Origin: Hyphococcus sp.
GTDB lineage: Bacteria; Pseudomonadota; Alphaproteobacteria; Caulobacterales; Parvularculaceae
Assembly (NCBI GenBank): GCA_013002535.1
Contig: JABDJK010000032.1
Location: 1 to 57,261, forward strand
Length of the DNA: 57,261 bases
Reading direction: 5' to 3'
The position numbers and the translations under genes are program-made. Shown here piece after piece: positions 1-57,261 of the stretch; the stretch's first letter is position 1; every line of letters begins with the position of its first letter. Under the pieces are notes generated by a model. That model was not told the DNA's origin. It ran no database searches and saw nothing but the letters and a program-made list of their open reading frames with translations.

Positions 1-273
1 ACCATGTTAAGTGCGCTAACCGGGCGCCCAATGCCGAAAACGAAAATGCCATACGCTGTAGCGCTTGCGGCGGGCGCCATCGATACGAGACTTGTCGCGG
101 CGCTTACCGGGAAGCCGCCAAAGGCGCCGCTAACCGGCGTGAGGCTAGCAGGCAGGCAAGTATCGTTTTCGTCTGCAAAAGCAGCGCACGAACTCGGCTG
201 GCGTGCTGGTGAATTGAAGCCAGCGCTCCGGCAACTGCTGGACTGGGCGCTCGATAACGGGCTGCTGAAATAA
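1..273 (+). CDS. hpnA: HpnA, hopanoid-associated sugar epimerase (3' end only)
   Basis: The frame is open from the first base of the window, so this is the C-terminal ~90 residues of a longer gene whose start lies upstream. The visible part (LTGRPMP..., then ...SFSSAKAAHELGW, ending ALDNGLLK) matches the tail of NAD-dependent epimerase/dehydratases of the HpnA type, in which a conserved Ser/Lys-Ala-x-x-Glu-Leu-Gly-trp/tyr segment precedes the last helix. HpnA is linked to side-chain tailoring of bacteriohopanepolyols. The Rossmann fold and the catalytic YxxxK cannot be checked because they lie outside the window. The following hpnB, hpnC, hpnD and hpnE support the assignment. A generic dihydroflavonol reductase-like epimerase is the alternative. 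Confidence 0.72.
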   Translation, partial: TMLSALTGRPMPKTKMPYAVALAAGAIDTRLVAALTGKPPKAPLTGVRLAGRQVSFSSAKAAHELGWRAGELKPALRQLLDWALDNGLLK

Positions 274-310
274 GTTTAATCGCATGCGGGCTTGTGCGAA
301 TATTCTCTCC

Positions 311-1171
311 ATGAATACCGACAGTCGTACAAAACTGAAAATCGAAAACTGGCTTGGCGACCGTCCATTTGAAGACTGGATGGAACAGTATGAGCGTGAC
401 GGGTTTATCATATTCGAGCGTGTTCTGGGCGTTGAAACCATAGCTGAGATCCGCGATGCATTGGCGCCGTATATCGACGCTAACATTTCCGGCCGGAATG
501 AATTTGAAGGCGTCGCCACCAATCGCGTATATGCATTGCTCGCGAAATCGCCGGTGTTTGCCGATCTCGCGACGCACCCGCTGGCGATGGCGTTCGTTGA
601 CGCCGCGCTCGGTTGCGATTGTTTGTTGTCCGCGTGTCTTGCAATCAATCTTCACCCCGGGGAGACGCCGCAGCCCTGGCATTATGACGACAGTCATTAT
701 GAATGGCCGCGCCCGCGCAGATCGCTCGGCGTTTCTGCGTTTTGGGCAATTGACCCGATGACGGCGATAAACGGCGCGACGGAAATTCTGCCAGGCAGTC
801 ACCATTGGCCGGATGAAACCATCGACGGCGCCGCCGACGAGGAGAGTTTTTCGCGCGTCACTGCCCGCGATTATGATCCGGGCGCTCGCGACGACGCCAT
901 GAAGGTTGTGATGCCTGCAGGTTCATTGATGCTCGCGCAAGGAACGCTGTGGCATCGCGGCGGCGCCAATAACTCAGATAATCCGCGTCTCATCATCACG
1001 CCGCAATATTGTCCTGGCTGGACGCGGCAACTCGAGAACATGGCGATTGCTGTGCCGCCGGAGATTGTCAAAGATTTGCCGGAACGCGCGCGCGAGTTGA
1101 TTGGCTATTCGATCCATCCGCCCTTTATGGGGTACGTGGATGGCCGCCACCCCCAGCGCCGCCTTGATTGA
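311..1171 (+). CDS. PhyH-family Fe(II)/2-oxoglutarate dioxygenase in the hopanoid locus
   Basis: This 286-residue protein of the phytanoyl-CoA dioxygenase family is probably an Fe(II)- and 2-oxoglutarate-dependent hydroxylase. The facial triad is visible as His124-x-Asp126 (in WHYDD) and a distal His215 (in LWHRGG), with Arg226 eleven residues later as the likely 2-oxoglutarate anchor. The ATG at 311 is preferred over the longer start at 284, because the extra nine residues look unstructured and the family begins near the DGFIIFERVL segment. It follows hpnA by 37 bases on the same strand, so it may be co-transcribed with hpnA. Its last 47 bases overlap the end of the convergent hpnB. The substrate is unknown; a hopanoid or lipid is inferred only from position. 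Confidence 0.8.
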   Translation: MNTDSRTKLKIENWLGDRPFEDWMEQYERDGFIIFERVLGVETIAEIRDALAPYIDANISGRNEFEGVATNRVYALLAKSPVFADLATHPLAMAFVDAALGCDCLLSACLAINLHPGETPQPWHYDDSHYEWPRPRRSLGVSAFWAIDPMTAINGATEILPGSHHWPDETIDGAADEESFSRVTARDYDPGARDDAMKVVMPAGSLMLAQGTLWHRGGANNSDNPRLIITPQYCPGWTRQLENMAIAVPPEIVKDLPERARELIGYSIHPPFMGYVDGRHPQRRLD

Positions 1172-2327
1172 TTTTCTGCATAGGATCAGCGCGGCCTTTC
1201 CATTCCCCGCCGCGCCCGGAATTATACCTTAGCGCCGAAGAAACCGTCATCGCCATGAAAAGCGCCGCGGCGCCGGGCAGGGCGGCGGCCTCCCAGGGCG
1301 GGCGATCATAAAGCTTCAATGTCGGCAGATAGATGAACGCCATCATCGCCCAGGCGCACAGCGCAAAGAATTCTGCCGTCGTATTCCAATGATGGAAAAA
1401 GGTCAGCGCAATAAGCGGCGGCGCAAGATATGCGACGGCCATGCCTAAAGCGGCGCCTACGAGGATTAGATTTGAATAGTTGAGCTGCGCAAAGGCTGTT
1501 CGCGCGACCATGTTCCAGATTGATGAGAGCGATCGGTTATCGCGCAGGCTGACGGCCTCTTCTTGCGCAAGGCCGAGCCAGATTTTGGTTGATGGGGTTC
1601 GATCCTTGATTTCTTGCGCCAGAGTGCAGTCGTCGATCATCGCTCCACAAATTTTTTCAAAGCCGCCAATGGCGTCAAGGTCTTCGCGACGAACCAGCAC
1701 GCAACCGCCAGCGGCCGCGGCCCGCGAGTCGTTCGGGTCATTCGACGCAGCGAAAGGATAAATCTTTTGGAAGAAGTAGATGAAGGCCGGGACAAGGAAC
1801 GCGCCCCAGCCGCGCGCGTCGAGTTTCGCCATGAGCGATGTCAGAGCGAGATTTTCATGCTCGGCTTTTGCGACGAGGCGCCGGAGCGCCGACCGGGCAA
1901 GCACAATATCGGCGTCCGCGAACAGAAAATAGTTCGGTGAACCGGCCGCGCTGACACCTTGTTGCAGCGCCCAGAGTTTTCCCGACCAACCAGCCGGCGG
2001 CGCTGCGCCGGCAATAATCTCGGCCTTCTGTTCTTTCGGGCCGGTGATCCGGTCAGCAATGCCGCCGGTTCCGTCCGTTGATTGATCGTCAATGATGCGC
2101 ACTGCAAAATCACCCGGATAGTCGCAATGGAGATGCGCTTCCAGGGACTTGGCGATGTTTTCGGCTTCGTTTCGGGCCGGGACAATGATTGTGACGCTTG
2201 GCCATTTTTCCGGGGATGGCGCATTTCCTAGAAATATGTTGGCGCGCCAGAACCCGTCGCGGATTGCGAAAAGATATCCCCAGGCCAGAAATGACAATAT
2301 CGCAATAAAGGTGAGCATCATGCACAT
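1125..2327 (-). CDS. hpnB: HpnB, hopene-associated family 2 glycosyltransferase
   Basis: This is a 400-residue membrane-anchored glycosyltransferase. It has an N-terminal hydrophobic segment (ILSFLAWGYLF). Next comes a GT-A domain opening with a VTIIVPARNEAENI segment, an IIDDQSTDGT nucleotide-binding motif, an FLFADADIVL DxD-type motif and an IDDCTLAQEI acceptor-site motif. Several hydrophobic segments follow in the last third. This layout and the short WRANIFLG linker are typical of the HpnB family associated with hopanoid loci. The ATG at 2327 is chosen over the TTG at 2357 because the membrane segment starts there. It is the only gene of the hpnA-E group on the minus strand. It converges on the PhyH-type gene with a 47-base overlap and is divergent from hpnC. 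Confidence 0.88.
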   Translation of the reverse strand: MCMMLTFIAILSFLAWGYLFAIRDGFWRANIFLGNAPSPEKWPSVTIIVPARNEAENIAKSLEAHLHCDYPGDFAVRIIDDQSTDGTGGIADRITGPKEQKAEIIAGAAPPAGWSGKLWALQQGVSAAGSPNYFLFADADIVLARSALRRLVAKAEHENLALTSLMAKLDARGWGAFLVPAFIYFFQKIYPFAASNDPNDSRAAAAGGCVLVRREDLDAIGGFEKICGAMIDDCTLAQEIKDRTPSTKIWLGLAQEEAVSLRDNRSLSSIWNMVARTAFAQLNYSNLILVGAALGMAVAYLAPPLIALTFFHHWNTTAEFFALCAWAMMAFIYLPTLKLYDRPPWEAAALPGAAALFMAMTVSSALRYNSGRGGEWKGRADPMQKINQGGAGGGGHPRTP

Positions 2328-2438
2328 TGGAATAGGTGAGACGCGATCAATTTGCAAAGCTGGCGCGCCGCCAATAAACCTGCTTTTATAGGGAATTAGC
2401 GTCTGTCATTGGGGCGGTTAGGGGAATATCTTAAGCGT

Positions 2439-3437
2439 ATGTCTTCGGTTGTTGAACCTGTAATTTCGGATGCGCCAATTGACGATCGGCATGAGGCGAC
2501 GATGAATGACGCCGCAGCGTCAGCATCGTCGCCCGATCCGGCCGCCGCGCGTCCCGTTAAGAAAAAAACCAGGCGCAGTCACATCAACGACGCAACCTCA
2601 GGCAAGAATTCAAAGAACGAAAACTTTCCCGTCGGATCATTTCTGTTGCCGAAGCGTTTGCGGCCCCATGTGGCGAAGTTTTATCGCTATGCGCGCGCAA
2701 TTGACGATGTTGCTGACGATCCAAATTTAAGCCCGGAAGAAAAAGTCGTGAAGCTCCATGCGTTTCGCGCTGTGCTGGAAGGCGAGAAAGGGTTTGGATC
2801 AGATTATGATTCAGCGAGGGCGTTACGGCTCTCGCTGGCGGAAACTGGCGTTACGACCCGCCATGGCGCCGATCTTGTTGCGGCGTTCGTCCAAGATGCG
2901 AACAAGAACCGGTACCAGACGTGGGGCGAATTGCTCGGCTATTGCGAATTGTCCGCAAATCCGGTCGGGCGTTATCTCCTGGACCTGCACGGTGAAGATG
3001 AAGCGGGTTACCGATATTCCGACGCGCTATGCACCGCGCTTCAGATCATCAATCATCTTCAGGATTGTCGCGACGACTATCTTTTGCTTAACCGGGTTTA
3101 TATCATCGGCGACTGGATGGCTGAGGAAGGCGCAAAAGTCAGCGACGTTTCCTTGCGTGTCCTGAACCCCGCAATGCGGCGCGTGACCATGCGAATGCTT
3201 GACGGGTGTGAGGATCTGATGGCGGAAGCAAAACAATTGCCGTCCGCGCTAAAATCCAAACATCTCGCCATGGAATCGGCGGTGATTATTCGCCTGGCCA
3301 TTCGCTTAATAAAATTGCTCCGCAATGGCGATCCATTGGCCGAACGCATCGACCTCACCAAGTTCGATTTTGCATCGGCTGGCATGCGCGGCGCCATCGC
3401 CGGATATTTCTCGGCGGGGAGCGGCGCCAAGCCGTGA
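2439..3437 (+). CDS. hpnC: HpnC, squalene synthase-type enzyme (hydroxysqualene synthase)
   Basis: HpnC converts presqualene diphosphate to hydroxysqualene in the three-enzyme HpnC/D/E squalene route. The 332-residue product carries the trans-isoprenyl diphosphate synthase motifs of the phytoene/squalene synthase family: ENFPVGSFLLPKRLRPHV near residue 65, the first Asp-rich motif AIDDVADD, and the second HLQDCRDDY. An atypical ~60-residue Ala/Ser/Lys-rich N-terminal extension looks disordered. The ATG at 2439 has an AGGGGAA sequence about 10 bases upstream and is preferred to a TTG at 2409. The stop overlaps the GTG start of hpnD by 4 bases (GTGA), so translation is likely coupled. Confidence 0.93.
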   Translation: MSSVVEPVISDAPIDDRHEATMNDAAASASSPDPAAARPVKKKTRRSHINDATSGKNSKNENFPVGSFLLPKRLRPHVAKFYRYARAIDDVADDPNLSPEEKVVKLHAFRAVLEGEKGFGSDYDSARALRLSLAETGVTTRHGADLVAAFVQDANKNRYQTWGELLGYCELSANPVGRYLLDLHGEDEAGYRYSDALCTALQIINHLQDCRDDYLLLNRVYIIGDWMAEEGAKVSDVSLRVLNPAMRRVTMRMLDGCEDLMAEAKQLPSALKSKHLAMESAVIIRLAIRLIKLLRNGDPLAERIDLTKFDFASAGMRGAIAGYFSAGSGAKP

Positions 3438-4309
3438 CTACCGCTTCGCCTGCAATATCAACGAACGCTGCGAAGCGTCACGCAGAAAGTGTCGTTCGCG
3501 AGTCCGGAACGTCATTTGGCGCTGGCATGCGCATTCTTTCCAAAGCGCGGCGCGAGGCGATGTACGCTGTCTATGCGTTTTGCCGCGAGGTCGATGATAT
3601 TGCTGACGGCGAGCTTCCGGGCCCGGACAAAAAACACGCGCTGCAGCAATGGCGCCTAGAGGTTGAGCGCATTTTTAGAGGCGCGCCGCAAACGCCCACA
3701 GGCGTCGCGCTTATCGATCCGGTCAACGAATTCAATTTGCCGAAATCGGAATTCTTTCTTGTCATTGAAGGCATGGAGATGGACGCTATGGGCCCGATTG
3801 TGGCGCCGACTAAGGACGGTCTATTCGCATATACGCGCCGCGCGGCCGGCGCCGTCGGTATGTTATCGATGCCAATCTTCGGTGCAGCACAAGGAGCGCG
3901 CGAGCAAGAGTTTGCCCTTTCCCTTGGCGACGCCCTGCAACTGACCAACATACTACGCGATGTCGAAGAGGACGCCGCGATAGGTCGGTTATACCTGCCG
4001 TATGAGCTTTTGAAAAAGCATGGGTGCCCGCTGACGCCAGACGCAATCGCGACTGCCGAGGGATTGCCCGCCGTTCGGGGCGAGCTCGCGGGGATTGCTC
4101 GCCAGAAATTTGCCGATGCGCGTGCAGCGCTCGCCAATCTCGATTGGAAAACGTTGCGCCCGGCGCTTTTGATGATGGGCGTCTATGAGCGCTATCTCGA
4201 CAAGATGGAAAAACGCGGCTGGGTAAACGGCCAGGCGCCAGTAAAAATATCAAAACTCGAGAAATCAGCGATCGCATTGCGTTGGTTTTTTGCGCCGAAG
4301 CGCGCATAA
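3434..4309 (+). CDS. hpnD: HpnD, presqualene diphosphate synthase
   Basis: HpnD condenses two farnesyl diphosphates to presqualene diphosphate. The 291-residue product shows the family signatures: SGTSFGAGMRILSKARR-type N-terminus, YAVYAFCREVDDIADG (first Asp-rich motif) and LGDALQLTNILRDVEEDA with LYLPYELL (second). It starts with GTG inside the hpnC stop. It is followed after 9 bases by the 2OG-Fe(II) oxygenase and then hpnE, so the four genes form one tight operon. The pairing with HpnC distinguishes it from a lone phytoene synthase. Confidence 0.93.
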   Translation: MTTASPAISTNAAKRHAESVVRESGTSFGAGMRILSKARREAMYAVYAFCREVDDIADGELPGPDKKHALQQWRLEVERIFRGAPQTPTGVALIDPVNEFNLPKSEFFLVIEGMEMDAMGPIVAPTKDGLFAYTRRAAGAVGMLSMPIFGAAQGAREQEFALSLGDALQLTNILRDVEEDAAIGRLYLPYELLKKHGCPLTPDAIATAEGLPAVRGELAGIARQKFADARAALANLDWKTLRPALLMMGVYERYLDKMEKRGWVNGQAPVKISKLEKSAIALRWFFAPKRA

Positions 4310-4318
4310 GGTTTTCTT

Positions 4319-5041
4319 ATGAGTGGTTTTGACGATAACGGATTAATTGCTGGCGCGCCGATAGCGCCGGAGAGCTGGCACAACGTGGTAAAAGGCGTGC
4401 CGCCGGGGCGCATCATTTCAAATTACACTGCCCCGCCTGGTATTTTTGTTATCCAGAATTTTTGCGAGCCGGGCTGGTGCGATCAACTGGTGCGCGAATG
4501 CGAAGGACAGGCTGGCGCGCGCCACAGGGTTGGCGCCGGCGGGGGCGGAGATCTTGATGCGAGCGTCAATGACCGACGCACCTCGGACGCGATCGATTCA
4601 CATGACTTGCAAACAGATATTGTGAGCGCCATTCGCATGCTCTTTACCGGGCCAATCTCACAGCATTTTCAAGTGCAGATTGACTGGTTTGAGCGCCCGG
4701 AAATCTTGCGTTACCGCGACGGCGGCGAATACAAAGCCCACGCGGACTCGCAGATCTTTGATCCAAACGAAAAAAAGTATAACCGCGTTATCGATCGCGA
4801 CCTTTCTATTCTGGTCTATCTGAATGGCGACTTCGACGGCGGCGAACTTTATTTTCCAAGCTTTGATTTCGGACTGAAACCGCAGCGCGGTATGGTCGCG
4901 GCGTTTCCGTCGGATGGGCGTTTTGTGCACCTTGCCCGGCCCGTCACGAATGGTACGAAATATACGATTGTTTCCTGGGCGGCGGCGAAGGGCGGCCCGA
5001 GGGTCATGGCCGGTCCGCCGAATACCGCAATGATGGTGTAA
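4319..5041 (+). CDS. 2OG-Fe(II) oxygenase (prolyl-4-hydroxylase-like) embedded between hpnD and hpnE
   Basis: This 240-residue protein has a C-terminal double-stranded beta-helix of the prolyl 4-hydroxylase/PKHD type. The iron ligands are visible as His141-x-Asp143 (YKAHADSQ) and His204 (FVHLARPV). Lys214 (NGTKYTIVSW) sits where the family places the basic residue that binds 2-oxoglutarate. The FDGGELYFPSFDFGLKPQRGM segment is the usual hairpin before the distal His. An AAGG sequence precedes the ATG. The gaps are 9 bases after hpnD and 11 bases before hpnE, so it is part of the squalene operon. Its substrate is not known. Squalene, a hopanoid or a membrane lipid is inferred from context; protein hydroxylation cannot be excluded. 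Confidence 0.87.
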   Translation: MSGFDDNGLIAGAPIAPESWHNVVKGVPPGRIISNYTAPPGIFVIQNFCEPGWCDQLVRECEGQAGARHRVGAGGGGDLDASVNDRRTSDAIDSHDLQTDIVSAIRMLFTGPISQHFQVQIDWFERPEILRYRDGGEYKAHADSQIFDPNEKKYNRVIDRDLSILVYLNGDFDGGELYFPSFDFGLKPQRGMVAAFPSDGRFVHLARPVTNGTKYTIVSWAAAKGGPRVMAGPPNTAMMV

Positions 5042-5052
5042 GAGGCAGCGCG

Positions 5053-6324
5053 ATGGGGCGGGTCCATATCATCGGCGCAGGTCTTTCGGGGTTATCGGCT
5101 GCGGCGCGGCTTGCGGATCGCGGTGAAGAGGTTGTCGTTTACGAAAGCGCGCAGCAAGCGGGTGGTCGGTGCCGATCGTTTTATGACAAACATCTCGGCT
5201 GTGAAATCGACAATGGCAATCATCTCATCATGTCGGGTAATCACGCTGCGAAAAAGTTTCTCGACCTGATCGGATCGAAAGATGCGCTTATTGGACCGCC
5301 ATTTGCGATTTATCCCTTTGTTGACATCAGAACTGGCGAGCGCTGGACCGTGCGCATCAATGAAGGGTTCATCCCGTTCTGGGTGCTCGACAAGAAATGG
5401 CGCGTGCCGGATACGAAAATCTCAGACTATATGCGCGCCGGCGCCATAGCGTTTGCAGGCGATGAAAAGACTGTCGCGGATATCGTCGATAAAGATTCCA
5501 AACTCTATGAATGTTTCTGGGAGCCGTTGACGCTGGCGGTGTTGAACACGACGCCGGAAATCGGTCAGGCGAAACTTTTGTGGAGCGTCATTCGCGAAAC
5601 GTTTTTGTTGGGCGGGCAGGCGTCTACGCCGCTTGTCGCAAAAGACGGGCTTGGCCCGGCGTTTATCGATCCGGCTTTAAAGTTTATCGAATCGAATGGC
5701 GGCATTGTCCGGTTTGGCGCGCGGCTGAAGGCGTTTTGGCCGGAGGGCGGACGCGTCGCGAGCCTCAACTTTACCGACGAGACCGTAACGCTCGACGAAG
5801 AGGACAGCGTAATTTTCGCCATTCCGCCATCACGGTTGAAACAATTGATGCCGGAGCTTGATCCGCCAGCGGATGACGCCTCAATCCTAAATGTGCATTT
5901 TCGCATGGCGGCGCCGGTCGATACAAAAGCGCTGGGCGCGGGGCCGTTTATTGCGCTCATTTCCTCGCTAGCCCAATGGGTTTTTGTGCGCGGCGACGTC
6001 ATCAGTGTGACGACTAGCGCGGCTCACGCGATAGGAGCCGACGATCAGCCGAATAAAGAAGTCGTTGACCACATTTGGCGCGAAGTTTCTGTTGCGTTGG
6101 ATTTGGACGGTAAGCCTTACGAAAAATCGCGCGTCATCCGTGAAAAACGCGCAACGCCGGACCAGTCGCCGGCCGGAGCCGCAAAGCGGCTAAAACTCGA
6201 AACGCAATATAGCAATCTGTTTCTCGCTGGCGATCACACTGATACTGGCGTGCCAGCGACAATCGAGGGGTCGATCAGGTCTGGGGAGCGGGCGGCGGAA
6301 TTGGTTTTAGGAATGACGGCCTGA
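5053..6324 (+). CDS. hpnE: HpnE, hydroxysqualene dehydroxylase (FAD amine-oxidase family)
   Basis: HpnE reduces hydroxysqualene to squalene in the HpnC/D/E route. The 423-residue product begins with the FAD-binding Rossmann motif IIGAGLSGLSAAARLAD (GxGxxG at residues 8-13), followed by an acidic residue in VVYESA and the GGRCRSF segment. The C-terminal LFLAGDHTDTGVPATIEGSIRSG is the second FAD-contact motif of this flavoprotein group. The length is normal for HpnE. The gene starts 11 bases after the 2OG-Fe(II) oxygenase, with AGAGG upstream of its ATG. Confidence 0.93.
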   Translation: MGRVHIIGAGLSGLSAAARLADRGEEVVVYESAQQAGGRCRSFYDKHLGCEIDNGNHLIMSGNHAAKKFLDLIGSKDALIGPPFAIYPFVDIRTGERWTVRINEGFIPFWVLDKKWRVPDTKISDYMRAGAIAFAGDEKTVADIVDKDSKLYECFWEPLTLAVLNTTPEIGQAKLLWSVIRETFLLGGQASTPLVAKDGLGPAFIDPALKFIESNGGIVRFGARLKAFWPEGGRVASLNFTDETVTLDEEDSVIFAIPPSRLKQLMPELDPPADDASILNVHFRMAAPVDTKALGAGPFIALISSLAQWVFVRGDVISVTTSAAHAIGADDQPNKEVVDHIWREVSVALDLDGKPYEKSRVIREKRATPDQSPAGAAKRLKLETQYSNLFLAGDHTDTGVPATIEGSIRSGERAAELVLGMTA

Positions 6325-6355
6325 TTGTGATTTGAAAACCCGAGGTGCTGTTAGG

Positions 6356-7201
6356 ATGAAAATATCATTCGTGATTATAGTCATCCTAGTTAGCGTCGTT
6401 ATCAGCCTTGGAATTTGGCGATTGCTCGATTTGATAAGGAATAATGCTGCCGCGGGCAAACTGAAAGCAAGCGTTGGCGGAGCCAGAAACGATTTTGAAC
6501 CCGCGCTTATTTTAGATTTACCTGAACCGGCGCAGCGATATTTTAAATTTACAATCAAGCCAGGGACGCCGATTTATATAATTGTCGAATTGTCGATGAC
6601 AGGCAAGCTTGGTTTCGGCGATAAACACACGCCGAATTATCGAGCTATGAAAGCGAAACAAATACTTGCGCCGCCGCATGGGCTGGTTTGGCGCGTCAAT
6701 GCGGGGCCAATTAGTGGTTCTGACGGTTTTGCCGATGGTCGTTCTTGGACCCGTTTTTGGTTGTTTAATCTTCTCCCTGTCGTGCGCGTTGAAAATAATG
6801 CGGATCACTATCGATCTGCATTTGGGCGCGTCGCAGCGGAAGGTGCGTTTTGGGTTCCGGCAAGTTTGTTGCCAAGCGACCACGTCGAATGGACAGCCAT
6901 CGATGCGAATACCGCGCGCGCTACATTAAGTTACGGCGACCTTCGTCAGGACGTCGAAATAACAGTTGATGAAGAGGGGCGACCATCACAAATCTCAATC
7001 CAACGATGGAGTAACGAAAACGCGCAAAAAATATTCAAAGAACAACCGTTTGGAGGGCGCCTTTCAAATTTTCAAGAAATTGACGGTTATTGTCTTCCCG
7101 CCCATGTCGAGGGTGGCAATCTGTTCGGAACAGACGAATATTTTCCCTTTTTTGTGGCCGATATAAATCAGGTTCATTTTCCGCAAAAAGGTGCGCAATG
7201 A
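6356..7201 (+). CDS. DUF6920/DUF6544-like membrane-anchored protein
   Basis: The 281-residue product has one N-terminal membrane segment (residues ~4-24, ISFVIIVILVSVVISLGIW). A soluble domain follows with motifs such as LPEPAQRYFKF, MKAKQILAPPHGLVWR and a Trp/Phe-rich middle. It resembles the uncharacterised DUF6544/DUF6920 family (recalled, not searched). The ATG at 6356 is used; the upstream TTG at 6332 would add eight polar residues before the membrane segment. It lies 31 bases after hpnE and may be read with it. Its function is unknown. It occupies the spot where a squalene-hopene cyclase gene is often found in hopanoid operons. Confidence 0.7.
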   Translation: MKISFVIIVILVSVVISLGIWRLLDLIRNNAAAGKLKASVGGARNDFEPALILDLPEPAQRYFKFTIKPGTPIYIIVELSMTGKLGFGDKHTPNYRAMKAKQILAPPHGLVWRVNAGPISGSDGFADGRSWTRFWLFNLLPVVRVENNADHYRSAFGRVAAEGAFWVPASLLPSDHVEWTAIDANTARATLSYGDLRQDVEITVDEEGRPSQISIQRWSNENAQKIFKEQPFGGRLSNFQEIDGYCLPAHVEGGNLFGTDEYFPFFVADINQVHFPQKGAQ

Positions 7202-7253
7202 TTTTCAATACCGCAATTTTTCGTTTGTATTCGAAAGCCGTAAACCGCCGGAT

Positions 7254-7748
7254 TCAATTGTCGTCGGACGCGACCTTCTCCGTTCCGACGTCATTCCAGG
7301 TGCGCCATTGGATGCGCCATTCGCTGTCGCGTTTGCGATAGACCGTCACGAAGTTTGCGCCGAGATTGCGATAGCGATCATCACCGAATGAAAAGTCGAG
7401 TTCTTTTTGCCGCCCGCGCACGACGGCGATGTCATCGCAGCCTTCGACGCCGGAAATTTCATGCGAAAACGCGGTGATCTCAAACGTGGGCCCGTCTTTC
7501 GGAAACCAGAACGCGCGGATTGCCTCCGGCGTGTCGAGCGGCGTCGCGCCGCGCGCAGGCATCAGCACCGCATCTTCATGGAGCAGATCCATCACACGGG
7601 CCTCGTCATTGGCGAGCCACGCATCGACATATTCAACGGCGGCGGCGCGAACCGCCGCTTCGTCACCTTCGGTGAGCGTGCACGCGGCATTGGCGGCGGT
7701 GAGCGATATTGCCATTGCGCCGATGACGGCAGTTATGGAATTCAGCAT
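7254..7748 (-). CDS. Secreted SnoaL/NTF2-like protein (DUF4440-type)
   Basis: This is a 164-residue protein with a Sec signal peptide (MLNSITAVIGAMAISLTAANA, cleavage probably after ANA). An NTF2/SnoaL-like cone fold follows: EYVDAWLANDEARVMDLLHEDAVLMPARG, then FWFPKDGPTF, VRGRQKELDF, and a C-terminal FVTVYRKRDSEWRIQWRTWN. The open frame extends upstream to 8015, but the true start is the ATG at 7748. It has AAGGAG placed upstream and begins the signal peptide; the extension would run into hpnG on the other strand. Such proteins often bind small hydrophobic ligands, but the ligand here cannot be predicted. It is divergent from hpnG with only 51 bases between the starts. Confidence 0.82.
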   Translation of the reverse strand: MLNSITAVIGAMAISLTAANAACTLTEGDEAAVRAAAVEYVDAWLANDEARVMDLLHEDAVLMPARGATPLDTPEAIRAFWFPKDGPTFEITAFSHEISGVEGCDDIAVVRGRQKELDFSFGDDRYRNLGANFVTVYRKRDSEWRIQWRTWNDVGTEKVASDDN

Positions 7749-7799
7749 GGGACGGCGCTCCTTTATTCGGGAAAGAAAACCGTATAGCACGTCGGCTCC

Positions 7800-8501
7800 A
7801 TGACCGAAAATTTCAGTGCAATCATCTGTGGGTTGAAGTCCGAGGCCGATGCAGTGCGCAGCGCCGTCAGCGGCGACGATATCCGCATATATGTTTCCGG
7901 CGCCAACGCGGTCCGCGCCGAGGAACTCGCGCAATCCGCATGCGCCGACGGCGCCAAGGCGATCATCAGCATTGGCGTTTCCGGCGGGCTGGATCCGTCG
8001 CTGAAGCCCGGACAACTAATCATTGGCGACGAAATTTTAAGCGATGGCAAAGGCGCGATATTTGCGTCCGATCCATTTTTGCTGGGCGCTTTGCGAAAGA
8101 CGCAGAGTTTTGAAGATGCGCGTGTCGGTCGACTTTTTGGCGCGGACACCATCATCGTCGATGCCAAAGAAAAGGCGGCGCTCTTTGCTCGCACGCGCGC
8201 GATTGCTGTCGATATGGAAAGTCACGGCGCAGCGCGCGCCGCCGCAGAGGCTAAAATTCCGTTTGTCGCCATTCGTGCGGTTGCGGATCCAGCGGACCGT
8301 GCTTTGCCGAAAGCGGCGCTTGGCGCAGTCGCGCCAGACGGTTCGACACTGGTTGCAAAGACCCTGGGCGCCGCAATGCGCGATCCAAAACAGTTTCCGG
8401 GCCTGATCCGACTTGGGAGCGATTCTTCAAAAGCGATTGCGACCTTGAAACGAGACTTGCCGGCATTGTTGCGGGTGCTGTTCAGTGTGGTTGAGGGCTA
8501 G
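7800..8501 (+). CDS. hpnG: HpnG, hopanoid-associated nucleoside phosphorylase
   Basis: HpnG removes adenine from adenosylhopane to give a phosphoribosyl-hopane, the step after HpnH. The 233-residue product is of the PNP/UDP phosphorylase fold: FSAIICGLKSEADAV at the start, AIISIGVSGGLDPSLKPGQLIIGD for the phosphate/ribose region, and AIAVDMESHGAARAA, the conserved Met-Glu ribose-binding segment. The family is also called squalene-hopene cyclase-associated phosphorylase. It converges with hpnH (94 bases apart), which fits consecutive pathway steps. MTA/SAH nucleosidase-like enzymes are the alternative, but the hopanoid setting makes HpnG much more likely. Confidence 0.88.
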   Translation: MTENFSAIICGLKSEADAVRSAVSGDDIRIYVSGANAVRAEELAQSACADGAKAIISIGVSGGLDPSLKPGQLIIGDEILSDGKGAIFASDPFLLGALRKTQSFEDARVGRLFGADTIIVDAKEKAALFARTRAIAVDMESHGAARAAAEAKIPFVAIRAVADPADRALPKAALGAVAPDGSTLVAKTLGAAMRDPKQFPGLIRLGSDSSKAIATLKRDLPALLRVLFSVVEG

Positions 8502-8595
8502 GTTGGCCGCAAGCGCCAAACTTTCGTCGATAAAATCCATTTTATCCCCGCTCATTCAGAAAACGGCGGTTCGCGACACTCCTGAATTGGCCGTT

Positions 8596-9780
8596 TTAGG
8601 CTGCCGCTTCCTTGTTCTTGTCGATGAGAGTCGCTGCTTTCTTGCGTTCTGCGGCTTCTTCTTTTTCGCGGCGGATTTTCTCCATCTCGTCTTCGACGAG
8701 CTTTTCGTGAACGTCTTCTGCCGGTCGCGCCTTCGTTAAGTCAATTTCCGGCGCCATCGGCCCTTCGGTGTCGATTTTGAGCATGTTCGGAATTTTGAAC
8801 ATTTTGAACGGGTTCTTCACCGCGTCCATGGCCGCTGTCGGCTCGTAGCCGCAATGGGCCATGCAGTTTGAGCACTTTTCATATTTGCCGGTGCCGTAGG
8901 AATCCCAGTCGGTAGTTTCCATCAATTCATTGAAGGAGGAAACGTATCCTTCGCCAAGAAGGTAGCATGGTTTCTGCCAGCCGAAGACATTGCGGGTCGG
9001 TGAGCCCCAGGGCGTGCACAGATATTCTTCATTACCGGCGAGGAAATTGAGGAACAGCGATGAATGCGACAGGTTCCATTCGCGCCCGCGCTCTTTGCCG
9101 ATCCGGAAAATGTCACGGAACAGGTTCTTCGTTTTTTCACGGCTGAGGAAGTGATCCTTGTCTTCCGCGCGCTCATAGGCATAGCCCGGCGAGATCGAAA
9201 TGTTGACGCCAAGGTCTGTGGCAAAGTCGAGATAGTCGGCAACCTGCTCGGCTGTCATATTGTCAAAGATCGTCGCGTTAACGTTGACCTGGAAACCTTT
9301 TTCCTGCGCCGCCTTAATCGCTTTAACGGCTATCTGGAATGTGCCTTTTTGATCGACCGCGTGGTCGTGCTCTTCTTCAAGGCCGTCGAGGTGAACCGAG
9401 AAGAACAAGAAGGGCGATGGCTTGAAGAGATGTAGTTTCTTTTCAAGGAGAAGCGCATTGGTGCATAGCGAAACGAATTTCTTGCGCGCGACAATGCCTT
9501 CGACAATCTCGCCGATTTCCTTGTGAATCAAAGGTTCGCCGCCGGGAACAGCGACAACCGGCGCGCCGCATTCATCCACGGCGTCGAGACATTCCTTGAC
9601 GGAGAGACGCTTGTTCAAAATTGGCGCCGGGTAATCAATCTTGCCGCAGCCGGGGCAGGCGAGATTGCAGCGAAACAAGGGCTCAAGGAATAGCACCAGC
9701 GGATATTTTTTACGGCCCATAATGGTTTGCTTGGCGACATAGGCGCCGACGCGGGCTTGCTGGTGAAGGGATACTGACAT
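8596..9780 (-). CDS. hpnH: HpnH, hopanoid radical SAM protein (adenosylhopane synthase)
   Basis: HpnH joins a 5'-deoxyadenosyl group to diploptene, the first step of C35 hopanoid extension. The 394-residue product has the radical-SAM cluster motif Cys38-x3-Cys42-x2-Cys45 (RCNLACPGCGK), the VVAVPGGEPLIHKEI SAM-binding strand and a C-terminal cysteine cluster (CSNCMAHCGYEP). The acidic/basic coiled tail (DEMEKIRREKEEAAERKK) is typical of the family. The ATG at 9780 has GGAG about 8 bases upstream and is preferred over the longer frame to 9885, which overlaps ispH. It lies 40 bases downstream of ispH on the same strand. Confidence 0.94.
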   Translation of the reverse strand: MSVSLHQQARVGAYVAKQTIMGRKKYPLVLFLEPLFRCNLACPGCGKIDYPAPILNKRLSVKECLDAVDECGAPVVAVPGGEPLIHKEIGEIVEGIVARKKFVSLCTNALLLEKKLHLFKPSPFLFFSVHLDGLEEEHDHAVDQKGTFQIAVKAIKAAQEKGFQVNVNATIFDNMTAEQVADYLDFATDLGVNISISPGYAYERAEDKDHFLSREKTKNLFRDIFRIGKERGREWNLSHSSLFLNFLAGNEEYLCTPWGSPTRNVFGWQKPCYLLGEGYVSSFNELMETTDWDSYGTGKYEKCSNCMAHCGYEPTAAMDAVKNPFKMFKIPNMLKIDTEGPMAPEIDLTKARPAEDVHEKLVEDEMEKIRREKEEAAERKKAATLIDKNKEAAA

Positions 9781-9820
9781 TGAACGTCTCCGAAGAAAAA
9801 AGGTTGCCTTGGTTGAGGCT

Positions 9821-10816
9821 TTATGCGGCGCCGACCGCCCAGGATTTGGCCGAGGCTTCCGATTTTGGCACATCAGCCAATTCACGCGGCAATTTAAAGT
9901 GAATGTTCTCTTCCACCCCGTCGATGGTTGTAACCTCGACGTCGCGATAGTTTTTCAGTCTTGCGATGGTTTCCTGCACAAGCTTTTCCGGCGCCGATGC
10001 GCCTGCGGTCAGTCCGACGGTTTTGACTTTGTCGGTCAACCAGGCCGGATCAAACATTGTCGCGTCTTCGATGAGATAGCTCGGAATGCCGGAATTCTCG
10101 CCGATTTCGCGCAGGCGATTTGAATTCGATGAATTGTGCGCGCCGACCACCAGAAGAAGATCGACTTTCTCGACCATGGCGTTGACCGCAGTTTGGCGGT
10201 TTTGCGTCGCGTAACAAATGTCTCGCGTGTCGGGGCCAATGATATTGGGAAAGCGCTCTTTCAATGCGGCGATGACGTCTTTGGTGTCGTTTACAGAAAG
10301 TGTCGTTTGCGTGACGAACGCAACGCGGTCCGGGTCCGCGACTTCCAGCTTTTCGACCTCTTCAACTTCGCAGAGGACATGCACCGTACCCGGAATCTGT
10401 CCGAGCGTGCCTTCGACTTCCGGGTGGCCGATGTGACCAATCAGGACAATATCGTAGCCTTTTGCGGCGTAGCGGCGCCCCTCTTTATGGACTTTCGTTA
10501 CCAACGGGCAGGTCGCGTCTATGACGTCAAGCTCGCGAACGAGGGCGCCGTCTTCAACTTTCTTTGCAACGCCATGCGCGGAAAACACCGTAACGGCGCC
10601 CGTCGGCACTTCGTCGATTTCTTCAACGAAGATCGCGCCACGCTCGCGCAGAGTTTCGACAACGTATTTATTGTGGACGATCTCGTGGCGCACATAGACT
10701 GGGGCGCCAAATTTTTCGAGGGCGCGCTCTACGATATCGATGGCGCGCTCAACGCCAGCGCAAAACCCGCGCGGCTGAGCCAGAAGTACTTTTACGCTTT
10801 GGGAATTCGCCGTCAT
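9821..10816 (-). CDS. ispH: IspH, 4-hydroxy-3-methylbut-2-enyl diphosphate reductase
   Basis: This is the last enzyme of the MEP isoprenoid pathway, releasing IPP and DMAPP from HMBPP. All three iron-sulfur ligands are visible: Cys19 (PRGFCAGV), Cys103 (DATCPLV) and Cys201 ([10 protein letters not shown]). The [10 protein letters not shown] and TGASAPE segments are also present. Its 331 residues are slightly longer than usual because of a polar C-terminal tail. It is probably co-transcribed with hpnH downstream, linking C5 precursor supply to hopanoid formation. Confidence 0.97.
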
Positions 10817-11110
10817 GGGCGCGCCCCTCCAACCAGATTGTTATTTTCACGACCCCGGCGTTATTTCACGGCGCGCCGACAGCGGCAAGCGGCGTAAAGC
10901 CCGGATTTTTGAAGTGTTATAGCGATAAATTTGCTGCAGTGCAAAAAATTCTCGCTCCGATTGCCGAAACTTAACCGCGGAGCCAAACTTGGCCCAAATT
11001 CTAGCTTGGGCTCAGGGGTGGAAACTAGCCGCTTGGCGGCGGCGAACCACTCGTGTAGCGTCCGGCCGCAGGGGAATTATGTTAGTTGGGTAGTTCAAGA
11101 GGGGTTTTTC

Positions 11111-11794
11111 ATGTTCAAGAAGTTTTCCAGCCGCGGCGCTGGGGGCGAGCCATATTGGCCGCTGGCGAAGATCGAAACGGCGCTGAAGGGCCAATATGAC
11201 AATGTCGAGCCTGCGCCGAATTCCGGCCGCGACGGCGCGTTGTTGTGGTTCATTTGCGACTACAACAATTTGAAATTTCTCGTCGGCGCGCTGCAATCTT
11301 CGCCCGGTTCCGGCAAGATTATTGAGCTTGGCTTCTTCGCTATCTTTAAAGGTTTTGATCTCAGCCAGTCACAGATCGATGCGGTCAACGGCGCGCTTAA
11401 TATGTCATTTCTGACGCGCGAGGCGGACCAGAACCTTTACCTCATGGCCGGGTTGACGATTACCGGGTCGTATGATGACGGCGTCTTTAGACTGCGCCTA
11501 GACACCTGGAACCGCGATATACTGATGACGGTGCACCAGATTTCCGAACAACAGACATCGCTCGCGAGCGCGTTTTTGATTGCAGATGCGGGCGAGACCG
11601 CGTCATTAGCCGTCAACGAAGCGCCGCCAATGCCGGAAGGCGGCCCGGCGCCGGATATTTTGCGCGGGTTCCTCGATGCAAAATTTGCACAGGACAAAAT
11701 TTGCCATGATTGCGGCGGGCGCGGAAAACGCGGGCTGCTCGCGCGTGAATGCGACATCTGCGATGGAACCGGATTCGCAAAACGCCGGCGCTAA
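11111..11794 (+). CDS. YbjN-like protein with C-terminal DnaJ-type zinc ribbon
   Basis: This is a 227-residue cytoplasmic protein of unknown role. The first ~175 residues form an alternating helix/strand domain (PYWPLAKIETALKGQY, ALLWFICDYNNLKFLVGAL, LDTWNRDILMTVHQIS). Its secondary-structure pattern recalls YbjN/chaperone-like domains, which is a loose resemblance only. The C-terminus has two CxxCxGxG-type units (Cys198/Cys201 in CHDCGGRG and Cys214/Cys217 in CDICDGTG), as in the zinc region of DnaJ. The ATG at 11111 has GAGGGG 8 bases upstream and is preferred over the longer frame from 10931. It is divergent from ispH (294 bases). Confidence 0.65.
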   Translation: MFKKFSSRGAGGEPYWPLAKIETALKGQYDNVEPAPNSGRDGALLWFICDYNNLKFLVGALQSSPGSGKIIELGFFAIFKGFDLSQSQIDAVNGALNMSFLTREADQNLYLMAGLTITGSYDDGVFRLRLDTWNRDILMTVHQISEQQTSLASAFLIADAGETASLAVNEAPPMPEGGPAPDILRGFLDAKFAQDKICHDCGGRGKRGLLARECDICDGTGFAKRRR

Positions 11795-11811
11795 AATTTT
11801 TGCGCAGCGGA

Positions 11812-11940
11812 CCTCTCGCCATAGGGAAGAGGTCGGAATTTGCGAAGCGAATTCCGGGTGAGGGGATATTCGTTCAAGTAACTTGAATTTCCTACCCCCT
11901 CACCCTAACCCTCTCCCCAATGGGGAGAGGGGATTGGGTC
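11812..11940. repeat. Intergenic multi-hairpin palindromic repeat
   Basis: Several nested inverted repeats fill the space before the prenyl synthase gene. CGGAATT/AATTCCG forms one small hairpin. GGTGAGGGG pairs perfectly with CCCCTCACC across about 45 bases. CCTCTCCCC-AAT-GGGGAGAGG forms a perfect hairpin. CCCTCACCCTAACCCTCTCCCC-type elements are widespread intergenic repeats in proteobacterial genomes. It lies between the zinc-ribbon gene stop and the prenyl synthase ATG, so it could affect the leader of the downstream mRNA. Confidence 0.75.
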
Positions 11941-11987
11941 TGAAAGATTGGATACGCCCCGCAAAACTGTTGAGGGCACGAAGACAA

Positions 11988-12875
11988 ATGACCGACTTTA
12001 AAAAGACCATTACCGAGACCGCTGGCCTGATTGAGGACGCCCTCGACGAATTCCTGCCGACCCAAGACGGCCCGCTAGGCCGCGTCGTTAACGCTATGCG
12101 CTGGGGCGCGCTTGACGGCGGAAAGCGCCTGCGCCCGTTTCTGGTGATTGCGGCGGCGGACATGTTTGATGCTCCGCGCGCGCGTTCCGTGCGCGTCGGC
12201 TCTGCGGTGGAGATGATCCACTGTTATTCGCTAATCCATGATGATTTGCCGGCAATGGATGATTCTGATCTGCGCCGTGGTCGTGCGTCGGTGCACAAGA
12301 AGTTCGATGACGCGACGGCGATCCTCGCCGGTGACGCGTTGTTGACGCAGGCTTTTGAAATTTTGGCTGAGGAAGATACTCATCCTGACGGCAATGTTCG
12401 CTGTGCGCTGGCGTTGGAGCTCGCGCGGGCCTCCGGCAAGGCGGGTATGGTCGGCGGCCAGATGATTGATATCTATGCGGAGCAAAAAGAATTTGATCTA
12501 GCCGGCGTCACGCAATTGCAACGCCTCAAAACCGGCGCGCTTATCCGTTTCGGCGCCGTCGGCGGCGGCATCGTCGGCGAAGGAACCGACGATGAAGTTG
12601 CAGCGCTAAGTGCTTACGCCGAAGATCTGGGCCTCGCCTTCCAGATTGTTGACGACATACTCGACGAAACACAGGACGCGGAAACCCTCGGCAAACCGGC
12701 GGGCCAGGACGCCGAAATGGACAAGGCGACTTTCATCAAACTTCTCGGCATGGACGGCGCAAAGTCAAAAGCGGCGGAACTTGTTGAGTCTTGCAAGGCT
12801 CATCTCGACCGCTTCGGCGACAAGGCAGAGCCCCTAAAGGGAGCGGCGGATTTTGTGTTTGAGCGCAAAAATTAG
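11988..12875 (+). CDS. ispA: Polyprenyl synthetase (farnesyl/geranylgeranyl diphosphate synthase, IspA-like)
   Basis: The 295-residue trans-prenyltransferase elongates DMAPP with IPP to C15 or C20 diphosphates. The first Asp-rich motif is DDLPAMDD at residues 85-92 (the DDx4D bacterial form), preceded by EMIHCYSLIH and followed by LRRGRASVHKKF. The second is QIVDDILDE. ALDGGKRLRPFLV contains the IPP-binding Gly-Gly-Lys-Arg. The ATG at 11988 is chosen because the frame upstream (to 11883) is only translated repeat. Position near hpnC/D and ispH suggests it supplies farnesyl diphosphate for squalene, but C15 versus C20 specificity cannot be read from the sequence. Confidence 0.88.
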   Translation: MTDFKKTITETAGLIEDALDEFLPTQDGPLGRVVNAMRWGALDGGKRLRPFLVIAAADMFDAPRARSVRVGSAVEMIHCYSLIHDDLPAMDDSDLRRGRASVHKKFDDATAILAGDALLTQAFEILAEEDTHPDGNVRCALALELARASGKAGMVGGQMIDIYAEQKEFDLAGVTQLQRLKTGALIRFGAVGGGIVGEGTDDEVAALSAYAEDLGLAFQIVDDILDETQDAETLGKPAGQDAEMDKATFIKLLGMDGAKSKAAELVESCKAHLDRFGDKAEPLKGAADFVFERKN

Positions 12876-13009
12876 CGCACACCGATTACCCAAGCACCCG
12901 CGCAACTCAACAACTTCGACGAGTATTATCCCAGATGTGATGCAACATGAAATGTTGCCTCGCTGCTCCGGTATCGCTTGAGGTTAATGAAATGGATCCA
13001 GTGTCTGCG

Positions 13010-13033
13010 GCAGCAGCAATAAATTGCTGCTGC
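13010..13033. terminator. Perfect 11-bp inverted repeat between convergent genes
   Basis: GCAGCAGCAAT and ATTGCTGCTGC flank just two bases, giving a strong stem between the ends of the prenyl synthase gene (plus strand) and hpnM (minus strand). No T-run follows in either direction, so it may act as a bidirectional mRNA 3' stem rather than a classical intrinsic terminator. Confidence 0.4.
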
Positions 13034-13055
13034 GCGCACGCGATGACGGTAAACC

Positions 13056-13697
13056 CTAAACCGCGGCTTCAGACTCCAGACGGTCGATCAGCGCATCAAC
13101 GCCATTGGACGCGACGAAGGATGAAAATTCTTCGCGCTTCACCAGCATGATCGAGACGCCCTGGACGATAATGTCGATCGCCTTGTGTTCGCCAGAGCGC
13201 AGCTTGCGGATGCGCCAATCAACGAGCACCGGCGATTCGCCGTCGCGCTCGAACTGCGTGCGGACAATCACGTCGCGCGATCCGATTTCTTTTGAGTCGA
13301 TCACTTCCAGCGGCTTGCCGATAATCTCTTCAAACTGTTCGGCGTAGAGTTTTGTGATGTAAACGGGGAATACCGCGTTATAGCGTTCCGACTGTTCATC
13401 GGTGAGATTTTTGCGCGCATCGCCGAGCATGAACTTGCCGATGGTTTCGAGCGCTAACCCGTCGGACAATACTCCGCGGAACGCATCAAGTTTTTCCGCC
13501 TCGCTGGCGCCGTCCTGGGTGAGGGCGTCATTGGCTTGCGTGGTCAATTCCTGCGCGAAGGCGATGGCCGTGTCGGTGCGGCTTTCTTGTGCAGTTTGCG
13601 TTTCGGCTTCATCGTCTTGCGCTGTTGCAGCAACAGGCGCGGCGACGGAAGCGGCGGCGACAAGTGCAGCGAAAATTCGGACCCGGGACATAAACAT
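13056..13697 (-). CDS. hpnM: HpnM, MlaC/Ttg2-family periplasmic protein
   Basis: This 213-residue exported protein has an N-terminal signal peptide (RIFAALVAAASVAAPVAATAQ). An MlaC/toluene-tolerance Ttg2D domain follows: FRGVLSDGLALETIGKFMLG, YNAVFPVYITKLYAEQFEEI, VDWRIRK and a terminal IDIIVQGVSIMLVKREEF. MlaC proteins carry phospholipids across the periplasm. In hopanoid loci the homologue is called HpnM. It directly follows hpnN on the same strand (about 200 bases), which supports HpnM rather than a general Mla component. An alternative ATG lies two codons downstream. Confidence 0.85.
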   Translation of the reverse strand: MFMSRVRIFAALVAAASVAAPVAATAQDDEAETQTAQESRTDTAIAFAQELTTQANDALTQDGASEAEKLDAFRGVLSDGLALETIGKFMLGDARKNLTDEQSERYNAVFPVYITKLYAEQFEEIIGKPLEVIDSKEIGSRDVIVRTQFERDGESPVLVDWRIRKLRSGEHKAIDIIVQGVSIMLVKREEFSSFVASNGVDALIDRLESEAAV

Positions 13698-13899
13698 TGG
13701 CGAAACCCCTGCTTTTCAAATTCTGACGAACGCTTGTTGAAAGTAAACGCGCTCGTTTCTCAGTTCGGACCAATATGGACCGAATGGGGCGGTTTTCCAG
13801 ACGCTGCCGGCCACATTTTTGGCCAAATGTCTAAACGGTAACGCTGCGCCGGCCCACACGGCCATCGGGCCGATCCGCATAGCCCCTTGTTTTGAAACG

Positions 13900-16512
13900 C
13901 TATTTTTTGAAAAAGGACTCTGTTGCGGGTCGAATGCCAAGCCGCCGGTCAGTGTAATTAAAGACCGCCGGCAACACGACCAAAGTACAAATTAGCGTGA
14001 ACGCGATGGCGATCGAGAGAAGCTCGCCCATGGACGCCGTGCCGCGATGGGGGGAGAGCATAAGGCTGCCGAAAGATGCGACGGTGGTGAGCGCCGCGAA
14101 CAGAACCGCACGCGGGGTTGAGGTGCCATAGACGCCTTCGCCCGCCGCCACCTGATCATGGCGGAGCACCAGATGAATGCCGCTGTCAACGCCGATACCG
14201 ATGAGGAGAGGGAGGACGATTACGTTGGCGTAATTGAATGGCACATCAAGAAGAACGCCTGTTGCAGCCGTTAAGACCGCGGCAAGCGCAAGCGGGAACA
14301 GGACGAGCATCACGATGCGAACGCGCCGGACGAGAAGCCATAGAAATATTGCGACAACAGCGAAGGCGATGCCTGTTGCTTGCAACATCGCGCTTGAGAT
14401 GACTTCCCCGGCCTTGCCTGATTGATAAGCGCCGCCGGTCAAGTCCGGGAACACAGCTTCGACTTCGTCTACGAAGCGGTCAAGGGCTTTGCGGTCACGA
14501 ACATCTTCCTTGGGCAAAATATCAACGCGCCATTCGCCGCCTTTTGATAGATATCGACTGGCGAGCGTCGTCGGCAGCGTATCAAGTTCAATGTAGTCCG
14601 CGTTCATTTGCGCACGTAGTCGAGCGATAAGCTGCGGCCAATAGGCGAAAATGTTTTGTTCAATGCGATTATAGATGTTGGTGTCGCCGGACTCCCGCGC
14701 GCGCTCAAGTGCGGCAGTCAATTGTGCTGCGTCGCCCTCGTTGTAAGCTTCACGCAGCCTTGTTTCGAGGGCGCTCGCGCCAGCTGCGGCGCCGGGGCCC
14801 TCGACGGAATTCGGTTCGGCGTCGAGGGCAAAGACTAAAGAACCTGCAGCGAAATCGATGACTTCCAGTTTCGCATCTTGATCCTCGGGCACGAAATCCG
14901 GCAGGGATCGCGTCGACGCAACACCCGGCAGGGCTTTTGCTTTTTCCGCTGTCTCGCGCGCGTTCTCTTCGCTCTTGGCCAGCCGCGTCAGGCGATAAGG
15001 CGCGGTGTCATCATTTTCAAAGAGCAGGTTAAACCCAACAACCGATTGCGCCTTTTCATTGCGGAGCGACATCTGGTCCGCGTCGAATCGCACTTGCGGC
15101 ATTAACAAAAGCGCGAAGATACCGACAGTGACTGTTACGAATGCAACGGGTCCGGAATATTTCGAAAGCGCGTTAAAGAATTTTCTGATTTGCCCTGTTC
15201 GTTCACGTTTCTTGGAAACAGGCAAGCGCGCAAGCGCCGCTGGCAGGAACGTTACCGAAACAAGAAAGGCGATGATGACGCCGACGCCAGCGATAACGCC
15301 AAGCTGGGCGATGCCGTCAAAGCGTGTCGGAACAAACGACAAAAATGCGAGCGCTGTCGTTGGCGCCGCGAGCGCCAGCGCCGGGCCGACTTCGTGCAGC
15401 GCGCCTTTCAACGCGTCTTCATTGGACTGTCCGTCAACGCGCCGTTCTTGAATGTGAAGGAGCAAGTGAATGGCGAAGTCTAAACCGAGCCCGATGAGCA
15501 GCACGGTAAAGGCGACGGAAACGAGATTTAGCTCGCCCATAAACGCCGCGGCGAACGCGGATGTAAAAACAAGCGTCAAAATCAAACCGATGACCGTGAG
15601 CGCCGCCATAGCAACGGAGCGATAGCAAATCAGAAGAAGGAAACTGACCAGCACCAGTGACAACAGCATCGACATGCCGATGCCGGTTGTGACCGCTTCA
15701 AGTTCCTCTATCCGAAGGGCCGGATCGCCAGTGATATAGGTCTCAACGCGGCCGTTAAATTTCGCGTCGAGTTTTGCGATTTCCTCGCGCAATTTGTTGA
15801 CGCCCGCCTTCGCCGGCTGCAGTCGCGTAAAATCAAGTTCCGGCGTTGTGTATAAAAGCCGCGTGTGAACCGGTGTCGCCGCGGTCTCCGCGTCAAGCGC
15901 ACCCATCCATGAAAATGGCCGCGTTTCATTGGCAAGGCTTGCCTCGACAACATTGGTAAGCTCGCCGTATATTTTTTGTAGCGTATCCTGACCAAGCTCG
16001 GATCGTTCGGCGAGTTCGTCATTGTCGGCGAGGGTTTCGAAAAATTTTCCTGCCGTCGGCGTTTTGATGAGCGTCTCAATTAATCCGGCCGCCTTGGACA
16101 TTTGCGTCATGCGGCTTTCAAGCTCGCGCTCCGATAAATATAAAAGCCCGTTTTCCGCAAAGAACGGCTCCTGGCTTGGCGCGAAGACGGCGGAGAAATT
16201 CTCTTTGTCCGCGAGAAGGATCGCGCGCATATCAGCGATATAGGCGTCGGCTTCGTCCAGCGTCGGCGCGCGCGCCATCAAAATGATGTCGTTTTTCGTT
16301 TGTGGAAACGCTTCGCGCAACGCCGCCGAACGCACCTGAAAATCGAGCGTCGGGTCGAGCATTGAACTGGTGTCGGTATTGACCTTCAAATGCCCCGCCG
16401 CGTACCAGCCGGCGCCGCCAGCGGCGATGAGGATCACAAGCGCAAGCAAAATACCGCCGCGCCGCGCCATATCGGACCAGGCGATCAGCGTTTTTTCTAT
16501 CAACTGCAACAT
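13900..16512 (-). CDS. hpnN: HpnN, hopanoid-associated RND/MMPL transporter
   Basis: This 870-residue inner-membrane RND-superfamily exporter is implicated in moving hopanoids to the outer membrane. It has the duplicated layout: one N-terminal membrane helix (LLALVILIAAGGAGWY), a periplasmic loop of ~230 residues, then five to six helices with an internal GLDFAIHLLLH motif. A second periplasmic loop and a second helix bundle with GVDSGIHLVLRH follow. The two Gly-x-Asp-x-x-Ile-His motifs mark the two MMPL repeats. The length fits HpnN. hpnM lies downstream on the same strand. Confidence 0.92.
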   Translation of the reverse strand: MLQLIEKTLIAWSDMARRGGILLALVILIAAGGAGWYAAGHLKVNTDTSSMLDPTLDFQVRSAALREAFPQTKNDIILMARAPTLDEADAYIADMRAILLADKENFSAVFAPSQEPFFAENGLLYLSERELESRMTQMSKAAGLIETLIKTPTAGKFFETLADNDELAERSELGQDTLQKIYGELTNVVEASLANETRPFSWMGALDAETAATPVHTRLLYTTPELDFTRLQPAKAGVNKLREEIAKLDAKFNGRVETYITGDPALRIEELEAVTTGIGMSMLLSLVLVSFLLLICYRSVAMAALTVIGLILTLVFTSAFAAAFMGELNLVSVAFTVLLIGLGLDFAIHLLLHIQERRVDGQSNEDALKGALHEVGPALALAAPTTALAFLSFVPTRFDGIAQLGVIAGVGVIIAFLVSVTFLPAALARLPVSKKRERTGQIRKFFNALSKYSGPVAFVTVTVGIFALLLMPQVRFDADQMSLRNEKAQSVVGFNLLFENDDTAPYRLTRLAKSEENARETAEKAKALPGVASTRSLPDFVPEDQDAKLEVIDFAAGSLVFALDAEPNSVEGPGAAAGASALETRLREAYNEGDAAQLTAALERARESGDTNIYNRIEQNIFAYWPQLIARLRAQMNADYIELDTLPTTLASRYLSKGGEWRVDILPKEDVRDRKALDRFVDEVEAVFPDLTGGAYQSGKAGEVISSAMLQATGIAFAVVAIFLWLLVRRVRIVMLVLFPLALAAVLTAATGVLLDVPFNYANVIVLPLLIGIGVDSGIHLVLRHDQVAAGEGVYGTSTPRAVLFAALTTVASFGSLMLSPHRGTASMGELLSIAIAFTLICTLVVLPAVFNYTDRRLGIRPATESFFKK

Positions 16513-16867
16513 GAATGCGCGCGTCCGGCCTTTGCTTAACGCGAGCCGGAGGCCCGCCAGAGGAAGCCATATCTAATAAGCTGTTTAGGGAGACTTGAAA
16601 ACATCAGTTAGACTTGGGCGACTTAAGTTCTGACCGCCGGCAAATTTTGGTTTCAATACCCTGAAACACCGCTAATTCCCGCGAAAGCGGGAATTCAGTA
16701 ATGAAAAATGTCGGGCTGCGCCCGCCGTATACTCTATGCTGGATCCCCATTTTCATGGGGATGTGCGGCTGATGTGATTGACCGGAAGTTTCTGATTTTG
16801 GACTGGCGGCAGTCGCGGTCGTCAAGTCCCTTGCGGGCCTGCGCGCCCTTCGCTAGTCCTTTGCACC
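16513..16867. other. 355-bp intergenic region between divergent hpnN and the M20 hydrolase
   Basis: No gene is supported here; the short frames run through palindromic repeats. The region must hold the promoter(s) of hpnN (minus) and of the M20/ast genes (plus), but no convincing -35/-10 pair stands out. A palindromic repeat occupies its middle (listed separately). Confidence 0.6.
16675..16762. repeat. Intergenic palindromic repeat with two perfect hairpins
   Basis: ATTCCCGC-GAAA-GCGGGAAT (16675-16694) and ATCCCCAT-TTTC-ATGGGGAT (16743-16762) are perfect 8-bp stems with tetraloops. They flank a small CGGGC/GCCCG stem. This pairing of 'attcccgcgaaagcgggaat' with 'ggatccccat...atggggatg' is a widespread class of proteobacterial intergenic repeat. 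It lies upstream of the M20 hydrolase gene. Confidence 0.8.
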
Positions 16868-18115
16868 ATGGCTATTTCTTCCAATCTTTCCAGCGACCTC
16901 GGCTTCCTTGACGATAAACGCTCTGAGATGACGGCGACCTTGCGTGACTGGTGCGCGATTAATTCCGGCAGTGGCAATCTCGACGGCCTTGCAAAAATGC
17001 ATGGCGCCCTCGGCGAGGCGTTCGCTGATCTTGACGCAGAAGTTGAAACCGTTCCGTCCCACCCACGCGCCAGCGTGACGCAAGACGGTGAACAAGTTGA
17101 AAAGCCCGTTGGCGATATGCTGCGTCTTGTGAAGCGCCCGCAGGCGCCGGTGAGGGTCCTTCTCTCAGGGCACATGGACACAGTTTTCGCCGCTGATCAC
17201 CCGTTTCAGGGCGAGAAATTCCTCGACGACGATACGCTGAACGCGCCGGGCGCCGCCGACATGAAGGGCGGGCTGCTCGTCATGCTCTATGCGCTCAAAA
17301 CAATTGAACAATCAAACCATGCCGACAAGATTGGGTACGAAGTCCTGATCAACGCGGACGAAGAGATCGGGTCTCACGGTTCAGCGCATATGCTGACGGA
17401 AGCCGCGAAACGCGCGCAATTTGCTTGTGTTTATGAACCGGCGCTGGCGGATGGGACGCTTGCCGGCGCGCGCAAAGGTTCCGGCAATTTCGATGTGATT
17501 TTTCGCGGCAAGCCAGCCCATGCCGGGCGCGAACATCATCTTGGCCGCAACGCCATTGTCGCCGCTGCAGATTTTGCAAGCATTGTCGATAAATTGACCG
17601 GCGGACGCGAAAACCTCACCGTCAATGTGGCGCGCATTGATGGCGGCGGACCGAACAATGTCGTGCCAGATCTTGCCGTCGTTCGTTTTAACGTGCGTGT
17701 TGAACAACCCGAAGACGCGGGCTGGATGATGACGGCGGTGCAAACCGCAGTTGCGGAAATCGGCTCGCGCGATGGCATTACGGCGGAGCTGACCGGCGGG
17801 TTTACGCGGCCGCCAAAGCCGATGACATCTTCTCTTTTAGCGTTCTTTGAGGCGCTCAAAAAAGCCGGCGCGGAACTCGACATCAATATCGACTGGCAAC
17901 CGACCGGCGGTTGCTGCGACGGAAACAATATCGCCGCCGCCGGCATTCCGGTGATCGATACGCTCGGCGTTCGCGGCGCCAACATTCATTCAGCGCAGGA
18001 ATTTGCAAAACTCGACAGTCTGGTTGAGCGGGCGAAATTATCCGCGCTCTTATTGCTTAAGATAGCGGCGGGCGAGTTGCCGGTTCCGGGTGCGGAAAAA
18101 ACGGAGGCTGCATAA
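16868..18115 (+). CDS. M20-family metallohydrolase, first gene of the ast cluster
   Basis: This 415-residue M20 (carboxypeptidase G2/ArgE-like) zinc hydrolase shows the metal-binding pattern LLSGHMDTVF (His, then Asp), NAPGAADMKGG (bridging Asp), NADEEIGSHGS (catalytic and metal Glu pair) and C-terminal HSAQEFAKL (His). A dimerisation domain with GKPAHAGREHHLGRNAI sits in the middle. Its stop overlaps the astA start by one base (TAATG), so translation is coupled. Family members remove N-acyl groups from amino acids. Here deacylation of N-succinylglutamate, the step otherwise done by AstE, is an attractive inference because no astE is visible. The ATG at 16868 lacks a clear Shine-Dalgarno; 16928 is an alternative start. 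Confidence 0.85.
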   Translation: MAISSNLSSDLGFLDDKRSEMTATLRDWCAINSGSGNLDGLAKMHGALGEAFADLDAEVETVPSHPRASVTQDGEQVEKPVGDMLRLVKRPQAPVRVLLSGHMDTVFAADHPFQGEKFLDDDTLNAPGAADMKGGLLVMLYALKTIEQSNHADKIGYEVLINADEEIGSHGSAHMLTEAAKRAQFACVYEPALADGTLAGARKGSGNFDVIFRGKPAHAGREHHLGRNAIVAAADFASIVDKLTGGRENLTVNVARIDGGGPNNVVPDLAVVRFNVRVEQPEDAGWMMTAVQTAVAEIGSRDGITAELTGGFTRPPKPMTSSLLAFFEALKKAGAELDINIDWQPTGGCCDGNNIAAAGIPVIDTLGVRGANIHSAQEFAKLDSLVERAKLSALLLLKIAAGELPVPGAEKTEAA

Positions 18116-19125
18116 TGGGGGACGCATTTATGCGGCCGGTGCGCCGCGAAGATTTTGACGACATTCTGGCGCTGGCCAAGCAATCAGGCGGCGGCATGAC
18201 AAACCTGCCGCCGGAGCCGGACGCTCTGCGCCCGCGCATCGACTTTGCGGCAGCAAGCTTCGAGGGCAATCCAACGGAGCCCGGCGGCGAAGTCTACATG
18301 ATGGTCCTGGAACAGGACGGCAAAGTCATCGGCACGTCGGCAGTATTCTCTGCAGTTGGGCTGGAGCATGGCTTTGTCAATTATCGCATCAACAAGACTG
18401 TCCACGCGTCAAAGCAATTGAAAAAACGCATTGAGCGCCGCTTGCTGGTGCCGACCCATGATTTCACGGGATGCGGCGAGGTTGGCTCACTCTTTCTTTC
18501 GCCGGACGCGCGCGGCGGCGGTTTCGGCAAGTTTCTCGGCAAGGCGCGATATCTGTTCATCGCCGAGCATCGCGATCTGGTCGCCAGTCCGATTTGCGCC
18601 GAGTTGCGCGGCTGGCGCGGGCCCAATGGCGAGCAGCCGTTCTGGGACGCTATTGGCAAACCGTTTTTCGACATGGAATTTGATGCGGCGGATGTCGCCA
18701 ATTCCGCAATGGGCAATCAGTTTATTTCCGATTTGATGCCGCGCCATCCCATTTATGTTGCGTTGTTGCCTCAGGAAGCGCGCGACATTCTGGGTAAGCC
18801 CCATGATAACGCTGCGCCGGCGTTCAACATGTTATTGCGCGAAGGCTTCGCCTATCGCGGTTACATCGATGTGTTTGACGGCGGCCCGCTGGTCGACGCC
18901 GCCATTGACGACATCGACTCCATCAAAAAATCAAAGCGCCTGAAAGCGAAAACAACCGAAGTTGGCGAAGCGCCGTTGATGCTGGTTTCCGCGGGAAGGT
19001 TGTCATCCTATCGCGTCGTCCGCGCACCAGCCCGCGAAGTCGGCAATGAATTACAGATTGGCGCCGATGCGCTTGAATTGCTTGGCGCCAAAGACGGCGA
19101 CCGGTTGCGCGCGGTGGCGTGGTGA
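18115..19125 (+). CDS. astA: AstA, arginine N-succinyltransferase
   Basis: AstA transfers succinyl from succinyl-CoA to arginine, the first step of the AST catabolic pathway. The 336-residue product begins MRPVRREDFDDILALAKQSGGGMTNLP-like, with the family's GFVNYRINKTVHASKQL and PTHDFTGCGEVGSLFLSPDARGGGFGKFL segments. It continues with ICAELRGW, PFWDAIGKPFFDMEF and FNMLLREGFAYRGYIDVFDGGP. These are characteristic of AstA rather than a generic GNAT. An internal ATG at 18130 could be the real start, but the TAATG junction with the M20 gene favours 18115. astD follows after 143 bases containing a repeat. Confidence 0.95.
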   Translation: MGDAFMRPVRREDFDDILALAKQSGGGMTNLPPEPDALRPRIDFAAASFEGNPTEPGGEVYMMVLEQDGKVIGTSAVFSAVGLEHGFVNYRINKTVHASKQLKKRIERRLLVPTHDFTGCGEVGSLFLSPDARGGGFGKFLGKARYLFIAEHRDLVASPICAELRGWRGPNGEQPFWDAIGKPFFDMEFDAADVANSAMGNQFISDLMPRHPIYVALLPQEARDILGKPHDNAAPAFNMLLREGFAYRGYIDVFDGGPLVDAAIDDIDSIKKSKRLKAKTTEVGEAPLMLVSAGRLSSYRVVRAPAREVGNELQIGADALELLGAKDGDRLRAVAW

Positions 19126-19141
19126 TATTGAAACTTGTGCG

Positions 19142-19250
19142 GAAAATTCCCTCCCCTTGAAAAGGGGAAAGTTTGGGCGGGGATCGGCTGGCTCTGATCG
19201 CCACCCGAAATCATAGATTTCGACCTCCCTATTCAAGGAGAGGCGAACAG
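19142..19250. repeat. Intergenic repeat between astA and astD
   Basis: CCCCTT-GAA-AAGGGG (19153-19167) is a perfect hairpin. It is followed by a GC-rich segment and a second, imperfect CCTCCCT...AGGAGAGG stem around 19223-19245. It resembles the polypurine/polypyrimidine intergenic repeats seen at 11812 in general style, not in exact sequence. It may attenuate or stabilise the mRNA between astA and astD. Confidence 0.6.
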
Positions 19251-19268
19251 GCTTGAAAGTTTAAAGAG

Positions 19269-20738
19269 ATGACCAACAAAATTCTCATCAATGGCGAATG
19301 GCGCGACGGCGCCGGCGCCGAATTCAAAAGTTTCGATCCGTCAACGGGCGAGGTGATATGGTCCGGCGCGGCGGCGACGAAGGCTGACGTCCATGACGCG
19401 GTATCCGCCGCGCGCGCGGCGTTTAAATCCTGGGCGCTGACGCCGCTTGAGACCCGCATTGCCATCGTTGAGAATTATCGCGATCTCATCAAACGCGACG
19501 CCGATGAATTGGCGACTCTCATCTCCCGCGAGACCGGCAAACCGTATTGGGAGACAAAGACCGAGGCCGCCGCAGTCGCCGGCAAAATCGATATCTCTGT
19601 CAAGGCCTATCACGAGCGTACGGGCGCCAAGGAAACGCCGGGGGCGACGACGGCAATGCTTCGCCACAAACCCCACGGCGTTATGGCGGTTCTTGGGCCT
19701 TACAATTTCCCGGCGCACCTCGCCAATGGTCACATGGTTCCCGCGCTCATCGCGGGAAACACCGTCGTCTTCAAACCATCGGAAATGACGCCGGGCCCCG
19801 GCGCCTTTATCGTTGAGCGCATGGTCGAAGCGGGCGTGCCCGCGGGCGTCGTCAACATGGTGCAGGGCGCGCGCGAGACCGGCGAGGCGCTGACCGCCGC
19901 CGGTCACGATGGACGTGTAAATGGCATCTTGTTCACTGGCGGCGCAAAAACCGGCCTCGCAATACACAAGATGTTCGCCGATCGTCTGGACGTTATCCTC
20001 GCGCTGGAGCTTGGCGGCAACAATCCGCTCATTTGGTGGGATACGGATGATCTGGACGCTGCGGCATTTGCGGTGGTGCAGTCGGCGTTTCTCACATCGG
20101 GCCAGCGTTGCACTTGCGCCCGGCGATTGATCGTGCCCGAAGGCGTAAAAGGCGACGTGGCGATTGATGCGCTCGTAAAACTCACCGACCGGCTGATCAT
20201 CGATCGCCCTTTTGCCGATCCGCAGCCCTTTATGGGTCCCGTAATTTCGCCGAGGGTCGCCGAAGGGCTGGAGCGGGCCTTTGATCAACTTGTCGAAGGC
20301 GAAGGCGAGGCCATCAGAAATCTATCTGTGCGCGATGAAGGTTCAGCGTTTGTTTCGCCGGGCATCATCGACGTGACGCGCTCCGGCGCGGTTCCTGACG
20401 AGGAACATTTTGGGCCGTTATTAAAGGTTTGGCGCGTCGCCGCTTTCGACGAAGCGATCGAGCGTGCAAACGCTACAAAGTTCGGCCTTTCCGCCGGGCT
20501 TCTCTCCGACGACAAGGCGAAATGGGAGAAGTTTATCGCGCTTTCACGCGCCGGCATCGTCAACTGGAACCGCCAGACAACTGGCGCCGCGGGCTCGGCG
20601 CCCTTTGGAGGCATCGGCGCCTCCGGCAATCACCGCCCTGCGGCGTATTATGCGGCGGATTATTGCGCATACCCGGTGGCGTCCATGGAAGGCGAGGGAC
20701 TTCTTCCGCTAGCGGAAGATCAAGTCGGGGTGAAGTGA
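19269..20738 (+). CDS. astD: AstD, N-succinylglutamate 5-semialdehyde dehydrogenase
   Basis: AstD is a 489-residue aldehyde dehydrogenase that oxidises succinylglutamate semialdehyde with NAD+. It carries the ALDH landmarks GVMAVLGPYNFPAHLANGHM (Asn of the oxyanion hole), NTVVFKPSEMTPG, LFTGGAKTG, ALELGGNNPLI (catalytic Glu) and SGQRCTCARRL with the nucleophile Cys281. EEHFGPLLKV and FGGIGASGNHRPAAYYAADYCAYP close the protein. The last segment, with HRP and YCAYP, is typical of AstD. The start has AAAGAG about 6 bases upstream. The linked astA and astB confirm the role. Confidence 0.95.
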   Translation: MTNKILINGEWRDGAGAEFKSFDPSTGEVIWSGAAATKADVHDAVSAARAAFKSWALTPLETRIAIVENYRDLIKRDADELATLISRETGKPYWETKTEAAAVAGKIDISVKAYHERTGAKETPGATTAMLRHKPHGVMAVLGPYNFPAHLANGHMVPALIAGNTVVFKPSEMTPGPGAFIVERMVEAGVPAGVVNMVQGARETGEALTAAGHDGRVNGILFTGGAKTGLAIHKMFADRLDVILALELGGNNPLIWWDTDDLDAAAFAVVQSAFLTSGQRCTCARRLIVPEGVKGDVAIDALVKLTDRLIIDRPFADPQPFMGPVISPRVAEGLERAFDQLVEGEGEAIRNLSVRDEGSAFVSPGIIDVTRSGAVPDEEHFGPLLKVWRVAAFDEAIERANATKFGLSAGLLSDDKAKWEKFIALSRAGIVNWNRQTTGAAGSAPFGGIGASGNHRPAAYYAADYCAYPVASMEGEGLLPLAEDQVGVK

Positions 20739-20744
20739 GTCGCG

Positions 20745-21026
20745 ATGACGGTGAGCAATTCGAAACGGTACAATCAACTTTTCGCGAAAGTGAGATGTGT
20801 CTTGGATAGTCAATGGAACCCAATAGGCGACAGTCCCGACGGCGAATCTGATAAATATGTGAAAGGCTTGTGCGGATTACTTCTCGATAGAGATATGAAC
20901 GTTCAGCGGATTGAAAAATTCCGTTGGGATATCCGAAAAGATTGGGGCGGTGAGCCTGACGACACCTCTTCGGGCCGCCTCAGCACCAAATTGCGACCAA
21001 TATTCGGTCAGCGTTTGAAAATATGA
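20745..21026 (+). CDS. Small conserved-looking protein between astD and astB
   Basis: This 93-residue protein has no signal peptide or membrane segment. It lies in the same direction as astD (6 bases after its stop) and astB (20 bases before its start), so it sits inside the ast operon. The sequence has a compact segment YNQLFAKVRCVLDSQWNPIGDSP, an acidic linker and LCGLLLDRDMNVQRIEKFRWDI. This recalls DUF1871-like small proteins (resemblance from memory, weak). An excess of Asn, Lys and Asp, and codons less GC-rich than astD and astB, suggest a different history. No AST-pathway activity is known for such a protein. Confidence 0.6.
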   Translation: MTVSNSKRYNQLFAKVRCVLDSQWNPIGDSPDGESDKYVKGLCGLLLDRDMNVQRIEKFRWDIRKDWGGEPDDTSSGRLSTKLRPIFGQRLKI

Positions 21027-21046
21027 ATTGAAGTAAAAATACAATT

Positions 21047-22357
21047 ATGACCTACCACGAATACAATTTCGACGGGCTGATTGGGCCGACGCATAATTAT
21101 GCGGGGTTGTCCTTCGGGAATCTTGCCTCCGCAAAAAATGCCGGCGCCACATCCAGCCCCAAGGAAGCCGCGCTACAGGGCTTGCAGAAGATGCGCGCCG
21201 CGATGGAATTGGGCCTGAAACAGGGTTTCCTTCCGCCGCAGGACCGACCGCATTTGAAAACACTTCGCGCCCTCGGCTTCTCCGGCAGCGATACGGAAAT
21301 CATCGAAAAGGCCTACAAGGCTGAACCGCAACTACTCGCCAATTGTTACGCTGCATCACCCATGTGGACCGCGAATGCGGGAACTGTCGCGCCGTCACCG
21401 GATACGAATGACGGAAAGGCGCATTTTACGGCGGCGAACCTCGCGGCAAATTTCCATCGCGCAATAGAGGCCGACACAACGGCGCGGACACTGGCGCACA
21501 TTTTTGCAGACGAGAAATATTTCGCACATCACACGCCGCTGCCTGGCGGCACCCATTTCGGCGACGAGGGCGCCGCGAACCACGGACGGCTGTGTGAATC
21601 GCACGGGCAGGCGGGCGTACATCTTTTCGTTTATGGTCAGGACGGCGACAAGTTCCCGGCGCGCCAGAAACTGTGCGCCTCGGAAGCGGTTGCCCGAAAC
21701 CATATGCTTGATCCGGCGAAAACGGTCTTTGTTGAACAATCGAAAATGGCCCTCGACGCCGGCGCCTTCCACAATGATGTTGTCGGCGTCGCTAACGGAA
21801 CGGTTTTGTTCCTGCACGAGCACAGTTTTGCAGACCCGAAAGCCGCATACGCTGCGATCCGTGAGGCGGCGCCGTTCGTAGAAATCGTTGAGGCGCCCGC
21901 AGACAAAGTTAGCCTGGGCGATTGCATTAAATCGTACATTTTTAATTCGCAATTGTTGACGTTGCCCGGCGGTGAAATGGCGCTGCTCCTGCCGACTGAG
22001 TCGGAAGACAACGAAGCAGTAAAAAACTTCGTTGACGATACGGTCTCTAAAAATAATCCGATCAATCGCGTCATTTATAAGAACGTCCGCGAGTCCATGC
22101 GCAATGGCGGCGGGCCGGCGTGTTTGCGCCTGCGCGTTGTCATATCCGAAGATGAAGCCGCTGCGGCCAATGGAAACTTCATCCTCGATAACGAAAAAAT
22201 TACTGCGCTTGAAGGATGGGTTAACCAATATTATCGCGACCGGATTGCGCCGGATGACTTGCGCGATCCCGCATTAATGCGCGAGAGTTTTGCTGCGATG
22301 CAGGCGCTCACGGACCTTCTCGATATGGGCGCTTTTTACGATTTTCAACGGGGCTAA
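21047..22357 (+). CDS. astB: AstB, N-succinylarginine dihydrolase
   Basis: AstB hydrolyses N-succinylarginine to succinylornithine, CO2 and two ammonia. The 436-residue product of the amidinotransferase fold begins EYNFDGLIGPTHNYAGLSFGNLAS, diagnostic for AstB. The catalytic triad is visible as Glu174 (GDEGAANHGR), His242 (AFHNDVVGVANG) and Cys359 (GGGPACLRLRV). The substrate-binding MRNGGGPAC and LVNQ/WVNQYYRDR segments are in place and the length is normal. astC, needed for the next step, is not in the window. Confidence 0.96.
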   Translation: MTYHEYNFDGLIGPTHNYAGLSFGNLASAKNAGATSSPKEAALQGLQKMRAAMELGLKQGFLPPQDRPHLKTLRALGFSGSDTEIIEKAYKAEPQLLANCYAASPMWTANAGTVAPSPDTNDGKAHFTAANLAANFHRAIEADTTARTLAHIFADEKYFAHHTPLPGGTHFGDEGAANHGRLCESHGQAGVHLFVYGQDGDKFPARQKLCASEAVARNHMLDPAKTVFVEQSKMALDAGAFHNDVVGVANGTVLFLHEHSFADPKAAYAAIREAAPFVEIVEAPADKVSLGDCIKSYIFNSQLLTLPGGEMALLLPTESEDNEAVKNFVDDTVSKNNPINRVIYKNVRESMRNGGGPACLRLRVVISEDEAAAANGNFILDNEKITALEGWVNQYYRDRIAPDDLRDPALMRESFAAMQALTDLLDMGAFYDFQRG

Positions 22358-22446
22358 ATGGCGCTTTATTGCTTTTTGGTAGGGCCGGCTTAACCCGTTA
22401 GCGATAAATTAATGGCGTAGATTTTTGCAAAGCAGAAATTAGCGCC

Positions 22447-24261
22447 ATGGCAGCGAATATCGACCAACGCAAAAAGTCCGATTTTTCCCAAGCCGAATTG
22501 CCGTCCGCGCGACTCGCGATGACGGGGCTTGTGCGTTACAATCAACGTTACACCAGACTCGCAATCGGCGGCCTTGGCGCCTTGACGTTGTGGTTTGCGG
22601 TAGCGCCGAACCTTGCGCTCATCTGGCTATTCTTGATGGGCGTTTCGCAATATCTCGATGCAAAACTCTGGAGCGACTTTCGCGATCCCGCAAATCCGAA
22701 AACGCCCAACAAGAAAGAGCTGAATGAGCTCTGCGCTTCTGTATTTGTCGCGTCGGTAATATATGGCGGGTTCGCAGCGCTGTTGTGGATCAGTGACCAT
22801 ATTGGCACGAAGATTTTTTCAATTGTCTGGCTATGCGGGGCAATGTTGCATGTCACGCTTCACATGCATCACGAGCGAAAGACTTTTTTGTCCGGCATAA
22901 CGCCGCATATCTTTTTCATTTTCGCCTTGCCGCTTTTTGAGCTTGTTTTCGCCGCCAGCATTGGGCGCTGGGAAGCGACGGCTATATTGTTTGGCGTTTC
23001 ACTATATTCCGGGCACCTTGTGCTTGCGTTCAAGGAATTCGGGGCGCTCAGCCAAAAAATGCGCGACGCCCGGCGCCAGGCGCTCGAAGAGAAAGCCATC
23101 GCTGAAAAAGCGAACGCTGCGAAATCGACGTTTCTCGCCAATATGAGTCATGAAATCCGAACGCCCATGAACGGCGTCCTCGGCATGGCAGAAATTTTAG
23201 CAAACACAGATCTGACGCCCGATCAGTTGAACAAGGTCGGCGTAATTCGCGAGTCCGGCGATGATTTGATGCGAATTCTGAACGACCTTCTTGATTTCTC
23301 CAAAATCGAAGCGGAGAAACTGGCGCTTGAAGCCGCGCCGTTCAGCCTTCTGGATTTGACGAAGAAAGTCGCGCGGCTTCATCAAGAGCAGGCGGCGAAA
23401 AAAGGCCTGGAGCTTGTTGTAGACTGCCGCGGCGATTGCGGGTCGGAACGCATCGGCGATCAACACCGGGTTGGACAGATTCTCAACAATTTGTTGAGCA
23501 ACGCAATTAAATTCACTGCCGATGGCGGCGTCACTGTAACAGTAGTGGCCCCGCCGCGTGGACAGGACGGCGCCGTCAAAATAACGGTTGAAGACACCGG
23601 CATCGGTGTGCCGCCAGAAGCGATGGAAACGCTATTCACCCCGTTCACACAAGCCGACGCTTCGACGACGCGCAAATATGGCGGCACCGGTCTGGGTTTG
23701 ACAATTGTCCGTGACCTCGCTCGCGCCATGGGCGGCGACGTTATTCTGCAATCTTCCTCAAACGCTGGTTCTATATTTGCGGTGACGCTGGAATTGCCCC
23801 TCGCGCAGAAAAATAAAATAGCAGCAAAAGATGCAAGCCAAACAAGGGACTCAATCGACGGCGCCATGAAAATTCTTGTTGCCGACGACAATGAGGTCAA
23901 TTGTGCAGTGGTTGCTGCATTTCTGGAAAATGCAGGACACAGTCTTTTGTTTGCGAAAGACGGCGCTGAAGCCGTGCGATCATATCAGGATAATGGGCCC
24001 TTTGACGTTATCTTGATGGATATCTCCATGCCGGTTATGGATGGGCCCCGCGCGGCGGCGAAAATTCGCGCTCTGGAAAAGGATGCAGGCGCCGCCACAC
24101 CGATCCTTGCTTTTACAGCGCACGCGATGGATCAGGAAATCGACAAACATCTTGCCGAAGATTTTGACGGTTGTGTCGCGAAGCCGGTCAATTCGGATGC
24201 ATTGCTTGCTGAAATCGCTCGCGTTGTTGATCCGCAGGCTAAAGACAAGTCAGCCGCGTAG
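22447..24261 (+). CDS. Hybrid sensor histidine kinase with six-helix membrane input region
   Basis: The 604-residue protein has about six hydrophobic segments in residues 35-200, with no PAS or HAMP domain evident. A short coiled coil ([18 protein letters not shown]) leads to the HisKA phosphoacceptor His235 in [16 protein letters not shown]. The HATPase region has an N box ([13 protein letters not shown]), G1 (VEDTGIGVP), the F box [10 protein letters not shown] and G2 ([11 protein letters not shown]). A C-terminal receiver domain has Asp525 ([12 protein letters not shown]), a VADDNEVN acidic pair and Lys in CVAKPVN. The input resembles short membrane-anchored hybrid kinases, and the stimulus is unknown. 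It follows astB by 89 bases on the same strand. Confidence 0.9.
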
Positions 24262-24312
24262 ACGCCTCAAAATAATAGCTTTGGGAAAGGGATCAGGGTA
24301 CGCCTTGTCCCT

Positions 24313-25635
24313 GTGATTAGCTCCGCTCAATCCCGAAAATTCACGTCGCGGACTGCGACAGCGATTATCATCGCCAATATGGTCGGAACCGGCGTTTTCA
24401 CGAGCCTTGGTTTCCAGATTGCCGAATTCCAGTCGGGATTCTTGCTCCTCTTGCTATGGGCTGTCGGCGGGCTCGCTGCGCTGTGCGGGGCAATGAGCTA
24501 CGCTGAACTTGGCGCGGCCCTGCCGCGGTCCGGCGGTGAATATAATTTTCTCGGCCGCATCTATCATCCGGCGGCGGGCTTCGTCTCTGGCTGGGTCTCA
24601 GCGACGATCGGTTTCGCCGCGCCGACAGCGCTCGCGGCGATTACATTTGGCGCCTATTTGACCGCAACTATCGGCGTCGAGGCGGCGCTTGCAACCAAGG
24701 CATTGGCCAGCGGTCTCGTGATTGCCTTGGCGTTAGTCCACGCAACGACGCGCGAAAAGTCCGGCGGCATCCAGCTCATATTCACCGTTTTAAAGGTAGC
24801 GGTCATCATCATGTTTTGCGTCGCTGCAATAATCCTTAGCGGGCAAGCGCAGAACATTCGGTTTATTCCGGCGGTGAGTGATGGTCCGCTGCTGACGAGC
24901 GGCGCGTTCGCGATTGCGCTCATCTATGTGAGTTACGCCTATACAGGCTGGAACGTTGCGACCTACATTTCCGGTGAAATCGAAGATCCGAAACGAAACT
25001 TGCCGCGAATACTACTCACTGGCGCTGCGATCGTCACGGTGCTTTATCTCGCGCTGAATTATGTGTTCCTGCGCGCCGCGCCGATGGACGCCATGGAGGG
25101 ACAGGTTGAAATCGGTTTCATCGCCGCACAATATTTGTTCGGGGAGGGGCCGGCCAGATTTACCGGCGCGGTGTTATCGCTCCTGCTAATCTCTACGGTG
25201 AGCGCTATGATTATTGCGGGGCCCCGGGTTTTGCACGCGATCGGCGAGGACTATCCGCTGTTCCGCGCCATGGGTCGCGCCAACAAATCGGGCGTTCCAG
25301 CGGTCGCAATTTTTGTGCAGGCCGGCGTTGCAGTCTTCTTCATCATCACGTCGAGCTTTCAGTCAATCTTGATCTTTTCCGGATTTTTGCTGGCGCTGAA
25401 CAGCTTTCTCGCCGTCGCCGGGCTTTTCGTATTGCGCGCGCGCGAGCCGGATTTGACGCGACCGTATCGCGTGACTCTGTTCCCGGTAACACCCATCATC
25501 TATCTGGCGCTCACCGGATGGACGCTTGTCTATGTCGTTATTGATCGCCCGATTGAGGCGGCGCTGGCGTGCGGTTTGATCGCCGCTGGGGTAGGGGCTT
25601 ATGTTTTGGTGCGGCGGAAAACTATCAATTTATAG
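24313..25635 (+). CDS. APC-family amino-acid/polyamine permease
   Basis: The 440-residue protein has roughly twelve membrane helices. The first has the APC hallmark IIIANMVGTGVFTSLGF (Gly-x-Gly of the unwound helix), then GGLAALCGAMSYAELGAALPRSGGEYNFL (conserved Ala-Glu-Leu and Pro-x-Ser-Gly-Gly-Glu-Tyr). YVSYAYTGWNVATYISGEIEDPKRNLPRIL is the conserved helix 6-7 region. The start is GTG at 24313, close behind the hybrid kinase (51 bases). The substrate cannot be read from sequence. Neighbouring arginine and branched-chain catabolic genes make an amino acid likely. Confidence 0.87.
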   Translation: MISSAQSRKFTSRTATAIIIANMVGTGVFTSLGFQIAEFQSGFLLLLLWAVGGLAALCGAMSYAELGAALPRSGGEYNFLGRIYHPAAGFVSGWVSATIGFAAPTALAAITFGAYLTATIGVEAALATKALASGLVIALALVHATTREKSGGIQLIFTVLKVAVIIMFCVAAIILSGQAQNIRFIPAVSDGPLLTSGAFAIALIYVSYAYTGWNVATYISGEIEDPKRNLPRILLTGAAIVTVLYLALNYVFLRAAPMDAMEGQVEIGFIAAQYLFGEGPARFTGAVLSLLLISTVSAMIIAGPRVLHAIGEDYPLFRAMGRANKSGVPAVAIFVQAGVAVFFIITSSFQSILIFSGFLLALNSFLAVAGLFVLRAREPDLTRPYRVTLFPVTPIIYLALTGWTLVYVVIDRPIEAALACGLIAAGVGAYVLVRRKTINL

Positions 25636-25636
25636 T

Positions 25637-25668
25637 CCGCTCATTCAAACGGAAGCGGGAATGAGCGG
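25637..25668. terminator. Perfect 10-bp inverted repeat between convergent permease and Lrp genes
   Basis: CCGCTCATTC (25637-25646) and GAATGAGCGG (25659-25668) are exact reverse complements around a 12-base loop. They begin directly after the permease stop, in a convergent gap. There is no T-run, so it is a terminator-like stem or repeat rather than a classical intrinsic terminator. Confidence 0.5.
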
Positions 25669-25703
25669 TGTTAGGGTTCAGCAACTTTTTTTGAGTCGGC
25701 CGA

Positions 25704-26180
25704 TTAACGTCCGGCGCTTTCCGGCAGAGGCATTACCACCTGCCGGACGACTTCGCGTAAGGTAAAGCTCGACTCAACCGTTGCAATGTTTGGCATACGG
25801 AGGATCGTTTCCGAGAGGAACGATTCATAAACCGCCAGTGTCGGCACCAGCACGCGAATGAAATAATCAAACTTGCCAGTGACGAGATAGCACTCCATCA
25901 CTTCGCTGCGGGTTTTAATTTCCGCCTCGAACTCGCGCAGGGATTTGTCGTCCTCTCGCTCAAGCTTAACAAGAATGATCACCGTCACATTGACGCCGAG
26001 GGCTTCGCGATTGACTTCCGTGTGATAGCCTTTGATGACGCCGTCAGACTCGAGCCGGCGAAGGCGGCGCAGACACGGCGTCGGCGAAAGCCCGACCTTG
26101 TCAGCAAGCTCCGCATTGGTGATGCGCGCATTTTCCTGTAAATGGCGCAGGATTTTGTGATCGATCTGATCTAGCTTCAT
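25704..26180 (-). CDS. Lrp/AsnC-family transcriptional regulator
   Basis: This 158-residue regulator has an N-terminal winged helix-turn-helix (LDQIDHKILRHLQENARITNAELADKVGLSPTP with CLRRLRRLESDGVIKGY). A C-terminal RAM/AsnC ligand-binding domain follows (VTVIILVKL, VMECYLVTGKFDYFIRVLVPTLAVYESFL). AGGGAA lies upstream of the ATG at 26180. It is divergent from the leucine dehydrogenase gene (206 bases). By family custom this suggests that it controls that gene in response to an amino acid, perhaps leucine; a BkdR-like role is possible. An inverted repeat at 26210-26226, about 30 bases upstream of its start, could be an operator for autoregulation. Confidence 0.93.
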   Translation of the reverse strand: MKLDQIDHKILRHLQENARITNAELADKVGLSPTPCLRRLRRLESDGVIKGYHTEVNREALGVNVTVIILVKLEREDDKSLREFEAEIKTRSEVMECYLVTGKFDYFIRVLVPTLAVYESFLSETILRMPNIATVESSFTLREVVRQVVMPLPESAGR

Positions 26181-26209
26181 GTGCGGTTTCCCTAGGGATG
26201 GCTATCTAT

Positions 26210-26226
26210 TTAGCATTATCTGCTAA
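26210..26226. promoter_or_regulatory. Putative Lrp-type operator (inverted repeat)
   Basis: TTAGCA-TTATC-TGCTAA is a perfect 6-bp inverted repeat with a 5-base spacer. It lies in the space between the divergent Lrp gene and the leucine dehydrogenase gene, 30 bases upstream of the Lrp ATG. Lrp-family proteins bind palindromic AT-rich sites of this size. Binding is inferred, not shown. Confidence 0.4.
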
Positions 26227-26386
26227 GCGTCAAGCTTTGAATTTCCCATTTTGCATGAAACCGCTTTGTGAATTTCGCAAGCTTGCGCCAGCATCGGCTT
26301 CCGCGCTATGCGGCGCGCGGAGAAAGCGCGAAATTTCACGCGCATTCCCGCTAAAATTAAACCGCTGACAACAAAAAGGAACAGGC

Positions 26387-27436
26387 ATGCAATCGCGCGA
26401 ACTATCCGTTGAAGGCTGGGAAAAAATTGTCCATTTCACAGACGATGATGCGGGTCTAAATGCGCTTATTTCGATACATGACGGGACGCTCGGGCCGGGC
26501 TGCGGCGGTTGCCGGATTTTCCCTTATCCGGATTTTGAAGCGGGCCTTGAAGACGTAAAGCGCCTGTCGCGCGGCATGACTTTTAAAAATGCGGTTGGAA
26601 ATATTCCATTTGGCGGCGGCAAGTCGGTTATTTTCGCCGATCCAAAAAAAGATAAAACGCCCGAAATGATTAAAGCGTTTGCGCGCGCTGTCGATAGCCT
26701 TGACGGCGCCTATTACACTGCGGAAGATTCAGGGGTTACCGAAGACGACATTGCCCTCATGCAAACGGTGACAAAATATGCCGCCGGCATTGGCAAAGAC
26801 GGCATCGGCGGCAACCCGTCGCCATTTACGGCTCGTGGCGTCTGGCGCGGGATGCAAGCGGCGGCGCGGCATCATTACGGGGCGGCGTCGCTCGAGGGTT
26901 TGCGCGTTGCAATTTTGGGCGTTGGCGCTGTCGGCATGGAACTGGCGCGCCTTCTCCATGAAGAGGGCGCCAAGTTGATTGTCGCTGATGTTTTCCAGCC
27001 GTCCCTGGAAAAAGCCGAAAAGGAATTCGGCGCTGAAATCATGTCGCCGGAAGATATCATCGCTGCTGATGTTGATATCTTTTCGCCATGCGCCCTTGGC
27101 GGGTCGATCAATGAAAACACCATTGATCGCCTGCAGGCGAAAATCGTTGCGGGCGCTGCCAATAACCAGCTCCGCACGCCAAATATGGATCAGGCGCTGG
27201 CTGATCGCGGCGTTCTTTATGCGCCGGACTATGTGATTAATGGCATGGGCGTCATTTCTGTGGGCTTGGAAATTCTCGGGCAGTGGACTGAAGACGAAAT
27301 CATCCGCCGCACCGATGGTATCGGAACCCAACTCACCGAAATATTCACCCGCGCCGAGAAAAACAACGTGCCGACCGGCGCCGTCGCCGACGAGTTGGCG
27401 CTGGAAATCATCGAGCGCGGTCGCAAGGCGGCTTGA
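26387..27436 (+). CDS. ldh: Leucine/valine/phenylalanine dehydrogenase
   Basis: This 349-residue NAD-dependent amino-acid dehydrogenase deaminates branched-chain (or aromatic) amino acids to 2-oxo acids. The substrate-binding and catalytic lysines are visible as Lys67 (RGMTFKNAVGN) and Lys79 (PFGGGKSVI), as in Bacillus leucine dehydrogenase. GPGCGGCRIFPY, NPSPFTARGVWRGM, the nucleotide-binding AILGVGAVGMELARLLHEEGA and VAGAANNQLRTP complete the pattern. AAAGGAA lies about 6 bases before the ATG. The divergent Lrp regulator and the downstream thiolase suggest amino-acid-responsive catabolism. Specificity among Leu, Val, Ile and Phe is uncertain. Confidence 0.93.
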   Translation: MQSRELSVEGWEKIVHFTDDDAGLNALISIHDGTLGPGCGGCRIFPYPDFEAGLEDVKRLSRGMTFKNAVGNIPFGGGKSVIFADPKKDKTPEMIKAFARAVDSLDGAYYTAEDSGVTEDDIALMQTVTKYAAGIGKDGIGGNPSPFTARGVWRGMQAAARHHYGAASLEGLRVAILGVGAVGMELARLLHEEGAKLIVADVFQPSLEKAEKEFGAEIMSPEDIIAADVDIFSPCALGGSINENTIDRLQAKIVAGAANNQLRTPNMDQALADRGVLYAPDYVINGMGVISVGLEILGQWTEDEIIRRTDGIGTQLTEIFTRAEKNNVPTGAVADELALEIIERGRKAA

Positions 27437-27525
27437 GCCACAAAAAATTATGCGGTTTCGCGCGACTCTTTCGCGCGTGCGCTGTATAGACCAAAGCAAA
27501 TGAACTTATTCCAAGGAGCAAACTT

Positions 27526-28713
27526 ATGAGCAAGCAAGATCCAGTCGTCATCGCCGGTATGGCGCGCACGCCCATCGGTAATTTTCTCGGCGCCTTTAAC
27601 GGCGTTCCGTCGCCGGACCTCGGCGCGACGGCAATCGACGCGGCTTTGGAGCGGGGCGGCGTCAAAAAAGAAGATGTTAGCGAAGTCCTGATGGGCTGCG
27701 TTTTGCCTGCTGGTCTCGGACAAGCGCCTGCACGTCAGGCGGCGCTGGGCGCCGGCCTCCCGAAAGAGGCAGCATGCGTAACGGTTAACAAGGTCTGTGG
27801 GTCCGGTATGAAGACAGTGATGATGGCGAGCGATGCCATCGCAGCCGGTTCGGCGGACATTGTTGTCGCAGGCGGCATGGAATCCATGACCAACGCGCCG
27901 CACCTTCTCCCAAGTGGCCGCGCAGGCGTGAAGTTCGGCAACGGGCAAATCTTTGATCACATGTCCTATGACGGCCTTGAAGATCCTTACAGCGGTCATA
28001 CCGCGATGGGTGTCTTCGCGGAAAAATGCGCCCGCGAATGGCAGTTCTCGCGTGAAGATCAGGACGAGTATTCCATGCGCTCGGTGACCCGCGCCCAGGA
28101 CGCCATCAAGAATGGCAAGTTCAAGGACGAAATCGTCTCCTACGAAGTCAAGACCCGCAAAGGCTCGGTCATGGTTGAGGACGATGAAAAGCCAGGACTT
28201 GTAGACGCATCAAAAATTCCAAACTTGCGTGCAGCCTTTGAAAAAGACGGAACCGTGACGGCCGGCAACGCCTCAGCGATTTCCGACGGCGCCGCGGCGC
28301 TTGTCGTCATGCGCGAGTCCACTGCCAACGAAAAAGGCGCAAACGCTATCGCGCGCATCGTCGGGCATACTTCGCACGCGCAAGAGCCGGAATGGTTTAC
28401 GACTGCGCCGGTGGGCGGCATCTCTAGTCTTCTGGCGAAAACCGGTTGGTCGGTTAACGACGTCGATCTCTGGGAAATCAACGAAGCGTTTTCCGTGGTG
28501 CCTTTGGCGGCGATCCGCGAGCACAAACTCGACGTTGACAAGGTCAACATCCATGGCGGCGCCATCGCTCTCGGTCACCCTATCGGCGCTTCCGGCGCGC
28601 GCATAATCTGCACGCTCATCAACGGCTTGAAGCAAACCGGCGGCAAAAAAGGCGTTGGTTCGCTCTGCATTGGCGGCGGCGAGGCGGTCTCGATTGCAAT
28701 TGAGATGATGTAA
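27526..28713 (+). CDS. Acetyl-CoA C-acyltransferase/acetyltransferase (thiolase)
   Basis: This 395-residue thiolase has the acyl-accepting Cys91 in TVNKVCGSGMK, His351 in GGAIALGHPIGASGAR and the second Cys381 in LCIGGGEAVSI. GGMESMTNAPHLLP and WEINEAFSVVPLAA are also typical. The length and motifs fit the biosynthetic acetoacetyl-CoA thiolase/AtoB group, so it could make acetoacetyl-CoA or cleave 3-oxoacyl-CoA in leucine/isoleucine breakdown. AAGGAG precedes the ATG. It follows leucine dehydrogenase by 89 bases and ends at a strong terminator at 28751. Confidence 0.93.
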   Translation: MSKQDPVVIAGMARTPIGNFLGAFNGVPSPDLGATAIDAALERGGVKKEDVSEVLMGCVLPAGLGQAPARQAALGAGLPKEAACVTVNKVCGSGMKTVMMASDAIAAGSADIVVAGGMESMTNAPHLLPSGRAGVKFGNGQIFDHMSYDGLEDPYSGHTAMGVFAEKCAREWQFSREDQDEYSMRSVTRAQDAIKNGKFKDEIVSYEVKTRKGSVMVEDDEKPGLVDASKIPNLRAAFEKDGTVTAGNASAISDGAAALVVMRESTANEKGANAIARIVGHTSHAQEPEWFTTAPVGGISSLLAKTGWSVNDVDLWEINEAFSVVPLAAIREHKLDVDKVNIHGGAIALGHPIGASGARIICTLINGLKQTGGKKGVGSLCIGGGEAVSIAIEMM

Positions 28714-28750
28714 TTATTCGCGCTATCGCGCGCTAACTTCCTGAAATGAA

Positions 28751-28777
28751 AAGGCCGCGCGCCGCGCGGCCTTTTTT
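28751..28777 (+). terminator. Strong rho-independent terminator after the thiolase gene
   Basis: AAGGCCGCG-CGCCG-CGCGGCCTT gives a perfect 9-bp GC-rich stem, ending in a run of six Ts. It sits 37 bases past the thiolase stop. The A-rich left flank (GAAAAGG) means it may also stop minus-strand transcription from the amidohydrolase gene. Confidence 0.92.
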
Positions 28778-28818
28778 ATTCACCCCAGAGCCTCAATCTC
28801 AACTCCGGGGGTAATGAA

Positions 28819-30891
28819 TTACTCTCCGCTAACCGCCGGAACATCCGTGAACGGTTCAATGCCGAATTCCGGATAGATTTCTGATGGAAAATATACTTTG
28901 CCGCCGCGCGAGACCATGGCGATGGTTTTGATCGCTTTAATGTCCGCAGTCGGGTCGCCGGGAACGAGAAAGAAATCGGCAAGTTTGCCGGGTTCAATGC
29001 TCCCTCGATCCTCAAAGCCGAGATAGGCCGCCATATCTGTGCTGGCGCGCTTCAAGGCCTGCGCCGGTGTGAAGCCGAATGTCGTGAAGAGTTCAACCTC
29101 GCGGTGAAGATTAAAGGCGCCGCCAAGATCCGTGCCCGGCACAATAACAATGCCGCGCTCATGCATCATGGTGAGAAGATCAATAATCTTGTCGAAGGCG
29201 GCGCGATAGGCGGCGTCTTCTTCTTCGTCAGCGACATTCAAGAGCGCGACTTTCGCGTTGCGCTGAAAGCCGACCGGCATGTTGTCGACATAATCCAGGG
29301 CGCCGGCGCGGGTTTCACCATTACGGCCGAGAAGTCCAAATTCATGGATGACGGTCGTCGGGTCAACGACAATGTTATTATCTTCCATGAGTTGCAGCGT
29401 CGTTTGCACTTTCTCGGAATTCAAATCGAGATCAGCAAACATCGCCATGCCGGTGATGCGTTTTAACGTCCGCGTGTCGTCTTCGGGACCAAGCACCCAG
29501 GACAGCATTACCTGATTGATATGAGTGATCTCATCATAACCGGCTTCAATCATTTCATCAGGCGTTGAGAATGCCGGGATGTGACCGGCGACGCGCATGC
29601 CGTGACCATGGGCGGCGTCCGCCATCGCCGGGACCCATTCGCCTTTGACGGACGAATAGATTTTGATCTGATGATAGCCGCCGCGTTCCGCATACATATT
29701 GACGAGATCGATGGCTTCTTGTTCTGTCGAGGCAAGTTCTCCAGTAGAGTTGTTGGTCTCGCTGACGCCCTCAATGAAACCGCTCATGGAGATGCGCGGG
29801 CCGGCCAATTGTCCGCTCTCGATCTTCTCCCGCAACGGTTCGAGCACATCCATCTCGTTGCCCATGTCGCGAACGGATGTGACGCCCGCCAGTAAATTCA
29901 GGATCGCGGCGTTGTCGCTCATATGGGCGTGCATGTCATAAATTCCGGGGACAAGCGATCCGCCGGCGCCGTCAATTTCAACTTCGCCCGGCGCAGTCGG
30001 CGTCGCAAGCGGATCGACGCTGGCGATAGTCTCGTCTTCGACGACCACCGAGACAGGATCGGTCAGCGACAGTGTTTCGGGATCAAAAACACGCACATTG
30101 CGAATGCGCACTGGCTCGGCGTATTGGCGCGCGAACCGCGATTGAATGTCTTCATAGCGATCGGCGTTATATTTCGCCGCCAGGTCGCGCAGGCGTTTTT
30201 CTTCGGCCTCAAACCCTTCGCGGATGACGATGAAGCGTGGCGAAATATATGCAAAGAAAAGATTATCATAGTCGAGAATGAAATAGTCAGGGTTCAAATC
30301 GGCGCCCGAAATCGCATAGGCCTTTGCGACGACAGAGGCGGTCTCTCCGGCAATGGTCAGCTCTTCCATTTCCGTAAGGCGCAAATTGCCAGCGGGGAAA
30401 GCCGGAACCGTCATGTCGTCATCGGCGAGCAGAACCCGCGCGGCGATGAACGGCGTGTAAGGGCTGCCAAATTGCGGGATATAGAGCGTCGGCTCGGTAA
30501 CTTCCGCTTCGCCTTCGCCGGCTGCATCCCTCCAGCGTGCAACGCCGTCGGCGATTTCGAAGGTCTCTTCGATCTCGTTTCCGAAAGTCGTCTTGCCGGC
30601 GATGGTCCAGCCGATGGGCAAACCATTTTCATCGAAGGCGACGGTTTCGTTCATGGCCGGGCCGCGGCCATTGTTGGAAAACTGATAGTCGATCTTGGCG
30701 GCGTCACCGACAGTTGTTGCAATCACATGGCCGACGCGCGTGCCGCCTATGATAACCGCGAATTTTTCCTCAGCTGCGGCAACTGACGGAGATGTATCTT
30801 CAACTGGCTGATTGGCGTCATTGCCGCCGGAACAGGCGGCGAGGGCGAAGGCGGCGGCGCCCGCGATAAGGCGGAGGTCGAATTTGATCAT
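28819..30891 (-). CDS. Lipoprotein amidohydrolase with large N-terminal domain
   Basis: This 690-residue exported lipoprotein has a signal peptide with lipobox ALAAC (Cys20). Residues ~40-270 form a beta-rich domain ([35 protein letters not shown]) not found in ordinary cytosolic amidohydrolases. A metal-dependent hydrolase of the imidazolonepropionase-like group follows. DMHAHM holds the His321-x-His323 pair, IKIYSS offers the lysine, VAGHIP and ITHINQ supply histidines, and VPGTDLGG holds the catalytic Asp. The closing [22 protein letters not shown] is the usual end. Substrate unknown; peptidase or esterase-like activity on small amides is possible. It is divergent from gcdH. Confidence 0.85.
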
Positions 30892-31028
30892 GGAGTACCC
30901 CGAATTTTGCTGGCGCTTTTATGTCACAGGCCGCGAGCCCCGACCATACCGCTTTGCCGCAAGGGCGGCGCTTTACGAACCGGGGTCTGCGGCGTTACAA
31001 GCCGGGCAATATTTCACGAGAGATACCG

Positions 31029-32207
31029 ATGACCGACAAACAGACCTTTGACTGGCAGGACCCGCTCAGTCTTGAAACCCAACTTTCCGACGAAGAAAAA
31101 ATGATCCGCGACGCCGCGCGGGGCTATGCGCAGGACAAACTGGCGCCGCGCGTTCTTATGGCCAATCGCGAAGAGCGATTTGATCGTGAGATCATGACGG
31201 AACTTGGCGAGCAGGGGCTTCTCGGCGCGACGGTGGCGGAAGAATATGGCGGCGGCGGCGCCAGCCATGTGGCTTATGGGTTGATCGCCCGCGAGGTTGA
31301 ACGCGTCGACTCTGGGTATCGTTCGGCGATGTCGGTGCAGTCGTCTCTGGTTATGTATCCGATTGAAAGTTTTGGGTCTGAAGATCAAAAGAAAAAGTAT
31401 CTCCCGAAACTCGCGACCGGCGAATGGGTTGGCTGCTTCGGGCTCACTGAGCCTGACGGCGGCTCGGACCCCGGCGCCATGCGCACCAAAGCGGAGAAAG
31501 TCGACGGCGGCTACAAGCTGAACGGCGCGAAGATGTGGATCACCAATTCGCCGATCAGCGATCTCGCGGTGGTCTGGGCGAAATTAGACGGCGAGATTCG
31601 CGGTTTCATCGTTGATCGCGATACGGAGGGTTTCAAGACACCAAAGATTGAAGGCAAGCTTTCGCTTCGCGCCTCGATCACGGGTGAGATCGCGCTTGAT
31701 GACGCGATCGTGCCGGAAGAAAATCTGATGCCGGGCGTCAAGGGTCTGCGCGGCCCGTTCTCGTGCCTCAACAAGGCGCGCTATGGAATTTCCTGGGGCG
31801 CTATGGGCGCGGCGGAATTCTGCTGGTTGGCGGCCCATCAATACGCCATGGACCGTATTGTTTTCGGCAAACCGATTGCGGGAACACAGTTGGTGCAAAA
31901 GAAACTCGCGGATATGCAAACCGAAATCGCACTTGGTTTGCAAGGCTCATTGCAACTCGGCCGTCTTCTCGACGCCGGCGCCTATGTCCCTGAAGCGATT
32001 TCCCTCATGAAACGGAACAATTGCGGCAAGTCGCTGGAGATTGCGCGCATCGCTCGCGACATACACGGCGGCAACGGCATCTCTGACGAATATCATGTCA
32101 TGCGTCACGCCAATAACCTCGAGACCGTCAATACCTATGAAGGCACCCATGACGTCCATGCGTTGATTTTGGGCCGCGCTATGACGGGTATTCAGGCGTT
32201 TCAATAA
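31029..32207 (+). CDS. gcdH: Glutaryl-CoA dehydrogenase (acyl-CoA dehydrogenase family)
   Basis: This 392-residue FAD enzyme is expected to oxidise and decarboxylate glutaryl-CoA to crotonyl-CoA in lysine/tryptophan breakdown. The GCDH-type segments [54 protein letters not shown] and [18 protein letters not shown] are present, with catalytic Glu371 in YEGT. The length and the RSAMSVQ/EGTHDVH signatures separate it from short-chain dehydrogenases. The ATG at 31029 is chosen; the frame upstream to 30921 lacks family similarity. Confidence 0.92.
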
Positions 32208-32612
32208 GCGCGGTCAATCTTCTGGACGGGCTATTCCAACGCTTAATCTCGCGTCGGCGTCGAGGGCGTTTTGAGTTGAAAAGGATTTACAGGGTGCGAC
32301 GGTCGTCGCGAGGCGAGCGGCGCCCGAGCGCCAAATGAATTACGTCGCAGGGCCGATGACACGCATCGATCCTTGCGGCGGTTTTCACTCCCTGGCGCCG
32401 CTTAACAGACTGCGCGCTCGTTACTGCTCGCTGCGTTGGCATCCAAGGGGTTTGGCGAAGTGCGGGGCCAGGACCCGGTTGCGTTGACGGGGCGTGTGTC
32501 AACGTTGCGGCATACAACCTATACGAGCATGCAATTTGCAAATGGTTGTGCCAATGAAAAACAACAATCGGTGGTGGCAACCGGTCATAAACCCTTAACC
32601 GGGCCCGGCGGG
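32208..32612. other. 405-bp gap between gcdH and cutA
   Basis: No gene is supported. The short frames on either strand are Arg/Pro-rich and have no recognisable domain or ribosome-binding site. I see no hairpin with a T-run after gcdH. The segment is the 3' side of both convergent genes, so it need not contain promoters. Confidence 0.55.
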
Positions 32613-32954
32613 TCAATTGCGCTTCGTTTCAGCGCAGATCCAGTCGAGGAATGCGGTGGACGACCCGGCCGGGTCAACCGGCAACGCCGCAACGCAAGGC
32701 GTATCAAAGGGATGCGCGTTTATGATGGCGTCACGGGCGGCAGGCGCGGCGGCGGCCGTAGTTTTGACAATGAGCACGCATTCTTCAGCGCACTCGACCT
32801 TGCCGCCCCATTCATAGACCGAGCGCATGCCCGGCAGAATGTTCACGCAAGCCGCGCATTTGTCCGCAATGACGGTTTCAGCGATCTGATCCGCGACGTC
32901 CGCGTCAGGCGCAGTCACGTAAAGGAATACGACTTCGGTATTGGTTTTTGGCAT
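32613..32954 (-). CDS. cutA: CutA1-type divalent-cation tolerance protein
   Basis: The 113-residue trimeric small protein is of the CutA1 family. It shows VVFLYVTAPDADVADQIAETVI, the conserved KCAACVNILPGMRSVYEWGGKVE and ECVLIVKTT core, then INAHPFDTPCVAALPVD. Family members bind copper and are linked to metal tolerance and to membrane-protein folding. The ATG at 32954 is preferred because the fold begins there; in-frame ATGs at 32969 and 33044 would add basic residues not seen in the family and the latter would overlap queC. It is divergent from queC. Confidence 0.92.
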   Translation of the reverse strand: MPKTNTEVVFLYVTAPDADVADQIAETVIADKCAACVNILPGMRSVYEWGGKVECAEECVLIVKTTAAAAPAARDAIINAHPFDTPCVAALPVDPAGSSTAFLDWICAETKRN

Positions 32955-33022
32955 GTTGCGGGCCTTCATGGACAGGCGTATGACGCCAAGGGAGAGAGCG
33001 CGGCAAAAATTTGTACGCGAAA

Positions 33023-33736
33023 ATGAAAATGCGCAAGCTTTCAAAAAATAAAGCGGTTGTTCTATTTTCCGGCGGGCAGGATTCGTCCATCGCGCTCGCC
33101 TGGGCGCTTGATCGCTTCGAGCATATCGAAACGATTGGTTTTGACTATAGTCAGCGCCACGCGATTGAGCTTGGGGCGCGTAAAAAGGTGCGCTCAGTCC
33201 TGAAAGAGAATTTCGCCGAGTGGGATGCGCGTCTCGGCGATGATCTGGTGGTCAGCGCCGGTGGGCTCCATGATCTCGGCGCGACAGCGATGACTGATCA
33301 TATCGCGATAGAAGTTGCTGAAGATGGCTTACCAAATACATTCGTTCCCGGACGAAATTTGTTATTTCTGGTGCTGGCCGCTGGCATGGCCTATCGCCGC
33401 GATCTCGGCGTCATCGTCGCCGGGATGTGCGAGGCGGATTATTCCGGTTACCCCGATTGCCGAGAAGGGGCGCTTGCAGCGCAAATGAAGGCGTTGCAGC
33501 TCGGGGTTGACGCAAACGTCTCTCTGGAAACGCCTTTGATGCACATCGATAAAGCCGAAAGCTGGCGGCTTGCCGAAAAACTCGGCGGTGAAAAACTCGT
33601 TACACTGATTAATGAGCATAGTCATTCGTGCTATCAGGGCGTGCGGGCGACGCGTTACGACTGGGGCTATGGCTGCGGCGAATGTCCGGCGTGCGAATTG
33701 CGCGCCAAAGGCTGGGCGGGCTATAAGGCTGCGTAG
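33023..33736 (+). CDS. queC: QueC, 7-cyano-7-deazaguanine (preQ0) synthase
   Basis: QueC converts 7-carboxy-7-deazaguanine to preQ0 with ATP and ammonia. The 237-residue product has the PP-loop AVVLFSGGQDSSIALAWAL, the PGRNLLFL segment and MCEADYSGYPDCRE. The zinc site is built from C-terminal cysteines (SCYQG, then GCGECPACELRAKGW). The ATG at 33023 is used; 33029 is equally possible. queE follows after 20 bases and queD after that, giving queC-queE-queD in one direction for queuosine precursor synthesis. Confidence 0.96.
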   Translation: MKMRKLSKNKAVVLFSGGQDSSIALAWALDRFEHIETIGFDYSQRHAIELGARKKVRSVLKENFAEWDARLGDDLVVSAGGLHDLGATAMTDHIAIEVAEDGLPNTFVPGRNLLFLVLAAGMAYRRDLGVIVAGMCEADYSGYPDCREGALAAQMKALQLGVDANVSLETPLMHIDKAESWRLAEKLGGEKLVTLINEHSHSCYQGVRATRYDWGYGCGECPACELRAKGWAGYKAA

Positions 33737-33756
33737 CCAAAGGCCCGAGTAAAGTT

Positions 33757-34392
33757 TTGACGACATATTCTGTTAAAGAGATGTTTTATACGCTCCAGGG
33801 CGAGGGCGCGCAGGCGGGCCGCCCGGCGGTGTTCTTGCGCTTTGCCGGCTGTAATCTGTGGTCGGGGCTGGAGCGCGATCGCGCCGCGGCGATCTGCACT
33901 TTCTGCGATACGGACTTTGTCGGCGTTGATGGTGAGGGCGGGGGTAAGTTTGCGGACGCCGCCTCGCTCGCAGACGCCGTCGCGAAGTGTTGGCCGCAGG
34001 GCGGCGCCATTCCATATGTCGTTTGCACCGGCGGTGAACCGCTCTTGCAGCTCGACACAGCGCTGATAGAGGCGCTCCACGCCGCCGGATTTGAGATCGC
34101 CGTCGAGACGAACGGCACGATCGAAGCGCCTGCTGGCATCGACTGGATCTGCGTCTCACCCAAAGCTGACGCGCCCTTAAAACAATACACAGGCAACGAG
34201 CTAAAGCTCGTCTACGCCCAAAAAAAAGCGCCGCCCGAACAATTTGAAAACCTCGCATTTGACTTTTTCTTTTTGCAGCCTATGGACGGCCCTTCGCTGG
34301 CGTCGGAAACGGCGGCGGCGGTTGATTATTGCAAGCGCCATCCCAAATGGCGCCTCAGTCTGCAGACCCATAAATTGATCGGGATTCCCTGA
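33757..34392 (+). CDS. queE: QueE, 7-carboxy-7-deazaguanine synthase (radical SAM, extended cluster motif)
   Basis: QueE rearranges 6-carboxytetrahydropterin to 7-carboxy-7-deazaguanine. The 211-residue product begins with TTG (TYSVKEMFYTLQGEGAQAGRPAVFLRF) preceded by GAGTAAAG. Its cluster motif is Cys-x14-Cys-x2-Cys (AGCNLWSG...AAAICTFCDTDF) instead of the canonical Cys-x3-Cys-x2-Cys. This is the variant known from Burkholderia-type QueE. YVVCTGGEPLLQLD is the SAM-binding Gly-Gly-Glu-Pro motif, and VETNGT and ISVSPK/CVSPKADAPL are substrate-loop segments. It sits between queC and queD. Confidence 0.94.
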   Translation: MTTYSVKEMFYTLQGEGAQAGRPAVFLRFAGCNLWSGLERDRAAAICTFCDTDFVGVDGEGGGKFADAASLADAVAKCWPQGGAIPYVVCTGGEPLLQLDTALIEALHAAGFEIAVETNGTIEAPAGIDWICVSPKADAPLKQYTGNELKLVYAQKKAPPEQFENLAFDFFFLQPMDGPSLASETAAAVDYCKRHPKWRLSLQTHKLIGIP

Positions 34393-34422
34393 TGGAATAC
34401 CGGTGACGAAAGGAATGACGTT

Positions 34423-34785
34423 ATGCGCATCGTCAAGTCGATCAGTTTCGACGCCGCGCATTTTCTCGACCACGACCCGCGCGAGCGGCCCTATGCGCGC
34501 ATGCACGGGCATTCGTTTACGATGGATGTGGAAATTGCCGGTGAGCCCGACCCAGTCACCGGTTGGGTTGTCGATTTCGCCGAGGTTGAAGAGGCGCTGA
34601 ACGAATTGCACGAGCAACTCGACCACCGGCTCTTGAACGATGTTGAGGGTCTTGAGCGCCCGACTTTGGAGAACATCTGCCGTTGGGCCGCAGGCAAATT
34701 GAAAGTAAAGTTCCCGCAATTGCGGCAGGTGCGGGTGTCGCGGCCATCGAATCGCGAAACTTGCATCTACGACGTTGAGGGTTGA
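34423..34785 (+). CDS. queD: QueD-like 6-carboxytetrahydropterin synthase homologue lacking the usual cysteine
   Basis: The 120-residue PTPS/QueD fold protein is expected to make 6-carboxytetrahydropterin from dihydroneopterin triphosphate. Zinc ligands are visible as His13 (FDAAHFL), His28 and His30 (MHGHSF). QLDHRLLND holds the Asp-His pair, and SNRETCIYDVEG holds the pterin-binding Glu. In ordinary QueD a catalytic Cys sits four residues before the HGH motif; here the position is Tyr24 (RPYARMHGH). WVVDFAEVEEAL is conserved. It completes queC-queE-queD. Its 3' end overlaps the convergent sterol-desaturase gene by 19 bases. The fold is clear; the exact activity is less so because of the missing Cys. 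Confidence 0.85.
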   Translation: MRIVKSISFDAAHFLDHDPRERPYARMHGHSFTMDVEIAGEPDPVTGWVVDFAEVEEALNELHEQLDHRLLNDVEGLERPTLENICRWAAGKLKVKFPQLRQVRVSRPSNRETCIYDVEG

Positions 34786-35771
34786 ACCGGGTCGGCCGTA
34801 GCTTCGCCTGCCGGTTTTGGGCTGACGACAACAGCGGCGCGTTTTACCGGCTCTACCATTGATCCAGTCAGCGTCTCAAACGCTTCATCTTTTTCGTCGA
34901 GGCCAAATTCAAGCTTCTGGTTTTTTTCCGGAATGAACAATGTTCCAAACGCCCAGTCCCAGACGGAGAGATAGAGACCAAGATTTTTGTCGTGATGTTT
35001 CGGGTCGGCTGAGTGATGGACTTGGTGATGCGCCGGCGATTGAATGAGTTTTCCTAGAAATCCGGTTGCCGCGAGTTTCACATGCGTATGACGCAAATGC
35101 AGCAGCGTATATCCAAAGAAAAGAAGTGCGATGTTGACATTCCACAATTTGATCATCGCGGCGCTGTCGCCGAATACCCAACCGGCAATGCCGTGTACGA
35201 CGCCAGTGGCGAGACTAATAATCATCGGTACAAGAAATAACTCGACCGGGTGCTGTCGCCATTCTGTCAACGGCGTCAGGACTTCTGCGGAGTGATGGAC
35301 TTTGTGAAATTCCCAGAGCCACGGCACACGATGCAAGAGGTAGTGACCGTACCAATATCCAAACTCAACGGCGAGCAGGTCAAATGTTACGATCAAAATA
35401 CCAATAACAACAATCGGCGCCGCGATATTCGCCGGGTCGCCAAAAGTTGAGCTCATTGCAGCGCTGATGATATCGCGAACCTCCGGCGCGAGTGACAACA
35501 GTACTAGTGTCTGAATAATAAAGTAGATGCTGATGAATATAAAAATCTTCAGATCAACAATTGTGGATGCGTGACGATAGAGTTTGCGTGGGACCATATA
35601 TCGCCATAGGCCGCGCATGGTCGTTTTGCGATGACGTCGCGACCAGAAATAAAATCCGACGGCGATGAAGGCGCTGCCGACAAACGATAGAATGAAGAAT
35701 TGGTCAGATGGCGTAATCAACCGCAACAGCGGATAGACCGCAGCAATGAGGATGTAGCTAATGAATTCCAC
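34767..35771 (-). CDS. Sterol desaturase/fatty acid hydroxylase-family membrane protein
   Basis: This 334-residue integral membrane di-iron oxygenase has several hydrophobic segments (FISYILIAAVYPLL, FFILSFVGSAFIAVGFYF, IFIFISIYFIIQTLVLL, IVVIGILIVTFDLLA). Histidine clusters follow: GHYLLHRVPWLWEFHKVHHSAEVL, LRHTHVKL and PAHHQVHHSADPKHHDKNLG. These eight-plus histidines are the iron ligands of the family, which hydroxylates or desaturates sterols, carotenoids or fatty acids. The substrate here is unknown. A lipid is likely and the hopanoid locus elsewhere in the window is only circumstantial. It converges on queD with a 19-base overlap. Confidence 0.88.
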   Translation of the reverse strand: MEFISYILIAAVYPLLRLITPSDQFFILSFVGSAFIAVGFYFWSRRHRKTTMRGLWRYMVPRKLYRHASTIVDLKIFIFISIYFIIQTLVLLSLAPEVRDIISAAMSSTFGDPANIAAPIVVIGILIVTFDLLAVEFGYWYGHYLLHRVPWLWEFHKVHHSAEVLTPLTEWRQHPVELFLVPMIISLATGVVHGIAGWVFGDSAAMIKLWNVNIALLFFGYTLLHLRHTHVKLAATGFLGKLIQSPAHHQVHHSADPKHHDKNLGLYLSVWDWAFGTLFIPEKNQKLEFGLDEKDEAFETLTGSMVEPVKRAAVVVSPKPAGEATADPVQPSTS

Positions 35772-35825
35772 GTTGGCTCGCCGCTAAACTGCAGACCTGA
35801 TTGAGCGCAAACGCTATCAAGAAAG

Positions 35826-35845
35826 GCTTAAGCAATTCGTTAAGC
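35826..35845. promoter_or_regulatory. Inverted repeat upstream of the sterol-desaturase-family gene
   Basis: GCTTAA-GCAATTCG-TTAAGC has perfect 6-bp arms around 8 bases. It lies about 55 bases upstream of the desaturase start, just past the end of the preceding minus-strand gene. It could be an operator or a weak stem of the preceding mRNA. No known regulator is assigned. Confidence 0.25.
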
Positions 35846-35856
35846 GAGCATTCAGA

Positions 35857-36525
35857 CTATTCGTCGAATTCGCCGTTCATGCGGGCGATCAAATATTGCG
35901 CATCCCGGCAATAACTTGCGGCGGCGCGGTCGGCGCGGCCGAGGGCGTTGTCCAGTTGTTCCAGCGTCTGGTCGATCTCTTCATAGGTCGAGAATGCGTC
36001 CCGAGGCGGCGAAAGGCTAAGGCCGCGCTCGCTTGCGTCCATGCGCGTGGCTGCTACCGAATATCGGGTCTTGCCGCCGAGATTGACGTCCAGATGACGG
36101 TGATTTTTGCCGATCAACATAGATGCGCGCGGGTCTGATTTTTCGACGGTTTCGTTAATCAATAACCGCAATTCATCAAATCGCTCGGCAAGAAGAGCGC
36201 GGCCGCCGACATCTTCGACTGATTTTGCAGACAACGAAATCTCGCAGGCCTGTTCAAGCGTGTCACGGATCTTGTCGATAGCAAACAAGGCAGCTTCGAT
36301 GGAGCCGAGAGCCTCGCGGACAGCCTGTTCTTTTGCGTCGGTTTTGGTGCGTTTTTCATCGACCAGTTTCGCGCTGTTCAGTACCCGGTTGAGGCCGGCG
36401 ACAACATTGATCTCCGGAAGCGGATCATCGTTCGTTGCTTCCTCTTTCTTGCCCAACCAGCCGGCAAGCGGGCTGCGTTTTTGCGATTTTTCTTCGGACT
36501 GAGATTTTTGTAATGCAAACGCCAC
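35857..36525 (-). CDS. Uncharacterised mostly helical protein
   Basis: The 222-residue soluble protein is not recognised. It has a Lys/Ser/Gln-rich N-terminus (residues 1-40), then long predicted helices rich in Ala, Glu and Leu (EALGSIEAALFAIDKIRDTLEQACEIS, LLAERFDELRLLINETVE). A variable middle section follows, then a C-terminal helical region with EEIDQTLEQLDNALGRADRAAASYCRDAQYLIARMNGEF. No signal peptide or membrane segment is present. Lone, with its own upstream region containing AT-rich TTAA repeats (36577-36594). It may be a lineage-specific helical-bundle protein; function cannot be assigned. Confidence 0.7.
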   Translation of the reverse strand: MAFALQKSQSEEKSQKRSPLAGWLGKKEEATNDDPLPEINVVAGLNRVLNSAKLVDEKRTKTDAKEQAVREALGSIEAALFAIDKIRDTLEQACEISLSAKSVEDVGGRALLAERFDELRLLINETVEKSDPRASMLIGKNHRHLDVNLGGKTRYSVAATRMDASERGLSLSPPRDAFSTYEEIDQTLEQLDNALGRADRAAASYCRDAQYLIARMNGEFDE

Positions 36526-36654
36526 AACGAAGGTTCCCTGAATTGATGACTTCGTGAGACATTACGTCGAGGATTTTTAAGCGCCGTTAATTAAATAACT
36601 AAATTTGACGTACGCGAAAGTATGAGCGCGACGGGCTCATGTTTTTGCTGCATT

Positions 36655-38730
36655 TCAAGCCTTGGAGCGGCGCAACTTTCCGCCCTCGATCAGCCACGCG
36701 ATGAACATGCCGCCTGCCGCAATCGCAAGCCAGATCGCTGGGTGGAAGAGCGGTTTATCTTTAATTGAATCTATCCGAGTTGCTTTTCGTTCAACGATGC
36801 CTGCCCAGTCGGCGCCGGCGCGTGTATTATTGGAGTTCGCCACGCGGCGAATCTCCGGCAATGAAATCCGGCCTGTATCCCGTATGGCGAAGACGCCGCC
36901 GCCAGTGCCTTCAGCGAGCGGGCGGAGCAACTCGCCGGTTGCGACAACATCCTCAAATTCCGGCGTGTCATCCACTCCGACGATACCGAACGCGAAGAGT
37001 TCGCCCGCAGTTGCGCGATAGAGCCCGCTTGGCGCGTTTTCTATTCGTGTGGTGAATTGTCCGGGCGCGGTCTCTACGAGCGCTAGTGTTTCTACTGCGC
37101 CGTCGGGTCCAGTAACGACAACCGGGTCGGGACTTGTTGAAACCGATCGCCGACGAATGATGAGATCTTCGCCTTCGGTTGAAATCGAAAGCGCTTCTTC
37201 TTCGAGCTCCGGTTCTTTCATCAACCAATGAGCAATGCGGCGAAGCAGCTCCGCGTGCGGCCCGCCGCCGTCATAGCCTCTCGCCCAAAGCCAGACATGG
37301 TCTGAAAGGAGCATACCGACACGGCCTTCTTTTATGCGATTGAGGATAAGAAGCGGTCGCCCCCCTGGCCCCTCCATTAAGGTCTGTCCCTCCTCCTGCC
37401 GGACCGGAATAATGCGCATCCAGCGTCCCCAGAAATCCTGTTCCGGCAATCCAGCCGTTACCGGATGGCGCTCGCCCAAATCAGTGACTTCAGGCCGGAA
37501 CACCTGCTCGATGGCGCCGCCTTCGGGCGAAGCGGGCAAAATGAATGATAAGTTTCGGCGGTAGGCTAAACTCATCGATCCGGAATATTCCGGGCCAGAG
37601 GCAATCAGCACTGCGCCGCCAAGCTCAACGTAGCGTGCAATATTGTCAAAATGAAACGAGTCTAAAACACCGCGATATGTGTATCGATCAAATATCAGAA
37701 GATCGAACTCAGAGAGCTTGTCGATGAACAACTCGTCTTGCGGAAACGGAATGAGTGCGAGTTCGCTGACTGGCGTTCCGTCATTCTTTTCGATTGGCCT
37801 GAGAATGGTAAAATGAACAAGGTCAACTGCCGGGTCGGATTTTAGAAGATTGCGCCATACGCGTTCACCCGGATGAGGCTCGCCGGAAATCAGCAGAACC
37901 CGCAAGCGATCCCGAATTGCGGTAATCGGCAGGATTTTGACGTTGTTCCGTGTTGTCAGTTCATCATCTCGTTCTTCGACTTCGAGTTCGATGATCATGC
38001 TGCCCGGCCGTTCAAGCGGCGCCCGAAACGAAGCCTCCGTACCGATTGGAACTGGCTCGACGACAACTTCCACACCGTCAATGCGAAGCGTCACGACGGC
38101 CTCGCGGGCTGCATCGGGCGCGGGCGCACCGCCGACAGTAATGTCATCAACACGAAATGAAATTGTAACGTCGTTTCCGACAATGCCGTATCGCGGGGCT
38201 TTGGTAAGCGTAATTTTGCGGTCGCGTTCGCTATTGGAGCCGGTAGTGAGTATGTGGACCGGGGCTTCAGTCGCGAACGTTGTTTCGGCGTCGATCGTTT
38301 GGCCGTCGGTAATAATGAATGCGCCCGCGAGGCGCGCGCGCGGCGTATCGGCCAATACCATATTCAACGTTTCAATGGTGCGGGTCTCATTGTTGCCGTC
38401 ATAGCCGGAAGTGCGGATTTCAATATCGCCGGCGCGATCAATCAAATCGGCAACATCTTCAGCGGCGGAATTGGCAAACCGTGAACGCCCGTCCAACTCA
38501 TGACTGGCTGTTTCATCAATGAGGATGAGAACGATATCTTTCAGACCGGCGCGTTCGGCCTGACGCAGTAAAGGATTTGCCAATAATAAAACAATTGCGG
38601 CTAACGCGATAATTCGGAAGAATGCGCTTTTCCAATTAAGCCAAATGGAAATAAGCCCAAATAGACCGGCGATCGCAACAATGCCGTAGAATACGACGTC
38701 GGCGAGGTATGAATCAAAGACCAGCGTCAC
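36655..38730 (-). CDS. Membrane protein with glutamine-amidotransferase-like/VWA-like periplasmic region
   Basis: The 691-residue protein has two N-terminal membrane helices (VFYGIVAIAGLFGLISIWL and FFRIIALAAIVLLLANPLL), a large extracytoplasmic region and a C-terminal helix (LFHPAIWLAIAAGGMFIAWLI). The first part (DIVLILIDETASHELDGR, GAFIITDGQTID) resembles a degenerate von Willebrand A fold. The middle (RVLLISGEPHPGERVWRNLL, LLIFDRYTYRGVLDSFHFDNIARYVELGGAVLIASGPEYSG) resembles class I glutamine-amidotransferase-like domains of this operon type. Its ATG overlaps the upstream gene's stop by 4 bases. It is the last gene of the MoxR-DUF58-BatA operon. Confidence 0.8.
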   Translation of the reverse strand: MTLVFDSYLADVVFYGIVAIAGLFGLISIWLNWKSAFFRIIALAAIVLLLANPLLRQAERAGLKDIVLILIDETASHELDGRSRFANSAAEDVADLIDRAGDIEIRTSGYDGNNETRTIETLNMVLADTPRARLAGAFIITDGQTIDAETTFATEAPVHILTTGSNSERDRKITLTKAPRYGIVGNDVTISFRVDDITVGGAPAPDAAREAVVTLRIDGVEVVVEPVPIGTEASFRAPLERPGSMIIELEVEERDDELTTRNNVKILPITAIRDRLRVLLISGEPHPGERVWRNLLKSDPAVDLVHFTILRPIEKNDGTPVSELALIPFPQDELFIDKLSEFDLLIFDRYTYRGVLDSFHFDNIARYVELGGAVLIASGPEYSGSMSLAYRRNLSFILPASPEGGAIEQVFRPEVTDLGERHPVTAGLPEQDFWGRWMRIIPVRQEEGQTLMEGPGGRPLLILNRIKEGRVGMLLSDHVWLWARGYDGGGPHAELLRRIAHWLMKEPELEEEALSISTEGEDLIIRRRSVSTSPDPVVVTGPDGAVETLALVETAPGQFTTRIENAPSGLYRATAGELFAFGIVGVDDTPEFEDVVATGELLRPLAEGTGGGVFAIRDTGRISLPEIRRVANSNNTRAGADWAGIVERKATRIDSIKDKPLFHPAIWLAIAAGGMFIAWLIEGGKLRRSKA

Positions 38731-41474
38731 TTGCCCATCCTCTGCAGTAGAATCGGCGTATGGACCTGATCGGATTTATAATTGCCGGTAAACGCCACCA
38801 TCACCATGTTTACGCCCGCTCGATAAGTGTACTCGCGGGCGCGTTCGCCTCCGCGCGACATGGGACGTACGGGGCGCCCGAGCGAGTCCGTTGCCCAGGC
38901 GCTCGCCCAGTCCCGACCGCCGATAATCAGCGGCGTCACGCCGTCATTTGCGTCGGTCGCATCTGCCTGCACCCAGACCGGGTTTTGGTTGGCGCGGCCA
39001 GGCAAGTCGGGCAAAAGATAGAATGAACGCAACAGGACATGTTCGCCCTCGACTTCGCGCAGTGGCGGTACGTCAAACTGCGATAGAATTGCGCGAAGAG
39101 CGCGAGACTCCGGCGTCGCTTCTTGGCCGATAGCGCGTTCGTCATCACGCGTATCAAACAAAATCAGCCCGCCAAACGCCATAAAATTTTCAATACTCGC
39201 GACTGCCGCATCTGACGGCGGCAGCGCGGCTGGACCTATTGGCCAATACAAGAACGGATAAACCGAAAGATCATCGGTCTCGATATTAACGCCAACGGGC
39301 GGGCCGGGCTCTAACGCCGTGCGGCGATGCAGTTCCCGGCTAAGGCCGGCGAGCGCTTGATGCGACAAACGATCAAGGGCGGCATCCCCGGTTTTTACAT
39401 AGGCAAGTCGCGTCAACAATGTTGCGTCGATGATCGCCTGTTCTACCGGTTCATCGACGGGTTGGGCAAACGCATCACCGGCGCTCGCGAATGGAACAAT
39501 AAATACCAAGCATAATGAAGCGGCAGCGGTGCGCCGCAGTTTGCCGCTCAAAAGTAATGTCGCAATGATATCGATTAGTAAAAGCGCAAGCGCCGCTGCG
39601 AATAATGGAAACGCCAATACTACTGGCGGCTGCGGCCGGTAATCGCGCGCCCGCATTCCTGAAATCGATATCGGCGAATAGGGCGTGTCGGCATCAATCA
39701 CATTCAGCGCTAGCGGCGCATCCGGCGCGCCGTAAAATCCTGGCGGTTGATTGGGGCTGGCGCCTTGCGTCAACTCCTGCGCCGTCACAGCAACAGCGTT
39801 TTCGCCAGGCCTGCGCAATTGGCCAAATCCATCAAGCAATCGCAGCGGCGCATAGCGGGCGGTTTCGCTTTCTTCAGCATATTCAGGACCAAGCGCTGAA
39901 AGGAAGGTGAGCTTGCGCAACATTTCGACAAATACGCCCGATACAGGCAGGTCCGACCAAACCGGCGTTGCCGTAACGTGAAAGAGAATAACGGCGCCGT
40001 TGCCAATTTGCCGACCTGTGACAAGCGGCGTTCCATCGGCGAGCCGGGCCCAGCTTCGCTCCGTTGTCTCACCGCCGGGTTCCGCCAGTACTTGTCGACG
40101 AACGTAAACGTCTTGCGGGATCGCCATGCCCGAAAATGGACTGTCCGCGGAAACCTCTTTCAAGAGTTGCGGCGTTTCCCAAGTTAAAGCGCCCCCAAAT
40201 GCGCGCCCGCCGCCGCGCAACTGAACCGGCAATAGATCCGGCGATCCGTCCTGCGCCGCTTCCGCAAGAACAGGCCCTGCAAATCGCAACAGAACGCCTC
40301 CGCGCTCAACCCATTGCATCAGGTCGGTTGACGCAGAGCGGCGCAGCGCGCCTACATCATCAAGCACGATTACCGAGGCGTCGGACGCAACAAGGTTTTC
40401 AATTGAGTCTTCAACGAAACTCGCATAGGGCCGAAGGGCCTCGCGGATATAGTGACTGCCGGAGAGAAGATTACCGCTCTCAACAGCGCTTTGCGGCGGC
40501 AAACCGATGAGCGCGCGGCGGTTGCGCGCATCGACAAGGTGAACCGCCGCGGCAGAACGTTCTGTTTCGATCCGGATCGTATTTAGCTCATTTTGAAGCG
40601 CCAGTGGCAGCGAAAGATTGATTGATGTTGCGCGCTCGCCGTCGGGCAGCGTCACGTTAGTGCGAATAAGCTCGCGCCCATCGCGGGCGATGCCGACGAT
40701 ATCACCTTGCCATTCGCCCTTCGCACGCAACCGTTCGACAGCAAAACCGCTGTTAAGATCACTTTGATCAACAGGCCGAAGGATTGGTTTCACCGATGAC
40801 AAGTCTTCGAACAAAAATACATTGCCGCGCGCGCGCAAAGTACTGGTGAATGTTGCATCGCCGTTGCTTGCAACGCCGTCCGACAACCAGCGAATATTGA
40901 GTTCTGGAAGGGCGTCGTCCTCGCCAACCGCGTCTGACCAGAATTCGTCCGTCGACAACGCTTCGGCCAAAGATGATCGATCGGCCAAGAATGGGGCTGG
41001 TGAAATGTTGTCAGCCAAATCGCGGGCGTCAACGGGTGCGTATTCTGTCAGCGATGTCGCATCGATTTTCTGTGCTGTCCGCAAAACAAAAAGCCGGCGT
41101 TCGTTTTGCTCTGCGTCAGCTGCCGCTTCGCGAATTGCATCTCGGCGCTGTCCCCAATTCGCCGCCGCCGCCCAAGTGTCGTCAATTACCAACAAAATAG
41201 GCTTATTGTCTTGCGTTCGCGGCGGGGCATTCAAAATTGGTCCCGCCAGTCCTATGATGACTAATGCTACAGCTAGAATGCGTAGCAATAATAATGGCCA
41301 GGGGGTTTTGTCCGGCGTTTGCTCAGTCGTAACGAGTTTTCGAAGGATAATGAAAGGCGGAAATTCTTGTCGCTTTGGTGCGGGCGGCGTCGCACGGAGC
41401 AATATCCAAATCAGAGGAAGTGTTGCAAGTGCGCCTAAAATCAATGGCGCGGTAAACGAAAGACCGCTCAGCAT
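38727..41474 (-). CDS. BatA-like aerotolerance-type protein with C-terminal DUF4159
   Basis: This 915-residue membrane protein opens with the BatA N-terminal region (SFTAPLILGALATLPLIWILLRATPP, then WPLLLLRILAVALVIIGLAGPIL). A VWA-like domain (KPILLVIDDTWAAAANWGQRRD) lies behind it. It then has a long extracytoplasmic part with IVLDDVGALRRSASTDLMQWVERGGVLLRFAGP, a middle membrane helix and a C-terminal DUF4159 domain (RLAYVKTGDAALDRLSHQALAGL...GGLILFDTRDDERAI). It lies directly after DUF58 with no gap, so the products are likely co-translated. Members of this operon type are thought to work with MoxR AAA+ ATPases on envelope proteins, but function is unproven. Confidence 0.85.
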   Translation of the reverse strand: MLSGLSFTAPLILGALATLPLIWILLRATPPAPKRQEFPPFIILRKLVTTEQTPDKTPWPLLLLRILAVALVIIGLAGPILNAPPRTQDNKPILLVIDDTWAAAANWGQRRDAIREAAADAEQNERRLFVLRTAQKIDATSLTEYAPVDARDLADNISPAPFLADRSSLAEALSTDEFWSDAVGEDDALPELNIRWLSDGVASNGDATFTSTLRARGNVFLFEDLSSVKPILRPVDQSDLNSGFAVERLRAKGEWQGDIVGIARDGRELIRTNVTLPDGERATSINLSLPLALQNELNTIRIETERSAAAVHLVDARNRRALIGLPPQSAVESGNLLSGSHYIREALRPYASFVEDSIENLVASDASVIVLDDVGALRRSASTDLMQWVERGGVLLRFAGPVLAEAAQDGSPDLLPVQLRGGGRAFGGALTWETPQLLKEVSADSPFSGMAIPQDVYVRRQVLAEPGGETTERSWARLADGTPLVTGRQIGNGAVILFHVTATPVWSDLPVSGVFVEMLRKLTFLSALGPEYAEESETARYAPLRLLDGFGQLRRPGENAVAVTAQELTQGASPNQPPGFYGAPDAPLALNVIDADTPYSPISISGMRARDYRPQPPVVLAFPLFAAALALLLIDIIATLLLSGKLRRTAAASLCLVFIVPFASAGDAFAQPVDEPVEQAIIDATLLTRLAYVKTGDAALDRLSHQALAGLSRELHRRTALEPGPPVGVNIETDDLSVYPFLYWPIGPAALPPSDAAVASIENFMAFGGLILFDTRDDERAIGQEATPESRALRAILSQFDVPPLREVEGEHVLLRSFYLLPDLPGRANQNPVWVQADATDANDGVTPLIIGGRDWASAWATDSLGRPVRPMSRGGERAREYTYRAGVNMVMVAFTGNYKSDQVHTPILLQRMGK

Positions 41475-42377
41475 TTATATATTCCAGGAGCGCGCATCCG
41501 CCAGCGCATTGTAGAGCGCGAGAAGTGCTGTTTGCGGCGGCTTATCGGTGCGATGCGAAATGAATGTCCATCCGGCTTTCTCAGCGATATTGCGCAACGC
41601 ATCGCGATGGGCGGCAAAGGCGCTGTGATAATTCTTCGCCAGTTTTACAGTTTCGCCAAATATTAGTTTGTCGCTGCCTTCAGGGTCGAGGAATTGCGTT
41701 CGGCCTTCAAACGGAAATTCTTCTTCCGCGAAATCGCACAACTGCAGCAAAACGCCATTGGCGCCTTGGCTGGCATAGTTGATTACAGCAGAAGTTATTT
41801 CGGATTCTTCGGTATAAAAGTCGCTCATCAAAACAACGCTGGCGCCGGCCTGGAGATGCACGGCGCCCGGCGGCGCATTTTCATTTTCGAAGTCACCAAT
41901 ATGCAGCGCTTCCAGCAACCGCATCGGTGCGTTGCGCCCGTGAAAGAGCCGTCGTTCTTCGCCGAGCAGTCCGATGCGTTCACCGGCTTCGGAAAGCAAG
42001 ATTGAAAGCGCCGTCGCCAAGACGTCTGCGCGCCGGCGTTTGGTCGGAGTATCTTTCGAGGACGAAAAATCGAGCGACCTTGATGGGTCGCGCCATAAAT
42101 ATACGGCGGCGGCGATTTCCCATTCATTTTCACGAACATAAAGTCGATCGGCGATGCGCGCCGACTGGCGCCAGTCAATTATCGAGACGGGATCCCCGAA
42201 TGCGTAGGGGCGGTGCTGCCAGAAAGTTTCGCCCGGCCCGGCGCGTTTGCGGCCGTGCAAGCCCGATGACACCGTTTGCGCAACGCGGCGCGCCTCAACC
42301 AAAAGTGCAGGGAAAGTCGCCGCGACGGATTCGGCGTCGTGTCTAACAACGTTTGTCGCAGCGGTGTTCTCGTTCAT
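41475..42377 (-). CDS. DUF58-domain protein
   Basis: This 300-residue cytoplasmic protein shows the DUF58 hallmark GLHGRKRAGPGETFWQHRPYAFGDPVSIIDWRQSARIADRLYVRENEWEIAA. A VWA-like half follows (VVLMSDFYTEESEITSAVINYASQGANGVLLQL). DUF58 proteins pair with MoxR ATPases as substrate adaptors or partners. The stop is adjacent to the ATG of the DUF4159 gene. The moxR gene lies 28 bases upstream. Confidence 0.92.
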   Translation of the reverse strand: MNENTAATNVVRHDAESVAATFPALLVEARRVAQTVSSGLHGRKRAGPGETFWQHRPYAFGDPVSIIDWRQSARIADRLYVRENEWEIAAAVYLWRDPSRSLDFSSSKDTPTKRRRADVLATALSILLSEAGERIGLLGEERRLFHGRNAPMRLLEALHIGDFENENAPPGAVHLQAGASVVLMSDFYTEESEITSAVINYASQGANGVLLQLCDFAEEEFPFEGRTQFLDPEGSDKLIFGETVKLAKNYHSAFAAHRDALRNIAEKAGWTFISHRTDKPPQTALLALYNALADARSWNI

Positions 42378-42405
42378 GACGTCAGCGGCGTTTCCGATTT
42401 CCCCA

Positions 42406-43398
42406 TTACAACCCGCCCAATAATTCGTCGATGAACTGATCGATATCCAACCCTTCCGCGCGCGCCGAAAAATTCAGCGCCATGCGGTGTCGCAAAACCG
42501 GCTTCGCCAATCGCCGCACGTCATCGAGTGACGGCGCATGGCGTCCTTCGATCAGCGCCAGGGCGCGAGCCGCAAGTGAAAACGCCTGACTGGCTCGTGG
42601 GCCGGGGCCCCAGGCAACAAGGGAGCGGACGCGTTCACTTGCCTTCTCGTCGGGCCGTGCTGCGCGCACCAGTTCTAAAATCATTTCGACGACTTGTTCG
42701 CCGATCGGCATTTCACGGACCAGTGCTTGCGCATCCTGCAAATCGCCTGGCGCCATCACGGCGTCTGTAGATTGGATTTTGTTCGAGGTCGTTTCCGCGA
42801 GCATGCGCTTTTCAGCGTCGAGGTCCGGGTAATCGACATTGATCTGAAGCAGAAAACGGTCGAGTTGTGCTTCGGGCAGGGGATAAGTTCCTTCCTGCTC
42901 GATCGGGTTTTGTGTTGCGAGAACATGGAACGGCTCAGGCAAGTCGTGTCGTTCGCCGGCGACGGTGACATGGCGCTCTTGCATTGCTTGCAACAAGGCT
43001 GACTGGGTTCGCGGCGATGCGCGATTGATCTCGTCCGCCATCAACATCTGACAAAAAACTGGTCCTGGAATGAATCGAAAGGCGCGTTTCCCGTCTGGTG
43101 ATTCTTCCAGCACCTCAGATCCCAGTATATCGCCTGGCATCAGGTCCGGCGTAAACTGCACACGCTTGGCCGAAAGCCCCATCACGTCTGCCACAGATGT
43201 AACAAGGAGGGTTTTTGCGAGACCAGGCGCGCCGACCAGCAAACCGTGACCGCCGGCGGCCAAGGTCGCGAATGTCAGATCAATAACCTCCTGTTGACCA
43301 AAAACGATACGTCCAATTGCAGATTTGGCTCGGGTCAGCCGTTCGGCAATGCCGTCAAATCGGGTCAAAATCTCAGTATCAGGTTCGGCTAGCGACAT
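42406..43398 (-). CDS. MoxR-family AAA+ ATPase
   Basis: This 330-residue AAA+ ATPase has Walker A GAPGLAKTLL, Walker B LMADEINRASPRTQSALLQAM, a sensor-1 region (FHVLATQNPIEQEGTYPLPEAQLDRFLL) and the MoxR C-terminal lid (VAWGPGPRASQAFSLAARALALIEGR). MoxR proteins act as chaperone-like ATPases, often with DUF58/VWA partners, as in this operon. It is the first gene of the minus-strand set and is divergent from sppA (263 bases). Confidence 0.95.
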   Translation of the reverse strand: MSLAEPDTEILTRFDGIAERLTRAKSAIGRIVFGQQEVIDLTFATLAAGGHGLLVGAPGLAKTLLVTSVADVMGLSAKRVQFTPDLMPGDILGSEVLEESPDGKRAFRFIPGPVFCQMLMADEINRASPRTQSALLQAMQERHVTVAGERHDLPEPFHVLATQNPIEQEGTYPLPEAQLDRFLLQINVDYPDLDAEKRMLAETTSNKIQSTDAVMAPGDLQDAQALVREMPIGEQVVEMILELVRAARPDEKASERVRSLVAWGPGPRASQAFSLAARALALIEGRHAPSLDDVRRLAKPVLRHRMALNFSARAEGLDIDQFIDELLGGL

Positions 43399-43661
43399 AT
43401 TTGCAACGATCTCATTTTCGGCGTTTTTTCAACGCTATCATGGCTCAATGCCGGTTAATAAACCGCTTGGCAAGGAAACCGAACGGATTGTCGAAAATAT
43501 GTTGCCCCTTGCGAAATAACCCCCAAATTCTTTACCATGTCGTCATGTGTACGCGGCAAATTGTGATGAATTCGCCGGTCATATGAGGGGTTTAATGGGA
43601 AAATCTATCCCGGTTTTCGATTCGTCCTCGACGGATCAGTTATAAAAAGAAGGGGCCGTTT

Positions 43662-45557
43662 GTGTCTGATAGGGAATCGAATTTGTCCGTTTGGGGATTC
43701 ATAAAGGGCTTTGGCAAGCTGATGATCGGCCTGCTGCTGTTATTGCAGGGCCTGATCGGTCTATTTGTGATGCTGATGTTTGTCGGCATCATGGTTAGTG
43801 TTGCTAATGGCGTCGCCGGTAATAACGACAAAGTGTCCGTATCCATTCCAAATGGAGGCGCGCTTTTGCTGAACCCAAATGGCGTATTGGTAGAGCAGTC
43901 TGAAGACATTGATCCGTTTGAAATTTTTATCGAAGAAGCCTACGGCCGAAACCAGCCGACACAGATCGAGGTGCACGATCTGGTGCGTGTTGTGCGTAAG
44001 GCCAAGACTGACGATCGCATCAAGGGCATCGTCCTCGACCTGGGCGCATTGCAAGTGCCTGGAAGCAGCGCAAGCAAGATGCATTATCTCGTTGATGAAC
44101 TTCGTCAGTTCAAGGAAAGCGGCAAAAAAATCATCGCAATTGGCGACTATTATAGCCAGGATCAGTATTTGCTTGCGGCAAATGCAGACGAAATCCATAT
44201 GAATGACTACGGCAATGTCATTATCTATGGTTATGGCCGCTATTCTACATTCGTAAAAACGTTCCTTGAAAAACTGAAAATTACGAGCCACGTTTTTCGT
44301 GTTGGCACATTCAAGTCGGCGGTCGAGCCCTTTATGCGCGATGACATGTCGCCGGAAGCCAAGGAAGCCAACCAGGCCTATCTCGATGTTCTCTGGGAAA
44401 ATTATGTGACGTCCGTTGAACAGTCGCGCGGTCTCGCCGCTGGATCAATAAGGGCCTACGCAGACAACTTCACTGACATCACGCGCGCGGCCGACGGCGA
44501 CTTCGCCGAAGCTGCGAAACAGTCCGGCTTAATTGACAATTTAACATCACGTGCTGAACAAAACGCGAGATTAATAGAGTTGTTCGGGAAATCAAAAGAC
44601 GGCGAGGGATTCAAACATGCAGGGTTCCGCCGCTATCTCAACGCGATTGATCAGAATAACGATGATAGCGATCCGAACATTGCGGTCGTCACAGCGGCTG
44701 GTACGATTGTGGACGGCGAAGCTCCGGCGGGACAAGCTGCTGGCGGCGACACGATCGCTTCGCTTCTCAAAAAGGCGCGTAAAGATGACAACGTAAAAGC
44801 AGTTGTTCTTCGCGTAGACAGCCCTGGTGGTTCGGCCTTCGCATCAGACATTATTCGCGACGAATTGCTGGCAATCAAAGCAGCCGGCAAACCGGTTGTT
44901 GCATCCATGGGTTCATTGGCGGCGTCAGGCGGATACTGGATTTCTGCTCCAGCCGATGAAATTTGGGCGGCGCCGACAACAATTACCGGATCGATTGGCA
45001 TTTTTGGGTACTTCAATACGTTCGAAAATACAGCTGCTGAAATTGGCGTATTCGTCGATGGCGTGGGAACAACACAACTCTCACCGATCCTTGCAACAGG
45101 TATTGGGCCACTGCCGCAATCGGCTTCGGAAATCATTCAAGCCTCGATCGAACACGGCTATGATCGCTTTCTGACCATTGTCGGCGAGGGGCGCGATCTC
45201 GACAAAGACTACGTCGATTCAATTGGACAAGGCCGCGTCTGGATCGGCGCGCGCGCGCAAGAGCTGCGTCTCGTCGATAACATTGGCGATATCGATGATG
45301 CAATTGCAAGCGCAGCGAAATTGGCGCAACTTGAAAAATATGACGTTGTCGAAATGGTTGAGCGCAAGACGCCGTTTGAGTTGATCCTCGGCAATATGTC
45401 GATGGCGGGAATGAAGTTGCTTGGCATCGACGAGCGAATGAACATTCGCCGCAATTCTGCAATCCAGAATGCAATGTCACAGGCGGAGAAACAACTTGAG
45501 TTCTTCAACGAATTCAATGACCCGAATGCGACTTATGCGCGTTGTCTGAACTGCTGA
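43662..45557 (+). CDS. sppA: SppA, signal peptide peptidase (67-kDa type)
   Basis: The 631-residue membrane-anchored serine protease degrades cleaved signal peptides. An N-terminal membrane segment (LMIGLLLLLQGLIGLFVMLMFVGIMVSV) is followed by two tandem SppA domains. The catalytic Lys218 lies in VGTFKSAVEPFMRDDMSP of the first domain and the nucleophile Ser422 in SMGSLAASGGYWISAPAD of the second, as in the E. coli 67K enzyme. The start is GTG at 43662 with AGAAGGGG about 7 bases upstream. A strong terminator follows the stop. Confidence 0.95.
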   Translation: MSDRESNLSVWGFIKGFGKLMIGLLLLLQGLIGLFVMLMFVGIMVSVANGVAGNNDKVSVSIPNGGALLLNPNGVLVEQSEDIDPFEIFIEEAYGRNQPTQIEVHDLVRVVRKAKTDDRIKGIVLDLGALQVPGSSASKMHYLVDELRQFKESGKKIIAIGDYYSQDQYLLAANADEIHMNDYGNVIIYGYGRYSTFVKTFLEKLKITSHVFRVGTFKSAVEPFMRDDMSPEAKEANQAYLDVLWENYVTSVEQSRGLAAGSIRAYADNFTDITRAADGDFAEAAKQSGLIDNLTSRAEQNARLIELFGKSKDGEGFKHAGFRRYLNAIDQNNDDSDPNIAVVTAAGTIVDGEAPAGQAAGGDTIASLLKKARKDDNVKAVVLRVDSPGGSAFASDIIRDELLAIKAAGKPVVASMGSLAASGGYWISAPADEIWAAPTTITGSIGIFGYFNTFENTAAEIGVFVDGVGTTQLSPILATGIGPLPQSASEIIQASIEHGYDRFLTIVGEGRDLDKDYVDSIGQGRVWIGARAQELRLVDNIGDIDDAIASAAKLAQLEKYDVVEMVERKTPFELILGNMSMAGMKLLGIDERMNIRRNSAIQNAMSQAEKQLEFFNEFNDPNATYARCLNC

Positions 45558-45590
45558 TATCGCATCAGCGCAAATTGCTTTAATTTGGAG

Positions 45591-45622
45591 CCGGCCGAGC
45601 AAAGTTCGGCCGGTTTCTTTTT
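45591..45622 (+). terminator. Strong rho-independent terminator after sppA
   Basis: CCGGCCGA-GCAAAGT-TCGGCCGG is a perfect 8-bp GC-rich stem followed by TTTCTTTTT. It lies about 35 bases after the sppA stop and only 4 bases before the next start codon, so the DUF1285 gene may be expressed by read-through or from a start a little further in. Confidence 0.92.
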
Positions 45623-45625
45623 GTC

Positions 45626-46183
45626 ATGACTGAACTAATGAATTACCTGGTTGAACTTGAAGGCATGGCGAACGACCGTTTGCCGCCGGTACAGTCGTGG
45701 AATCCAGAACGTACTGGCGAGATCGATATAGTCATAAAGCGTGATGGAAGCTGGCTTCATGACGGTGCGCCGATAAAACGCGCACGCCTGGCAAGATTGT
45801 TTTCCAGAATTTTAAGAAAAGACGGTGATGCGCATTTTCTAGTGACGCCTTATGAAAAGCTGAAGATCGTCGTTGAAGACGCACCATTCGTAGCGGTTCT
45901 CTTGCGGGCCGAGGGGGCGGGTCACGAACAAAAGTTGGTTTTTACTACAAACCTCGGTGACGTCGTGCTCGCCGGCGCAGAGCACGCAATCATGATGCGT
46001 GAAGTTGATGGAAATCCACATACTATTCCTTATATCGATGTTCGTGATGGATTGCTGGCTCGCATCAACCGGACGGTTTACTATGAGCTCGTCGCGTTAA
46101 GCGAAAAAGAGGACACCGACGCCAGCGTCGTATACACCGTGCGATCAAACGGCGAAACTTTCGTGTTGGGCGCGGCCGAATAG
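45626..46183 (+). CDS. DUF1285-domain protein
   Basis: This 185-residue soluble protein of the DUF1285 family shows LPPVQSWNPERTGEIDIVIKRDGSWLHDGAPIKRARLARLFSRIL, DAHFLVTPYEKLKIVVEDAPFVAV and a C-terminal YIDVRDGLLARINRTVYYELVAL. DUF1285 proteins are conserved, of unknown function, often beside NUDIX or MoxR-type genes. The ATG at 45626 gives the short N-terminal helix usual for the family. In-frame ATGs at 45638 and 45662 (the latter with GAAGG close upstream) are alternatives because the sppA terminator ends right before 45626. Confidence 0.88.
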   Translation: MTELMNYLVELEGMANDRLPPVQSWNPERTGEIDIVIKRDGSWLHDGAPIKRARLARLFSRILRKDGDAHFLVTPYEKLKIVVEDAPFVAVLLRAEGAGHEQKLVFTTNLGDVVLAGAEHAIMMREVDGNPHTIPYIDVRDGLLARINRTVYYELVALSEKEDTDASVVYTVRSNGETFVLGAAE

Positions 46184-46219
46184 AATACGTCTTTTAGTTT
46201 GCGAAATTAAATTAAACCG

Positions 46220-46885
46220 ATGACAACAGCGATTGGCGGCAAGACGAACATGACGAGTTGGCGACATCGCATTACCGACAATTTGCAACGGTATTCAGCG
46301 CAACGCGTGCGCGCGTTGTTTAATGAAATTAATCCCCATCTCGTTGGCGACAAACTCTTCGAAAGCCGGTGGAGCGACATTCGCCGCGACGCAGCCGTGC
46401 TTGTGCCGGTCGTGGATCGCGGCGACGATGCGGGCGTGATATTGACAGTTCGTTCCAGTGAAATGCCGTCTCACGCCGGACAAATTAGTTTTCCGGGCGG
46501 TAAAGTTGAAAAGAACGATGAAAATCGCGTGGCTACGGCGCTGCGTGAAGCGAATGAGGAAATTGCGCTTGACCCAAATGAGGTAGAAATCGCCGGCGCT
46601 TTAGGCGTTCATCAGGGCGGTCTTGGATTTTCAGTAACGCCCATCGTTGGATTTGTTCATTCAAACGCAAAATTGTCGCCCTGTCCGCGGGAAGTAGACG
46701 AAATTTTTGAAGTGCCCCTGTCGCATGTCGCTAATTTGGATAATCACGTGACTGAAGAACGAATCCACGAAGGCATTCATTATAATATGTTCGCTATTCC
46801 TTATGGGCGCTTTCATATTTGGGGATTGACCGCTGGTATACTGAGAACATTTGCGGAAACGCTTCAGGGCGATGAGGACCGGTAA
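46220..46885 (+). CDS. NUDIX hydrolase, CoA-pyrophosphatase type
   Basis: The 221-residue hydrolase contains the Nudix box spread over GGKVEKNDENRVATALREANEEI, preceded by PSHAGQISFPGG, the signature of the CoA-diphosphatase (NudL/CoAse) subgroup. It probably splits CoA or oxidised CoA into phosphopantetheine and 3',5'-ADP. The first ATG (46220) is used; 46250 is possible. Its stop overlaps the start of the CCA-type gene by one base (TAATG), so the two are translationally coupled. Confidence 0.92.
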   Translation: MTTAIGGKTNMTSWRHRITDNLQRYSAQRVRALFNEINPHLVGDKLFESRWSDIRRDAAVLVPVVDRGDDAGVILTVRSSEMPSHAGQISFPGGKVEKNDENRVATALREANEEIALDPNEVEIAGALGVHQGGLGFSVTPIVGFVHSNAKLSPCPREVDEIFEVPLSHVANLDNHVTEERIHEGIHYNMFAIPYGRFHIWGLTAGILRTFAETLQGDEDR

Positions 46886-48120
46886 TGGCTCCGGCGTTTG
46901 TCGATATCCCAATTGCTACGGTCGAAAGTTTCGGTTGGACCGAGAATGAGGCCGTGCGTGAAATCGTGACTGCGCTCACGGCAGCAGAAAAGGATTCGGT
47001 TCGTTTCGTTGGCGGGTGCGTCCGCGACAGCCTCCTGGGTTTTAAAGCAAAAGATATAGATATAGCGACCACTTTGGAGCCTGAAGCCGTTACTGCCGCG
47101 CTTGCAGCAGCCGGCCTTCGATCGGCGCCGACGGGCCTTGCTCACGGAACAATTACGGCGATTGCGGAAAGCGGAACGATCGAAGTCACGACGTTGCGCT
47201 CGGACGTTTCCACCGACGGACGGCGCGCGACAGTGGCGTACACAAAAGATTGGGCTACGGACGCTCGGCGCCGAGACTTCACGGTCAATGCAATTTATCT
47301 GACCCCGGAACGGAAACTGTACGATCCTGTAGGTGGGATAATCGACGCGAAAAACCGGCGTATTCGATTTATTGGCGATAGCCGGCAACGTATTCGTGAA
47401 GACTATCTGAGAATTTTGCGTTTCTTCAGGTTTTCTGCGCGGTTCGCGCCAGAAATTGATAGTGTTGGTCTGGCTGCCAGCAAGGATATGCGAGACGGAA
47501 TTGATCATTTGTCCGCAGAGCGTGTCGGTTCAGAATTTCTTTCAATTCTTGCTTTGACCAATGCAGAAAAGGCGCTCCGCTGGATGGAAGCCGCAGGCGT
47601 TCTGGAAAAAATTTGGCCGCATCCAGCGAATGTTGATGCCGTGGCCGCATTAAAGCGCGATACGCATCGTGTTCATCCATGCGTCGTTTTAGCGGCATTA
47701 TATGGTGATGCGGGAAATGGTATTGGCGCCAGACTTCGTTTGTCCAATGCTGAGAAATCAATTCGCACAAATGCATTAAAAGGAGCGCGAGAAATTGCCC
47801 CTGGTTTATCGAATCTGGAAGTGCGCCAGAGGATCTATTTTCTCGGCCGAACGATTTTTCGCGATGGCCTGAATGTGGCGGCGGCGACTTCAGAAGTCGA
47901 CGTAGCGACAAAAGATCGATATGCGACCATACTGGCCGATTGGAATACGCCGGAATTCCCGCTTAGCGGCCGCGATATCGTTGAGCACGGCGTGAAGCCG
48001 GGGCCCCCTGTCGCCGCGATATTGAAAAAGATTGAGCGCCAGTGGGCCGCTGAAGACTTTCCGCAGAACCCACGCTTGGCCGAGATTTTGACGGCGGCGA
48101 TCAATTCCGAAAGCCGATAG
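46885..48120 (+). CDS. CCA tRNA nucleotidyltransferase / poly(A) polymerase-type enzyme
   Basis: This 411-residue class II nucleotidyltransferase matures or repairs the CCA end of tRNA. The head domain shows RFVGGCVRDSLLGFKAKDIDIATT (Gly-Gly and metal-binding Asp-x-Asp), GLAHGTITAI, EVTTLRSD and RRRDFTVNAIYL. The neck has RIREDYLRILRFFRFSARF and HLSAERVGSE. Alphaproteobacteria usually have one such gene, supporting the CCA-adding role. It is coupled to the NUDIX gene. Confidence 0.92.
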   Translation: MAPAFVDIPIATVESFGWTENEAVREIVTALTAAEKDSVRFVGGCVRDSLLGFKAKDIDIATTLEPEAVTAALAAAGLRSAPTGLAHGTITAIAESGTIEVTTLRSDVSTDGRRATVAYTKDWATDARRRDFTVNAIYLTPERKLYDPVGGIIDAKNRRIRFIGDSRQRIREDYLRILRFFRFSARFAPEIDSVGLAASKDMRDGIDHLSAERVGSEFLSILALTNAEKALRWMEAAGVLEKIWPHPANVDAVAALKRDTHRVHPCVVLAALYGDAGNGIGARLRLSNAEKSIRTNALKGAREIAPGLSNLEVRQRIYFLGRTIFRDGLNVAAATSEVDVATKDRYATILADWNTPEFPLSGRDIVEHGVKPGPPVAAILKKIERQWAAEDFPQNPRLAEILTAAINSESR

Positions 48121-48139
48121 GTTCTCACGGCTATTTTCG

Positions 48140-48164
48140 CAGCGCAACGAAATGCTTTGCGCTG
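48140..48164. other. 8-bp hairpin between the nucleotidyltransferase and acyl-CoA ligase genes
   Basis: CAGCGCAA and TTGCGCTG are exact reverse complements around a 9-base loop. They lie 19 bases past the nucleotidyltransferase stop, with no T-run. It may be a weak transcript-end stem. Confidence 0.35.
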
Positions 48165-48235
48165 ATAGAGTATTTGACCCGGCGCTTTGAACCGGATTTA
48201 ATCACGCGAAAACATTTAAACAGGGAAAATACTCG

Positions 48236-49840
48236 ATGCAGGGACTCATGATGGATCGGCCGTTGTTAACGACCGAGATTTTAAGACATGCCGTTCGAAA
48301 TTTTCGCAATACGGAAATCGTAACGCGAACGGTTGAAGGGCCAATCCATCGCTACACAATTGGCGACAGCGCCAAGCGCATCGCAAAGCTGGCCAATGCG
48401 TTCAAAAATGCTGGTGTAAAACAGGGCGATCGGATCGGCGTTATCGGTTGGAACACTTATCGACAGTTTGAAATGTATTATGCTGTCGCTGGCATTGGCG
48501 CCATTCTTCACACCATCAATCCACGCCTTGGCCCAGAGAATGCTGCATTCGTAATCAATCATGCAGAAGACTCGTGGCTCTTTTACGACATGACATTTGA
48601 GCCGCTCGTTGGTGCGCTGAAGCCGCATTTGAAGAATGTGAAAAACTATATTGCCCTTACAGATTCCAAACATGCAAATGACGCAACGAATTACGAAGAT
48701 TTTATTGCGAGCGAGAACGAAACTATTGAATGGCCGGAGTTCGATGAAAACACAGCAGTGACGATGTGTTATACCTCCGGTACGACGGGCGACCCGAAAG
48801 GCGTCTTGTATTCGCACCGTGCGCTCGTCTTGCAAACATTTGCCAGCCTCCTTCCTTCGGCGCTGAACGTTGCGGAGGGCGACGTCTTGTTGCCTGTTGT
48901 TCCAATGTTTCACGTTAACGCATGGAACACGCCTTATTCCTGTCCGATGTCTGGTGTGAAACAAGTTTTTCCTGGTCCGCGACTTGATGGAGAGGGGCTT
49001 TATGAACTGCTGGATTCAGAAAAAGTGAATTACTCCGCGGGCGTGCCGACGGTTTGGCTTGGCTTGCTGCAATATCTGGAGAAAACCGGGAAGGAACTAC
49101 CGTACCTTAAGAAAGGGCTTTGCGGCGGCTCCGCTTTGCCGGAGGCGCTTGTTCGCGGATTTGATAAGTACGGCGTTGAGCTCCAGCAAGGTTGGGGCAT
49201 GACTGAGATGTCGCCGATCGGAACGGTGAATACGCTTCCGCCGGATATCGCCGCGCTTCCGATCGATAAACGCATGCCTTATCAATTGAAAGCGGGCCGG
49301 CCTTTGCCATTCGTTGATATGCGGATTGTTGGCGAGGATGGAAAAGTGCTTCCGTGCGACGGCGAATGCGACGGCCAGCTTCAAGTCCGCGGGCCATGGA
49401 TCATCAAAGACTACTATAAGTCATCATCTCAAACGCTAACCGATGATGGTTGGTTCGACACCGGCGACGTAGCGATCATCGACGAAGATGGGTTTCTTCA
49501 AATTACCGATCGATCCAAAGATGTCATCAAGACAGGCGGCGAATGGGTTTCGTCTATTGAAATTGAAAATGCCGCTTTGCTCCATGACGGCGTTGCGCAA
49601 GCCGGTGTGATTGGAGTTTATCATCCGAAATGGCAGGAGCGCCCGATACTTATTGTTGTAAAAGCCGAAGGCAAAGACCCGACGCCGGATGAAATTATTG
49701 AATTCCTGAAACCCAAACTCGACAAAATCGCGTGGCCTGACGCCGTGGAATTCGTCGATGAAATTCCTTTGGGCGCGACTGGTAAAGTTCTCAAGACAGA
49801 ACTGCGTAAGATGTTCAAAGGGTATGAGCTACCAGGTTAA
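48236..49840 (+). CDS. Fatty acyl-CoA ligase (AMP-forming, AlkK-like)
   Basis: The 534-residue ANL-superfamily ligase activates fatty acids with ATP and CoA. The ATP-binding P-loop is [18 protein letters not shown] (from about residue 179). [13 protein letters not shown], the [18 protein letters not shown] core with catalytic-domain hinge, [15 protein letters not shown] and the C-terminal [13 protein letters not shown] lysine complete the pattern. The overall segments ([25 protein letters not shown]) fit the medium/long-chain AlkK-type ligases. AGGGAAA precedes the ATG at 48236; an ATG five codons later is also possible. Confidence 0.93.
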
Positions 49841-50208
49841 GCCCTTTTCGCCCCGGCTCGCCCGGCAAGTTTTAGGTCGCCGTTGAAATTCGTAAGCCGG
49901 ATATAAATCTCGGCAAGAAATAGGTTCGGCACCCAGCACGGCCATGTATCTGGTGTGAAATCTGCAAACAAAGTTAGCAAATTCACTATTTGCAAAGTGG
50001 CCGCAGATTTGTCCGTGTAGGCTATCGGGACCCTCGCCACGCCAAATAAAGTGTATCCGTTCCCAGCATGCAATAGAACGGTATTTCCTGGCGACGAAGC
50101 CCGCGAGATCGCGCGAAATAGCCGCCAAATGAGAAAATTATCTTCGACTTTTGACGTGTTTTAAGAAGCCAACAAGTGACGATGCGAAATGAATAAACGG
50201 CGGGGCCT
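49841..50208. other. 368-bp gap between the acyl-CoA ligase and the lipoprotein operon
   Basis: The genes on both sides converge here. A minus-strand frame at 49837-50073 could encode 78 residues with a hydrophobic middle, but it has no ribosome-binding site and no known motif, and it overlaps a competing frame, so I do not call it. No clear terminator was found for either gene. Confidence 0.5.
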
Positions 50209-50817
50209 TTATTTTCGCTCCGCAGCTTTCTGTTGCGCTGACATGAGGTAGATCTCGGCGAGGGCGGTGGCGATCTCAGCGCGTTCCGATGCGCTCCTGC
50301 CGGGGTCGGCGATCGTTGCGCGCACAATGAGCTCCCTGGACTGGTCGCCCTGCGGCGCAAGCGCGCTCCACAAAACGACATGCGAACCGCTATCGTCATT
50401 GGCCATTATGTTGGCGACGCCGACGCTGCTTATGGCTTCATAGGCGCCTCCTGCGCCGTTGCCATAGGCGTCGGCGACCGCGGCGCTCCCCATGGCTGAT
50501 GAAATAGCGGACCAGTCAGCAATGAGGGCGATACGCGCCCCGCCGCTGGAATAGGCGCAGGACCAGGGTGCGGATCCCGCGCCGGACTGCTTGTTCTCCG
50601 GCGCTGGCGTGACGTTGGCGAGATCGGCCACGCCGAGTTCGGACTGTGCCCGGTTTGCTGTCAGGACGACACAGGGGTCGGGCGGGCTGGCAATCTCGGT
50701 TTTGTGGATGCTGCGCATGGGCGCAGCGATCGTGTCAGACGATGGAGACGTTGTCGTCTCGCCGCCGCATGCTGCGAGAACAACGCCGGTCGTAAAAGTT
50801 AAAAACGTTTTGTGCAT
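50209..50817 (-). CDS. Exported lipoprotein, paralogue of the one at 51968
   Basis: This 202-residue lipoprotein has a signal peptide ending in lipobox VLAAC (Cys17). The mature part has a Thr/Ser-rich linker, then PDPCVVLTANRAQSELGV, WSCAYSS and a C-terminal IADPGRSASERAEIATALAEIY. The Pro-x-Pro-Cys-x-x-Leu-Thr-Ala...Cys-Ala-Tyr pattern and the tail match the neighbouring lipoprotein at 51968-52663, and the pair of cysteines may form a disulfide. The pattern is reminiscent of DUF3558-type lipoproteins (loose resemblance). The ATG at 50817 begins the signal peptide. It is the last gene of the four-gene operon (30 bases after the preceding stop). Confidence 0.72.
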   Translation of the reverse strand: MHKTFLTFTTGVVLAACGGETTTSPSSDTIAAPMRSIHKTEIASPPDPCVVLTANRAQSELGVADLANVTPAPENKQSGAGSAPWSCAYSSGGARIALIADWSAISSAMGSAAVADAYGNGAGGAYEAISSVGVANIMANDDSGSHVVLWSALAPQGDQSRELIVRATIADPGRSASERAEIATALAEIYLMSAQQKAAERK

Positions 50818-50847
50818 ATTGCATTTCCTCTCTGCGTGAATGGCCAA

Positions 50848-51933
50848 TTAGTTTGCGCCTATTAGCGACGTATTTTGCAACTGTTCTTCGAGCCATTTTT
50901 CATATTGTTGCAGAGAGCCGACGCGCGCATCGACGACGGTTTTTGTAATTTGCATCGTCATCTTATTTTCAAGCAGGCGGATTTGCCGTTCGGCTTGCTC
51001 CAGCGCGCCTTGCATCATGCGCGTAAACTGCTCTTGTTGTGCAGGCGGCAGCGATCGCAATTGATCGCGGTTTTCTTCGAAGTCCTTGCGCGCTTTGGCG
51101 AGATCTTTTCGCGCCTTGGCGAGCTCTTTCAAATCTTTCTCGTTCAGGTTCGGCAAGCCCAGCGTCATTTCGGTTTCATGCGGGATCAGCATTGTCGTGT
51201 CGGCGCCACTGAGCGTTTTCAAGAATCGATGTTTGCGGTCGACGCGCTGGATGAAGAACGGTTCTGTTCTTTTTTTCGATTTGGCGATGCCGTCGACTCG
51301 CATACCGAGCGGGATATCACGTTGTTTGTCGATCATCAGGGCGGCGGACTTTATTGTGTATTCGACGCCATCATCAACCTGGGTTTTGTTCAGTCCGTCG
51401 GCAAACAGGAGATGTGCGTCATGGCCTTCAGCGGAAATGACGCTTGCGATGGCGGCAGCGCCGCCAAGCTCGCGCAGGTCCCGGTCACCCTGACGAACCG
51501 CCTCTTTCTGTTCTTCGGGCAATTGGTGCAAGGCCCACCCGGCGCCGCGGGACATGTCAAAAAATCCCTGGCTAATATCGCCATAATCGGCGCCAAGCTC
51601 GCCGGTAGCTAAACCAAGCGCCGCCAGCATTCCGATACCGCCCATCGCATAGTAATCGCCGACTGGTCCAAGCGCGCGTTTCGTGGCCTCGCCTGGATTC
51701 ACGTGTCGAAAGCCTATGGTTTTGCCGCCATCCTTCACGGCTTCCATATAAATGAATGCATCGGGCGTATTGGGAATGCCTGTTGTCTCACGAAGAAAAA
51801 AGCCGTCAATACCGTTCATGCGCGCAGCCTGCCGAGTCTGCATTGCATCCATGATATCCGCAGCGCTCTCTTGCGCGACGACCGCAGGCGCGACGGTGAA
51901 GCTCGCGGCTAATGAAAGGATTAGCTTACGCAT
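50848..51933 (-). CDS. Secreted protein with C-terminal coiled coil, function unknown
   Basis: The 361-residue exported protein has a signal peptide MRKLILSLAASFTVAPAVVA. It starts with GFFLRETTGIPNTPDAFIYMEAV and FRHVNPGEATKRAL segments. Gly-rich GGIGMLAALGLATGELGADYGDI follows. A beta-rich part (YTIKSAALMIDKQRDIPLGMRVDGI) recalls LolA-like or lipid-binding barrels only in pattern. The last ~110 residues are a charged coiled coil with an AKARKDLAKARKDF internal duplication. The ATG at 51933 has AGGAGA upstream; the longer frame starting 52023 would overlap the preceding gene. No recognised family. Confidence 0.75.
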   Translation of the reverse strand: MRKLILSLAASFTVAPAVVAQESAADIMDAMQTRQAARMNGIDGFFLRETTGIPNTPDAFIYMEAVKDGGKTIGFRHVNPGEATKRALGPVGDYYAMGGIGMLAALGLATGELGADYGDISQGFFDMSRGAGWALHQLPEEQKEAVRQGDRDLRELGGAAAIASVISAEGHDAHLLFADGLNKTQVDDGVEYTIKSAALMIDKQRDIPLGMRVDGIAKSKKRTEPFFIQRVDRKHRFLKTLSGADTTMLIPHETEMTLGLPNLNEKDLKELAKARKDLAKARKDFEENRDQLRSLPPAQQEQFTRMMQGALEQAERQIRLLENKMTMQITKTVVDARVGSLQQYEKWLEEQLQNTSLIGAN

Positions 51934-51967
51934 TTTCGGTCTCCTTGAATTAGAGTTGTTACGATGG

Positions 51968-52663
51968 TTATTTCGATCGTTTCTCCGCGACATTAATAAG
52001 TTCGGAGTTGAAGGCGACACCAAGATTGCGCGCCTCGGTCAGGCGTTGCTCTTGTGTACGTGCTGGATCGGTGATGGCGACGACGAAAGCGGCTTCAGCC
52101 TGGACGGCGCCGGTGTCGCCGCCGGCGACGCCAAGGCCCGACATGATGAACATGGACGCGGCGTCATCAGCCTCGGCGACGAAACGCGCGGCGCCCGGAC
52201 CGAAATCCGCCGGCGCATAGCGCGCGCCCGCCGGGAATTGCTGATCGATCATCGGGGTCAACGCATTGGCAGACAGCGACGAATTAAAAAACATATAGGG
52301 CAGGTTCGCCGCGTGAATCGAAACGCTCTTGCCCAATCCCTCGGTATCGCGATAAGCGCAGCGTGGGCTCTTGTCGCCGGGACTGTCATTGTCAGGGTCA
52401 GCGACAACCTCGCGCACATTGAGAATGTTCTGCGCCACCGCCGCGGTCAGAATGCGGCATGGCGAGGGCAGGTCTGCGACGACATATTCCGGACCCGTCG
52501 CTTTCGCTACTTTTTCCTCGATCGCGGCGCGCGTGTCGCCAGACGAACGGGGGGCGGCGCGTTCCGCCTTCCCGGTAGTTGTTTCATCGCCTGCGCCGCA
52601 TGAGGCGAGTAAAAGCAGCGAGAGAGAGATGAATAGAAAAGAACGCGCTGATTTCACTGACAT
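51968..52663 (-). CDS. Exported lipoprotein, paralogue of the one at 50209
   Basis: This 231-residue lipoprotein has a signal peptide with lipobox LLASC (Cys22). The mature region has LPSPCRILTAAVAQNILNV, SPRCAYRDTEG and a C-terminal VVAITDPARTQEQRLTEARNLGVAFN, matching the smaller lipoprotein of the same operon. Its ATG at 52663 lies two bases after the LamG gene's stop, so translation is probably coupled. The two cysteines may pair. Function is unknown. Confidence 0.75.
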   Translation of the reverse strand: MSVKSARSFLFISLSLLLLASCGAGDETTTGKAERAAPRSSGDTRAAIEEKVAKATGPEYVVADLPSPCRILTAAVAQNILNVREVVADPDNDSPGDKSPRCAYRDTEGLGKSVSIHAANLPYMFFNSSLSANALTPMIDQQFPAGARYAPADFGPGAARFVAEADDAASMFIMSGLGVAGGDTGAVQAEAAFVVAITDPARTQEQRLTEARNLGVAFNSELINVAEKRSK

Positions 52664-52665
52664 TT

Positions 52666-54300
52666 TTAATCGACCCCGATTGCGCGGCAAACGAGCTGTA
52701 AGCCCACGATTTCCCTAGAGTCCATGATCCCGGATTCGTTATAATGGACGATCATACCGGTCGCGAGCGTGTCTGAAGGACATAGGACGGGATTGTGCCA
52801 CTCTTTGCAGTTGTTAAGCGCCTCCGTTTGCACATTTGGCCAATAGACTGTGCTGCCGTCCGCATTTATTCTGTCGCCTCTGATCCTGATACCTTTTAAT
52901 CGGCGATTGGAATTGAATGACGAACATACTTCAATTGATCCGACGGCGGCCTGGTCTGGATAGGGATAGAGTCCGACGGATTTGCTTAAACTTTCCGGCT
53001 CGCCGCACCCCCAATTTGCTTCCCCATTTAACACAATTCGACACGGCCGGTCTCCCCGTTCCCACCACTCGATACGATGAAGGAAATCAGTTTTCAAATC
53101 GACCATCCCGGTGGTTGCACCCTCATATCCCGAAAGCCCGGAAAATTTTGGTTCGCCCACAGGACGCGGCTTACCGTTAGCTTCAAGCGCCTGCTGCTGA
53201 TCGCGCGCGGTTGCTTCTTCGCGCTCCCGCGCCGCTTCCTCTCTTTGACGCGCGGCCGCTTCAGCGGCTTCCGGCGAGTCGTATTGCGGTTTCGGCGCAC
53301 CGGTAGGCAGTTGCCCGATCTCAGGGTTGTTGATCTCATCAGGAACCTGTCCGACCGGACGCTCTGATCCTTCGTCAAGATCCGGCGCTATGCCCGGCGT
53401 CCGGAAGTCAGGATCTTCAATCTCATTTGGCATCGCGCCAACGCTGCGCGCTTCCGAAGTCTTCGCCTCAAATTTATAGCGATCGTCTGGCAATGGTTGT
53501 GAGTCATACTGATCCCCAGGCAATTCCTCAGATTCATATTGGTCGCCGGGCAGGCTTGCGATATCAACTTCTGAATTCTTTTCGGTTTCTCCAATCATCG
53601 CACCGCCGTCGCGGATGGCTGCGACCTGATCTTCGCTCAAGGCGCCAGCGTAAATGCGGACGTCATCAATCGCGAGTGGTCTACGCGTGGCGCCGAATAC
53701 GTCATGGCTTTTGCCGCCAATAAAAAGATAGGCCTGTTTCTCCGCATCGGGATTGTCCGGATCGGGGTAGACCCGCGGTGATGTGGTGGTTGTGTCGAGT
53801 CCTGACATTGTCGAGACGCCCTCAGCGATATGGATCCGCGCCCACCCCTCGGCCATGTCGACGACGCCGGCGACGAAAACCCATTCGTCATGCGGCGGCC
53901 GAGGTCCACTGAAGGAGACGCCCCTAGGCCCGGCGCGCACTGCGAGCGATCCATTGAAGATGAGCCGATAACCGGCGTCCGCACCGGTGGAGACGATGTG
54001 ACGTGTGCCCCGGGCGTCTTTTGGCTGCTTGATCCACGCCGTGACTGTCACCTGCGGATATTGCGCGTGATCGAGAGTGAAAGGCATGGCCAACAAGGCC
54101 TTGCCGTCGAACTGGATCGCCTTGCCATACTTGCCCGGAATACCTGTCGCCGTTCCGCCGTCCGTGGTGTGGAGCTTGGCGTCGCCGTTATCGGGGCTCT
54201 CCATCGGGAAATGCAGCAACAGCGTCTGCGCGTGAGCTGGCGTCAAGGAGATGGCCAATATCGCACCTGCGGCCGTAAAATGTTTTCGCAGTTTGCTCAT
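52666..54300 (-). CDS. Secreted LamG-domain protein with 10-residue repeats
   Basis: The 544-residue protein has a signal peptide (KHFTAAGAILAISLTPAHA). A LamG/concanavalin-like jellyroll follows at residues ~25-235: LLLHFPMESPDNGDAKLHTTDGG, GKYGKAIQFDGKALLAMPF, VTVTAWIKQPKDARG, EWVFVAGVVDMAEGWARIHIAEG and PLAIDDVRIYAGALSEDQVAAI. An acidic linker carries three LPGDQY-type units, then a Glu/Arg/Ala-rich stretch. A C-terminal domain (~residues 400-544) contains several cysteines in an uncharacterised beta-rich fold. AAGGAA lies upstream of the ATG at 54300. It heads a four-gene export operon and is divergent from the large LuxR-type regulator. Confidence 0.83.
   Translation of the reverse strand: MSKLRKHFTAAGAILAISLTPAHAQTLLLHFPMESPDNGDAKLHTTDGGTATGIPGKYGKAIQFDGKALLAMPFTLDHAQYPQVTVTAWIKQPKDARGTRHIVSTGADAGYRLIFNGSLAVRAGPRGVSFSGPRPPHDEWVFVAGVVDMAEGWARIHIAEGVSTMSGLDTTTTSPRVYPDPDNPDAEKQAYLFIGGKSHDVFGATRRPLAIDDVRIYAGALSEDQVAAIRDGGAMIGETEKNSEVDIASLPGDQYESEELPGDQYDSQPLPDDRYKFEAKTSEARSVGAMPNEIEDPDFRTPGIAPDLDEGSERPVGQVPDEINNPEIGQLPTGAPKPQYDSPEAAEAAARQREEAAREREEATARDQQQALEANGKPRPVGEPKFSGLSGYEGATTGMVDLKTDFLHRIEWWERGDRPCRIVLNGEANWGCGEPESLSKSVGLYPYPDQAAVGSIEVCSSFNSNRRLKGIRIRGDRINADGSTVYWPNVQTEALNNCKEWHNPVLCPSDTLATGMIVHYNESGIMDSREIVGLQLVCRAIGVD
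53476..53553 (-). repeat. 30-base tandem repeat in the LamG gene linker
   Basis: The codons for LPGDQY (53536-53553), LPGDQY (53506-53523) and LPDDRY (53476-53493) recur at exactly 30-base intervals, so the protein carries three 10-residue units in its linker. The two first units are identical in the motif, the third diverged. It suggests recent expansion of the linker. Confidence 0.8.
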
Positions 54301-54552
54301 TGGCTGAATTCCTTCTATTCGCCCGGTCGTTGCGCCAAGACGCAAGCGCGCCGTTTCGAATGCGCTTCGCGCTCCGGCGAGAACGGTAGTTCCCGCCGGA
54401 GCGCGATTTCGGCGTTCTCCCCCGAACGCAATCGTCTCAGGCCCGCGCCAAGCAATCGATATCTACTATACGGCGCTTGCTGTGCAGCCGCGTTACTCAA
54501 ATTTCGGCGAAGCGCCCTCATTTTTTGTCAATCCTTGCGTCATCCTGTCGAT
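54301..54552. promoter_or_regulatory. Divergent intergenic region controlling the LamG operon and the LuxR-type regulator
   Basis: The 252 bases between the start codons must contain both promoters. A GC-rich imperfect inverted repeat around 54369-54414 (GCTCCGGCGAGAACGG, then CCGCCGGAGCGCGA) could be a hairpin or operator. No convincing -35/-10 pair can be picked with confidence. Confidence 0.35.
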
Positions 54553-57261
54553 ATGGCGGGCAAGGACGGGCATAATGGCGCCTACGAACGCTATTTTGAG
54601 AAAGTCGGAAATCTTTTGCTCATCGAACGAAAAGACGAACTGGCGGCTCTGCTGTCGTGGCACCGGCATACCCGAGAAGGGCGCGGCGGGATCGTATTTG
54701 TTCGCGGCGAAGCAGGCCTCGGTAAGACCTCGTTGATAACCGCCTTGTGCGATCAAGTCCGCGAAATCAACGCCGTCTTCTGGGGCGGGTGCGAGGCGCT
54801 CTACACACCCAGACCCCTGGGTCCGCTGTTCGATATGATGGACAGTTTTTCAGACGATGTTCGCTTGCTGCTGAACGAAAGCGGGCGGCGCTCAATTGAA
54901 CTTTATTCAAGGATCGTGAGCGATTTTGAGAAATCCTCGCCGGGCGATGTTCTTGTTATTGAGGACATTCATTGGGCGGACTTTGCGACGCTGGATTTCC
55001 TGAAGTATCTGGGACGACGTATTACAGCGGCGCCAATTCTCGTCATACTTAGTTTTCGAACAGATGAGATCACAGAAGAAAGCAAAGTTCAGGGCGTGTT
55101 GGACGGATTTCCCGCCGCCTTCGTCCATGACGTGGAATTAAAACCGTTGACGCGATCCGGCGTTGAAAAGCTTTGCGCCTCTTCGGGGCGTCGCCATCAG
55201 AGCGACGAATATTACGGAGTTTCAGGAGGCAATCCGTTTTTCGTCACTGAATTGTTGGCAAGCGGCGAGCGTCCGCATGCGGCGCTTCCGGCGTCCGTCA
55301 AGGATGCGGTTAATACGCGCCTATTGCGTCTGTCTCCGGAAGAACGCGATTTCCTCGAGACGCTGAGTATTCTTCCCGGCGCGATCCAGTTTTCCATAAT
55401 TCCGCGTTTATTTGGCGATGACGGCGAGTTGCTCGCCATGGCCGCGCTCGGTCGGAAACTCCTTTTGGAGACGCCCGGGAAAGCTTTGCGCTTTCGACAT
55501 GAGCTTGCTCGCCTCGCTACGCTCGCCCGGGTCCCGGCGACCCGGCAGCGCGAAATTCATGCTCGCGTATTGCGGGCGCTTCTTGACAGCAACGATCAGG
55601 ACACCGCGCATGACCAGCTTGTCCACCATGCGGCTGGGGCTCTCGATGCGGAAATGGTGTTGAAATTCGCGCCGCGCGCCGCAGAAAACGCCGCCGCCGT
55701 CGGCGCTCATCAGGAGGCGGCCTCGCATTATGCGACAGCGATGCGATTCGTGGATGAGGCGGATGCGGATCAAGCTGCAGAAATATATGAAAAGTGGGCG
55801 TATGAGGCTGGGTTATCGCTGCGCATTGATGACGAAGTCATCAAAGCTTACCAACACGCGATTACCCTGTGGCGGGCACTCGGTCGGCAAGACAAGGTCG
55901 CGGAAAACCTCACGCGCCTTTCCCGCATGCATTGGTATCGCGCTGAATCGGCGGAGGCGGCGCGATATGCCGACGAAGCTGTGCGTCTTCTTGAGGAGGC
56001 GCCGCCCAGCGCTGCGCAAGCCATGGGCTATAGCCTAAAATCCCAGTTGTATATGCTCAACGATAAAATGGAGGATGCGATCACCTGGGGCGAGAAGGCG
56101 CTCGAACTGGCGGAGAGATTTGACGATGCAGAAAGCCGGGTGCACGCGTTGAACAATGTCGGCGTTGCGCGCGCATTCCGCGGCGATTCATCGGGGGTTG
56201 ATCTGCTAGAAGTGAGTTTGTCGCTGGCGCTGGAGCATGGTTACCATGAACACGCTGCGCGCGTTTTTACAAACCTTTCTGAATATGGGGTCGAATTCAA
56301 AAATTTTGATCTCGCCGAGCGAACAATATCGGAAGGCGTTGCCTTTGATACAAAGAACGATCTTGATTCGTGGACGCACTACCTTATCGGGCGGCAAGCG
56401 CAACTGCGGTGCGAACAGGGGAGGCTGCACGACGCCCGGACTATAGCCGAAGGTGTCCTGCGCCTTGAGCGCCAGACACTGCTCATGAAGCTTCCCGCCC
56501 GACTCGTTCTGGCGAAAGTCAACATCATGCTCGGAGACGACGCGGCGCAGACGGTGCTTGCCGAAGCTGTCGATCACGCCGCGGCAACCGAAGAACCCCA
56601 ACATATCGTGCCGGCCCACCTTTCACGTTTGTTGTTCGCCTGGTTGCATGACAAAGCACGCATTGCGGAAGAAAGCTTGCGCCAGCTTTTCGATATTGGC
56701 GCTGACGCCATGCATCTCTGGCACCGCGGCGAGACAGCGGTTTGGTGTAACCGGTTTGCTTACCCGATCCCCGAAGAGTTCCGGGATGGATTGCCGCCGC
56801 CGATCCATCAGGAGCTTGACGGAAAGTTGAAAGTCGCCGCGGCGACCTGGAAAAAGTTAGGTGCGATACCCGCTATCGCGACGACGCTTGCTCAATCCAG
56901 GGAGAGCGATCAGCTGGGCGCTGCGATACAAATTAGTCGCGATATTGGCGCCGCGGCGATTGAAGAAAAGGTGCTTCGTCTTGCCTCTCGATTCGGGATT
57001 GCCAGTGAGCTTCCGAAGAAAAAGCGCGGACCATACAAGGCGGCGCGCAACCATCCATTAGGATTAACAGAGAAAGAACAAAAGGTGCTGTCGTTGCTCG
57101 TTGAAGGACACTCAAATTCCGATATCGCAGAGATATTATCGCGATCCAGGCGAACGGTGGAAAACCACGTTTCGTCAATACTTCGAAAACTCAGTGTGGA
57201 GCACAGGGTAGACGCAGCAATTTTAGTGCAGAGCGAACCTTGGCTGTTACCAAAAATTAAA
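54553..57261 (+). CDS. Large ATP-binding LuxR-family (LAL/MalT-like) regulator, 3' end beyond window
   Basis: The frame is open for 903 codons from the ATG at 54553 to the last base, so the stop lies outside the window. An N-terminal ATPase has Walker A at residues 52-59 (GEAGLGKT) and Walker B-like VLVIEDIHWADFATLDFL. LTRSGVEKLC, VSGGNPFFVTELL and LPASVKDAV are the usual LAL segments. A TPR-like helical region follows (residues ~380-800). A C-terminal LuxR helix-turn-helix lies at ~838-895 (LTEKEQKVLSLLVEGHSN, RRTVENHVSSILRKLSV). It is divergent from the LamG operon and is its likely regulator. The start lacks a clear Shine-Dalgarno; the frame is open further upstream, with a TTG at 54535. 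Confidence 0.88.
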   Translation, partial: MAGKDGHNGAYERYFEKVGNLLLIERKDELAALLSWHRHTREGRGGIVFVRGEAGLGKTSLITALCDQVREINAVFWGGCEALYTPRPLGPLFDMMDSFSDDVRLLLNESGRRSIELYSRIVSDFEKSSPGDVLVIEDIHWADFATLDFLKYLGRRITAAPILVILSFRTDEITEESKVQGVLDGFPAAFVHDVELKPLTRSGVEKLCASSGRRHQSDEYYGVSGGNPFFVTELLASGERPHAALPASVKDAVNTRLLRLSPEERDFLETLSILPGAIQFSIIPRLFGDDGELLAMAALGRKLLLETPGKALRFRHELARLATLARVPATRQREIHARVLRALLDSNDQDTAHDQLVHHAAGALDAEMVLKFAPRAAENAAAVGAHQEAASHYATAMRFVDEADADQAAEIYEKWAYEAGLSLRIDDEVIKAYQHAITLWRALGRQDKVAENLTRLSRMHWYRAESAEAARYADEAVRLLEEAPPSAAQAMGYSLKSQLYMLNDKMEDAITWGEKALELAERFDDAESRVHALNNVGVARAFRGDSSGVDLLEVSLSLALEHGYHEHAARVFTNLSEYGVEFKNFDLAERTISEGVAFDTKNDLDSWTHYLIGRQAQLRCEQGRLHDARTIAEGVLRLERQTLLMKLPARLVLAKVNIMLGDDAAQTVLAEAVDHAAATEEPQHIVPAHLSRLLFAWLHDKARIAEESLRQLFDIGADAMHLWHRGETAVWCNRFAYPIPEEFRDGLPPPIHQELDGKLKVAAATWKKLGAIPAIATTLAQSRESDQLGAAIQISRDIGAAAIEEKVLRLASRFGIASELPKKKRGPYKAARNHPLGLTEKEQKVLSLLVEGHSNSDIAEILSRSRRTVENHVSSILRKLSVEHRVDAAILVQSEPWLLPKIK

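What the first reader, a model, noticed from the sequence alone, without database searches (positions are those of the whole stretch)
50209..57261. Undescribed export operon with LamG protein, twin lipoproteins and a dedicated LAL regulator
Seen: four minus-strand genes with 2, 34 and 30 base gaps all carry signal peptides, two with lipoboxes, and a divergent giant LuxR-type ATPase regulator faces them. None of the products except the LamG fold is recognised. Inference: an envelope or extracellular system, possibly binding a glycan through LamG and triggered by a ligand sensed by the LAL ATPase.
Basis: partly seen in the sequence, partly recalled or inferred. Interest (0 to 1): 0.72.

Follow-up and report, generated by a model that had tools for sequence, protein, structure and literature searches.

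The report
LAL-switched secreted lectin and lipoprotein operon
An alphaproteobacterium carries a large MalT-like ATPase switch facing a four-gene operon for secreted proteins, one of them probably a two-headed sugar-binding protein; relatives suggest that the switch has its own conserved DNA box and that such secreted-protein cassettes are mixed and matched, which gives a testable regulon.

Summary
In detail: four minus-strand genes with gaps of 2, 34 and 30 bases, four signal sequences, two lipoboxes and a divergent LAL regulator that runs off the contig end. Nothing here exports; the products are exported. New: (1) the LamG protein's C-terminal domain models as a beta-prism (jacalin/RbmC/VMO-I-like) lectin fold, so D is probably a two-headed glycan binder. 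(2) LAL relatives (17 loci) carry a tandem direct-repeat box, about (A/C/G)CCYAWWTTT twice, 19-22 bp apart, 106-172 nt upstream of the LAL: 14 of 14 held-out LAL genes against 0 of 190 control promoters at a cut-off chosen afterwards (10 of 14 at a stricter one). The window's copy is weak and variant, but two relatives share the variant. (3) Of 9 beta-prism genes found in the order, 5 lie beside this LAL and 2 beside an ECF sigma/Ser-Thr kinase pair, whose cassettes lack the box. Against "dedicated": the window's D-C-B set was found again only in Marinicaulis flavus, under the sigma/kinase pair. Cassettes are mosaic, with lectin, beta-lactamase-fold and zinc-peptidase-like parts. Function (matrix or polymer binding) is inferred.

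The parts
50209..50817 (-). gene A: 202-aa lipoprotein (LAAC lipobox), weak DUF3558, distant paralogue of C
50848..51933 (-). gene B: 361-aa secreted/periplasmic protein, no family; relatives in Marinicaulis flavus and G005; strands and long C-terminal helices in a low-confidence model
51968..52663 (-). gene C: 231-aa lipoprotein (LASC lipobox), weak DUF3558
52666..54300 (-). gene D: 544-aa secreted protein: LamG, LPGDQY-type repeats and charged linker, beta-prism domain
53620..54054 (-). Laminin_G_3 domain of D (residues 83-227)
52669..53160 (-). C-terminal beta-prism (VMO-I/jacalin-like) domain of D
54367..54406 (-). 40-bp inverted repeat (18-nt arms, 94% complementary) between D and the LAL, in the presumed 5' leader of D
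54495..54524 (+). variant tandem direct-repeat box (ACTCAAATTT-N10-CCCTCATTTT), 121 nt upstream of TTG 54616
   Evidence: only 3.3 bits with model R1
54553..57261 (+). LAL/MalT-type STAND regulator (AAA_16 - TPR - GerE), open at the contig end; start ATG 54553 or TTG 54616

Best explanation
The LAL protein is a MalT-like STAND switch. An unknown ligand is sensed by its TPR part, the ATP-bound form assembles on tandem direct repeats upstream of its own gene, and transcription of the LAL and of the divergent secreted operon rises together. The operon puts out D, a secreted protein with a LamG lectin-like head, a disordered-looking repeat linker and a beta-prism lectin-like tail, which would bridge two glycans (cell surface, matrix polymer or prey/host polymer), plus two envelope lipoproteins (A, C) and a secreted or periplasmic protein (B) that would anchor or chaperone it. 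Shown by sequence: gene order, domains, recurrent linkage, the box conserved upstream of LAL genes, and its absence upstream of the two cassettes under another regulator. Predicted by model: the beta-prism fold. Inferred: DNA binding, activation, ligand, localisation and glycan bridging.
Against: The window's own box is weak: 3.3 bits with model R1, and R1 found no site at E<=1 in 4 of 16 LAL genomes, the window's included. The D-C-B set was seen again only under a sigma/kinase pair in M. flavus. B-like genes were seen only in M. flavus and G005 (80 genomes, plus one weak hit at E 0.0056), and the G005 one is on another contig than its LAL; relatives of C were sought only among 23 cassette proteins. 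10 of 17 LAL loci have no LamG/beta-prism/beta-lactamase cassette. One perfect half-box lies in the gap between the sigma and the kinase gene of the M. flavus C1 locus. An unguided search of five intergenic regions gave only a marginal shared motif. B could not be modelled (pLDDT 43).
Confidence: 0.55

Rival explanations
1. Degradation cassette: the LAL switches on a secretome for attacking a glycan or proteinaceous polymer, and D is its substrate-binding part, the hydrolases lying elsewhere in this genome.
For: Sister LAL loci encode secreted beta-lactamase-fold proteins (G005, G024 with BTRD1 polyglycine-hydrolase repeats, G027) and astacin or other HExxH proteins (G565, G027; HExxH read by eye).
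Against: No catalytic domain is seen in the window's four genes.
Confidence: 0.25
2. The LAL only autoregulates and sits beside the operon by chance or shared transfer; D-C-B-A has its own control.
For: 10 of 17 LAL loci lack a cassette although 10 of those 10 have a box-like pair at score 11 or more; the closest D-C-B copy is under a sigma/kinase pair; the window box is weak.
Against: 5 of 9 beta-prism genes in the order lie beside this rare LAL (12 of 200 genomes); half-boxes precede cassette genes away from the LAL.
Confidence: 0.15
3. Competition or defence effector: a lectin-like antibacterial protein released on detection of rivals.
For: Chicken VMO-1, a beta-prism protein, inhibits Listeria (PMC4904793, passages).
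Against: No PADLOC match beyond the HTH of the LAL; no immunity gene evident.
Confidence: 0.05

Closest known systems
MalT (E. coli), LAL/STAND transcription activators
   Same: NTPase - TPR sensor - GerE order; tandem direct DNA repeats near a target promoter (MalT boxes recalled; the STAND mechanism from the abstract of PMC4381067)
   Different: Far below the MalT equivalog model (29.9 of 537 bits); likely targets are secreted lectin/lipoprotein cassettes; box sequence unrelated to any that I know of
RbmC and Bap1, Vibrio cholerae biofilm matrix proteins
   Different: LamG in place of their other domains; 12-15% identity over the structural match only; matrix role untested here
VMO-I (vitelline membrane outer layer protein)
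   Same: VOMI matches in four members, one (G565) above the Pfam cut-off; beta-prism fold (passage of PMC4904793)
   Different: The window protein itself is below the VOMI cut-off
TIGR02999 ECF sigma + Ser/Thr kinase pairs
   Same: Divergent regulator pair beside the homologous cassette in M. flavus C1 and G043
   Different: The window has a LAL instead

Membership tests
LAL/MalT-type STAND regulators | N-terminal STAND-type NTPase with Walker A/B | tested here: met
   AAA_16 62.6 bits of 32.6; GEAGLGKT at residue 52, LVIED at 134
LAL/MalT-type STAND regulators | TPR-type middle region | tested here: met
   TPR_12 34.0 of 30.1; TPR_MalT itself 34.5 of 45, below its cut-off
LAL/MalT-type STAND regulators | C-terminal LuxR/GerE HTH | tested here: met
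   GerE 58.5 of 23.5
LAL/MalT-type STAND regulators | ligand- and ATP-dependent binding to direct repeats | not testable with these tools
   tandem repeats found upstream; binding not measured
MalT (equivalog) | match to NF003420 above cut-off | tested here: not met
   29.9 of 537 bits
Laminin_G_3 (LamG) | Pfam cut-off | tested here: met
   40.6 of 27.6
VOMI (VMO-I) | Pfam cut-off | tested here: not met
   window 12.7 of 25; homologue G565 26.2
beta-prism lectin fold | three-sheet beta-prism | tested here: met
beta-prism lectin fold | carbohydrate binding | not testable with these tools
   no binding data
DUF3558 | Pfam cut-off | tested here: not met
   A 17.8 and C 22.7 of 34.1

The most novel reading that the evidence does not exclude
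A STAND-ATPase-controlled, lectin-based extracellular response system of Parvularculaceae and related families: one sensor clade with its own tandem-repeat operator (and a variant operator in the window/G027 clade) drives mosaic cassettes of two-headed lectins, envelope lipoproteins and, in sister loci, fused or neighbouring hydrolases; the same kind of cassette can be re-wired to an ECF sigma/kinase sensor.
Probability: 0.3. Interest if true: 0.7.

Novelty: new variant of a known kind. Interest (0 to 1): 0.55.

Why it matters
LAL regulators outside actinomycetes have few known operators or targets (recalled). Here one LAL clade comes with a predicted operator that can be tested by gel shift, a likely target operon and a natural control (a homologous cassette beside a sigma/kinase pair). 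It also adds a beta-prism domain family that Pfam barely sees, joined to LamG, which predicts sugar-bridging matrix or attack proteins in Parvularculaceae and relatives.

Tried and rejected
Export machinery: none of the five genes matched a transporter or secretion component above its cut-off. Defence system: PADLOC matched only HTH regions of the LAL. Phage origin: no PHROGs match for A-D at E<=0.01. Known RNA element: one chance Rfam match at E 0.9. B as a LolA-like protein: the AF2 model is too poor (pLDDT 43), so no fold search was made. Beta-prism by sequence against PDB: only leucine-rich-repeat, kinase-subunit and nuclear-pore hits that I take as spurious (best E 0.0004); B had one hit at E 1.5. 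Unguided motif search in five intergenic regions: marginal (best distance sum 14; minima of six shuffles 15-16). The window palindrome as a repeated operator: its perfect halves occur only here, and matches with up to one mismatch equal the control (19 against 21). B in plasmids: none. B in genome contigs by single sequence: none, a weak negative, since that scan missed M. flavus, which is in the collection and has a 59% identical B.

Literature: no paper held LamG with ECF sigma factor, protein kinase and lipoprotein, vitelline membrane outer layer with bacterial and LamG, Laminin_G_3 with sigma factor, kinase and operon, or LuxR, large ATP-binding, direct repeat and Alphaproteobacteria; one search listed 4 papers, none with LamG. 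Only open-licence papers were searched.

Full report
WHAT IS THERE. The window is one whole contig (C115) of a 3.4-Mb genome. At its right end four minus-strand genes D (LamG), C (lipoprotein), B and A (lipoprotein) lie with gaps of 2, 34 and 30 nt, and a LAL regulator faces them 252 nt away (315 nt if it starts at the homologous TTG). The LAL runs off the contig without a stop. Domains: D Laminin_G_3; LAL AAA_16, TPR_12 and GerE; A and C sub-threshold DUF3558; B nothing above cut-off. The only other genome seen with the same D-C-B order, G022, is Marinicaulis flavus SY-3-19 (its contig matched by L061), now Hyphococcus luteus, Parvularculaceae. The window's genome is in the same genus by the tool's kinship column.

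RELATIVES AND MOSAICISM. D-like proteins occur in 5 of 62 genomes of the family at E<=1e-10 and, in a thin sample of the class, only in the window's own (1 of 385, E<=1e-15). Their neighbourhoods differ. G022:C7: small secreted protein, D and lipoprotein Y, LAL divergent. G005: D with a Beta-lactamase domain, LAL divergent, and at the contig end a gene start that resembles G005's other, B-like gene over 21 residues; that B-like gene itself lies on another contig. G027: two LamG proteins, one with a HELGH motif, lipoproteins and the LAL (split over two contigs, with a beta-lactamase-fold lipoprotein near its 5' side). G043 and G022:C1: D with a divergent TIGR02999 sigma factor and Ser/Thr kinase. 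Lipoprotein X is shared by G022:C1, G005 and G565, Y by G022:C7, G027 and G758, and C by the window and G022:C1, among 23 proteins compared. In another family G565 has LAL | lipoprotein X, an astacin/FG-GAP protein, a double beta-prism protein and a HELFH protein.

IS THE LAL LINKED? The LAL profile found 9 of 62 family genomes (E<=1e-60) and 12 of 200 genomes of the order (E<=1e-100), 16 distinct in all. Five of the 16 lie beside LamG and/or beta-prism cassettes; a sixth (G024) faces a BTRD1/beta-lactamase secreted protein. The other ten do not in the stretches seen (17-20 kb fetched, the part nearest the LAL read): four sit in one conserved housekeeping site, three of these with a following alpha/beta-hydrolase-like gene, and the rest lie elsewhere, three of them beside a lipase-like gene (labels by eye). 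From the other side, a beta-prism profile found 8 of 398 genomes of the order with 9 genes: 5 beside the LAL (G000, G022:C7, G027, G565, G758), 2 beside sigma/kinase, 2 beside neither (G079, G766). In the family the 5 places found (4 of 62 genomes) were all such cassettes; in the class sample the 3 further hits were single secreted genes without a LAL in the stretch seen. The window and G027 LALs are sisters (100/100, C-terminal part).

THE BOX. In three LAL loci (G005, G022:C7, G024) I saw by eye pairs of (A/C/G)CCTAWTTTT-like sites about two helical turns apart. A weight matrix from those six half-sites was run on the 250 nt upstream of 17 LAL starts (homologous start chosen by me; that of G024 only approximate) and of 190 other genes in the same loci. 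All 14 held-out LAL promoters scored at least 11, 10 at least 12 and 9 at least 15; 0 of 190 controls reached 11 (best 10.5, itself upstream of the LamG gene of G758). The cut-off 11 was set after seeing the scores, and related promoters are not independent. Spacing is 19-22 bp, distance 106-172 nt; only the strand reading toward the LAL was scored, while one search scored both strands for 15 loci and found the best pair on that strand in 15 of 15. G758 is the cleanest test: it was found by its beta-prism gene, and its best pair in 14.6 kb, both strands, is in the right place. Window (11.4), G027 (11.4), G589 (11.4) and G565 (11.1) are weak. The window and G027 share the form ACTCAAWTTT...CCCTCAWTTT, and G758 combines ACTCAATTTT with ACCTAATTTT, which links the variant to the consensus. 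In one search the best local alignment of the window and G027 upstream regions was not the box but a neighbouring stretch (score 28; 2 of 300 shuffles as good).

GENOME-WIDE. A sequence model of 12 boxes (R1) was run on 32 genomes. Twelve of 16 LAL genomes have their LAL site at E<0.01, all twelve being training sites; the other four (G000, G027, G565, G589) have none at E<=1. Of 16 genomes without the LAL, 7 have a hit at E<=1 and none below 0.01 (best 0.035). One non-LAL site below 0.01 exists: M. flavus C9, 76 nt upstream of a PEP-CTERM-like secreted protein (sub-threshold, 16.5 of 20.7). With the half-site matrix, 7 of 332 non-LAL gene starts have a near-perfect half-site within 300 nt: lipoprotein X of G005, the divergent WD40/LamG pair in G027 and in G758 (two genes each), the C9 gene (fetched for its box, so not independent) and the kinase gene of M. 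flavus C1. The last counts against the reading: the site lies in the gap between that locus's sigma and kinase genes. Upstream of the first gene of the two sigma/kinase-side cassettes (lipoprotein X in G022:C1, D in G043) no half-site of 5 or more was found.

HOW IT MAY WORK. The order NTPase-TPR-HTH and tandem repeats two turns apart fit the MalT/STAND scheme of ligand-driven multimerisation (abstract of PMC4381067). Direct repeats are also the operator type of SARP-LAL PimR, which lacks the LuxR-type HTH (passages of PMC5930380). The box would drive the LAL and, in the other direction, the secreted operon. In G022:C7, G024, G005, G565 and G758 it lies 46-107 nt from the secreted gene's listed start; in the window and G027 about 205-225 nt, with a hairpin in between. 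G758 would join the latter two (about 180-210 nt, hairpin in between) if its lipoprotein starts at an in-frame ATG at 14005, before its signal sequence.

NOVELTY. I found no description in the searches named under Tried and rejected. The regulator type, LamG and the beta-prism are known kinds; the combination, the box and the regulator swap look new. I call it a new variant of a known kind.

Noticed in passing
window 54367-54406; L096:1721-1752; L109:14081-14110: GC-rich hairpins of unlike sequence between the box and the divergent secreted gene in the window (140-nt leader folds at z -4.7), G027 (z -2.2) and G758 (inverted repeat only, not folded; it overlaps the listed ORF start); no inverted repeat was reported at G022:C7.
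   Followed up: partly
L095:9742-9773: Second LAL box in Marinicaulis flavus, 76 nt upstream of a PEP-CTERM-like secreted protein: a candidate distant target.
   Followed up: partly
L035:195-3773: In G024 the LAL faces secreted genes including one with polyglycine-hydrolase-like BTRD1 repeats and a Beta-lactamase domain.
   Followed up: partly
L031, L032, L033 and L034, around the LAL: In four relatives the LAL sits in one conserved housekeeping site; in L031, L032 and L033 a co-oriented alpha/beta-hydrolase-like gene (label by eye) follows it, while in L034 the listed ORFs there do not show it clearly.
   Followed up: no
L040:8771-9430, L041:3203-3817, L042:2855-3634, L110:9513-10127: Single secreted beta-prism/VMO-like genes in other Alphaproteobacteria, without a LAL in the stretch seen.
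   Followed up: no
window 2409-6324: Two adjacent phytoene/squalene-synthase-like genes, an oxygenase-like gene and an FAD oxidoreductase-like gene: looks like an isoprenoid/hopanoid cluster (labels recalled, not searched).
   Followed up: no
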